A DNA stretch of 44,290 bases, from positions 1-44,290 of the forward strand of contig CALFUP010000039.1 in assembly GCA_937929875.1 (NCBI GenBank). The letters are read 5' to 3'. Source of the DNA: an uncultured Cocleimonas sp. (lineage in GTDB: Bacteria > Pseudomonadota > Gammaproteobacteria > Thiotrichales > Thiotrichaceae). A program made the translations under genes and the position numbers. The notes beneath the pieces were generated by a model. The model was not told the origin of the DNA, ran no database searches, and worked only from the letters and a program-made list of their open reading frames with translations. Positions 1 to 44,290 of this stretch are shown here, in pieces. The first letter of the stretch is position 1; each line of letters opens with the position of its first letter.

Positions 1-95
1 AGTACAAGAAACGAAACTAACCACCAAATAAAAAAGAAAATAGATGAGAACAGAAGAAAGCCGTAGATAAAAAACTCTGCTTGCTCGATACGCAT
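1..95 (-). CDS. N-terminus of a small membrane protein, cut by the window edge
   Basis: An open frame starts at the ATG complementary to 93-95 and runs off the left edge after 31 codons. It begins MRIEQAEFF and continues as an almost unbroken hydrophobic stretch rich in Phe, Leu, Ile and Trp, which looks like a transmembrane segment. An in-frame stop lies nine to eleven bases upstream of the ATG, so this is the first possible start. An AGAGA purine stretch just ahead of it may serve as a ribosome site. The gene is divergent from the RND adaptor gene at 310. No family can be assigned from so short a piece, and a chance ORF is possible. Confidence 0.4.
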   Translation of the reverse strand, partial: MRIEQAEFFIYGFLLFSSIFFFIWWLVSFLV

Positions 96-309
96 TGTCT
101 CTATTCACACCTTTTATTAATGGCTTTGATTAATCGCTGAAAAATAGCGTTATTGCAAGAAGATAGAGCGTCTTTAACATTATATTCCATGCCTTTTAAC
201 AATATTTTTACGCTCAATACTTTAATCTATGAAACAATCTAAAGCGTAGATGCACAAATTATACCTTATGAAAACTTTTGCTAAACAATTGACTTAGCTG
301 GGTATAACG

Positions 310-1368
310 ATGAAACTTCAAATTATGTCTAAACTAAAACTTTTTCCGATTGTTAGCTCGCTTGTCTTCATCCTTACCAGTTCAATGGTAAAAGCCGATG
401 AAGAGTTATTGAACGTCAGTGTTAAACCGCTTTCGAGTATTCTTATTGAGTCTAAACAGAGCACGCCTGCCAGTGTGGTGAGTTTAAATACTTCTGTAAT
501 TAGTGCCGAAATAACAGGTCGTGCTTTTAAGATTTATGCGGAAACGGGGGATATCGTTAAAGCCAAGCAAAAACTCGTGGTGCTTGATTGCCGCAGTTAT
601 GAGCTGGCAAAAAAACAAGCTGAAGCATCTTTAAAGGTTTCACTGGCTCAATTAAATTTAGCTAAAAAACAGTTACGCAGAAACCAGCAATTAATTTCCA
701 AAGGTACTATTCCTAGAGAGTTGCTGGATAGCTCACAGGCTGCACAACAAACGTCCTTAGCTGATATTGAATTCAAAAAAGCGCAAATCGAAACCGCTAA
801 ATTAGCGATTGATCGCTGTACTATTCGTGCCCCTTTTACGGCACAAATATCTGATCGGATGGTGCAACAAGGCCAGTTATTAATGCCGAGTTCTCCTTTA
901 TTTAGATTAATGCAAAGTAATAAACTTGAGATTAAATCGAACCTATCACCGGTTGATATTGTCAGTTTAAAGAATTTACCTTTGATTGAATTTGTCACTG
1001 CCAACGAACGCTATTTAGTTACTGTACGTAGTGTGATTCAGCAAGTTGATGAAACAACTCGTACCCAAGAAGTTCGCTTATCTTTAGTATCTAATGTGTC
1101 CATTCCAGCTGGTTTATCTGGGCGTATTGAATGGAATAGTGATAAACAACGAATTCCACCTGAGTATATTTTGAGAAACAATGGAGCTTTGGGCGTTATG
1201 ATTGCAGAAAATTCTGAAGAAGGAACGGCTAAAGCAAAATTTATTCCCTTAAAAAATGCGATCGAAGGGCAACCTGCAATTTTAGAACGCCCAAGCAACA
1301 CGCTAATTATCGATAAAAGCCGTTATCGCGTCACTGATGGCCAGCTTATTAGCATTCAGAAAGAATAG
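310..1368 (+). CDS. RND efflux periplasmic adaptor (HlyD/MFP family)
   Basis: Membrane-fusion protein linking an inner-membrane RND pump to an outer-membrane channel. The first 29 or so residues form a signal peptide (hydrophobic core FPIVSSLVFILTSS, cleavage likely after VKA). Next comes a lipoyl-like half-motif (ISAEITGRAFKIYAETGDIV). Residues about 98-170 form an Ala/Gln/Lys-rich coiled-coil hairpin, followed by the second lipoyl half (CTIRAPFTAQISDRMVQQGQ) and a beta-barrel region. At 352 aa it is slightly short for the family. A second ATG lies six codons downstream; both starts keep the signal peptide. The pump gene follows after 49 bases, so the two are probably co-transcribed. Substrate is unknown, and no TolC-like gene is visible here. 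Confidence 0.88.
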   Translation: MKLQIMSKLKLFPIVSSLVFILTSSMVKADEELLNVSVKPLSSILIESKQSTPASVVSLNTSVISAEITGRAFKIYAETGDIVKAKQKLVVLDCRSYELAKKQAEASLKVSLAQLNLAKKQLRRNQQLISKGTIPRELLDSSQAAQQTSLADIEFKKAQIETAKLAIDRCTIRAPFTAQISDRMVQQGQLLMPSSPLFRLMQSNKLEIKSNLSPVDIVSLKNLPLIEFVTANERYLVTVRSVIQQVDETTRTQEVRLSLVSNVSIPAGLSGRIEWNSDKQRIPPEYILRNNGALGVMIAENSEEGTAKAKFIPLKNAIEGQPAILERPSNTLIIDKSRYRVTDGQLISIQKE

Positions 1369-1417
1369 TTTTACTGATTATTTCAATTACTTACAGATAT
1401 AAATAAAGAATAAAAAA

Positions 1418-4400
1418 ATGTACGCTCGCCTAATCCAAAATCACGTCTTAGCTAATCTCACTTTTGTGTTAGTGCTAATCATCGGCTACATGTCGTATCA
1501 ACAAATGCCTCGACAGCAAGATCCGACGATTAATTTTAATTGGATCACAATCATCACTCCCTTTCCTGGAGCATCGGGATCAGATGTTGAAAAACGCGTT
1601 ACTGATGTATTGGAAGACTCGATTAAAGGCATTCCCGATATCAAGTTTGTATCCAGTAACAGTCGTGAAAACACCTCAAGTATTCTAGTTCGTTTTGAAG
1701 ATATGCCAGAGCGCACTTATGACAAGCGACTCGCTGATTTACGTCGTGAGTTACAAAATGTCCAAAGCCAATTACCTCCTGAAGCTATCGAGTCTCAAAT
1801 ACTTGAGATAACTACGGGCAATGCCTTCCCTGCCGCATTGGTAGCTGTCACCTCAAATTCGGATGACGAACGTTTACGCAAAAGAGCGCAGTCTGTTAGT
1901 GATTCAATCGAACAAATTTCAGGCGTTGAACGGGTTGATACGGTTGGCTTGGATGACCCTGAATTACAAATCAACTTCTATCCGCAAGCGTTAGAGTCTT
2001 TGGGGTTAGCGCCCGCTACGTTATCCAATGCACTGCAAGTATGGTTTCAAGATGCATCTGCAGGAACTAAAGACATTGGTAATCGAAGTTGGTTGGTGCG
2101 CATCATTGGTAAAAATAGTGACCCTGCTGAAGTCGCAAAATTACCGATTCCTGGCTTAAGCGGTGAAATCCCATTAGGGCGAGTGGCAAGCGTACAGCGT
2201 GCGCGTAAAAAATCGGCTCAAGAAGTTAGTATTGATGGCAAACCCGCCATTTTGTTATCGGTACTTAAGCAAGACAATACCAATGTCATCAAGCTGGTTG
2301 ATAAACTCAATGCGTGGGTCGATGAGCAAAATGTACTCACCGAGAATACCGGCATTCAGCTAAAAATGGTGGATGACCAAACACTCCCAACAAAACAAGC
2401 CATTAGCATTATGCAGAGTAATGCCTTGATTGGTCTATTGTTAGTATTAGTCGTGGCGTGGTTGTTTTTAGGTAGTCGTATTGCACTGCTAACTGCAATA
2501 GGCATTCCTTTTATTTTAGCGTTAACCTTTTGGATTTTAGCTTCTAGAGGTGAAACACTTAACATTACCGTCCTATTAGGCGTGGTAATTGTATTAGGCA
2601 TGTTAGTCGACGATGCGGTGGTTGTGGTCGAATCCATTTATTATCGATTGCAACGTGGCATGAACGGCTTAGACGCTGCTGTCGGCGCAATGAAAGAAGT
2701 CGCTTTGCCCGTAACTACAGCCGTACTTACAACCATTGCCGCATTTTTGCCTCTGATGCTTTTACCAGGGATTTTAGGCAAGTTCATGTTTGTCATTCCG
2801 ATGGTAGTTACGCTTGCTTTGGCGATTAGTTTGATCGAAGCATTTTGGATGCTACCGTCACATATCACTGGCGCTAATATTAACTTTAGCAAAAAGTCAT
2901 GGACACAGCGCTTGCGTGAATCTGTCATCCATTGGATTCAGCTTAAATATTCGAAGATATTAATCCGCGCTTTACGTTGGCCAAAATTGACATTGATTTC
3001 GATCTTCTTAGCCTTTGCAACGGCGATCGGCGCGTTATCTGCAGGTTTGGTTAGAGTGGACTTTTTCGCTTCTGATAATTTACGCATTTTCTATATTAAT
3101 GTCGAAATGCCAACATCGACACCTTTACAAGAAACACTAAACACGGTGTTAAAGGTTGAAGCCGAGGCTAAGAAGCACTTAAAAGATGAGCCTGACGCTA
3201 AAGATGCTCGCTCAGTTGTCAGTTACGCAGGTCAGATGTTTACTGAAACAGAGCCCTTATTTGGTGATAACGTGGGTCAAATCATCATCAGTTTATTACC
3301 CAAGGACCAAGGCGCTGGCGAAGTCGCTGACATCATTAAAGCGATGCGCGACGATGTGACTGGCGTGATCGGCGCGAATAATATTTCCTTTTTGGAAATA
3401 AAAGGTGGCCCGCCATCTAGCAAGCCTATTAGTGTCAAAGTGCGTGGCGATGATTATCAAATCATCGAGCAAGCAACGCAAAAACTAAAAGAAATCCTGC
3501 AAGGTATTAAAGGTATCAAAGATATTAGTGATGACGCCAGTTTAGGTCGAATGGAACTAACGCTGAAGATGAATCACGATGCGATTCGTCGCGCGGGTAT
3601 TAATCCTTTAGATATTACTCGCACAATTCGTTTATTGGTGGACGGTGAAGTGGTTGCTGAAATGCAAGACAAGGGCGAAAAACTTCAAATACGTGTAAAA
3701 GCGGCAGCCAATGACAGCAACGACATTGGAGATTTACTCAAATTTAGAATGCCAACGCCAAAGGGCGACAGCATTCCTTTAAATCAATTAGTTGTTCAAG
3801 AACGTGGCGTGTCTTTAGGTAATATCCGTCATTATAATTTTAAAAGAGCCATTACATTAGAAGCTAATATTGCTAAACCAGAAGGCAAAGAAGACTTTAT
3901 GGCATGTCGTTTTCGTCCAGCAGTTTATGGAGATGAAATTGATTATTCAATCTGTGCTTTAGATACTGTCACTGCCAATAAATTAATGCTGGATGGTTGG
4001 GCTAAATATCAAAGTGATTTCCCCAGTATTGATTTAGATACCACGGGTCAATTGGATGATATTAACGAGAGTATCGACTCCATTGGGATGCTGTTCTTAA
4101 TTGGAATTGGCTTGATGTACCTAATTTTAGGCACACAATTTAGCAGTTACTTTCAACCATTTATTGTTTTGGCTACAGTGCCCTTAGCATTTACTGGCGT
4201 TATTCTTGGCTTATTGGTTACTCAAAACCCTTTAAGTTTATACACGCTTTATGGCGTAGTTGCCTTAGCGGGTATTGCCGTGAATGCGGCGATTGTATTA
4301 GTTTCGGCTGCAAATGATCGAGTCGCCAAAGGGATGAATACGGCATTTTCTATTGTCTATGCGGCGCGTCGACGGGTGATTCCAATAATGATCACAACGC

Positions 4401-4858
4401 TCACTACCATTGCGGGTTTGTTATCCCTGGCTATAGGTTTAGGCGGAAAATCTTTAATTTGGGGTCCTGTCGCAACATCAATTGTTTGGGGCGTTGGTTT
4501 TTCCTCTTTACTGACTTTGTTTGCTATTCCCGTATTATATTTGTTTGGATCACGTGTTGTATTTTGGGTTGCATGGCTGGCTTCTTTGTTAGTATTTCCA
4601 CTTTACGCATACTTTTTATATGTCGATGTTTCTACGCATCAAGATGTTAGTGAAATAAAAAGCCTGATTTTCTTGGTTATCGGAATTTTCTCTATCGTTG
4701 CAACCCTATTATTGTTGTCGCATGTACTAAAAAAATATACTCCAGGTAAACCGATATTTACACTGCTCTTAAAACTTATTATTGGGTCTATTGTGATCCT
4801 ATCTATATGGGGAGCACGCTATAAAATAGAGGCTTATTTGAGCGGCTTAATTGGCTGA
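1418..4858 (+). CDS. RND-family efflux permease (HAE1/AcrB-like) with extra C-terminal membrane segments
   Basis: Proton-driven inner-membrane pump of the resistance-nodulation-division type. TM1 is near residues 10-28. The TM4 proton-relay motif GMLVDDAVVVVES carries adjacent Asp398 and Asp399, as in AcrB-type pumps. Two large periplasmic loops are present. The last canonical helix ends near residue 1045 (FAIPVLYLFG), yet the protein continues for about 100 more residues with about three further hydrophobic segments, giving 1146 aa against the usual 1030-1050. The second periplasmic loop also contains a short segment with two cysteines (MACRF, SICALD) just before the helix that starts GMLFLIGIG. 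Coupled to the adaptor gene upstream. The family is certain; the substrate class is not. Confidence 0.92.
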   Translation: MYARLIQNHVLANLTFVLVLIIGYMSYQQMPRQQDPTINFNWITIITPFPGASGSDVEKRVTDVLEDSIKGIPDIKFVSSNSRENTSSILVRFEDMPERTYDKRLADLRRELQNVQSQLPPEAIESQILEITTGNAFPAALVAVTSNSDDERLRKRAQSVSDSIEQISGVERVDTVGLDDPELQINFYPQALESLGLAPATLSNALQVWFQDASAGTKDIGNRSWLVRIIGKNSDPAEVAKLPIPGLSGEIPLGRVASVQRARKKSAQEVSIDGKPAILLSVLKQDNTNVIKLVDKLNAWVDEQNVLTENTGIQLKMVDDQTLPTKQAISIMQSNALIGLLLVLVVAWLFLGSRIALLTAIGIPFILALTFWILASRGETLNITVLLGVVIVLGMLVDDAVVVVESIYYRLQRGMNGLDAAVGAMKEVALPVTTAVLTTIAAFLPLMLLPGILGKFMFVIPMVVTLALAISLIEAFWMLPSHITGANINFSKKSWTQRLRESVIHWIQLKYSKILIRALRWPKLTLISIFLAFATAIGALSAGLVRVDFFASDNLRIFYINVEMPTSTPLQETLNTVLKVEAEAKKHLKDEPDAKDARSVVSYAGQMFTETEPLFGDNVGQIIISLLPKDQGAGEVADIIKAMRDDVTGVIGANNISFLEIKGGPPSSKPISVKVRGDDYQIIEQATQKLKEILQGIKGIKDISDDASLGRMELTLKMNHDAIRRAGINPLDITRTIRLLVDGEVVAEMQDKGEKLQIRVKAAANDSNDIGDLLKFRMPTPKGDSIPLNQLVVQERGVSLGNIRHYNFKRAITLEANIAKPEGKEDFMACRFRPAVYGDEIDYSICALDTVTANKLMLDGWAKYQSDFPSIDLDTTGQLDDINESIDSIGMLFLIGIGLMYLILGTQFSSYFQPFIVLATVPLAFTGVILGLLVTQNPLSLYTLYGVVALAGIAVNAAIVLVSAANDRVAKGMNTAFSIVYAARRRVIPIMITTLTTIAGLLSLAIGLGGKSLIWGPVATSIVWGVGFSSLLTLFAIPVLYLFGSRVVFWVAWLASLLVFPLYAYFLYVDVSTHQDVSEIKSLIFLVIGIFSIVATLLLLSHVLKKYTPGKPIFTLLLKLIIGSIVILSIWGARYKIEAYLSGLIG

Positions 4859-4869
4859 TAAATCATCAT

Positions 4870-4984
4870 CTATTTACTTTACGTTGGAGGCAGGTTTGTT
4901 GTTTCAACTTTCTCCGACATCTCCATCCTGAGAAGCTCCACTTCTCCCTGATTCCCAGAGAATTTACGGAGGCACCCTACTTCT
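4870..4984 (-). repeat. Degenerate structured repeat related to the G-tract repeat family
   Basis: Read on the minus strand this begins AGAAGTAGGGTGCC, close to the repeat at 13525 (AAAAAGTGGGGTGCC). The likeness continues inwards: the next 30 bases agree with the element at 13540-13570 at about two thirds of positions, and a later block GAGATGTCGGAGAA matches GAATATCGGGGAA. It contains a hairpin GAGAAG-TGGAG-CTTCTC (4930-4946). The alignment was made by eye. It sits downstream of the RND operon and next to the MITE. Confidence 0.45.
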
Positions 4985-5045
4985 AAAGTGATAATTTGAT
5001 CGTGAAATTCCGGATACTTTTCTGATAAGCTTCAATCAAAGAATA

Positions 5046-5207
5046 TGAGACCTTTGCACGAGAGAATGGCGAGATAAAAAATAGCGTAATTTCAACTATT
5101 TTTCTTAAAATTGAGCTTAATAGCAGGACTATTGAGAGAACTTTTAAGGAGAATAAGGAGGAATTTAAGCATTTTTAATCCGTCATGTTTCTCGTGCAAA
5201 GGTCTCA
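5046..5207. mobile_element. 162-bp MITE with perfect 18-bp terminal inverted repeats
   Basis: The ends are exact inverted copies: TGAGACCTTTGCACGAGA at 5046-5063 and its complement at 5190-5207. A trinucleotide ATA is duplicated directly outside both ends (5043-5045 and 5208-5210), as expected for a target-site duplication. The 126 internal bases are AT-rich and carry no meaningful ORF, so it must be moved by a transposase encoded elsewhere. The short target duplication and the style of the ends resemble IS5-family elements, but that assignment is from memory. It fills the gap between the RND operon and the YdjM-like gene. Confidence 0.75.
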
Positions 5208-5232
5208 ATAACTATAAATAGGGCTGCAACAC

Positions 5233-5919
5233 ATGGCAAACTTCAATACACATTTAAGCGTTGCCGCTGTTGGATCGGGGATGCTTGCCACCTTGTGTCT
5301 ACAAGTTGGTTTTGTTGATGCCAAAGACGCTATTTTACTCGCATCGATGGGAGTTCTTGGCGGGATCTTACCTGATGTTGATCTACATTATTCTCACCCA
5401 AGTCGTATATTGTTCTCTATCCTAGGGATAGTCGTCACTTTTCTCTGGGTATTCTCTGCTGAAAACGATTTATCTATTTTGTATTTATGGGGTGCGGGTT
5501 TAGGTATCTATCTATTCGTTCGTTATCCTTTTTGGGCATTGTTCCAAAAAGTCACAGTGCATCGTGGCTCGATTCATTCCATTGCCGCCGCTTTGTTATT
5601 TGGTTTAATAGTAACCGCTTTAAGTTTTCATGCTTTTGGTAAAAATGCTTTTATTTCATGGCTTACGGGCACTTTTATATTCCTTGGCTTTATATTGCAT
5701 TTACTTTTAGACGAACTCTATAGTGTAGACTTTATGGGGCATCGACTAAAACGCTCTTTCGGCACTGCATTAAAATTTATTGATACCAGAGAACACATTA
5801 GCAGCGCGGTGATTATTATCGGGATTTTTGTCGTGTGGTTTTTAACACCAGACATTCACCAATTTCTAGATACATTGACGAGTGCAGAAACTTATCATCT
5901 TATTTTTCAACGATTATAA
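5233..5919 (+). CDS. Inner-membrane metal-dependent hydrolase-like protein (YdjM/DUF457 family)
   Basis: The protein has the DUF457/YdjM layout: an N-terminal His (NTHLSVAA), then GGILPDVDLHYSHPSR, then the membrane-embedded pair VHRGSIHS, and finally HLLLDELYSVDFMGHRLK. The conserved His and Asp residues are thought to bind a metal, although the reaction is not established for the family. Hydrophobic segments alternate with these motifs throughout its 228 residues, so it is an integral membrane protein. It starts 25 bases after the MITE, so the MITE may have displaced or supplied its promoter. The ribosome site is weak. The tautomerase gene follows within 30 bases. Confidence 0.75.
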   Translation: MANFNTHLSVAAVGSGMLATLCLQVGFVDAKDAILLASMGVLGGILPDVDLHYSHPSRILFSILGIVVTFLWVFSAENDLSILYLWGAGLGIYLFVRYPFWALFQKVTVHRGSIHSIAAALLFGLIVTALSFHAFGKNAFISWLTGTFIFLGFILHLLLDELYSVDFMGHRLKRSFGTALKFIDTREHISSAVIIIGIFVVWFLTPDIHQFLDTLTSAETYHLIFQRL

Positions 5920-5945
5920 ATCATCTTAAAACCAAGGAGTTTTCC

Positions 5946-6152
5946 ATGCCTTATGTAAATATCAGAATAACCGATGAAGGCTGTACCACTGAGCAAAAGA
6001 AAAAGTTGATTGCAGGAGTGACAGACTTGTTGGAGGATGTTCTAGGAAAAAGTCCAAAGCAAACCTTCGTTATTATTGACGATCACACAAGTACTGATAA
6101 TTGGGGCTTTGGTGGTGAAACGGTGACTGAAATTCGTCAAAAAGAAAGCTGA
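5946..6152 (+). CDS. 4-oxalocrotonate tautomerase-family protein
   Basis: A 68-residue protein starting MPYVNIRITDEG. After Met removal Pro becomes the N-terminal catalytic base typical of the 4-OT superfamily. The body KKKLIAGVTDLLEDVLGKSPKQTFVIIDDHTSTDNWGFGGE follows the beta-alpha-beta pattern of the family, with the Asn-Trp-Gly segment near residue 50. I chose this ATG rather than an upstream one because a strong AAGGAG lies eight bases ahead of it and only this start exposes Pro at position 2. Such proteins act as small oligomeric isomerases in the cytoplasm. The physiological substrate cannot be told from sequence. Probably translated with the gene upstream. Confidence 0.85.
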   Translation: MPYVNIRITDEGCTTEQKKKLIAGVTDLLEDVLGKSPKQTFVIIDDHTSTDNWGFGGETVTEIRQKES

Positions 6153-6257
6153 TGTTAAATCTTGCACTCATTGGGCTTCACGCTAGCAAAACCTAAGTTC
6201 ATCACTTTTATCTCGCATACTAAACTTCACCGTTAGTTACTTATTAGGAACCACATC

Positions 6258-7025
6258 ATGGATTGGATAATATTAGGCCTTGCTGGATTCTTAGGTGGGT
6301 TTTTAAATGCAATCGCTGGAGGCGGTAGTTTTATAACGCTACCCGCTTTGATATTTGTGGGTGTACCGCCTATTTCGGCTAATGCTACGGGAACTGCGGC
6401 TTTGCTTCCTGGTTATATTGCTAGTGCCTGGAGGTTTAGAAAGGATGTTGAATTACCAGCCAACCTAAGTTTTTTTAAAATCACTTTAATTGCCATTGTA
6501 GGCGGGGCTATTGGAGCAATCATCTTATTGATGTCTAGCGACACACTTTTTTCTAGCCTTATACCTTGGCTTATTTTATTCGCTACAATCGCCTTTATTG
6601 TTGGCCCTCGTTTGCTACCAAAAAAAGAAGCACAAGAAACGACAATTTCACTCAAGCCTACGCGCAAACAAATTATCAGTAGTTCACTGATTATTTTTGG
6701 TGTCTGTATTTACGGCGGTTATTTTAATGGCGGCTTAGGTATTATTATATTGGCTGCGCTAGGACTTATGGGACAAACAAATCTGCATGGCATGAATGGT
6801 CTGAAGAATGTTCTTTCCGCTATTTTAACGGCAGTTGCAGTCTGTGTTTATGCTGCGGGTGATACCATCACACTGAAGTATTTATTGATTGTAGGTCTTT
6901 TTGCCATTATTGGAGGTTATGCCGGAGCTGCAGTGGCTTATAAAATATCGCAAAAATATTTACGCTACTTTATTATCTTGATTGGCTTTCTTATGGCTGC
7001 AGCGTTCTTTTTTAAGAATGCTTGA
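6258..7025 (+). CDS. TauE/SafE-family membrane permease
   Basis: Predicted integral membrane protein of 255 residues with the duplicated TauE/SafE (DUF81) pattern. The first half opens with LAGFLGGFLNAIAGGGSFITLPALIFVGVPP and GTAALLPGYIASAWRFRKD. The second half opens with ICYGGYFNGGLGIIILAALGLMG-like sequence and NGLKNVLSAILT. Around eight hydrophobic segments are visible. Members have been linked to export of sulfite, sulfoacetate or other organosulfur anions, but most are uncharacterised and the substrate here is unknown. GGAAC lies eight bases before the ATG. It converges on the CZB gene with a 53-base gap and no clear terminator. Confidence 0.85.
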   Translation: MDWIILGLAGFLGGFLNAIAGGGSFITLPALIFVGVPPISANATGTAALLPGYIASAWRFRKDVELPANLSFFKITLIAIVGGAIGAIILLMSSDTLFSSLIPWLILFATIAFIVGPRLLPKKEAQETTISLKPTRKQIISSSLIIFGVCIYGGYFNGGLGIIILAALGLMGQTNLHGMNGLKNVLSAILTAVAVCVYAAGDTITLKYLLIVGLFAIIGGYAGAAVAYKISQKYLRYFIILIGFLMAAAFFFKNA

Positions 7026-7078
7026 ATTGAAAATTTAATAGTCTGTTGTTCTAGTTTTCAGCGACGAACAATGAATGT

Positions 7079-7531
7079 TTACACTAACCAACCATTTTCA
7101 AACACTTCTTCTTCTAAAGCTTCCACTTGCTTTTCAATGACTAACAACGCTTTGAGGAATTTAATCGTTTTAGATTCTAATACTTTCAGTTTTTTACGTC
7201 GGAAAGGTAACTCATCGATAGGAATCTCAACATCACCACTAATGATGGTAGCGCGAGCCTTAGTCCGTCGATCAAAGGTTGTAAAATATAATGATGTGTA
7301 GGCGCTATGAATCTCATGATGTAATTCTTGAAGGTTTTGCAGTAAGGGGATATTTACAAGCTTATGTCCTTCCGTTTCATACCACACTGTAAAATTACAA
7401 ACAGCACATTGCTGTGGTTTAATTATCTGATCTTCAGGAACTCCTTTAACCAGCTTGCGCCCTTCTTTGACCCATAACACATGCTCAGGTCTGGCTTGGT
7501 GGAGTTGTTTAATTATTTGCGCTTTGTTCAT
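7079..7531 (-). CDS. Free-standing CZB (chemoreceptor zinc-binding) domain protein
   Basis: The 150-residue protein matches the CZB pattern: EHVLW near residue 17, a Cys in QCAVCNFTVWYETEG (residues 42-54), and paired histidines in LQELHHEIHSAY (about residues 68-76). These three His and one Cys are the zinc ligands in the family. The C-terminal half is a charged, probably helical stretch (RRKKLKVLESKTIKFLKALLVIEKQVEALEEEVFE). CZB domains normally sit at the end of chemoreceptors or diguanylate cyclases, where zinc sensing alters signalling. Here there is no attached output domain and no chemotaxis gene nearby. The extra cysteine three residues away is notable. No signal peptide, so cytoplasmic. 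Confidence 0.7.
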   Translation of the reverse strand: MNKAQIIKQLHQARPEHVLWVKEGRKLVKGVPEDQIIKPQQCAVCNFTVWYETEGHKLVNIPLLQNLQELHHEIHSAYTSLYFTTFDRRTKARATIISGDVEIPIDELPFRRKKLKVLESKTIKFLKALLVIEKQVEALEEEVFENGWLV

Positions 7532-7701
7532 GGTTTCTATTAAATTAAGAAAGCTTATTTTTAGTTTTAACGCTAATGATTATCTCAAACCACACTAAAT
7601 GCAATGTTGAGCAGATTAAGGGTATAGCTAAAAATTCATCAACCCTTGCCATCAGTAAATCAATCATTTAAAACTATCGTCGATAGCATAAAATAATTGA
7701 T

Positions 7702-7718
7702 AAAAAGTAGGGGGGTGT
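7702..7718 (+). repeat. G-tract repeat, copy 1
   Basis: AAAAAGTAGGGGGGTGT, followed by GCTTTT. It lies in the divergent gap between the CZB gene and rph, about 75 bases upstream of the rph promoter. Confidence 0.85.
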
Positions 7719-7767
7719 GCTTTTCATAAAACACATAGATAAAATTCAATTGAATTCACCAATGTTT

Positions 7768-7796
7768 ATGAAAAATACAGATAACCTCCGTATAAT
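7768..7796 (+). promoter_or_regulatory. Predicted sigma-70 promoter of rph
   Basis: A perfect -10 hexamer TATAAT (7791-7796) is preceded at 17 bases by ATGAAA (7768-7773), which matches four of six -35 consensus bases. Transcription would begin near 7803, leaving a leader of about 23 bases before the rph start. A perfect 14-bp palindrome AATTCAATTGAATT (7743-7756) lies just upstream. Confidence 0.5.
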
Positions 7797-7825
7797 CAGA
7801 TTTTTTATTTATCATGAGAAACTCT

Positions 7826-8542
7826 ATGAGACCTAGTGGTCGCGCAACAGATGAAATGCGCCAAGTTAAATTCACCCGTAATTACACAATGCATGCAGAA
7901 GGTTCTGTATTAGTAGAGTTCGGCAATACCAAAGTATTATGTACTGCGACGGTTGATGGCAGCACGCCACCTTGGTTACGTGGTAAAGGCAAAGGTTGGG
8001 TCACGGCAGAGTACGGTATGTTACCTCGCTCGACCAATTCACGCATGGGTCGTGAAGCTGCACGCGGCAAACAAAGCGGTCGCACCCAAGAAATCCAACG
8101 TTTAATTGGTCGCTCATTACGTGCTGTCGTTAATATGGAAGCGTTAGGTGAGCGTCAGATTATTGTAGATTGCGATGTGCTTCAAGCAGATGGCGGAACA
8201 CGAACCGCTTCAATCAGTGGTGCTTATGTTGCGCTTTGTGATGCAGTGCAAACACTATTGGATACTAAACAGATCAAAAAAGACCCGTTAATCGGTCAAC
8301 TCGCTTCTGTATCAGTGGGTATTTATAAGGGTGAGCCAGTGCTTGATCTTGATTACCCTGAAGATTCAAATGCTGAGACTGACATGAATGTTGTGATGAA
8401 TAACGCAGGTCAGTTTATTGAAGTTCAAGGAACTGCAGAAGGGCATGCGTTTAGCCGTGATGAAATGAACGCTATGTTAGACCTTGCGGAGAAGGGCATT
8501 AACGAGATCATTGTGTTACAAGATAAAGTTTTACAAGACTAA
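7826..8542 (+). CDS. rph: Ribonuclease PH
   Basis: Phosphorolytic 3'-5' exoribonuclease that trims tRNA 3' ends, releasing nucleoside diphosphates. The family pattern is unbroken: [12 protein letters not shown] at the start, [20 protein letters not shown], the RNA-binding [28 protein letters not shown], and the phosphate-binding region [24 protein letters not shown]. Starting at 7826 gives 238 residues, the same as the E. coli enzyme, and places GAGA six bases upstream. An ATG four codons earlier would add MRNS and has no ribosome site. It leads an apparent unit rph-rdgB-plsC, all plus strand with short gaps. Confidence 0.95.
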
Positions 8543-8594
8543 GTGTTACAAGACTAAGGTCTTCAAGAAGAGTATTTAAAGTAGAAAACTGACT

Positions 8595-9239
8595 ATGCAA
8601 AACGACAACCCTGAAAATATGGAAAAACAAAAAGTAGTCCTCGCCAGTGGTAACGCTGGCAAACTTCGTGAGTTTTTTCATATTTTAGGTGATGTCGGTT
8701 TTGAGGTTGTTGCTCAATCAGATTATCAGGTCACTGATGTTCCTGAGACAGGTCTTAGCTTTGTTGAAAACGCAATAATCAAAGCCCGTAATGCATCTTT
8801 ACAAACGGGCTTACCTGCTTTGGCGGATGACTCAGGAATAGAGGTTGATGCTTTATTAGGTCGACCTGGAATCTATTCGGCACGTTACGCTAAAATGAGT
8901 AATGCTGATAAGGGCAATGTTGACAAAAACGAAGCGAATAATATTCAATTGCTTAAAGAAATGAAGAATATTCCAACAGAACAACGTTCTGCTCGTTTTC
9001 GCTGTTGTATCGTTTACATGCGTCACGCAAAAGATCCTTCGCCGTTAATAGCAGATGGAAGTTGGGAGGGTGTGATTATGACAAAGCCTTCTGGTGCTGG
9101 TGGTTTTGGCTATGACCCTTTATTCTTTGTGCCATCACATGGTATTAGTGCTGCTGAACTTAATGCTGATGAAAAAAATAAAATCAGTCATCGCGGCAAA
9201 GCTTTACAGACAATGCTTCGTTTAATGAAAGGTAATTAA
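8595..9239 (+). CDS. rdgB: dITP/XTP pyrophosphatase
   Basis: House-cleaning nucleotide pyrophosphatase (Ham1/RdgB) that hydrolyses dITP, XTP and related non-canonical purine triphosphates to monophosphates. Recognised by [15 protein letters not shown] at residues 13-27, [43 protein letters not shown], and the C-terminal [15 protein letters not shown] with ISHRGKAL. The full length is 214 residues. A second ATG at codon 9 ([10 protein letters not shown]) would give an N-terminus closer to the E. coli protein and could be the true start. Located 52 bases after rph; rph-rdgB pairs are common in bacteria. The next gene starts two bases after its stop. Confidence 0.95.
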
Positions 9240-9241
9240 AC

Positions 9242-9973
9242 ATGGTTAACATCCTACTTTATATCCGCTCTTTATTTTATTGGATAGGACTCTTTCTAAG
9301 TTTAATCACTGTGGGATTAATGACGCCTTTCTTGATGCCTTTCCCTCGCGAGACTTGTTATCGCTTTCTAGTACCTTGGTGTCATTTTAATGTTTGGTGG
9401 GTAAAATTTACTTGTGGAATTAAATATAACGTCATCGGGAAAGAAAATATCGACCTGAAAAATAACGGTATTATTCTTGGAAATCATCAATCGACCTGGG
9501 AAACCATGTTCATCCCAACCATATTTCCTCCTATCTCTTGGATTCTTAAAAAAGAGCTATTTAAACTCCCGTTTTTTGGCTGGGCACTATCCTTAGTTCG
9601 ACCCATAGCAATTGATCGTAATGCGGGTAAATCGTCGGTTGAGCAAATTAAGACCAATGGCAAAGAACGTTTAGAACAAGGAAACTGGGTCTGCATTTTC
9701 CCCGAAGGTACTAGAGTTAAACCGGGTGTTAAAGCTAAATACCGAATGGGTGGCGCATTATTGGCAAAGCACTCTGGTTACCCGGTGTATCCACTAGCTC
9801 ACAATGCAGGTGAATTTTGGCCTCGCCATAGCTTTATCAAATACCCTGGTACAATTACCGTTAGCATTGGCAAACCGTTCAGCGTAGATGACTTAAAACC
9901 TGATGAAATCAATGATAAAGTTCGAGCATGGATTAATGCTGAGATTGCTAAAATGCCTCTCGATAAAAAGTAG
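9242..9973 (+). CDS. plsC: 1-acyl-sn-glycerol-3-phosphate acyltransferase
   Basis: Adds the second acyl chain to lysophosphatidic acid in phospholipid synthesis. An N-terminal hydrophobic segment (YIRSLFYWIGLFLSLITVGLMTPFLMPF) anchors it to the inner membrane. Acyltransferase motif I appears as NHQSTWET near residues 81-88, with Glu in place of the usual Asp of HX4D, a variant I recall from some proteobacterial relatives. Motif II is LVRPIAIDRN and motif III is FPEGTRV, followed by PLAHNAGEFWP. Length 243 is normal. The start overlaps the end of rdgB (two-base gap), which points to translational coupling. Confidence 0.88.
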   Translation: MVNILLYIRSLFYWIGLFLSLITVGLMTPFLMPFPRETCYRFLVPWCHFNVWWVKFTCGIKYNVIGKENIDLKNNGIILGNHQSTWETMFIPTIFPPISWILKKELFKLPFFGWALSLVRPIAIDRNAGKSSVEQIKTNGKERLEQGNWVCIFPEGTRVKPGVKAKYRMGGALLAKHSGYPVYPLAHNAGEFWPRHSFIKYPGTITVSIGKPFSVDDLKPDEINDKVRAWINAEIAKMPLDKK

Positions 9974-10031
9974 TTAATTAAAATACAACTTTTAACAACT
10001 ATAAAGAAACATCAAATAGTAATCTAAAATG

Positions 10032-10048
10032 ACACCCCCCTACTTTTT
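10032..10048 (-). repeat. G-tract repeat, copy 2
   Basis: AAAAAGTAGGGGGGTGT on the minus strand, followed by CATTTTAGA. It lies between plsC and the CAP-domain gene, with the G-strand antisense to both. Confidence 0.85.
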
Positions 10049-10153
10049 ATATTATTTTGTATAGTTATCCTACTTAGAAGATTGGTATTAGCTTTCATCT
10101 GAATACCAGTAAGAAATTGTTTAATCTTGTTTTATATAAACTCTAATAAAAAT

Positions 10154-10894
10154 ATGAAAATTCAAATACTTAAACCCATTCTATTATCTGTATTTACTTG
10201 CTCACTGTTAGTGGCATGTTCGGTTGATCAAAAACCACCAATAAACTCTAAAGATGTAACAAGCGATTCGATAAAAGTACCGAACACACCTGACAATTAT
10301 CCCCCTATGATTTCAAATCCTGAGGATATTGTTTTGCCACCGGCGAAATATGTCGAACCACAGACAGACTATAATCCACCGCCTCAAGTGATCTTGCCAA
10401 AAACAAAAGCTCAATTAACAAGAAAGCAATTATTTGCAGGCACCCTGAAAGCACACAATGGTGTTCGTGCTAAGCATGGACTTCAACCATTGAAATGGTC
10501 AGACAAACTTGCTGATTATTCTCAACAATGGGCTAACCATTTGGGTAAAGGTAACAGCTGTAAAATGTATCATCGAAGTGGTTCACCTAAGCATGGGGAG
10601 AACCTATATATCTCTAGTCCTGTTATTTGGAGAGTCGGCAATAAAGAAGTCAGTCGTGAAAGAAACCGGGTAACTATTGAAGATGTCGTAAAAGTCTGGA
10701 CGGATGAAGAACGATGGTACAACTACAAAAATAACAGCTGCCAACCAGGGCAACAATGCGGTCACTATACTCAAATCGTTTGGCGAGAAACAACAGAAGT
10801 GGGTTGTGCAGTAAAATATTGTGGAGACCAATCACAAAACTGGGTGTGTAGTTATAATCCTCCTGGTAATTATGTCGGTAAAAGACCTTACTAA
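10154..10894 (+). CDS. CAP/SCP-superfamily lipoprotein
   Basis: Secreted cysteine-rich-secretory-protein-like (CAP) domain protein. Starting at 10154 gives MKIQILKPILLSVFTCSLLVACS, a lipoprotein signal with lipobox LVAC and the lipidated cysteine at residue 22; the longer frame would add nine unlikely residues. Residues about 30-95 form a Pro/Asn-rich linker. The CAP domain follows: LKAHNGVRAKHGLQPLKWSDKLADYSQQWANHL, GENLY, then both family signatures, HYTQIVWRET and WVCSYNPPGNY. Several cysteines (NSCQPGQQCGH, GCAVKYCG) could form disulfides. The function of bacterial CAP lipoproteins is poorly defined. The protein is probably anchored to the outer membrane. Confidence 0.85.
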   Translation: MKIQILKPILLSVFTCSLLVACSVDQKPPINSKDVTSDSIKVPNTPDNYPPMISNPEDIVLPPAKYVEPQTDYNPPPQVILPKTKAQLTRKQLFAGTLKAHNGVRAKHGLQPLKWSDKLADYSQQWANHLGKGNSCKMYHRSGSPKHGENLYISSPVIWRVGNKEVSRERNRVTIEDVVKVWTDEERWYNYKNNSCQPGQQCGHYTQIVWRETTEVGCAVKYCGDQSQNWVCSYNPPGNYVGKRPY

Positions 10895-10922
10895 AATATG
10901 AATCGTAATAGACAAGCACCCA

Positions 10923-10956
10923 TTGATTGAGGTTTATCAAGAGTTTTTTATTTTTT
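10923..10956 (+). terminator. Weak rho-independent terminator after the CAP gene
   Basis: A short stem TTGAT/ATCAA (10923-10927 with 10936-10940) is followed by GAGTTTTTTATTTTTT. The T-rich tail is good but the stem is only five AT-rich pairs, so the call is tentative. Confidence 0.3.
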
Positions 10957-11067
10957 GTGATTGTATTCAGAATAAAACCAATAGTTGTTAATATAAACGT
11001 AATGAAAACTCCGTACTTAAATGATTCTCTATTTAAAATGAGTAATACAAAGTCTTAGCGGATCCAT

Positions 11068-11083
11068 AAAAAGTAGGGGGTGT
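11068..11083 (+). repeat. G-tract repeat, copy 3
   Basis: AAAAAGTAGGGGGTGT followed by C; one G shorter than the usual form. It lies in the convergent gap between the CAP gene and pbpC. Confidence 0.8.
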
Positions 11084-11115
11084 CACATTAATCGCTCTTA
11101 ATAGTAAGAGTCCCT

Positions 11116-13500
11116 CTATCTTCTCAATACCTCAAAAGGTCGTTCAATACGATTACCTTTCTCATCTACCAGTGTGAGTTTATGCTTTCCCGCCGCTATC
11201 CAGATCGCTTGTTCATGATAAGTTTTAGTCGTGCCTATAAAGTCATCATTTACGTGCCAAAATAACTTCGTATCGGGATTACTATGGATTGCCTGAAATA
11301 CCGTTTTTCCCGTTTTATTTGCTAAGTCTTTAGGAATGTATATTTGCGTATTGTGTCGCGGATAAATCACGGAAATAGGGCTTTGCTGAAGATCTTGTTG
11401 CTCTGTTTTTACTAGTTCACAATCTTTTCGCCATTTGGGTAACACTTTGTAGTCGGCGTGAAACTGTTGATAAAAATAGGCTTGCTCAGGTGGTAAAACA
11501 AACCAGTTTTGATGATCCATATTACTCACTGTTTCACAGTTACTATGCACTCGTAAAATTTCATTTTGAGTATTTAAACTCGTTTGTTTTTCTAAATGCA
11601 CGCGTTGATGATTGGGCGACACCCGAGAAAAATGACTTTTCGCAGGAATCAGATACTCCGTACTTTCGCAAAACTCATTGGCGAGATAACCATCATTTTT
11701 GCAAATTGAAACGCTTTTCATTTGTTCCACGGGTTTTCTAAACCACTTAGCATCGAGCGATAAACGATTAAACATATCGAACAATATCGGTGCGGCGACT
11801 TTTACCCCTGTCATGCCTTGGCGGCCTTCACCCGCTGCATTACCAACCCAAACGCCAATGGTGTATTTTGGCGTGGTACCAATTGCCCACGCATCACGAT
11901 GGCCAAAACTGGTGCCCGTCTTCCAGGCTATTTTATGGGTGCTATCAAAACGCTTCCAATACGCCTCTGTTCCTGGTCGACCGACTTCTAACAATGCTTG
12001 CAAAGTCATCCAAGCCGTCGCGGTGCTGTGTTGTTGTTTTCTCTCGGTATCGGTTTTTGACCCTTTTAACACTTTGCTTTGATAGTAATTATCGCTACTC
12101 GTACCCACACCTTGTTGCGATCGATTAGCGAGATTCGCGTACATGCTGGTTAGTTCCCACAATGAACCTTCGGCACCACCTAAAATTAAGGGCAGACCAT
12201 ATTCATGAGATCGGCGATGCAGGGTGCTCATACCCATCTCTCGCAAGCTGGCTAAAAAGCGTTCGACGCCATGATAACTAAGCATATTGACCGCGGGTAT
12301 ATTTAGCGAACTGGCTAAGGCTTGTTTCGCTCGCACTGCACCACGATATTTACGATCAAAGTTTTTGGGTCTGTAGCCTGCGTAGCGAATGGGCGCATCC
12401 GCCACTAACATTTCTGGCAGTAATTCACCTTGTTCGATCATATTAGCGAACAAAAAAGGTTTTAGCGTACTGCCTGTACTTCGCGAGCGTTGGATTAAAT
12501 CTATCGCCTGTCCGTTTTGTAATTTGCCGCCAAGACTTGGAGCGTTGCCGATATAGGCTTGCGTTTCAAAGGTTTCATTATCAATCACTAATAACGATAA
12601 ATTATGAATATCCTTGAGCGCCAACAACTGCGCGTGGTGCTTCGCAATCTGATTTGCTTGGGCTTGTAAGCCATAGTTGATGGTGGTGTAGAAACGTTTT
12701 TGTTGTTGCTGTTGTTTCACCAACGTATCTAATAAATGCGGTGCCATTCGGGGCAAGCGCTTTGGTTTTAATGGCAGTGGTTCGGCAATGGCGAGCTGAT
12801 AATCTAGTTTGCTCAATTGCTTTTGCGCTAACAGACGTTTTAATAATCGATCACGCTTTTGCTTTAATTGAGTGCGTTTTCGACCCGGATGAATCAAAGC
12901 AGGGCTGTTGGGTAATACCGCTAACATGGCGCTTTCTGCCCATGATAACTGTTCGGGATTTCGCCCAAAATAACGCCACGATGCCGCTTCTAAACCGACC
13001 ACATTGCCACCAAAAGGAGCATAACTGGCGTAGAGTTTGAGTATGTGCTGTTTATCAAAACGTGTTTCTAAACGTAGAGCTTGAAACGCTTCGAGTGCTT
13101 TTTGAGTCATCGTGCGTGGTGGATTTTTACCTGCGAGTCTAATCACTTGCATTGATAAGGTGCTGCCACCGCTAACGACACGACCAGCATTAAGATTTAA
13201 TTTAATCGCACGACCAATCGCTAAAGGATCAATACCAATATGACTATAAAAGCGTTTGTCTTCAAAAGCGACAATGCTTATCTTAAATTTTTTAGGCAAC
13301 GTTTTTACAGGGGGAAATCGCCATTGCCCGTCTTTAGCGATATGAGCGCCAAGCAGTTGGCCTTCTTTACTTAATAACACGCCCGAAACGGGAGCTTTAA
13401 ATAAGGGTTTCGGTAAGCAGTAATAAAACCAAACAGCCAAGATACATAGCGATGCTAGTAGCAGATATGTTTTTGGCTTATTTTTTAATGAAATATTCAC
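11116..13500 (-). CDS. pbpC: Penicillin-binding protein 1C (bifunctional transglycosylase/transpeptidase-like)
   Basis: Periplasmic peptidoglycan enzyme held by one N-terminal helix (TYLLLASLCILAVWFYY). The GT51 glycosyltransferase domain has catalytic Glu80 in AFEDKRFYSHIGID, then SGGSTLSMQVIRL and SWAESAMLAVLPNSP. The penicillin-binding domain carries all three active-site motifs: S344-T-L-K347, S398-L-N400 and KTGT at 527-530. The last 200 or so residues match the C-terminal domain special to PbpC (GYLANEFCE...FVLPPEQAYFY...). Length 794 is close to family size. It lies downstream of the alpha-2-macroglobulin gene on the same strand, the well-known yfhM-pbpC partnership. Confidence 0.95.
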   Translation of the reverse strand: MNISLKNKPKTYLLLASLCILAVWFYYCLPKPLFKAPVSGVLLSKEGQLLGAHIAKDGQWRFPPVKTLPKKFKISIVAFEDKRFYSHIGIDPLAIGRAIKLNLNAGRVVSGGSTLSMQVIRLAGKNPPRTMTQKALEAFQALRLETRFDKQHILKLYASYAPFGGNVVGLEAASWRYFGRNPEQLSWAESAMLAVLPNSPALIHPGRKRTQLKQKRDRLLKRLLAQKQLSKLDYQLAIAEPLPLKPKRLPRMAPHLLDTLVKQQQQQKRFYTTINYGLQAQANQIAKHHAQLLALKDIHNLSLLVIDNETFETQAYIGNAPSLGGKLQNGQAIDLIQRSRSTGSTLKPFLFANMIEQGELLPEMLVADAPIRYAGYRPKNFDRKYRGAVRAKQALASSLNIPAVNMLSYHGVERFLASLREMGMSTLHRRSHEYGLPLILGGAEGSLWELTSMYANLANRSQQGVGTSSDNYYQSKVLKGSKTDTERKQQHSTATAWMTLQALLEVGRPGTEAYWKRFDSTHKIAWKTGTSFGHRDAWAIGTTPKYTIGVWVGNAAGEGRQGMTGVKVAAPILFDMFNRLSLDAKWFRKPVEQMKSVSICKNDGYLANEFCESTEYLIPAKSHFSRVSPNHQRVHLEKQTSLNTQNEILRVHSNCETVSNMDHQNWFVLPPEQAYFYQQFHADYKVLPKWRKDCELVKTEQQDLQQSPISVIYPRHNTQIYIPKDLANKTGKTVFQAIHSNPDTKLFWHVNDDFIGTTKTYHEQAIWIAAGKHKLTLVDEKGNRIERPFEVLRR

Positions 13501-13523
13501 TGTTTAGTTTGGAAAAATAGGTT

Positions 13524-13650
13524 CAAAAAGTGGGGTGCCTGCTTAGACTCCCTAGGAGTCAAGTAGGTAGTAGAATAATTACCGTAAGGGAATATCGGGG
13601 AACGCTGTAGTGTAGATATGAATTCCAAAAGGACACCCCCCCACTTTTTG
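13524..13650. repeat. REPIN-like inverted pair of G-tract repeats (copies 4 and 5)
   Basis: Copy 4 (13525-13538, plus) reads AAAAAGTGGGGTGC; copy 5 (13633-13649, minus) reads AAAAAGTGGGGGGGTGT. They face each other across 94 bases. The spacer holds two hairpins: GACTCC-CTA-GGAGTC (13546-13560) and GGTAGT-AGAATA-ATTACC. The whole unit fills the gap between the alpha-2-macroglobulin and pbpC genes and leaves little room for anything else. Confidence 0.65.
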
Positions 13651-13656
13651 AACGTT

Positions 13657-16600
13657 TTATTGAGCGCTTTCTGCGGCTGCTTCCACAGCCGACTCTACAA
13701 CTGATTCAATCGCTTCCACCGCTTCAATAGGCTTAGGTTCTGCACCAGATATTTCTTTGACAATATCCAACCAACGTCCTTTTTGAGTTGCTTTGATATT
13801 GCCGTCATACATGGCTTCGGCAGAAATTGCGGGCTGATAATAACGGCCTTGATATGATGCGTTCGCTTGTAATTTGAACGTCTTTGATTCTCCTTTCTTC
13901 AACGGGAAATAATAGTGAATGCGGTCATCTCGTAAGTCGCGATAATCGTATTTGCTCTTATTACTTGCTTGTTCGGTCGATGACAATATTTCTAAACCGG
14001 CTGCCGCAGGAATAGTCAGCGCAATATTTTCAACGGTGAAGTTATTGGTATTGCGCACGGTCACCGAGATCATGGTGTCGTTTCCTTGCACTACTCTCCA
14101 AGCAGATTGGTTCGATACAGTTTCCCATTTCTTCTTATCGTCATCTGAACGGCTGGCAAAACTCACCGTCATATCCAAGCCTTTTTCTTGGGTGATTTCA
14201 TTTCCCGCTATAGGCACTCCGCTACTTAACAGGTTTGCAAATAACTTTACGTCACTGGTGTTTTCAACAGTCACCTTGGCATCTGCTTTTATTAAACGAG
14301 TGCTAATGAATGACTTTTTACTCTTAATGTCGGTAGCACTACCATCTTCATTTAATTTAGCACTGAAGCTACTGGTATCACCGTCTAAATAACGTGAAAC
14401 ACCCATCAACGCCCAAGCAATTCCTTGCGTGTTTTGATATTGATCGCCGCTCATTTGAGAGGCAATGCGCTCTAAAAGTTGATTCGCGTCTTGTTTTTTA
14501 TTCAACGCCACCAAGTTTTCAAGGCGTAAACCTAAATCACCTAAGGTTGAACTGAAAGTTCTGTCGCTCTGCTTAACTTCCGCTACATCTAATGACATAC
14601 CTTGAACCAGAGCTTGAGCAGCCGCAGGTTGCGAAGCGGCTTGATATGCAGAAGCGAGTAGCCAACGTCCTTTTTTGTTCAGACTTCTATTGCTTGTAGA
14701 TTCAGTAGTCGCGACATTTGCAGCTTCACGTAAACGATTCATGGCACCAAGTTGCGGCTTTCCAGCTAGTGCCAACACATATAAACGATAGGCTTGCACA
14801 TGCGAATACTCACTACTAGCAACCACATATTGTTGGGCTGCACTGCTTTGATAGTTCAGCCATTTACCTAATAAGCCAGTGGGTATGACATAGCCTAATT
14901 TTTGCGCTTCTAATAAAAAGTGCCCAGCATAAATACTTGCCCAGGCGTTGCTATTGTTTGCGCCGCCACCTGGCCAATAGGTTAGATCGCCCGAGGCTAA
15001 CTGAAAGCGTTGAAGCTTATCAATCGCGCTACGGATGTGATTCTCCGTTTCTAGCTTTTGCTTGTCACTTAGGTCAGTGACATTAGATAAATACAACTGC
15101 GGGAATACCGCCGAAGTCGTTTGCTCTAAACAGCCATGTGGGTATCGCACTAGATAACCCAAGCGCTTTTTAAGGTTAAGTGAAGGTACGGAGGATAATT
15201 CCAGCACTGCCTGATTAGTACCCGTCAAACCAAATGCATCAATTTTTTTGTCCCAAGATGTATTAGGTTCAATGACTTTCGTAACCGTTCGCGTGGTTTC
15301 TTGATTGGCGCGGCGAATATCCATATTCACTTCTTTTGAAGATGTATGTTCACCATTTGCTCCCGCAGTAACGGTAAAAGTCAGTTGTGTTTTGCCAGAT
15401 CTATGACCCGTTTTTATTTTTATAAACGCTGTTTTTTCACCTATTTTATCAATCTTAATCACCTGTTCATCGCTATCGACGGGGCTTACCAAGTCATCGG
15501 TTTTAATTGATACTTTTACTTCTTTTATCGCTTCATCCATTACAAATAAAGAGACCGGAACTGAGACACTTTCATCAGGCCCTAGCACTCTTGGCAAACT
15601 GGTTTGAAGCATTAATGGCTGACGCACAAAGATAGACTGCTGTGTTTTACCATAAGCTGCAGTGTCATCCGACGCATTACCTGCGACCAACATGACTCTT
15701 ACTGCTCCTAAATAGGGTGGTAGCTCAACTTCGTGTTCTGCTGTTTCACCTGCTTTTAGGTTAAACGGACCAAAGTATTTAACCACAGGTGGAAAACGGC
15801 GTTTTTTACTGTCATCGTCTTCATTCTCTTCTTCGTCACCACCACCGATGGCTAACATACGTTCTAATTTGCCACCATAAGCGCCGACAACATCGTCGAA
15901 CAAGTCCCAGGTTTTAATACCTAGCGCTTCTTTGCGATAAAAATAACGATGTAGGTTGGGTGTTTTAAACGATGTAAGCCCAAGCAAACCCTCATCCACA
16001 ACTGCTAAGGTATAGTTCATTGCAAAACCGTTGCTTTCACTGACTTTTACTTTTTGTTTAGATTCTGGTCGCCATTCATTACTCGCTTCAATTTTTGGTA
16101 GAAGGTAACTTTTTGGATTACTGACTTCAATAGGAATAATGCCGTACAAGCGGATTGGCCTGTCGTTACTTTTACCTTCATGCGGTTGTAAAAGCGTCAT
16201 GTGGACGTAGATATTCGGTGCCATTTTCTCCGTAATATTTATTTTGAATTGCACGCGGTTTTCTTGACCTTCTTTTTTTGCCGCTTGCTCAAAATCAACC
16301 CAACGCTGTTCTAATATTTGGCTGCCTGTTTCAACCGTTAACAAAGCACGACCTTGTGCGGCGGCTGGCAATTGAATAGTCGCTGTTTGTCCGACGCTAT
16401 AAGCGGATTTATCTGAGAACAGATTCAAACGACTCGCTGCACCGCTGCCTTCTTCTTGAGCGCGTCCTGCCCAACCTGGCCAGTCGATATAGACAGTTTT
16501 ACCGGTACAGTGATTTCCCTCCAAGTCACAGGCACGAATCAAATAGCGTCCCCATTGTGGATATTTAATTTGGAATTTCCACTCGCCAGATCCATCGGTG

Positions 16601-19600
16601 GTGTTCACAATGTCTTGTTGGAGTAGTTGTCTTTGTCTTTTATCAGCGTATTGCGCGAGTGAATCAGCAGACTTATCCCACCACCATTTCCAGTGTACTT
16701 TGTACAAACTCACCTGAACTTTATCCAGTGATACATCTTCGCCTTTAGCATTTAAGCTAGCCAAATTAACCGTGTGCATAATATCGGTTAGTAACATGCC
16801 TCGAGTAGCATCACCTTTTGGCAATTTTAAGCCGACGTAGTTTTCATAAGGATGATAATCAACACTACTGCGGCTGATACTAAATGCGCCACCTTCTTCA
16901 AATACGCGCGTGGTAAATTTAGCTTTCAACATGCCCGCCGGTTTGCCATCCACTTTGAGCGCTTTGTTAAAGCGTAAATATCCTTCTTCGTCTAAACGCC
17001 CTTTGAGTAATGCTTGGTCCTTACTGCGTAAGCTACGTGCTGGGTCATCGAAAACATAATCTGTGTACTTACCAAATTTTGTTTTCTTTTTATCAAATTT
17101 TACTGAGATATCGGCTTTTAATTTGTTGGCTGTTGCGCCATGTAACCATTGAGAATATAGGGTACCGCTTACTTCACCGTCTGAGCTGTATAGAACTTCT
17201 GCGTCTTTATTGTCTTTAGAAGTCCCTGCATCAGCACCGTCATCAGCTTTATTTTTAAAACTTAATTCTACTTTAAGACGATTCGGGCGCACTGTCTCAA
17301 TCATCAATGATTTACTAAAAGTGCTGCCACCAACAAAAGCTTTAACTAGCCAATTACCTGTTTGTGCTTTTTCAGCCGTTTTAAAGTTGAAGGCATAAAA
17401 GCCACCGACTGAATTTGTACTGGTTTTAGTTTTAACGATTCGACCTTGTGGATCGATTAACTGCATGGTTACAGGATATTTTTCTGGCAACTTAACTTTC
17501 TTAAGATCACTCGTTGATTTATTTTGCAGTACAAACGTTAAGAAAATATTATCACCAGGTCGCCATACCCCACGTTCACCATAGATGTAACCTTTTAGAC
17601 CTTTTTTGATTTTATCGCCACCGACATCAAAATGACTCACAGCCAACGCGGTCTTAGCATTTAATTTTAGATAAGTTGTATCTTCAAACTTTTTTGCCAC
17701 TAATAAGAAAGGTGTATCACTTAATTCTATATTGGCAAAACCTGAACCGTCTGAAGTACCCTCTGCTATGACTTGCCCTTGAAAATTACGAACTTCAAAC
17801 TCTGTACCTGTAAGTGGTTTTGCCGTTCGTATATCGGTTGATATAACTTGTAGATTGCCTTGCGCATCTTGCTTAGTAATTAAACCAATATTACTCGCAA
17901 TGAAGTTCTGACTTGATTCGGTTTTATTAGTACCATAACGGTAATAGGAATCTTTACAGGGATCATTACGATCCCCCCAGTTATAATTATTCGGGTTACT
18001 CCCTTCGTAATAATCGCTAATACCGTCCCAACCACTTGCTTCGCTAACACCGTAATCTTCCCAGTTTTGAATGGGGGGTATTTTCTGATCAGCTGCTGTC
18101 GTTGTGCTTGGACAAGAGTATGTTGAATGACGGCGTTTAATAGAAATTGATAAACGCAGCAGGCCGCCTGGGTGTTCTTTCATTAAATCCGTGACATTAA
18201 ATGAAAACCGATTCCATTGGTTTGGATCTGCAGGCTTTAATGGAATCGTTTTGCGCCATAGGTAACGACCACCGCGTTGTATTTCAGCCGAACCAGATAG
18301 ACCATTTAACTGTAAAAACTGAGCAATATTTTCTGGATAAATTTTGAAAGCTGTAACGTCTACTGAGTTTACACCAACCGCATCAAAAGGAATATCTAAC
18401 ACTGAGTTAGGTGGCAGTATTGAGCCTTTACCCGCAAACTTTATTTGAGGTTTTGTGTCATTAAAACTAACACTCTGTTCAACCTTTTCGCTTAATACCT
18501 TGTTACTATTTTTTGCTTTAATTCCTTTATGTAGTCGAACCGTATAGTTACCCGTTATATTGCGTTTGGGATAAATATTAATCACATTGCCAGTAATGCG
18601 CGTACTGTATTTATTCTTAGCCAGTTCAACCAAGCCCTTTAAATTTTGACTTCTATCTAATTCATCAGAAAAGCGCACTTCAACATAAGGAATACTTTGA
18701 GTAGAACCATGAATAACATTGATATTTGTAATTTCAAACGTATCTACACTGGGTATTGAAATATCCTTTTGGCCAGAGCCTTTAATATTAATGCTTTTGG
18801 TATTCCAAATGAGTTTTAGCGTACTTTCAAAACTGTCTCTCTTTATATCTCGAATTACAAAATTATGCTCTTTACCATTACTATCGTGAAGCCATTCAAT
18901 GGGTAACACTTGGTCTTGAAGTTTTGCCGTTAATATAGGAGGTACTGCTTTCTCGTTAATACTGTCCGACACTAAAAGTTGCCCCTTCAACATCATTTCA
19001 TCAGCGCTATCACTGATAGATGTTAAGCCAAACGTGTTGATTTGGTATTCCAAAGGAATCACGTTAAAGCTAAATTGAAAAGGAGCTACTTTTGCAGGTA
19101 CATCTTTTAAGCCTTTTGGCTTGATGCTAACTTTGTAATTAGTGCCTGGTAATAATGGCTCTTTTGGTTGCCATACAATTTTAGATTTGGATTTAAAGAT
19201 TGGTTTGCCATCAATTGCAGGAGAGATAAACATTACCTTGCTTGCGTCTTTATTAACTAAAGATTCATCCACCACATCTCGGTTGAAACTGATTTGAATA
19301 GGGCTATTCTTAGAAACGATACCCTGTGTATGAGTGCCACTTAATTTGTTCCAATTAAAAGGGTCTTGATTAGTATTTTTTTGTTCTGTGCTGTTTTGTT
19401 CTGTAATTACAACTACGTCTTCAGAAACCCCTTCTGCATCGTTTTGCAATTCACCATTTATTGGAATGGTTTGATCCTGCGATGACTGGTCTTCATTAGT
19501 TGCAGCGTTCAAATCAGAAGAAACTCTATCAGCGACCGCCTCAGCAGCCGTTTCTTGGGCTTTTTCAGATTTATTCTCCGTTGTGCCTCCTCCACAAGCA

Positions 19601-19662
19601 ACTAAAAATATACAGGCTAAAAATACACTGATTATCTTATTTGTTGAGTACTTTGATGACAC
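13657..19662 (-). CDS. Bacterial alpha-2-macroglobulin lipoprotein (YfhM type, thioester-containing)
   Basis: Large periplasmic protease trap thought to protect the cell after envelope damage, paired with PbpC. The signal ends in lipobox LVAC with lipidated Cys23. Residues about 24-100 form an acidic, Gln-rich linker. An Ig-like domain follows near 110-200, then a long series of macroglobulin domains, including GYIYGERGVWRPGDNIFLTF near residue 690. The alpha-2-macroglobulin signature (YFGPFNLKAGE, LPPYLGAVRVMLVAGN) lies near 1300-1330. The thioester is intact: GCLEQ with Cys1511 and Gln1514, in a helical domain whose helices continue to about 1800. At 2001 residues it is clearly longer than E. 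coli YfhM (about 1650). A highly acidic insert (EEENEDDDSKKRR) lies near residue 1285. Confidence 0.93.
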   Translation of the reverse strand: MSSKYSTNKIISVFLACIFLVACGGGTTENKSEKAQETAAEAVADRVSSDLNAATNEDQSSQDQTIPINGELQNDAEGVSEDVVVITEQNSTEQKNTNQDPFNWNKLSGTHTQGIVSKNSPIQISFNRDVVDESLVNKDASKVMFISPAIDGKPIFKSKSKIVWQPKEPLLPGTNYKVSIKPKGLKDVPAKVAPFQFSFNVIPLEYQINTFGLTSISDSADEMMLKGQLLVSDSINEKAVPPILTAKLQDQVLPIEWLHDSNGKEHNFVIRDIKRDSFESTLKLIWNTKSINIKGSGQKDISIPSVDTFEITNINVIHGSTQSIPYVEVRFSDELDRSQNLKGLVELAKNKYSTRITGNVINIYPKRNITGNYTVRLHKGIKAKNSNKVLSEKVEQSVSFNDTKPQIKFAGKGSILPPNSVLDIPFDAVGVNSVDVTAFKIYPENIAQFLQLNGLSGSAEIQRGGRYLWRKTIPLKPADPNQWNRFSFNVTDLMKEHPGGLLRLSISIKRRHSTYSCPSTTTAADQKIPPIQNWEDYGVSEASGWDGISDYYEGSNPNNYNWGDRNDPCKDSYYRYGTNKTESSQNFIASNIGLITKQDAQGNLQVISTDIRTAKPLTGTEFEVRNFQGQVIAEGTSDGSGFANIELSDTPFLLVAKKFEDTTYLKLNAKTALAVSHFDVGGDKIKKGLKGYIYGERGVWRPGDNIFLTFVLQNKSTSDLKKVKLPEKYPVTMQLIDPQGRIVKTKTSTNSVGGFYAFNFKTAEKAQTGNWLVKAFVGGSTFSKSLMIETVRPNRLKVELSFKNKADDGADAGTSKDNKDAEVLYSSDGEVSGTLYSQWLHGATANKLKADISVKFDKKKTKFGKYTDYVFDDPARSLRSKDQALLKGRLDEEGYLRFNKALKVDGKPAGMLKAKFTTRVFEEGGAFSISRSSVDYHPYENYVGLKLPKGDATRGMLLTDIMHTVNLASLNAKGEDVSLDKVQVSLYKVHWKWWWDKSADSLAQYADKRQRQLLQQDIVNTTDGSGEWKFQIKYPQWGRYLIRACDLEGNHCTGKTVYIDWPGWAGRAQEEGSGAASRLNLFSDKSAYSVGQTATIQLPAAAQGRALLTVETGSQILEQRWVDFEQAAKKEGQENRVQFKINITEKMAPNIYVHMTLLQPHEGKSNDRPIRLYGIIPIEVSNPKSYLLPKIEASNEWRPESKQKVKVSESNGFAMNYTLAVVDEGLLGLTSFKTPNLHRYFYRKEALGIKTWDLFDDVVGAYGGKLERMLAIGGGDEEENEDDDSKKRRFPPVVKYFGPFNLKAGETAEHEVELPPYLGAVRVMLVAGNASDDTAAYGKTQQSIFVRQPLMLQTSLPRVLGPDESVSVPVSLFVMDEAIKEVKVSIKTDDLVSPVDSDEQVIKIDKIGEKTAFIKIKTGHRSGKTQLTFTVTAGANGEHTSSKEVNMDIRRANQETTRTVTKVIEPNTSWDKKIDAFGLTGTNQAVLELSSVPSLNLKKRLGYLVRYPHGCLEQTTSAVFPQLYLSNVTDLSDKQKLETENHIRSAIDKLQRFQLASGDLTYWPGGGANNSNAWASIYAGHFLLEAQKLGYVIPTGLLGKWLNYQSSAAQQYVVASSEYSHVQAYRLYVLALAGKPQLGAMNRLREAANVATTESTSNRSLNKKGRWLLASAYQAASQPAAAQALVQGMSLDVAEVKQSDRTFSSTLGDLGLRLENLVALNKKQDANQLLERIASQMSGDQYQNTQGIAWALMGVSRYLDGDTSSFSAKLNEDGSATDIKSKKSFISTRLIKADAKVTVENTSDVKLFANLLSSGVPIAGNEITQEKGLDMTVSFASRSDDDKKKWETVSNQSAWRVVQGNDTMISVTVRNTNNFTVENIALTIPAAAGLEILSSTEQASNKSKYDYRDLRDDRIHYYFPLKKGESKTFKLQANASYQGRYYQPAISAEAMYDGNIKATQKGRWLDIVKEISGAEPKPIEAVEAIESVVESAVEAAAESAQ

Positions 19663-19755
19663 TGATTTATCCCCTAAGATGAATATATTAAAAAAGCTCT
19701 ACTGAATCTCTCTTGTTTAGAAACATAATCAGAACTAATTTTTAATAACTATATC

Positions 19756-19769
19756 AGTTTGTACAAACT
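19756..19769. promoter_or_regulatory. 14-bp perfect palindrome upstream of the alpha-2-macroglobulin gene
   Basis: AGTTTGTACAAACT equals its own complement and lies about 95 bases before the start of the macroglobulin gene. Its position suits an operator for a dimeric regulator. No regulator can be named. Confidence 0.35.
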
Positions 19770-19888
19770 CTCATGCGGATGTTTTATTGTTATAGTTTGG
19801 AGATTATGTGCAGATAAGACATCCAGAATGTTGCTTAGTTTCACACTGCAAAGCGTAAACTATTAGCTAGAAATCAACGAATATGATC

Positions 19889-19905
19889 AAAAAGTAGGGG
19901 GGTGT
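19889..19905 (+). repeat. G-tract repeat, copy 6
   Basis: AAAAAGTAGGGGGGTGT followed by ACTTCGG. It lies in the 378-base gap between the alpha-2-macroglobulin and M14 peptidase genes, antisense to both. Confidence 0.85.
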
Positions 19906-19914
19906 ACTTCGGCA

Positions 19915-19959
19915 AGCTCAGTACGGGTCATTTCGACTTAGCTCAATACGAGTCATTTC
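19915..19959 (+). repeat. Two tandem copies of a 20-base unit
   Basis: AGCTCAGTACGGGTCATTTC (19915-19934) and AGCTCAATACGAGTCATTTC (19940-19959) differ at two positions and are separated by GACTT. They directly follow repeat copy 6. Apart from these and the palindrome at 19756, I see nothing further in the 19663-20040 gap. Confidence 0.6.
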
Positions 19960-20040
19960 TATTTTGCTAACTACAAGTACTCAAGAGAGCTATCATTTTT
20001 TATAAATTTCATTTTCTCCTTACTAATCAATCTATCGTTG

Positions 20041-20964
20041 TTACGCTGAATCTACTTTCAACACATAATCTAATCCACTACATACCGCAGCTACTTGTGC
20101 TTGAATACATATCTCATCATCGATTTTGGGGCTATCAGGATAAACTTCAGTCGTTGTACTGTAAATACAATCTGTCACACCTGTGGCTAGTCCTAGCTTT
20201 GAAATATCGTAATTAATGACACCATTTTGAGTTGTTTGAACCCCAATAATTTTTCCATTTTCATCAGCGGGGGCTATATGCGTTACTTTACTCACACCTT
20301 GTATAATTGCTGTTTGAAAATCGTCTGCAGGTTTTTCACTATCACCAACAAGATATAAGCCGTCAGGAATATCCCAATGAGGTTGATGGATATTATCCCG
20401 CGCAGCTAGTGCAGGTCTAAACTCGCTATTATCAGTATCTGTAGTTTCATGCAGATCAATATGCACCAAAAAATCGATAGCGTGAGTCTTCAAATAACTC
20501 ATCAATAATAGTGCTTCTTCAGCTTCGCCATCTTCTGTAAATGATCGATTTGGATCAACTGTATAGGGATTCCAACGATTTATGGTTTCATAACCCCAAG
20601 GACTGACACAGGGCGCTACCAAGATATTAAAGTGTTCGCTGTATTTAAGCGCTGCGGTTTCTAAAAACCTGATTGCACCTTGTACTCCGCTAGTCTCATA
20701 ACCATGTACACCGCCGGTGATTAATACATTAGGTTTGTGTGGTTGCCAATCGCGTGTTTTTACCAGAAACAGGGGATACTTTTCAGGTGCATAAGAGAGG
20801 GCACCGTACTTTTCTATTTCAAACTCTTTTTTAAGCGGTTCTAATTTATCAAGTACTTCATCTTGATATGGGCGCTTCAGAACTTGCTGTGATAACCATT
20901 CCGCTTTGTCATTATCATTCCATGCTTGGTCAATTGACCCTATCGGGTATTGCTTCTCATTCAT
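20041..20964 (-). CDS. M14-family zinc carboxypeptidase / AstE-AspA-like hydrolase
   Basis: Zinc hydrolase of the carboxypeptidase A fold. The first two zinc ligands are His87 and Glu90 in GGVHGYETSG. The region VHIDLHETTDTD (residues 167-178) supplies the third ligand and is typical of the succinylglutamate desuccinylase/aspartoacylase branch. A Glu in TTEVYPDSP (residue 273) sits where the catalytic Glu is expected. There is no signal peptide, which argues for a cytoplasmic amidohydrolase or peptidase. At 307 residues it is complete. No arginine-catabolism genes lie nearby, so AstE itself is unlikely. The MocR regulator gene lies upstream on the same strand, but a repeat separates them. Confidence 0.8.
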   Translation of the reverse strand: MNEKQYPIGSIDQAWNDNDKAEWLSQQVLKRPYQDEVLDKLEPLKKEFEIEKYGALSYAPEKYPLFLVKTRDWQPHKPNVLITGGVHGYETSGVQGAIRFLETAALKYSEHFNILVAPCVSPWGYETINRWNPYTVDPNRSFTEDGEAEEALLLMSYLKTHAIDFLVHIDLHETTDTDNSEFRPALAARDNIHQPHWDIPDGLYLVGDSEKPADDFQTAIIQGVSKVTHIAPADENGKIIGVQTTQNGVINYDISKLGLATGVTDCIYSTTTEVYPDSPKIDDEICIQAQVAAVCSGLDYVLKVDSA

Positions 20965-21100
20965 TTTTAAAACGCGCCTATATTAGTTATTAACACCAAA
21001 GTTAGTTATAAACAGCAAAATCAAACTATTTGATCGATTTATCATAACTATACTGGATACGTTTTTAAAGTAGAACAAAGCTACAAGCTAGTCTTAAAGC

Positions 21101-21117
21101 ACACCCCCCCACTTTTT
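21101..21117 (-). repeat. G-tract repeat, copy 7
   Basis: AAAAAGTGGGGGGGTGT on the minus strand, followed by GCTTTAAG. It lies between the MocR gene and the M14 gene, in the sense direction of both. Confidence 0.85.
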
Positions 21118-21182
21118 GATGGTTTTATTCTATGTAAGTGACTGTTAACAATTAATATACAGCTAGTTCTTTCTCGTTAACA

Positions 21183-22616
21183 TCAAACTGCCTTTACAGT
21201 AGAAGCTTCTAAAAGTAACTTTGCTTGATCACCAATAGTCTTAATTGCTGTTTCAATTTTTTCATTAGGTACTGCTGAATAGTTTAAACGCAGGCAGTTT
21301 TTATATTTTCCATTTGCAGAAAACAATGGGCCAGGTGCAATGCCAATATTGAAAGTATGCAGATTTTTATTTAATTTAAAACTATCAATCTCTTTGGGCA
21401 TTTCTACCCACAAACAAATCCCTCCTTGTGGGTAACTTATCTTTGTCTCTTCAGGAAAGTATCGGTGTACCCAATTAATCATGATGTCGCGGCCACGTTG
21501 ATAATGCTGTTTGGCATAACGTGTATGTTTTTCGTACAGACCCTGTTTGACAAATTCAGCCATCGCCATTTGTGGCAAAGTAGCAGAGCCCAATGTTGTT
21601 ATGAATTTAAGATGAGTTAATAACTTCACGTAACCGCCCGCCGCTACCCAACCAACACGTAAACCGGGTGCCACTGTTTTTGAGAAAGATGAGCACATTA
21701 ATACGCGACCTTCTGTGTCAAACGACTTAATCGTTGAAGGCCTTGGTTTCTGAAAAGCCAAATCTGCCCAGATATCATCTTCAATGATGACAAAGTCATA
21801 ACGTGAAGCTAACGCTAATAGTTTCTTCTTTTTATCTTCAGGCATTAAATAACCCAATGGATTATTGGCGTTTGGTACTAATTGAATGGCTTTAATTGGC
21901 CACTGCTCTAAAGCTAATTCAAATGCAGATAAGCTGATGCCAGTCTCTGGATGCGTTGGAATTTCAATGACTTTTAGATCGTTTGATTGTATCGCTTGCA
22001 TCGAACCATAAAAACTAGGTGAATCAATCGCAACGATATCACCAGGTTTAGTCACCGCCTTTAGGCTTAGCGATAAAGCCTCTTGGCAACCACTGGTGAT
22101 TACAATGTCGTCAGGATGTGAGTAACAGCCCGACGTTTGCATTAATCGTGCAATTTGCTCACGAAGTTGAAGTAAGCCCTTTCCTTTAGCATTCTCATAC
22201 ATACGTTGAGGTTGATGTCGTGCAATATCAGCGAAGATCCGATGAAATGGCTTTAGCGTTTTAAAACTTGTATTTGGTGCGCCACTACCTAGCGCTATAA
22301 AATTATGCGTATTTTCTGTGGTAGTAAGATTCAGCACCTCATCCCAATAAACAACCTCCACGGGTTTCTGCTCAGGCCGACTGATATCGGGCAATAAATC
22401 AGTATTTTGTATCTGTTGTACGTAATAACCAGACTTCGGTTTACTAATAACGACACCTGTATCTTCCAATAATCTATACGCCTCTTGCACCGTAGAAATA
22501 CTGACACCGCGAATCGCGCTCATATCACGCATTGAGGGCAACTTTTGACCTGGCTGGTAATAGCCATGCTCAATACTGTCTTTTAACTCTGTTGAAAATT
22601 GCTCGTATAACTTCAT
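21183..22616 (-). CDS. MocR/PdxR-family transcriptional regulator (GntR HTH fused to aminotransferase fold)
   Basis: The N-terminal winged helix spans roughly residues 5-68 (DSIEHGYYQPGQKLPSMRDMS, SISTVQEAYRLLEDTGVV). It is followed by a class-I aminotransferase-like domain with NPLGYLMP, the DDIWADLAF segment, and SSFSKTVAPGLRVGW, whose Lys313 should hold pyridoxal phosphate. I chose the ATG at 22616 (MKLYEQFSTEL), which begins at the HTH as in relatives; an ATG 15 codons upstream adds a hydrophobic leader without a ribosome site. The result is 477 residues. It is divergent from the DUF1127 gene, and MocR proteins often control a divergent neighbour, so that gene is a plausible target. The ligand is unknown. 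Confidence 0.88.
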   Translation of the reverse strand: MKLYEQFSTELKDSIEHGYYQPGQKLPSMRDMSAIRGVSISTVQEAYRLLEDTGVVISKPKSGYYVQQIQNTDLLPDISRPEQKPVEVVYWDEVLNLTTTENTHNFIALGSGAPNTSFKTLKPFHRIFADIARHQPQRMYENAKGKGLLQLREQIARLMQTSGCYSHPDDIVITSGCQEALSLSLKAVTKPGDIVAIDSPSFYGSMQAIQSNDLKVIEIPTHPETGISLSAFELALEQWPIKAIQLVPNANNPLGYLMPEDKKKKLLALASRYDFVIIEDDIWADLAFQKPRPSTIKSFDTEGRVLMCSSFSKTVAPGLRVGWVAAGGYVKLLTHLKFITTLGSATLPQMAMAEFVKQGLYEKHTRYAKQHYQRGRDIMINWVHRYFPEETKISYPQGGICLWVEMPKEIDSFKLNKNLHTFNIGIAPGPLFSANGKYKNCLRLNYSAVPNEKIETAIKTIGDQAKLLLEASTVKAV

Positions 22617-22826
22617 TTTAGTCACATACTTTTCTATATTAGTGAGTAAAACACAGAGCATGACAGATTATCAATTGATAATTTAAACACAGTACAGATC
22701 TCATTATTATGAGCGATACAGATCATGAATATGACAACTGTATTGTAAAAATAAAGTATTTCTTGAGTCTGTAATGTATTTACACCGAGCTCTATTGTTA
22801 TTCCAACGATTCAAAAAGGAATAACC

Positions 22827-23087
22827 ATGAAAACACTCATAAATGAATTCAGCCCATTTACAGTCATTGCCAAGTGCCTAAATCAGTTACACAACTATAA
22901 GCTTCTCATTAATAGCAGAAACGCATTGGCTAGATTAGATGATGATATGTTGAAAGATATTGGCTTAACTAGAGCAGAAGCAGAAGAAGAGGCAGCAAAG
23001 CCTTTTTGGAAGAACGAATTAAAAAAGACCATAATAAAAGACGATTCAAAACCATCTAATAAACTGGCTAAATTGCATTCAAATTAG
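22827..23087 (+). CDS. Small DUF1127 (YjiS-like) protein
   Basis: An 86-residue protein with a DUF1127 core near residues 28-58: NSRNALARLDDDMLKDIGLTRAEAEEEA. The domain is a short helix pair rich in Arg, Leu and Asp, ending in the typical phrase IGLTRAEAE followed by FWKN. Relatives have been implicated in RNA maturation and phosphate or carbon metabolism in alphaproteobacteria, but function is poorly settled. A clear AAAGGA lies seven bases before the start. The gene is divergent from the MocR-type regulator, which may control it. A repeat copy follows 12 bases after the stop. Confidence 0.78.
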   Translation: MKTLINEFSPFTVIAKCLNQLHNYKLLINSRNALARLDDDMLKDIGLTRAEAEEEAAKPFWKNELKKTIIKDDSKPSNKLAKLHSN

Positions 23088-23099
23088 TTAGAAACACTC

Positions 23100-23116
23100 A
23101 AAAAGTAGGGGGGTGT
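23100..23116 (+). repeat. G-tract repeat, copy 8
   Basis: AAAAAGTAGGGGGGTGT followed by CATTTTT. It lies in the 66-base convergent gap between the DUF1127 gene and the methyltransferase gene. Confidence 0.85.
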
Positions 23117-23153
23117 CATTTTTCGAATACGAATCAGTAAATAAAAAGAGGAC

Positions 23154-23741
23154 TTACTTGACCGCTAGATGAATGGTGTAAGCTGCACCTTGCTTTAACT
23201 TCTTATAATTACCAAACACTTCTTTTAAATTACGCTTCATGTATTGGCGCAGGCCATTTACAGTTACAAGGTATAACTTACCGTCTTTGTTTAAGTGTTT
23301 ATGCGCATCGTGTAGCATTAACGACATCATTTCTTTTCCTACTTTAGCGGGTACATTTGATGCAACCACATCAAAACGTTGCTTTGACTCTATGTGTTGA
23401 AAACCGTTACTTAACATTGCTTGAGCATTGCTTATATTATTATTCTTTGCGTTTTTGTTACTGTATTCAACGGCCATAAAGTCTTTATCGACGAGTATCG
23501 TATTGCCTTGTGGCGCAAGCTTTGCCATGGTTAAACCAATTGGACCATAACCACAACCCAAATCAAAACAATCATCCGTAGGATTGATTTCCATATACTT
23601 CATTAATAACTTTGTACCAGAATCAATTTCACGCGGAGAAAAAATACCCCAAGTCGTTTGGTAGTTAAGTGTTTGCTCACAGAGTGTGTCTGAAAACTTA
23701 ATATCTTTACGATATTCGTCGAGTTGTTTTTGATCTAACAT
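23154..23741 (-). CDS. Class I SAM-dependent methyltransferase (RsmC-like small domain)
   Basis: A 195-residue protein with a Rossmann methyltransferase core. Motif I is DDCFDLGCGYGPIGLTMAKL (residues about 56-75), followed by the acidic strand NTILVDKDFMAVEYSNKNAKNN. It resembles the MTS domain of RsmC-type rRNA guanine-N2 methyltransferases, including GIFSPREIDSGTKLLMKY near the N-terminus. Motif IV, normally NPPF in that family, reads SNVPAK here, so the target base or even the substrate may differ. The last gene of a minus-strand run purE-purK-sirB2, separated from sirB2 by 85 bases that include an imperfect hairpin (23771-23799). No clear ribosome site. Confidence 0.72.
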   Translation of the reverse strand: MLDQKQLDEYRKDIKFSDTLCEQTLNYQTTWGIFSPREIDSGTKLLMKYMEINPTDDCFDLGCGYGPIGLTMAKLAPQGNTILVDKDFMAVEYSNKNAKNNNISNAQAMLSNGFQHIESKQRFDVVASNVPAKVGKEMMSLMLHDAHKHLNKDGKLYLVTVNGLRQYMKRNLKEVFGNYKKLKQGAAYTIHLAVK

Positions 23742-23826
23742 TTTATAGGTACTGGAAGCTGGGTTAGTTTTAGCCCCTATCTACGCGTAAATAGGGCTAG
23801 GATGAAGACGGACGTGTTTAAAAACT

Positions 23827-24201
23827 TTAGAAGAAAGCAGGGACTAGATGTTTTCCTAGCATATAGGCATATGCCAATGCAGCAAGCCCTAATAACCATA
23901 AAACTGAAGCGACTGCCTTAGATAAACCTTGCTTAAGAGCAACACCACCCAAAATTACAAATGCTAATAAGCATATAATTTTAGTGATGATGAAACTATT
24001 ACTGAACGGAATATCTTTTAAATGAGCGGTATACAAGCCTAATAAAACCAAAACTAATACTAATGTATGGTTTATCGCTGTAAGCACAACTGAACTCAAT
24101 CTAGCTGAGCTGGCTAACATAAGGCCACCACGGATGATGTAAAAAAGGGCAACAAGAATGGCTATGCCAGAATGTGCTTTTGCTAATACGAACGGGTCCA
24201 T
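23827..24201 (-). CDS. SirB2-family membrane protein
   Basis: A 124-residue integral membrane protein with four hydrophobic segments, matching the SirB2 pattern: KAHSGIAILVALFYIIRGGLML at the N-terminus, AINHTLVLVLVLLGLYTA in the middle, and ITKIICLLAFVILGGVALKQG then LLGLAALAYAYMLGK at the end. SirB2 was named from regulation of Salmonella invasion genes, but the biochemical role is unknown. AAAGGAA seven bases before the ATG is a good ribosome site. It begins 23 bases after purK ends and is probably co-transcribed with purEK. Confidence 0.75.
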   Translation of the reverse strand: MDPFVLAKAHSGIAILVALFYIIRGGLMLASSARLSSVVLTAINHTLVLVLVLLGLYTAHLKDIPFSNSFIITKIICLLAFVILGGVALKQGLSKAVASVLWLLGLAALAYAYMLGKHLVPAFF

Positions 24202-24224
24202 GATTTTCCTTTAAGTTATACTTT

Positions 24225-25382
24225 TTAATCAGCTGCTAAATTGTTAAATATAGCTTCAGCTTGTTGTTGTGCATCTTCTGTGGTTTCTGCCAAAGTACAG
24301 AAATGTCCCATTTTACGACCTTTGCGTGCTTCTGCTTTACCGTATAAATGTAATTTGGTTATTTTATTTTCTAGTAAGTTCTGCCATTTTGGTTGAGACA
24401 TTTCTTCATTTTTATTAATCCAAAGGTCCCCTAACATATTTGTCATCACTACGGGTGATAGCAATTTGCTGTCGCCAAAAGGTAAGCCACAAACCATTCT
24501 CACTTGCTGTTCAAATTGCGAAGTTAGGCACGCATCAATAGTGAAATGACCACTATTATGGGTGCGTGGCGCCATTTCATTAACCAGTAATTCACCTTGT
24601 TTGGTAACAAAGAACTCAACCGCTAACACACCAATGTAATCTAATTTATCTGCAATTCGTTTAGCTGCTGCTTGAGCTGCAATAATTATAGTTGTATCTA
24701 CTTTTGCAGGACATACACTCTGGTAAAGAATACCGTCTTTATGAATATTCTCCGATACTGGAAAACAATGTGATTCTCCAAGTTGGTTTCTACCAAGGAC
24801 TACAGAAATCTCACAATCAAGATCGATACGCTGTTCTAGCACACAGGCAACTTGACCTGTTTCTTTATATGCCGCTTCAACGTCATCAGCGCTGTTGATT
24901 GTTTGCTGACCTTTACCGTCGTAACCAAAACGTGCTGTTTTTAATATGGCAGGAAAGCTTAAATCTTTTACAGCAGCTGCAATATCAGAATTGGTATTGA
25001 TGACTCCGTAAGGAACAGGTAACAAGCCACATGACAAAATAAACTCTTTTTCGACAATGCGATCTTGTGCTTTTTCAACGGCATTAGCTGACGGATGGAC
25101 TGGTACGCTTTCAGCTAATTTATTTAACACATCTGCAGGGATATTTTCAAATTCAGTGGTTATAACATCGCATTGTTCTGACATTTCAATTAATGCGTGT
25201 TCGTCGTTATAAGCCGCGATAATATGTTTATCTGCCAGTTGACCTGCGGGACTGCCAGTATCTGGCTCTAACACAATTACTTTATAACCCATGTTACGTG
25301 CAGCAATTGTGAACATTCGACCCAGTTGGCCACCGCCTAACATACCAAGTGTGGCGCCAGGGAGTAATGTAGGTAAAGACAT
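24225..25382 (-). CDS. purK: 5-(carboxyamino)imidazole ribonucleotide synthase
   Basis: ATP-grasp enzyme of purine synthesis that carboxylates AIR to N5-CAIR using ATP and bicarbonate. The N-terminus GATLGMLGGGQLGRMFTIAARNMGYKV is diagnostic. The ATP-grasp core contains FPAILKTARFGYDGKGQQ and the metal-binding VNEMAPRTHNSGHFTIDACLTSQFEQ. The length of 385 is normal. It starts six bases after purE ends, so the two genes form one transcription unit, as in many bacteria. Confidence 0.96.
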   Translation of the reverse strand: MSLPTLLPGATLGMLGGGQLGRMFTIAARNMGYKVIVLEPDTGSPAGQLADKHIIAAYNDEHALIEMSEQCDVITTEFENIPADVLNKLAESVPVHPSANAVEKAQDRIVEKEFILSCGLLPVPYGVINTNSDIAAAVKDLSFPAILKTARFGYDGKGQQTINSADDVEAAYKETGQVACVLEQRIDLDCEISVVLGRNQLGESHCFPVSENIHKDGILYQSVCPAKVDTTIIIAAQAAAKRIADKLDYIGVLAVEFFVTKQGELLVNEMAPRTHNSGHFTIDACLTSQFEQQVRMVCGLPFGDSKLLSPVVMTNMLGDLWINKNEEMSQPKWQNLLENKITKLHLYGKAEARKGRKMGHFCTLAETTEDAQQQAEAIFNNLAAD

Positions 25383-25388
25383 AATTGA

Positions 25389-25880
25389 TTACTCTGGAGG
25401 AAGTGTCATTTGTAACGCTTTTTGAGATTGCGTTGTACGGAATTCTTCAAGTTTTTCTAATAGCGATTCATCATTATTCGCCAATAACGATACCGCGAAT
25501 AAAGCGGCATTAGCAGCGCCAGCTTCGCCAATAGCAAATGTGGCTACGGGAATTCCTGCAGGCATCTGAACTATTGAGTGTAATGAATCAGTGCCTTGTA
25601 AATAGCGGGAAGGTACTGGTACACCAAGTATAGGAATAATTGTTTTAGACGCTAACATACCAGGCAAATGCGCTGCACCACCCGCACCAGCGATGATGGC
25701 TTTTAAGCCTCGCTCTTTTGCAGTACTTGCGTATTCAAACAATAAATCAGGTGTACGATGAGCTGATACAACTTTGTACTCATGTGGGATGCCAAATGCT
25801 TCCAGTTGCTCGACTGCTTTAGCCATAATAGGCCAATCGCTATTACTTCCCATTACAACGCCAACCACTGCCTTCGTCAT
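25389..25880 (-). CDS. purE: N5-CAIR mutase
   Basis: Converts the N5-CAIR made by PurK to CAIR in purine synthesis; the protein forms an octamer in the cytoplasm. Recognised by [22 protein letters not shown] at residues 10-31, [15 protein letters not shown] with the catalytic His, [16 protein letters not shown], and [34 protein letters not shown]. At 163 residues it is the bacterial class I form. It is the first gene of the purE-purK-sirB2 run, with GGAATAACC just before the ATG. Confidence 0.97.
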
Positions 25881-25984
25881 GGTTATTCCTTAAATCACAC
25901 GAAACGAAACATTATAACTTGAAAGTTTAGGATTGGCATAATCTTAAATTATTAATGCCAATTTCTGACTGACAGTTATGAAGA

Positions 25985-28306
25985 CTAGAAGGTCAGTTGT
26001 TGAATATTTGCGTTTAAGCCAGGGCTTACTTCAATCATGAGTCTAATCGGTGGTCCAACGTAACGATTTACATCCTCTTCAAATAATTGATCAAAGTTTC
26101 CAATTTCTCCAATATCTGGTGCAGGTTGCTCTAATAATATTTTCCGGCCACCACGATTATCAAGTGCATATAAACGGAAATATTCATTTCCTCGTCTTGG
26201 TGAATTAGTGTAATTCCAAAGTAGAGATAGTTTGTTACGCATTCCTTTCTGTAAAGTAATAGGAGGAGAAATAGCAGATGTAGCTGTCTGTTGTGCCCAT
26301 CCTCTGATACCAGCACCACTTAAACCTGCTCTTTGTCTGACTTGCTGTTGTTGCGGTTCTAGATAGCTGTCCCATGTGGTTTGTGGAGCTGCTTGTACAA
26401 CTGGCGCATTTTGTTGCTGTGCACGCAACTGAGCTTGGGCTTGCTGTTGAGCCCTCTGTTGTTGAGCGAGTTGTTGCTGCCTTTGCGCTTGTTGTTGTTG
26501 TTGACGCTGCTGTTGCAATTGTCTCTGTCTAGCTTGTTGTTGCGCTTGAGCATTTGCATTATTTGTAACCGGCGGCACATAGGCTTTACGTGGAGCAACA
26601 TATGTCGATGGAGTACCAAGGTATTCCATTAATGCCGCATATTTTGGAGTCGATGGTTGTTGTAAGTGGTCTAACATACTGAAGAAGTTTCTTGGTTCAG
26701 GTTCACCGATACCATAATAATGTAACATTAAGCCACCACCAGATTGCTGCCATGTATTTAGAAACAATTGGTAAGCTTGATACATCCGTGGATCTTTTTG
26801 AGCACTCATAAATAAATTGAGTACTTCTGGATCTTTAACATCATGTGGAGGATCGTATCGGATTAAATGCTGCCCCGATTCATAAGCCACCATTTCTAGC
26901 CCATATTTATCTGCTAATGCTTTATTTGCAGCTAACTGTGATTTTAATAAAGGCATTGCCCCACCTTGTGGGCCATTAGGTAGCATACCGCCGTTTAATA
27001 TCTCTTGAAACAAACGAGATTTTCCGCCATCTGAATCTCTTGTCCAACCTTTTACAGTTGATCGAAACTCTTTTTTAGCGATGTAATCTCCAAAATAGGG
27101 ACCGATGCCAAAAGCGTCTATATGTCTTCCACAGCCATTTGCTGGTTTCCATAATGGACAATCTAAAATTTCTTTACCTACCCAGGGTACTGAATTTAAC
27201 GTTCCCACTGCACATTTAACGCGATTACGTTGGCCTCCAAACTCTTTTTTGAAGATTTGACACATTTGTACACTACGCATTGCATACCAATTTGCTGATA
27301 ACAACACCCTTCGCTTACCTTGTGGTACTTTTGGATAAGGAAACTTCCATATTCTATCGGCTTCACGTGCTGCGTAAGTTGCATTAGGAAATATCGAATT
27401 CCATACTTCATTAGAGAGTTCTACATAGACTTTCTGATTTTTACGTAAACGATTTTTAACCATACGCGCATACTTTTGCATATGATCATCACTCGCTTTA
27501 TAAGGAATACTTAACCATGGCGTAGCGTTGATTGCATTTGCTAAATCTACCATGCGTTCTGCAGGCACTCCCATATCGCCAGTGTAAAAAGCAGTACCTA
27601 TAGTTGCTCGCTCATTCCACTCAACAGCCGTATTAGCTCTAATATTAGACCAAGGCATAAAACGCATCGCATGCATGTCTCTTACGCGTGCAAGGTAATC
27701 TTTATTAAATACTTGTCTTTGATAGGTTTGTTCCATAGCTTTTGGAACAATGCGAATATTCCTAATATAATTGCCAGTTCTTCTGGGGTCAGTTCGGGTA
27801 ATTTGTAATTTTAAATTTCTTTTTGGTGACAACAAATCAAATTCTATATGACCTGGTCTTTGGTAACCCATTCTTAAATCACCACTTATCTTCATGATTC
27901 CTTCACCATCATACAAAACCACATAACGGCCTTTAGGGAAAAATTTAGATAACTTCCACGTAGCAGTTACACTGGTAAAAATAGGAGAATCTTGAGGACT
28001 AGGAAGTGATCTTACCCATCCGTTTCCATCTAATTGAAGTTGATCTTGTTCTTGAGAATTCAGAGATGTCTTCTTTGTACAACCAGGATCAATTGCTTGT
28101 TGAGCACGCCAGTCATATTCACATGATGTAAACCAACCCTTCGCACTTTTAAAAATATCAGTAAATGGAATTGAAGTTGTTAATTTACCCAAACCACCTA
28201 CATTGATACCTAATTTAGGGTTTTCACTATATCTAGCACTACTTGTTTGAATTGTAGAAATCACGATAGTGATAAGCACTAGGGATTTAATTAAACGAGA
28301 TAACAT
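25985..28306 (-). CDS. Secreted glycoside-hydrolase-like protein with a Gln-rich linker
   Basis: I do not recognise a named family. A signal peptide spans residues 1-24 (LVLITIVISTIQTSSA). Residues about 30-190 look like a beta-rich N-terminal domain. Residues 200-565 resemble a TIM-barrel glycosidase of the clan-A type, with YVELSNEVWNS (Asn299-Glu300) as a possible acid/base and MVAYESGQHL (Glu476) as a possible nucleophile. Residues about 587-657 are a low-complexity linker dominated by Gln, Arg and Ala. The last 115 residues are a probable beta-sandwich. Hydrolase activity is inference from these motifs. The gene stands alone between purE and ampG, with a repeat copy upstream. Confidence 0.6.
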   Translation of the reverse strand: MLSRLIKSLVLITIVISTIQTSSARYSENPKLGINVGGLGKLTTSIPFTDIFKSAKGWFTSCEYDWRAQQAIDPGCTKKTSLNSQEQDQLQLDGNGWVRSLPSPQDSPIFTSVTATWKLSKFFPKGRYVVLYDGEGIMKISGDLRMGYQRPGHIEFDLLSPKRNLKLQITRTDPRRTGNYIRNIRIVPKAMEQTYQRQVFNKDYLARVRDMHAMRFMPWSNIRANTAVEWNERATIGTAFYTGDMGVPAERMVDLANAINATPWLSIPYKASDDHMQKYARMVKNRLRKNQKVYVELSNEVWNSIFPNATYAAREADRIWKFPYPKVPQGKRRVLLSANWYAMRSVQMCQIFKKEFGGQRNRVKCAVGTLNSVPWVGKEILDCPLWKPANGCGRHIDAFGIGPYFGDYIAKKEFRSTVKGWTRDSDGGKSRLFQEILNGGMLPNGPQGGAMPLLKSQLAANKALADKYGLEMVAYESGQHLIRYDPPHDVKDPEVLNLFMSAQKDPRMYQAYQLFLNTWQQSGGGLMLHYYGIGEPEPRNFFSMLDHLQQPSTPKYAALMEYLGTPSTYVAPRKAYVPPVTNNANAQAQQQARQRQLQQQRQQQQQAQRQQQLAQQQRAQQQAQAQLRAQQQNAPVVQAAPQTTWDSYLEPQQQQVRQRAGLSGAGIRGWAQQTATSAISPPITLQKGMRNKLSLLWNYTNSPRRGNEYFRLYALDNRGGRKILLEQPAPDIGEIGNFDQLFEEDVNRYVGPPIRLMIEVSPGLNANIQQLTF

Positions 28307-28482
28307 TCTTCTTACTCCTTGAAAACTCTTTGTTTTTTAGCAATCCTATGCTTAAAACCATGATATTTTTAGCATTTTTTTGAGCTTAACTGTAAATAAC
28401 TATTTTCGCAAACAGCCATAGTGGTTAAGTAGTCTTGAATTCAGATAAATGGCTTTATAAGCTTAAAAACAACTTTAAAAGC

Positions 28483-28500
28483 ACACCCCCCCCACTTTTT
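28483..28500 (-). repeat. G-tract repeat, copy 9
   Basis: AAAAAGTGGGGGGGGTGT on the minus strand, one G longer than usual, followed by GCTTTTAAA. It lies between ampG and the secreted glycosidase-like gene, in the sense direction of both. Confidence 0.82.
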
Positions 28501-28560
28501 AACCTATTTCGCGAGACTAAATTTTTAAGTTACTCTAAGTGGTAAACTATTGACTATAGT

Positions 28561-30114
28561 TCATTCTCTTAGTTCTAGTTTCTTTCCAGCTATTACGATT
28601 AAGAGTAATACTGGTAAGCCTATGAGGGCGGTAATTAGGAAAAACTTAGAATATCCAATGCCCTCCACCATCATGCCAGAATATCCTCCAAGCATTTTTG
28701 GAATAAACACCATCAGTGAACTAAATAAGGCATATTGCATTGCGGTAAATTTGATATTGGTTAGACTTGATAAAAAGGCTACGAAAGCAGCACTAGCAAG
28801 CCCAGCAGATAAATTATCGGCTGATATCACTAGGTATAACATTGGTAAGTTATAGCCAATTTGGGCCAAAAGCATAAACAATAAATTTGTTAGCGCGGAT
28901 AAAAGTGCACCTAGAAATAATATCTTCAGCACACCAAATCGCACTGATAACAAGCCACCTAAAAATCCACCCGCTATAGTCATCAATAAACCAAACGTTT
29001 TTACTACGCTGGCTATTTCGTTCTTTGAATAACCAAGATCTTGATAGAAAAGATTAGCGACTATTCCCATAACAATGTCTGATACACGATAAAAACCTAT
29101 TAGAGCTAAAATCAATATGGCTAACTTGAGTCCATATCGATTAAAGAAATCGAGAATCGGCGTGACATAAGTATCTATTGCCATTTCTCTTTTCACGATA
29201 CCCGTTTTTATTTGTAATACACCAAGTCCTACTGCAACCATAATTGCTGAGACAAGTCTTAGTGTCTCAATGATAAAACCTGCTAACTGCTTATTTGCAA
29301 ATACATCAGTTAATATCTCTTTTAAACCTTTAGCAATATCGCTGCTAAAATAGAAAACAGCTATAAATCCACTAATGCTTATTGCAAATAATAGTAAAAA
29401 TCGAAGATAGTCATTACCTGAATAATGAGCTTCTGCTTTACTTGCAACGGGTTCCTGGATTAATAATGTCGTTACCACACCAACCAACATAACTACAGCC
29501 ATTAATGAGTAGCTGTACTGCCAAGCTTGATAGTTATAACTACCTTTGTCTGAACCAAAATAACTTGCAAGATATAAAGCACCCGCTCCAGCTACCAACA
29601 TACCAATTCGATAACCTGCAATATACGTTGATGACATCAATGTCTGTAAATTTGTATTCGCTGATTCAATACGATAAGCATCAATAACAACGTCTTGAGT
29701 CGCCGATGAAAAACCCAATAACACAGCTGCCATTGCCATCAAGGTTAAACTTCTAGGATTTGTTGGGTCCGTTTGAGCCATCCAGAGGATAGCTATAATA
29801 ATTGCTATTTGTGACAGTAGCATCCAGCTTCGTCTACGTCCTAGGAGCTTTGTTATATAGGGAATTGGCAATTTATCAACTAACGGCGCCCAAACGAATT
29901 TAAAAGAATAGCCTAAAGCTGCCCAACTAAAAAATGTGACCGAAGATTTGCTGACACCCGCTTCTCGAAGCCATAGACCCAATGAAGAAAATATAAGTAA
30001 AATAGGAACCCCAGCCGAAAAGCCAAGGAATAACATAGTAATAACACGTGGATGTTTGAATGCCTTTATAGTTTCTAACCAGCTACGGTTCTGTAGGCTT
30101 GCTGATTCAGTCAT
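28561..30114 (-). CDS. ampG: AmpG-family muropeptide permease (MFS)
   Basis: Major-facilitator permease importing anhydro-muropeptides for cell-wall recycling. Diagnostic segments are FSAGVPILLIFSSLGLWLREAGVS, the loop WAPLVDKLPIPYITKLLGRRRSWML and FSSATQDVVIDAYRIE. About twelve to fourteen hydrophobic segments span 517 residues, slightly more than the E. coli protein. The best match in memory is AmpG, although several AmpG paralogues exist in marine gammaproteobacteria, so the exact substrate is not certain. Repeat copies flank the gene on both sides (28483 and 30176), both in the sense direction. Confidence 0.82.
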   Translation of the reverse strand: MTESASLQNRSWLETIKAFKHPRVITMLFLGFSAGVPILLIFSSLGLWLREAGVSKSSVTFFSWAALGYSFKFVWAPLVDKLPIPYITKLLGRRRSWMLLSQIAIIIAILWMAQTDPTNPRSLTLMAMAAVLLGFSSATQDVVIDAYRIESANTNLQTLMSSTYIAGYRIGMLVAGAGALYLASYFGSDKGSYNYQAWQYSYSLMAVVMLVGVVTTLLIQEPVASKAEAHYSGNDYLRFLLLFAISISGFIAVFYFSSDIAKGLKEILTDVFANKQLAGFIIETLRLVSAIMVAVGLGVLQIKTGIVKREMAIDTYVTPILDFFNRYGLKLAILILALIGFYRVSDIVMGIVANLFYQDLGYSKNEIASVVKTFGLLMTIAGGFLGGLLSVRFGVLKILFLGALLSALTNLLFMLLAQIGYNLPMLYLVISADNLSAGLASAAFVAFLSSLTNIKFTAMQYALFSSLMVFIPKMLGGYSGMMVEGIGYSKFFLITALIGLPVLLLIVIAGKKLELRE

Positions 30115-30175
30115 AAACTTAATTATCTATTGATTAGCATTTGGTGTCTTTTACTAAATAACAATATTAAAAAGG

Positions 30176-30192
30176 ACACCCCCCCACTTTTT
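30176..30192 (-). repeat. G-tract repeat, copy 10
   Basis: AAAAAGTGGGGGGGTGT on the minus strand, followed by CCTTTTTAA. The flanking AAAAAG and CTTTTT could pair and put the G-tract in a loop. It lies between xthA and ampG. Confidence 0.85.
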
Positions 30193-30243
30193 AACGGTTT
30201 TTAAGTTAATTATTATTTAGAGAGTTTGTTTGTACATACCTGC

Positions 30244-31020
30244 TTATGTTTTTTGCAACTGATAATCGTAATCAATAATCAAAGGTGCATGATCAGAAAA
30301 TCGTTCATCTTTATACACTTCTGTTTTAAGCACAGTACCTTTTAAACTCGGAGTTAATATATGGTAATCAATACGCCATCCTGTGTTATTAGCATAAGCT
30401 TGTCCACGATTTGACCACCAAGTATAAGCATGCTCTTCTTGTTCAACTTCTCTAAAAGCATCTACAAAGCCAACTTCATCAAATAAGGTATCTAACCAAG
30501 CTCTTTCTTCTGGCAAGAAACCTGAATTTTTCTTATTGCCTTTCCAATTACGGATATCTTCATTTTTGTGAGCTATGTTCCAATCACCACAAATAATGCA
30601 ATCTCTACCTGATGCTTTCATCGCTTCCATTTTTTCCATGAAAAAATCCATCATGCGATATTTAAATACCTGGCGTTCTTCTTTTGCAGAACCTGAAGGA
30701 AGATAAAGAGATATTACACTGAGGTTACCAAAACGAGCCTCTAGATAGCGACCTTCTGAATCAAATTCTTCGTGCCCCATCCCAATTATTAACTCATCAG
30801 GTTCCGTTTTACAATATAACGCGGTCCCACTATAGCCTTTCTTAATTGCATCATGATAATAAGCATGATTAGGATGATACATAGGATCTTCTAATTGATG
30901 AACCTGAGCTTTCGTTTCTTGAATACAAACGACATCAGCATTTTGTGTTTCAAGCCAATCAAAGAATCCTTTCTTTGCAGCAGCTCTAATGCCGTTTGTA
31001 TTTGCAGTAATTATTTTCAT
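30244..31020 (-). CDS. xthA: Exodeoxyribonuclease III / AP endonuclease
   Basis: Base-excision-repair nuclease of the EEP fold. The catalytic residues are present: Asn near the start (TANTNGIRAA), Glu35 in IQETKAQ, Asp146 and Asn148 in CGDWNIAHK, the Asp in GWRIDYHIL, and the terminal FSDHAPLIIDYD. It resembles the branch that includes Pseudomonas Crc, but Crc lacks several of these catalytic residues, so this copy should be an active nuclease. Length 258 is normal. It follows gyrB on the same strand after 53 bases and may be read through from it. Confidence 0.9.
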   Translation of the reverse strand: MKIITANTNGIRAAAKKGFFDWLETQNADVVCIQETKAQVHQLEDPMYHPNHAYYHDAIKKGYSGTALYCKTEPDELIIGMGHEEFDSEGRYLEARFGNLSVISLYLPSGSAKEERQVFKYRMMDFFMEKMEAMKASGRDCIICGDWNIAHKNEDIRNWKGNKKNSGFLPEERAWLDTLFDEVGFVDAFREVEQEEHAYTWWSNRGQAYANNTGWRIDYHILTPSLKGTVLKTEVYKDERFSDHAPLIIDYDYQLQKT

Positions 31021-31073
31021 TTATTCTTTTAAATCAATTAGATATTGGTATTTTTATATGAATTTAAATCTTA

Positions 31074-33545
<2,472 letters not shown>

Positions 33546-33651
33546 TTATTTAAACATATAGAAAAACAGTTATTTTTCGTCACTAAATTCAGCACAGAAT
33601 TATACACTACTTGTAAAAAAATGTACGTAGATTGATTTGACCCTTTTCATT

Positions 33652-34740
33652 TTATTCTGTCGTGAAAACACCATGTTTCACGTGAAACACTTTGGAAGTA
33701 ATACCACTAATATTTATATTATTTGTACTAGTTATTATAATTTGTTTATTAATCATAGATAAGTAATTGAGTAGAATTTCCCTATTCTCAGAATCAAGTT
33801 CAGCTGCTAGATCATCAATGAGGAGAATTCCTTCCCCCGTATCTGTTTTGGAAATACTGTTACTTTGAGATAGTAATAGGCAAATAGCTAATAATTTAAG
33901 TTGGCCACGGGATGCGCTTTCTACTGCAGGTGATGAATTCATAAGGATATTAAAATCAGCACGATGTGAACCAGCAGTAGTTCTTTTAACTTTCATCTCA
34001 TAATTTTGTTTATCTTTGTAATACGAAAGTAAAGATTCTGTATCTAACTCTAGATCCTTAGGAAATCCGGTTTTTAATTCTAAATCAATTTTTATATTTT
34101 TTAACAGAGATTTAGAAATCTCATCTACTATCGGTTGTAATAACTGCAGCACTTGCTGTCTGTATTGTATTAGTTCAGGTTGTAACTGCACTAATTCAAT
34201 GGTCCATTTTTCTAAAGAATAAGCATGTTTTGGAGATTTTAAACATATATTTCGTTGACGTAAAATATGCTGATATTTTTTCCATTTAGAAAGGAAGTCA
34301 GGAAAAATATAAAAAGCAATCCAATCTAAAAAAGATCTACGGACCGCTGGGGATCCAGTAATTAAATCAATAGAATTTGGATGTATTACAGTGATAGGCA
34401 AGTATGAGCTTAATTCTGCTTGTGTATAGACATCTTGTTTATTAATTCTTATTTTTGTTTTGTGTCTGTTTTTTTCAATTCCAATTTGTGAGGTTGTATT
34501 AGAATCTTTTCCAAATACGGTAGATGCACTTACGAGTATTGTAGAACTACCTTCAGAAATAACTTCATCGATATGAGATGTTCTAAATGAACGGCCTTTT
34601 GATAAAATATTAAGAGCTTCAAGTAAACTGGTTTTACCAGAAGCATTAGGACCAACAATAATATTAAAATCAGGTGTTAAATTAAGAGATGCAGATTGTA
34701 TTGATCGACAACTCTGTAAGGTAATATTTTTTATCCACAT
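33652..34740 (-). CDS. recF: DNA replication and repair protein RecF
   Basis: SMC-like ATPase that helps load RecA at gaps. Walker A is GPNASGKTS (residues 30-38), the ABC signature is SRGQLKLLAICLLLSQ, and Walker B is ILLIDDLAAELDSENR. Length 362 is normal. Two replication-associated sites are embedded in its coding sequence: a perfect DnaA box spanning the start codon and a perfect parS palindrome near the stop, encoding HVKHG. The gap to dnaN upstream is 89 bases and holds a repeat copy, whereas these two genes are usually nearly contiguous. Confidence 0.96.
   Translation of the reverse strand: MWIKNITLQSCRSIQSASLNLTPDFNIIVGPNASGKTSLLEALNILSKGRSFRTSHIDEVISEGSSTILVSASTVFGKDSNTTSQIGIEKNRHKTKIRINKQDVYTQAELSSYLPITVIHPNSIDLITGSPAVRRSFLDWIAFYIFPDFLSKWKKYQHILRQRNICLKSPKHAYSLEKWTIELVQLQPELIQYRQQVLQLLQPIVDEISKSLLKNIKIDLELKTGFPKDLELDTESLLSYYKDKQNYEMKVKRTTAGSHRADFNILMNSSPAVESASRGQLKLLAICLLLSQSNSISKTDTGEGILLIDDLAAELDSENREILLNYLSMINKQIIITSTNNINISGITSKVFHVKHGVFTTE
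33674..33689. promoter_or_regulatory. parS: parS site (ParB-binding centromere sequence)
   Basis: TGTTTCACGTGAAACA is a perfect 16-bp palindrome and equals the widely conserved chromosomal parS consensus. It lies within the last codons of recF, about 2.5 kb from the dnaA-dnaN gap. ParB would bind here to organise and segregate the origin region. Confidence 0.9.
34731..34739 (+). promoter_or_regulatory. DnaA box over the recF start codon
   Basis: TTATCCACA, a perfect DnaA box, overlaps codons 1-3 of recF. Binding of DnaA here could affect recF translation or transcription start, or it may be coincidental with the Met-Trp-Ile-Lys codons. Confidence 0.45.
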
Positions 34741-34753
34741 AAGAACAAAAAGT

Positions 34754-34770
34754 ACACCCCCCCACTTTTT
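34754..34770 (-). repeat. G-tract repeat, copy 11, inside the dnaN-recF operon
   Basis: AAAAAGTGGGGGGGTGT on the minus strand, followed by ACTTTTT. The ends AAAAAGT and ACTTTTT are perfectly complementary over seven bases with the G-tract as loop, which makes this the clearest hairpin version. It is only 13 bases upstream of the recF start. Confidence 0.87.
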
Positions 34771-34829
34771 GATACTTTTAGGGGGAATGATTTCATAATT
34801 AAATAATAACTAAATTATAAATAGATTAA

Positions 34830-35933
34830 TTAAAGTCTTATTGGCATGACGACATATCTTGTTTGAGTATCATCTGGTGAATGTAAAAGTGCACTTGTAT
34901 CAGGAGATGATAATTCTAGTTTTACAGTATCGCCTTCTAAGTGATTAACTGCCTCTAGAAGATAAGTCACATTGAACCCTATTTCGAATGTATCACCAGA
35001 ATAATTTATATCGATTTCTTCTTCCGCACTTTCGTTTTCGGGGTTATTACTGTGAAGAGTCATCGTACCATTTTGTAAACGTAGACGAATACCACGGAAT
35101 TTTTCATTTGACAAGATGGAAACTCTAGCAAGTGTATTTTTAAATTGATCTCTATCCAACTCGATAGTATGAGAACAATTACTTGGAATCGCAGCTTGAT
35201 AGTCAGGATATTTTCCATCAATTAATTTAGATGTAAATCGAATATTATCTTTGTTAACTCGAATATGGTTTTCACTAATTTGTAAGGTTACAGGTAATTC
35301 ACTACTAACATCTAATAAACGTGATAGCTCGAGAATACCTTTTCTGGGAACAATAATTTTAATATCTTTTTCACTTCGATCATTTAATGTTAGTTCAGAA
35401 ACAGCCAAACGATGTCCATCAGTTGAAACAGATGACAGTTTATCGTTATTTAATTCAAGCAATAAACCATTGAGGTAATATCTCACATCTTGATTTGCCA
35501 TTGAAAAAGACACTTTTTCTAATAATAATTTGAATTTATTTTCAGGAATCGTGATTTCATTTTGAATAGGAATGTCATCTAGCAGAGGATATTCATCTGC
35601 AGGTAAAGTGGCTAATTCAAAACGACTTCTTTGACCTTTTATGTTGAGTCGGTCACTGTCAGTTTCAAAAATAACAAAACAGTCAGCTGGCAATGCTTTA
35701 CATATTTCAAATAACTTTCTTGCAGGTGCTGTAACCTGGCCTGGTTCTTCAGCTTGGTTTGGAAATTCAGATGATAATTCAATTTCTAAATCTGTACCAA
35801 CCAGTTTAAGACTGTCTTCGGTTGCGTGAATTAAGATGTTCTCTAAAATTTTACTCGTGTGTTTTTTTTCAACTGCTCCAACCACATGGGTTAATTGCTC
35901 AAGTAACGTTTCTTTAGAAATAGTAAGTTTCAT
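34830..35933 (-). CDS. dnaN: DNA polymerase III beta sliding clamp
   Basis: Ring-shaped processivity clamp of three repeated domains. It starts MKLTISKETLLEQLTHVVGAVEKKHTSKILENILI and contains FELATLPADEYPLLDD, NGLLLELNNDKLSSVSTDGHRLAVSE and the canonical C-terminus TRYVVMPIRL that forms part of the partner-binding pocket. The length of 367 is normal. Second gene of the dnaA series. The 291-base gap to dnaA is unusually long and AT-rich and contains two DnaA boxes. Confidence 0.98.
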   Translation of the reverse strand: MKLTISKETLLEQLTHVVGAVEKKHTSKILENILIHATEDSLKLVGTDLEIELSSEFPNQAEEPGQVTAPARKLFEICKALPADCFVIFETDSDRLNIKGQRSRFELATLPADEYPLLDDIPIQNEITIPENKFKLLLEKVSFSMANQDVRYYLNGLLLELNNDKLSSVSTDGHRLAVSELTLNDRSEKDIKIIVPRKGILELSRLLDVSSELPVTLQISENHIRVNKDNIRFTSKLIDGKYPDYQAAIPSNCSHTIELDRDQFKNTLARVSILSNEKFRGIRLRLQNGTMTLHSNNPENESAEEEIDINYSGDTFEIGFNVTYLLEAVNHLEGDTVKLELSSPDTSALLHSPDDTQTRYVVMPIRL

Positions 35934-36109
35934 AATTTTTGTTCAATGTTATGTTGTTTATATTATATATATATTAAAAGATAATAGTAATAATAAGGGT
36001 CAATAAAAAAACTGAGTAACTATTAAATATAGTTATTTATCAAATACTTAATAGAATAAATCGCTGTATATAATCAATGTAAAACTCTTCTATGTTTATG
36101 TGTATCAAT

Positions 36110-36118
36110 TGTGGATAA
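36110..36118 (-). promoter_or_regulatory. DnaA box
   Basis: TTATCCACA on the minus strand, an exact consensus match in the dnaN-dnaA gap. Confidence 0.7.
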
Positions 36119-36144
36119 GTCTTAGTTGTAAAACTGCTAAAAAG

Positions 36145-36153
36145 TTATCCACA
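36145..36153 (+). promoter_or_regulatory. DnaA box
   Basis: TTATCCACA, an exact consensus match facing the box at 36110. Confidence 0.7.
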
Positions 36154-36224
36154 GCTTTTAATAAATTTTATACCAACTTTAATCACTGCTTATTAAAGAT
36201 GATTTACCTCAAAAAAAGAGGTTT

Positions 36225-37592
36225 TTATCTGGTCAATGTTCGTTCTAAAATCCTGTAACTTTCATCTAAAGTGGTATCTTCTGTTCGTAATTCTTTTATT
36301 TTCTTACAGGCATGAATAACAGTTGTATGATCTCTATTTCCAAAATAAGTCCCTATTTCTGGAAGACTGTGGTTTGTTAATTCTTTAGATAGACTCATTG
36401 CTACTTGTCTTGGTCTTGCTATTGAACGTGTGCGTCTTTTAGAGTCCAGATCAGATGTTTTAATATCATAATGTTGAGCTACTGTCTTTTTTATATTATC
36501 GACAGTGACCATTTTATCTTGACTTGCCAGTTGATCACGAAGTGCATCATGAACAAAATCTAGTGTAATATCAGTACGTTGATGTAAACGTAGGCTTGCT
36601 AATACACGCTGTAAAGCACCTTCTAAATCGCGCACATTCGAACGAAAACGTTTCGCAATGAAAAAAGCAGCATCTTTAGGCAATGTTAAATGATATTGCT
36701 CCACCTTAGAGGTTAAAATAGCTACACGTGTTTCTAGTTCAGGTGGTTCAATTTCAACGGTAAGGCCCCAATTAAGACGTGACCGTAAACGATCATCTAT
36801 GCCTTCAACATCTCTAGGATATCGATCACTGGTCAATATTATTTGCTTTTGGCCTTCTAACAAAGCATTGAAAGTGTGAAAAAATTCTTCGACTGATCTA
36901 TTTTTTCCTGCAAAGAATTGAATATCGTCAATGAGTAAAGCATCGACTGTTCGATAATACACTTTAAACTGATCGATACTATTGGTTCTCAACGCAGTAA
37001 TCATATCGTTTACAAAGCGTTCAGAATGAAGATAAACCACTTTTGCAGATGGATTATTTTCACGGATTTTATTGCCAATGGCATGCATCAGATGGGTTTT
37101 ACCAAGACCAACACCACCATAGATAAACAAAGGGTTATATGATTTACCAGGGTTTTCACCAACTTGCATAGCAGATGCGACGGCTAATTGATTGGATTTA
37201 CCTTCGACAAAGTTATCAAAGGTCATTGTTGTATTTAGATTATTAGTAAAACTTTTTTGGTTTATCACTGGATCGGGCTTGGATACGGCTTCAGTTCTAT
37301 TGACAGGTTTTTTAGATTCTATGTTTGATGTAGGCGCCGTCTCATAAGGTAGTGTGTCTCCTGCTCCTATCTGTAATAAGACTTGGACATTGCCACCATC
37401 CGAGATGAGTTTAATTTTTTCTTTGATATTATCTAAATGATGATCTTTAACGTGTTGGTATACAAAAGTATTAGGTGCAAGTAATACTAAAATATTATCA
37501 TGCTGGGTACCATGTAAAGTTCGTAACCAAGTATTAATTTCTTGATCCGTAAGCTCTGATTCTAATTTATTGAGGCATTGTTGCCAGAGCAT
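36225..37592 (-). CDS. dnaA: Chromosomal replication initiator DnaA
   Basis: AAA+ initiator that melts oriC. Domain I is [26 protein letters not shown]; a variable linker (about 85-120) follows. Domain III has Walker A GGVGLGKT at 159-166, Walker [12 protein letters not shown] and sensor motif [20 protein letters not shown]. Domain IV carries the DNA-binding signature, including [19 protein letters not shown], which contacts the DnaA box. Length 455. A strong AGGAG (complement of 37602-37606) lies nine bases before the ATG. It leads the minus-strand series dnaA-dnaN-recF-gyrB and is divergent from rpmH. Confidence 0.98.
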
Positions 37593-37817
37593 TACTTAAG
37601 ACTCCTGTCGTTAAATTAACACAGTAAGGAAATAACCTTAAAATTTTAATTTTGTAGTAGTAAGGTGATTCATTGAGTTTTTAGTATAGCTACTGGGGGG
37701 TAGGAATCTAAGCAGTATGAATCAATATAATATGATATAAAGTACGGAAAAATAACGCTATGTGAAAGACGTTATGATGAGTAAAATATACAAGTAAATA
37801 TTACTGCTTTTTGTAAG

Positions 37818-37826
37818 TTATCCACA
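37818..37826 (+). promoter_or_regulatory. DnaA box upstream of dnaA
   Basis: TTATCCACA, a perfect match 226 bases upstream of dnaA. It could serve origin function, dnaA autoregulation, or both. Confidence 0.65.
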
Positions 37827-37859
37827 AGCAGTATTTTGAGTAAAAATATAATAAATACT

Positions 37860-37888
37860 TTGACATTTGACACGTTTTAGCGTATTTT
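37860..37888 (+). promoter_or_regulatory. Possible promoter for rpmH
   Basis: A perfect -35 TTGACA (37860-37865) is followed after 17 bases by TATTTT (37883-37888), which matches four of six -10 bases. This would give a leader of roughly 110 bases before rpmH. Confidence 0.35.
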
Positions 37889-38004
37889 TTCCGCCCTTTG
37901 CGTTCTAGTGACTTTTTAACAGTAGATATTTACTTTTCCTAACTCATTTAGACGTTGTATATAAATTAGCATAATCTTACATAAGATATTTAACAGGTTT
38001 AATC

Positions 38005-38139
38005 ATGAAAAGAACATTTCAACCAAGTAATCTAAAACGTAAGCGCACTCACGGATTCCGTGCTCGTATGAGTACTGTTGGTGGCCGTAAAGTATTAAAA
38101 TCACGACGTGCAAAAGGTCGTGCAGTTCTTTGTTGTTAA
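38005..38139 (+). CDS. rpmH: 50S ribosomal protein L34
   Basis: A 44-codon gene encoding a highly basic protein: [20 protein letters not shown], then [20 protein letters not shown] and a final VLCC. It matches L34 throughout (E. coli L34 has 46 residues) and has the standard position divergent from dnaA and ahead of rnpA. The C-terminus with two adjacent cysteines is unusual, as most L34 proteins end in short basic or Leu/Ser/Thr/Val-rich tails. The ribosome site is weak (AGG nine bases upstream). Confidence 0.95.
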
Positions 38140-38151
38140 TTTTTTAACAAC
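38132..38151 (+). promoter_or_regulatory. Perfect hairpin over the rpmH stop codon
   Basis: GTTGTTAA (38132-38139) pairs exactly with TTAACAAC (38144-38151) across a TTTT loop. It overlaps the last codons and stop of rpmH. No T-run follows, so it looks like a processing or stability element that could set L34 and RnpA levels apart rather than a terminator. Confidence 0.45.
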
Positions 38152-38200
38152 TTAAAGAACACAATAACGGCAATTTAAAAAGTTTTGAATCAGTATTAAT

Positions 38201-38632
38201 GTGAAAAACAATACTGCTGAAGATGACTTTTTAGAAATTGCTACGACTTTAAGTGAAGATATTATTAATTTTCACTTTAGTCGAAGCCAGAAGTTACTAA
38301 ATGCTGATCAATACAAATTTGTTTTCAGTAAGTCGCAGCGATTTGGTAACAAATCATTTACACTTCTGGCCAGACACAACGGCCTTGGTCATCCACGCCT
38401 TGGTTTAGCTATTTCCAAAAAAGCGGTAAATAAAGCCGTTGATAGAAATAGAATCAAAAGAATTATTCGTGATAGTTTCCGTGTAAACCAACATGAACTC
38501 CCAAGCGTTGATATTATTGCTATGTGTAAAACGAATGTGCTTTCGTTAGAAAGACATGAAATTCACAAGCAGATTAAAACGCAGTGGCATTTTATGCGAA
38601 AAAAATTCTTAACTTCAACTACTACTGATTAG
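38201..38632 (+). CDS. rnpA: Ribonuclease P protein component
   Basis: Protein subunit of RNase P, which matures tRNA 5' ends. The core begins FSRSQKLLNADQYKFVF near residue 27 and includes GHPRLGLAISKKAVNKAVDRNRIKRIIRDSFR, the basic RNR-type motif that contacts the RNA. The frame uses a GTG start at 38201 because no in-frame ATG precedes the core; this gives a 25-residue acidic N-terminal extension and 143 residues, longer than the usual 110-130. Lies 61 bases after rpmH and 12 bases before yidC; yidD, normally found here, is absent. Confidence 0.92.
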   Translation: MKNNTAEDDFLEIATTLSEDIINFHFSRSQKLLNADQYKFVFSKSQRFGNKSFTLLARHNGLGHPRLGLAISKKAVNKAVDRNRIKRIIRDSFRVNQHELPSVDIIAMCKTNVLSLERHEIHKQIKTQWHFMRKKFLTSTTTD

Positions 38633-38644
38633 AGTCCGTACAGC

Positions 38645-40318
38645 ATGGATCAACAACGCCCTTTTTTATATTTAAGCTTATTTTTTCTTTGTTTTCTTAT
38701 TTGGTCTACATGGGAACAGAAAAATGCGCCTCCTATAGCTCAGACTCCTACAAGTGAAACCACGTCAAATAATTCGGTTTCAATTCCAACATCAGTTCCC
38801 ACAGCGACAAGTACAACTGATGGAACTGTTGTACCGCAAGTAGATTCTGCTGCTTCAACAGAAGAAAAACTTATACATGTTAAAACTGACGTTTTAGATA
38901 TTTACATTAATACTGTTGGTGGCACCATTATTCAAGCTGATCTTCCTGCATATCCAATAAGCTTAGAAGAAAAAGACATTGCCGTTAGAATTATTAATAA
39001 AGAGAAAGACTATGCTGCTCAATCGGGTTTAGTTCATTCAAATATTGAAGGTAAGAAAAGTAGTGATCTAGCTCCAAATCATTATGCAAACTTTAGTGCC
39101 CTAAAACAAGAATATGTATTGGGTGATGATCAAGAAACAATCGAAGTACCTTTAACATGGACTCAAAATGGTATAACAGTAACGAAAACGTTTATTTTTG
39201 AACGCGGTAATTATTTAATTAAGAAAAGCCAGAAAGTGGATAATAATTCTGGTAACGATTGGTCAGCTAGTGAGTATTTACAACTGACTCATGCAGAACA
39301 TACACGAGATGGTAGTCTTTTAGCAGGCGATGTCGCCTATACAGGCGCTGCTTACTATAATGAAAAATATATAAAAGTTAGTTTTGATGATATTAGTGAT
39401 GAAAATCTAAGTGATTCTACGATAGGTGGTTGGGCTGCAATTATTCAGCATTATTTTGTCGGTGCTTGGATTCCTGAAAAAGAGGTTGAAAACAATTATT
39501 ACACTATTTTCGATAAGTCTAAAACACGTCATATCATTGGTGTGAAATCGCCATTAAAAGTTATTGCAACGGGTCAATCAGGTGTATTTAACAGTCAATT
39601 TTATATTGGCCCAACGGATCAAGATAAGCTTGCAGAGATTTCAAAAGGTCTAGATTTGGCAGTTGATTACGGAATATTTGCTTTTGTATCTAAACCCATT
39701 TTTGCTGTGATGAGTTTTATCAATAAACACATTGCTAGCAATTGGGGTTGGACGATTATATTGTTAACGATGTTCATCAAATTGATCTTTTTCTACCCAT
39801 CGGCAATGAGTTACAAATCGATGGCTAAAATGAAAAAATTAGGGCCAAAGATCAAAGAGATCGCTGAAAAATATAAAAATGACCCTCAGGCTAAACAAAA
39901 AGAAACGATGGCGTTTTACCGCAAAGAGAAGATAAATCCTCTTGGTGGTTGTTTACCTATGTTGATACAAATGCCAGTATTTATGGGACTGTATTGGGTA
40001 CTTCAAGAAAGTGTAGAATTACGTCAAGCACCATGGATTCTTTGGTATAAAGATCTGTCATTAAAAGATCCATTCTTCATTTTACCCTTGATTATGGGCG
40101 CCAGTATGTTCATTCAGCAAAAGCTAAATCCCCCTGCAGTCGCTGATCCAATGCAGCAGAAAATATTCACTTATTTACCTGTTGTGTTTACGGTTATGTT
40201 CTTATTCTTCCCCGCTGGATTAGTACTTTACTGGGTAGTAAATAACATTTTATCTATCTTCCAGCAGTGGTTTATAAATAAGAAAATTATTGGTGATGTA
40301 AAACCCAAAACTGCGTAG
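38645..40318 (+). CDS. yidC: Membrane protein insertase YidC
   Basis: Inserts and folds inner-membrane proteins alone or with SecYEG. TM1 is near residues 5-20 (RPFLYLSLFFLCFLIWSTW), followed by a Thr/Ser-rich linker and the large periplasmic beta domain to about residue 345. The conserved membrane core starts at SNWGWTIILLTMFIKLIFFYPSAMSYKSMAKMKKLGPKI, where Lys takes the groove position held by Arg in E. coli. It continues with INPLGGCLPMLIQMPVFMGLYWVL and ends FPAGLVLYWVVNNILSIFQQW. Length 557 fits gammaproteobacteria. Confidence 0.97.
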   Translation: MDQQRPFLYLSLFFLCFLIWSTWEQKNAPPIAQTPTSETTSNNSVSIPTSVPTATSTTDGTVVPQVDSAASTEEKLIHVKTDVLDIYINTVGGTIIQADLPAYPISLEEKDIAVRIINKEKDYAAQSGLVHSNIEGKKSSDLAPNHYANFSALKQEYVLGDDQETIEVPLTWTQNGITVTKTFIFERGNYLIKKSQKVDNNSGNDWSASEYLQLTHAEHTRDGSLLAGDVAYTGAAYYNEKYIKVSFDDISDENLSDSTIGGWAAIIQHYFVGAWIPEKEVENNYYTIFDKSKTRHIIGVKSPLKVIATGQSGVFNSQFYIGPTDQDKLAEISKGLDLAVDYGIFAFVSKPIFAVMSFINKHIASNWGWTIILLTMFIKLIFFYPSAMSYKSMAKMKKLGPKIKEIAEKYKNDPQAKQKETMAFYRKEKINPLGGCLPMLIQMPVFMGLYWVLQESVELRQAPWILWYKDLSLKDPFFILPLIMGASMFIQQKLNPPAVADPMQQKIFTYLPVVFTVMFLFFPAGLVLYWVVNNILSIFQQWFINKKIIGDVKPKTA

Positions 40319-40410
40319 ATTTTAACTACCAGTTTTACTGACAAGCTTTAGTTAATAGTATTAGATACATAAAAGTTTGACCCGTTCTGGATTTAGGGTA
40401 GTTTAGTCAA

Positions 40411-41757
40411 ATGACAAAACCATCAGAAGTAATAGACACCATTGTAGCGATAGCAACACCACCCGGTCGCGGTGGTGTAGGCATAATCCGTGTATCTGGA
40501 CCGAAAGTTGTCAATGTTGCGCAGCAGATTCTAGGATCACTACCAACTCCTCATAAAGCAAGTCATCGACTTTTTAAAGATAAGGAAAATCAAACCTTAG
40601 ACGATGGTGTTGCTGTGTACTTTCCTGGGCCAAATTCATTTACTGGTGAAGATGTCTTAGAGCTACAAGGTCATGGTGGGCAAATAGTTTTAGATATGCT
40701 TATGCAGCGTTGCCTTGAATTAGGTGCAAGAGTTGCAAGGCCTGGTGAATTTTCTGAAAGGGCTTTTCTCAACGATAAACTAGATCTAACTCAAGCAGAA
40801 GCAATCGCTGATTTGATAGATTCCGGTTCTGAACAAGCTGCAAGGTCTGCTCTTCGTTCATTGCAGGGCGATTTCTCCAAAGAGATAGAATCTTTATTAC
40901 TAAAAATGATTGAGATGCGTGTATATGTTGAAGCCGCATTAGATTTTCCTGAAGAAGAGATTGATTTTCTTGCAGATGAAAGCGTTACAATTCGCTTGAA
41001 TGCCATTAAAGATCATTTGCTTGATATTACTGCGAAAGCCACTCAAGGTAGTTTATTAAGGAATGGCTTAAACTTAGTTATTATTGGTGAACCCAATGCA
41101 GGTAAATCAAGCTTACTCAACGTCCTCTCTGGAAACGAATCAGCTATCGTCACAGATGTAGCAGGAACGACTCGCGATGTTTTGCATGAATCTATCAATC
41201 TAGATGGAATGCCCCTTCACTTAGTTGATACGGCAGGACTTAGAGAGAGTGATGACGTTGTAGAAAAAATAGGAATTGAACGTGCTTGGCAGGCTATTAA
41301 AAAGGCCGACATAGCGCTTTTGTTATTAGGCGAATCCCATACTGTTACTAATAGTGACGAAATTATTAAAAGACTACCTAGTTCGCTACCTTTAATTACA
41401 GTGCAAAATAAAATAGATTTAACAAATGAAGCAGCAGGAAAACGAAATAATAAGATTTTTATCTCTGCCAAACAAAACGTAGGAATCGACGTTTTAAAAG
41501 AAGAATTGAAAGAACGTATGGGTTATCAAAACAACGGAGAAGACGTTTTTATTGCTCGACGAAGACATTTGAATGCATTGGAACAAACTCGACAATTAGT
41601 GAGTAACGCTGAAATTCAGTTAATCGAATATAATGCGGGAGAATTAATGGCAGAAGAGTTAAGAATGGCTCAGGATGAATTAGGACAAATTACAGGTAAG
41701 TTTACATCTGATGATTTATTGGGTGAGATATTTAGTAGTTTTTGTATTGGTAAATAG
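40411..41757 (+). CDS. mnmE: tRNA modification GTPase MnmE
   Basis: With MnmG, installs the 5-carboxymethylaminomethyl group on wobble uridine of tRNAs. The N-terminal folate-binding domain begins [20 protein letters not shown]. The embedded G domain has Walker A GEPNAGKS (226-233), G2 GTTRD, G3 DTAGLRES and G4 NKID. The C-terminal Cys445-Ile-Gly-Lys448 is the catalytic CxGK motif. Length 448. mnmG and rsmG, which often follow in this neighbourhood, are absent, and a LysE-type exporter comes next after a repeat. Confidence 0.97.
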
Positions 41758-41832
41758 ATGAATACAAACTCTAAACTGTAATATCAATTCACGATTAGAT
41801 TATTTATGAGCTTGGACTTGTAAATTATCATC

Positions 41833-41849
41833 AAAAAGTAGGGGGGTGT
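41833..41849 (+). repeat. G-tract repeat, copy 12
   Basis: AAAAAGTAGGGGGGTGT followed by CATTTAGA. It lies between mnmE and the LysE-type gene, in the sense direction of both. Confidence 0.85.
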
Positions 41850-41980
41850 CATTTAGACTCTAGTTCAATACTGTCCTTTGACAACGCTCAGTAAGATTGC
41901 TCAACTGAAGTGTCATTGTCATTTCTAAATTTGTCTTCAAAAACAATCTGTAAATTGTAAGGTAACTAATAAAATAACAG

Positions 41981-41994
41981 CGATCTATAGATCG
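41981..41994. promoter_or_regulatory. 14-bp perfect palindrome just upstream of the LysE-type gene
   Basis: CGATCTATAGATCG equals its complement and ends 16 bases before the start codon, overlapping or touching the ribosome-binding region. It could be an operator or an mRNA hairpin that hides the ribosome site. Confidence 0.35.
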
Positions 41995-42010
41995 GAGTAT
42001 AGGAAAATAC

Positions 42011-42637
42011 ATGTCAGTTGAAGCATCAGTCTCATTTTTTATTGCCATCCTTATCTTTGGTATCACTCCAGGTCCGGGTACTTTTGCTTTATTAGGTAAG
42101 GCATTAAGTACGGGAGTAAAAGACTGCTTCCCCATGTCTTTAGGTATGACGATTAGCGATATTATTTACTTACTTCTCGCAACGTTTGGATTAGCGGCGA
42201 TAGCTGAAAACTATTCTGGACTGTTCTTAGTTATACGGTTCACAGGAGCTGCTTATCTAATCTATCTTGGCTGTAAAATGTGGACCGCTGAAGTAACAAC
42301 TGATTTTAAAAACAATAAAGAAAAACCCATTTCTTGGTTAAGTGGATTTATCCAAGGTTTTTTAATTTCTGCTTCGAACCCTAAAGTCATTTTATTCTAT
42401 ATTGCTTTCTTACCCACATTTATTGATCTTACATCAATGAGTCAGACAGATATTTTCCTTCTTTGTGTATTAACTTTCTTTGGGTTGATGATTGGCTTGA
42501 TGTCGGTGTCTTTTGGGGCATCTTCCGTAAGGCAATATTTAAAATCGAATAAAGCTATTCAGAGGATGAATAGAACCGCAGGTGCGATTATGATTGGTGC
42601 AGGTTTATTCTTAGTTAGCCGAGGAAGTAGCCCCTAA
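42011..42637 (+). CDS. LysE/RhtB-family amino-acid exporter
   Basis: Inner-membrane exporter of amino acids or their derivatives. The family hallmark is ITPGPGTFALLGKALSTGVKDCFPMSLGMTISDIIYLLLA at residues 18-57, followed by FTGAAYLIYLGCKMW and FIQGFLISASNPKVILFYIAFLPTF. About six hydrophobic segments span 208 residues. The ATG is preceded by TAGGA at seven bases. The substrate is unknown. It converges on the SDR gene with a 19-base gap and no visible terminator. Confidence 0.88.
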   Translation: MSVEASVSFFIAILIFGITPGPGTFALLGKALSTGVKDCFPMSLGMTISDIIYLLLATFGLAAIAENYSGLFLVIRFTGAAYLIYLGCKMWTAEVTTDFKNNKEKPISWLSGFIQGFLISASNPKVILFYIAFLPTFIDLTSMSQTDIFLLCVLTFFGLMIGLMSVSFGASSVRQYLKSNKAIQRMNRTAGAIMIGAGLFLVSRGSSP

Positions 42638-42656
42638 ATAATTGTTCATTATCCTG

Positions 42657-43364
42657 TTATCCACGCCCAACAAATGGCATCTTATTCGCCATAATGGTCA
42701 TTGATAAAACATTAGTGCTTAATGGTAAATTTGCCATATTAAACACTGCATCTGCAGCATCTTGAACATCCATAGTATCCATAGGACCTCCATGCTTTAT
42801 CAAGTTTGCAACTAACTCTGTATTAGCATTACCAATATCAATTTGCCCACAGCAGATATTCAAATCTCGGCCATCTAAAGCAATACATTTAGTAAGCCCT
42901 GTGACTGCATGTTTGGTAGATGTATAAGCCGCTGAATGAGCTCTTGGGGTAATTGCAGATATTGATCCATTGTTTATGATACGACCTCCTTTAGGTTTCA
43001 TAAGCCTAAAAGCTTCTCGTGCAGAAATAAACATGCCTGTTAAATTCACATCGACTGATGATTTCCATGCGTCTAAAGATATTTCATCAAAACGAGAACC
43101 GGGTGGAAAAATTCCAGCATTGTTAAATAAAACGTCAACATATCCAAACTCATTGTTCGCTTTTGCAAAAGCCTTTGTTACAGACGCTTCATCGGTGACA
43201 TCGCAGACTATGCTTATGGCGTTTTTATTTGTAGCGCTTATCGCATCTAATTTATCTAAACGTCTTGCCAATAAAGCAACATTCCAACCAGCATCGATAA
43301 ATTTATTAGCGGTGGCAGCGCCAATACCACTACTTGCACCTGTAATAACTATACTTTGCGGCAT
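42657..43364 (-). CDS. Short-chain dehydrogenase/reductase
   Basis: NAD(P)-dependent oxidoreductase of the classical SDR type. The cofactor motif is TGASSGIGAAT (residues 7-17). NNAGIF follows near residue 86, and the catalytic Ser and Tyr-Lys pair are in NNGSISAITPRAHSAAYTSTKHAVTG. ALLARRLDKLD after the second strand suggests NADP preference. Length 235 is typical. Substrate unknown. The aldehyde dehydrogenase fragment lies upstream on the same strand, but a strong terminator and a repeat copy separate them. Confidence 0.88.
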   Translation of the reverse strand: MPQSIVITGASSGIGAATANKFIDAGWNVALLARRLDKLDAISATNKNAISIVCDVTDEASVTKAFAKANNEFGYVDVLFNNAGIFPPGSRFDEISLDAWKSSVDVNLTGMFISAREAFRLMKPKGGRIINNGSISAITPRAHSAAYTSTKHAVTGLTKCIALDGRDLNICCGQIDIGNANTELVANLIKHGGPMDTMDVQDAADAVFNMANLPLSTNVLSMTIMANKMPFVGRG

Positions 43365-43465
43365 CGTTTAAATCTCCTGTAGAAATGTTAAATAGAATGT
43401 CATGAAATTAAGAATAAAGTCCAATTTCTATTTGAATTTATTTAAAATAAAGATACAAGTATTTC

Positions 43466-43482
43466 AAAAAGTGGGGGGGTGT
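43466..43482 (+). repeat. G-tract repeat, copy 13
   Basis: AAAAAGTGGGGGGGTGT followed by CATTTTTAAAG. It lies upstream of the SDR gene, between it and the predicted small RNA, antisense to both. Confidence 0.85.
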
Positions 43483-43544
43483 CATTTTTAAAGTTAGTAA
43501 CTAGATAATCAGTGGTTTATTTGAAATGCTGTAAATTACAGGCA

Positions 43545-43570
43545 TAAAAAAGCCAGACCGAAGTCTGGCT
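43545..43570 (-). terminator. Strong rho-independent terminator with UUCG loop
   Basis: On the minus strand AGCCAGAC pairs with GTCTGGCT across a TTCG tetraloop, followed by six T. An eight-pair GC-rich stem with a UUCG loop is among the most stable terminator forms. It would end transcripts coming from the predicted small RNA or the aldehyde dehydrogenase gene. Confidence 0.85.
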
Positions 43571-43676
43571 GAGTAACCTTATCAAAATAAAGGGGGTATT
43601 TTGATAAGGCGGAGAGTCAAATGACTCGGGCTAACAACATAAAAAATATTGGGGGGGCTTTTAGTTGTTGTCAGCC
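43545..43676 (-). ncRNA. Predicted structured small RNA with C-tract loops
   Basis: About 132 nt read on the minus strand. First, an imperfect stem (GGCT...AGCC with AACAAC/GTTGTT, 43629-43676) encloses a loop with seven C. Next is a small GAGTC/GACTC hairpin (43614-43627). Then a perfect 13-pair stem CCTTATCAAAATA/TATTTTGATAAGG (43577-43609) has a seven-base loop containing five C. Last is the UUCG terminator. The start is uncertain: I could not place a convincing promoter, and it might instead be the 3' UTR of the aldehyde dehydrogenase mRNA. The rest of the 582-base gap (43365-43946) is AT-rich with only repeat copy 13 visible. Confidence 0.5.
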
Positions 43677-43946
43677 AAAACAGTTAACTAATGCTTCCTG
43701 TCTGTGGGAGTAATATCTCATAAGCAAAGAGAACGATCATTCTAAAAACGATAAGTGAGGTTACTTTCGGATGGAAGGGTAACAATAAAATTAGATAGAT
43801 CTATTCAATAAAAATAATAAATGGAAATACTTAAAAAATTTTTATTTGGAACTAAGATTCAGAAATTCACCTAATATTTGTATCTGTGATTTATCAAGTA
43901 TAGGAAATAATAATAAAAATTATCTTTTCTGGAAAAACAAAAATGC

Positions 43947-44290
43947 TTAATTTTTTATTTTTAAGAGTAAATTAATTAATTTTTCTGAAAGTCCTTTATA
44001 AGGTGGTGAAAAATATTTAATAAAAGATATGTTTGCTTGATAAAAAACAGGTCTTAATTTCGAGAAACTAGTAAATCCTTCATAGCCATGATAATGCCCC
44101 ATGCCACTAGGACCTATTCCGCCAAAAGGTAAATCATGTTGACCAACATGGAAAAGAGCATCATTGACTGAAACCCCTCCTGACATAATTCGATTAATAT
44201 ACAGCTGTGCTAGATCTTTATTGTTGGTGAAAGGATATAAAGCTAAAGGTTGATCTCTGATATTGACATAATTAACTACTTCTTCTGTTT
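43947..44290 (-). CDS. C-terminal part of an aldehyde dehydrogenase (coniferyl-aldehyde-dehydrogenase-like)
   Basis: The frame is open from the right window edge, so the N-terminal three quarters of the gene lie outside. The visible 113 codons include EEVVNYVNIRDQPLALYPFTNN, MSGGVSVNDALFHVGQHDLPFGGIGPSGMGHYHGYEGFTSFSKLRPVFYQ, the C-terminal oligomerisation and substrate-pocket region of NAD(P)-dependent aldehyde dehydrogenases. The SGGVSVND and GPSGMGxYHGxEGF phrases point to the coniferyl aldehyde dehydrogenase branch. The catalytic Cys and Glu are outside the window. A 376-base AT-rich stretch and the small-RNA structure follow its stop. Confidence 0.85.
   Translation of the reverse strand, partial: TEEVVNYVNIRDQPLALYPFTNNKDLAQLYINRIMSGGVSVNDALFHVGQHDLPFGGIGPSGMGHYHGYEGFTSFSKLRPVFYQANISFIKYFSPPYKGLSEKLINLLLKIKN

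Follow-up and report, generated by a model that had tools for sequence, protein, structure and literature searches.

A candidate small RNA gene with C-rich loops in the Thiotrichaceae

We analyzed a 44,290-nt stretch of DNA from an uncultured Cocleimonas sp. (the window). We think it probable that the minus strand of this window carries, at 43545–43705, a copy of a Thiotrichaceae-specific gene for a small RNA; as our best reading, the RNA acts in trans and blocks translation by pairing with Shine-Dalgarno sequences.

A predicted RNA of about 161 nucleotides

The first-pass annotation of the window proposed a minus-strand small RNA at 43545–43676, with four hairpins, two loops that display runs of seven and five cytosines (C7 and C5), and a UUCG terminator. 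These features hold up. The 132 nt fold with a minimum free energy of –51.3 kcal/mol, versus a mean of –19.06 in 200 shuffles (z = –11.8; 0/200 shuffles equaled it), and a terminator scan recovered the same UUCG terminator as the fold. The annotation was also right that no coding frame explains the structure: there is no open reading frame of at least 30 amino acids on the minus strand within 43545–43676.

The gene is probably longer than this, and the earlier coordinates would then describe only its 3′ part. Because a promoter-like block upstream is conserved, we place the start near 43705, which gives an RNA of ~161 nt (43545–43705, minus strand) with a further 5′ hairpin. This extent, with a predicted start and an end at the terminator, draws on the fold, the upstream block, and family-wide matches to covariance models. 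The 161-nt version folds with z = –8.45.

From 5′ to 3′ on the minus strand, the first predicted element is P1 (43678–43703), a hairpin of variable sequence that appears in individual folds and is predicted in most of the Cocleimonas homologs. P2 (43629–43676) has 11 pairs and a loop with the C7 run (43657–43651), and 95.5% of its cells are paired across eight Cocleimonas genomes. A near-invariant segment, UGUUGUUAGCCC, lies at 43628–43639; in our alignment of 41 homologs, it reads UGUUAGCCCC in most genera. P3 (43614–43627) is a short hairpin of 5 pairs with the loop AUUU, and all 6 of its model pairs have changed on both sides. P4 (43576–43610) has 13 perfect pairs plus one G-U and a C5 loop (43596–43592); 11 of its 12 model pairs have changed on both sides. 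P5 (43545–43570) is the intrinsic terminator found by the terminator scan, with 8 pairs, a UUCG cap, and then U6 (across its 8 model pairs, 92% of cells are paired).

The promoter-like block is present without gaps upstream of the RNA in all 10 of the Cocleimonas loci. It contains an extended –10-like sequence, TGAGATATT (43712–43720, minus strand, with the hexamer at 43717–43712), which is invariant in the 10 loci except for one A/C; the shared form is TGnGATATT. A –35-like ATGATC (43735–43740, minus strand) lies 17 nt before the hexamer, and its TGA is at least 90% conserved. Further upstream (43750–43778, minus strand), column conservation points to another element, CC..TCnGAAA..T..TC, which is a possible activator site. 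The CC..TCnGAAA portion is at –61 to –48 relative to the hexamer; from –62 to –48, column conservation averages 0.84, versus 0.47 further upstream. The spacing of the –35-like and –10-like elements fits a sigma-70 extended –10 promoter. The block was not listed by a generic promoter scan, so we infer promoter function from the conservation.

Distribution and conservation of the structure

Searching close relatives at the DNA level, we found homologs within the genus, at 71–85% identity. The named records among these relatives belong to Cocleimonas (family Thiotrichaceae) and include C. flava DSM 24830. We built three covariance models, of which R3 is the final one, and we numbered the non-Cocleimonas genera of the family g2 to g8. 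R3 had strong matches (55–112 bits) in 49 of the 63 Thiotrichaceae genomes, with one per genome, in seven of the eight genera; the next-best score in Thiotrichaceae genomes was 32 bits. (At the level of the order, the search comprises the same 63 genomes.) Strong matches to R3 were absent from all six g3 genomes and from two Cocleimonas genomes, G006 and G011.

Among the more than 300 other gammaproteobacterial genomes that we sampled, there was no convincing copy. Within the class-wide sample (369 genomes), no R3 score outside the Thiotrichaceae was above 36.8 bits. This best outside match, L135, is a true anti-hemB locus, so we rejected it as a relative. The other marginal matches that we examined (L088, which is a tRNA region, L089/L136, L090, and L137) lack the core sequence and were rejected as well. 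The genome with L135 (G323) has two anti-hemB RNAs above the Rfam cutoff, at L135:1500–1565 and 1699–1769 (–), which are ~130 nt apart.

The first-pass annotation suggested a comparative search for covarying stems and conserved loops, and this came out in favor of the RNA. In the alignment of 41 homologs, which was fitted to a covariance model, 22 of 26 model pairs have changed on both sides and 88.6% of cells pair. The covariation score was 0.401, versus at most 0.121 for slid partners, and 0/500 shuffles reached any of the covariation measures. Similarly, a model-fitted alignment limited to the eight Cocleimonas sequences of full form scored 0.362, versus at most 0.070 for slid structures. 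When RNAalifold alone was run on the 41-row alignment, which is gappy and rich in indels, it recovered P5 only. Given this result and the model fitting, we used unconstrained folds of single sequences as the independent check. These folds contained P3 in 40/41 homologs, P4 in 41/41, and P5 in 40/41, and had CCC in the loop of P4 (the next-to-last loop) in 40/41. The family-wide conservation and the covariation refute the idea that AT-rich intergenic DNA folds this way by chance or without a function, and we give that idea practically no weight.

In the eight Cocleimonas genomes, P2 has one-sided wobble changes only, and none are compensatory, so its support is one of consistency, not compensation. 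The left arm of P2 is missing in G002 and G010 and, in the form seen in the window, from most other genera; in g8, a shorter version pairs AGCAACA with UGUUGUU. The C7 hairpin (P2) is less conserved than the C5 hairpin (P4) and is found in this form only in Cocleimonas. The original proposal of a minus-strand small RNA with C-tract loops gains support from the covarying stems, the C-run in the P4 loop (40/41 homologs), and the promoter-like block upstream.

Besides the stems, UUGUUAGCCC(C) is nearly invariant across the 41 homologs while the stems around it change. In g2, g4, and g5, the P4 loop holds a further, similar motif, UCUUAGCCCUU or UUCUAGCCCUU. What stays constant throughout the family is UUGUUAGCCC, together with a C-run in the next-to-last loop.

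The genes near the RNA vary

In the window, the RNA lies between genes for an aldehyde dehydrogenase (ALDH) and an SDR protein. The SDR gene (42657–43364) is on the same strand as the RNA and starts 180 nt downstream of it, and one relative (L022) retains the SDR gene; both would fit a role of the RNA in cis, as a leader or attenuator of this gene. However, elsewhere the RNA is kept while the downstream gene differs (rnd, pdxH, fur, or none on that strand). For instance, C. flava has rnd downstream of the RNA; in g7, the RNA is flanked by rnd and a gene for an M48 peptidase; and in g8, it is near a crp-like gene and fur/ubiD. Because the RNA is kept while its neighbors vary, it is not the leader of one particular gene, and we rejected the leader of SDR as highly unlikely.

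In g2, g4, and g5, the core of the RNA comes directly after a small lipoprotein gene, and in most cases queG and pdxH lie on either side; in g6 the lipoprotein gene is kept and the other neighbors differ. The core begins 10 to ~90 nt past the stop codon of the lipoprotein gene in these four genera, which would fit an element of the 3′ UTR: the conserved structure would mainly serve the upstream gene as a stabilizing tail and a terminator, and a regulatory RNA would be a by-product of mRNA decay. We consider this unlikely, as no such gene precedes the RNA in Cocleimonas, g7, or g8, and the RNA in Cocleimonas has its own promoter-like block. Also, nothing in the role of a mere terminator would call for an invariant UUGUUAGCCC and a C-rich loop two hairpins earlier. 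Read directly, the gene maps show the RNA as the 3′ region of a lipoprotein gene in one set of genera and as a free gene in another. The structure is conserved independently of the neighboring genes, as expected for the small RNA acting in trans that we favor.

The lipoprotein family upstream of the RNA in the four genera has a lipobox and a conserved W..xAY, and it has no match in Pfam. In g2, g4, and g5, the C-terminus is YIAxxYGL. These genes are L084:1100–1498, L076:1623–1910, L091:1208–1516, L093:1313–1582, L085:1059–1457, L101:1678–2004, and relatives.

Small RNAs that are derived from the 3′ ends of mRNAs have been reviewed (PMC9438474). Compared with such RNAs, the Thiotrichaceae RNA is similar in that it follows a coding gene in four genera and replaces that gene's terminator. 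It differs in that it stands alone in Cocleimonas, g7, and g8, with a promoter-like block in Cocleimonas.

Comparison to known small RNAs

The small RNA sX13 is 115 nt long, is encoded downstream of polA, and is found only in the Xanthomonadaceae (PMC3771888). It represses mRNAs with G-rich start regions, independently of Hfq; its C-rich loops pair with these regions, and mutational tests covered both the loops and the G-rich targets (PMC3771888). Like sX13, the RNA from Thiotrichaceae is a single, family-restricted small RNA gene with stable stems, C4–C5 apical loops, and varied flanks. The C-rich loops of the sX13 type are found both in the family (the CCC of P4 in 40/41 homologs) and in the window (two C-run loops). 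Unlike sX13, its host family is the Thiotrichaceae, and it has a constant UUGUUAGCCCC segment; we saw no sequence relation between the two RNAs. Also, polA is not near any of the loci, where open reading frames and Pfam identified queG, pdxH, rnd, M48 peptidase, fur, ubiD, SDR, and ALDH.

The double-hairpin RNAs of RF02278 (ncS03, ncS05, ncS27, and ncS62) are ~60 nt long and occur 3–5 times per Burkholderia genome, and their C-rich loops are predicted to pair with G-rich start regions (PMC5688073). The Thiotrichaceae RNA resembles these toxic small RNAs of Betaproteobacteria in having a hairpin and then a terminator hairpin, with unpaired C/U-rich stretches that are complementary to ribosome-binding sites, but it is longer and is present once per genome. 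The RF02278 model gave 20.2 bits in the window and 22.8 bits in L075, versus a cutoff of 50. Anti-hemB (RF02837, Burkholderia RNA 7) also combines a hairpin that has a C-rich loop with a terminator; the RNA in the window lacks the anti-hemB consensus and has extra hairpins, and it scored 22.9 bits versus a cutoff of 49.5. More broadly, nothing in the window reached a gathering score in Rfam 15, and representatives of five genera were below the cutoff as well. As the weak scores for anti-hemB, RF02278, and SorX were all under the cutoff, we rejected membership in these families.

From these comparisons, our best reading is that the RNA would work like sX13 and the RF02278 RNAs and belong to neither, given its locus away from polA, its host family, and the model cutoffs. 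It would be a new family-restricted small RNA with C-rich loops.

How the RNA might act

By analogy to these RNAs, the most likely action is a translation block at G-rich Shine-Dalgarno sequences. In Cocleimonas, transcription would run from the RNA's own conserved promoter, with a start near 43705 on the minus strand, to the UUCG terminator. Rigid hairpins would display unpaired C-rich segments: always the P4 loop, plus UUAGCCCC or, in Cocleimonas, the C5–C7 loop of P2. These segments would contact several mRNAs at their G-rich Shine-Dalgarno sequences, pairing as kissing or loop-linear interactions, and initiation of translation would be blocked. We infer the transcription, the action in trans, the targets, and any dependence on Hfq as parts of this best explanation.

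In C. flava, GGGG peaks at –20 to –11, where it is found in 3.6% of genes, versus ~1% elsewhere. Since these G4 runs peak at the Shine-Dalgarno position, targets for short C-runs exist. The extended complement, AGGGGCTAAC, had 38 matches before ATG, versus 32 for a scrambled control, so it is not enriched, and few of these matches are at real gene starts. For 976 C. flava genes (1.2 Mb), duplex energies were no more favorable at the starts than in internal windows. Pairing of the C-rich loops with G-rich ribosome-binding sites, as suggested in the first-pass annotation, is plausible by analogy to sX13 and RF02278; the seed-complement and duplex tests were negative or neutral.

We do not claim hfq as a shared target, as it is for sX13: the only candidate site, AAAGGGC, lies within conserved codons and is found in an outgroup too. 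Because hfq is present in the genus Cocleimonas, the RNA might or might not depend on Hfq. One genome (G015) has two Hfq-like genes (C13 and C28; L149 and L158), and the nearly complete genome of C. flava (G003) has no Hfq match.

Alternatively, the invariant UUGUUAGCCCC and the C-rich loops might bind a protein instead of mRNAs, so that the RNA is a sponge or a scaffold. In line with this, UUGUUAGCCC varies less than the sequence around it, and gene starts show no excess of its complement. We doubt it, as the RNAs with C-rich loops that have been studied so far act by pairing (PMC3771888), and a repeated protein-binding motif such as GGA loops is not evident.

A G-run repeat in Cocleimonas

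A scan for G-runs revealed a very abundant repeat, AAAAA-N8-AAGTRGGGGGGTG, with 620 copies in the genome that the window is from and 879 in C. flava. Four other Cocleimonas genomes have 913, 651, 289, and 237 copies; every other genome of the family that we searched has 4 copies or fewer. In the window, AAGTRGGGGGGTG is at 7705–7717, 19892–19904, 23103–23115, 41836–41848, and 43469–43481 on the plus strand and at 10033–10045, 13634–13646, 21102–21114, 30177–30189, and 34755–34767 on the minus strand. Of the copies scanned in C. flava, 215/255 are intergenic; they have no strand bias relative to genes. Some copies of the repeat form inverted pairs. At the C. flava loci (L160–L219), the A-tract is about one helical turn upstream of AAGTRGGGGGGTG. 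The repeat looks like the DNA uptake sequences of Neisseria and Pasteurellaceae.

Across twelve Cocleimonas genomes, which are few and whose shared ancestry was not corrected for, the P2 hairpin with its C-run is present in 6/6 of the repeat-rich genomes (G000, G003, G004, G007, G008, and G009); among the repeat-poor genomes (G001, G002, G005, G006, G010, and G011), the hairpin is present in two, its left arm is missing in two, and the RNA is absent in two. A more speculative scenario, which we consider quite unlikely, is that the most constant part of the RNA, UUGUUAGCCCC, does not serve as a target seed and instead tags the RNA for recognition by a dedicated RNA-binding protein. The RNA would belong to a new family of riboregulators, existing as the 3′ end of a lipoprotein mRNA in certain genera and as a free gene elsewhere, and Cocleimonas would have gained the C5–C7 hairpin alongside the genome-wide spread of the G6-run repeat (six genomes, all with the hairpin).

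Implications

We found very little literature on riboregulation in the Thiotrichaceae, and no paper in the literature that we searched joins Cocleimonas and small RNAs. The RNA described here gives this family a conserved candidate small RNA with defined ends and a cultured host, C. flava DSM 24830. If our best reading is correct, it adds an independent case of small RNAs with C-rich loops. It is also a case in which one RNA forms the 3′ end of a gene in some genera and is free-standing elsewhere.
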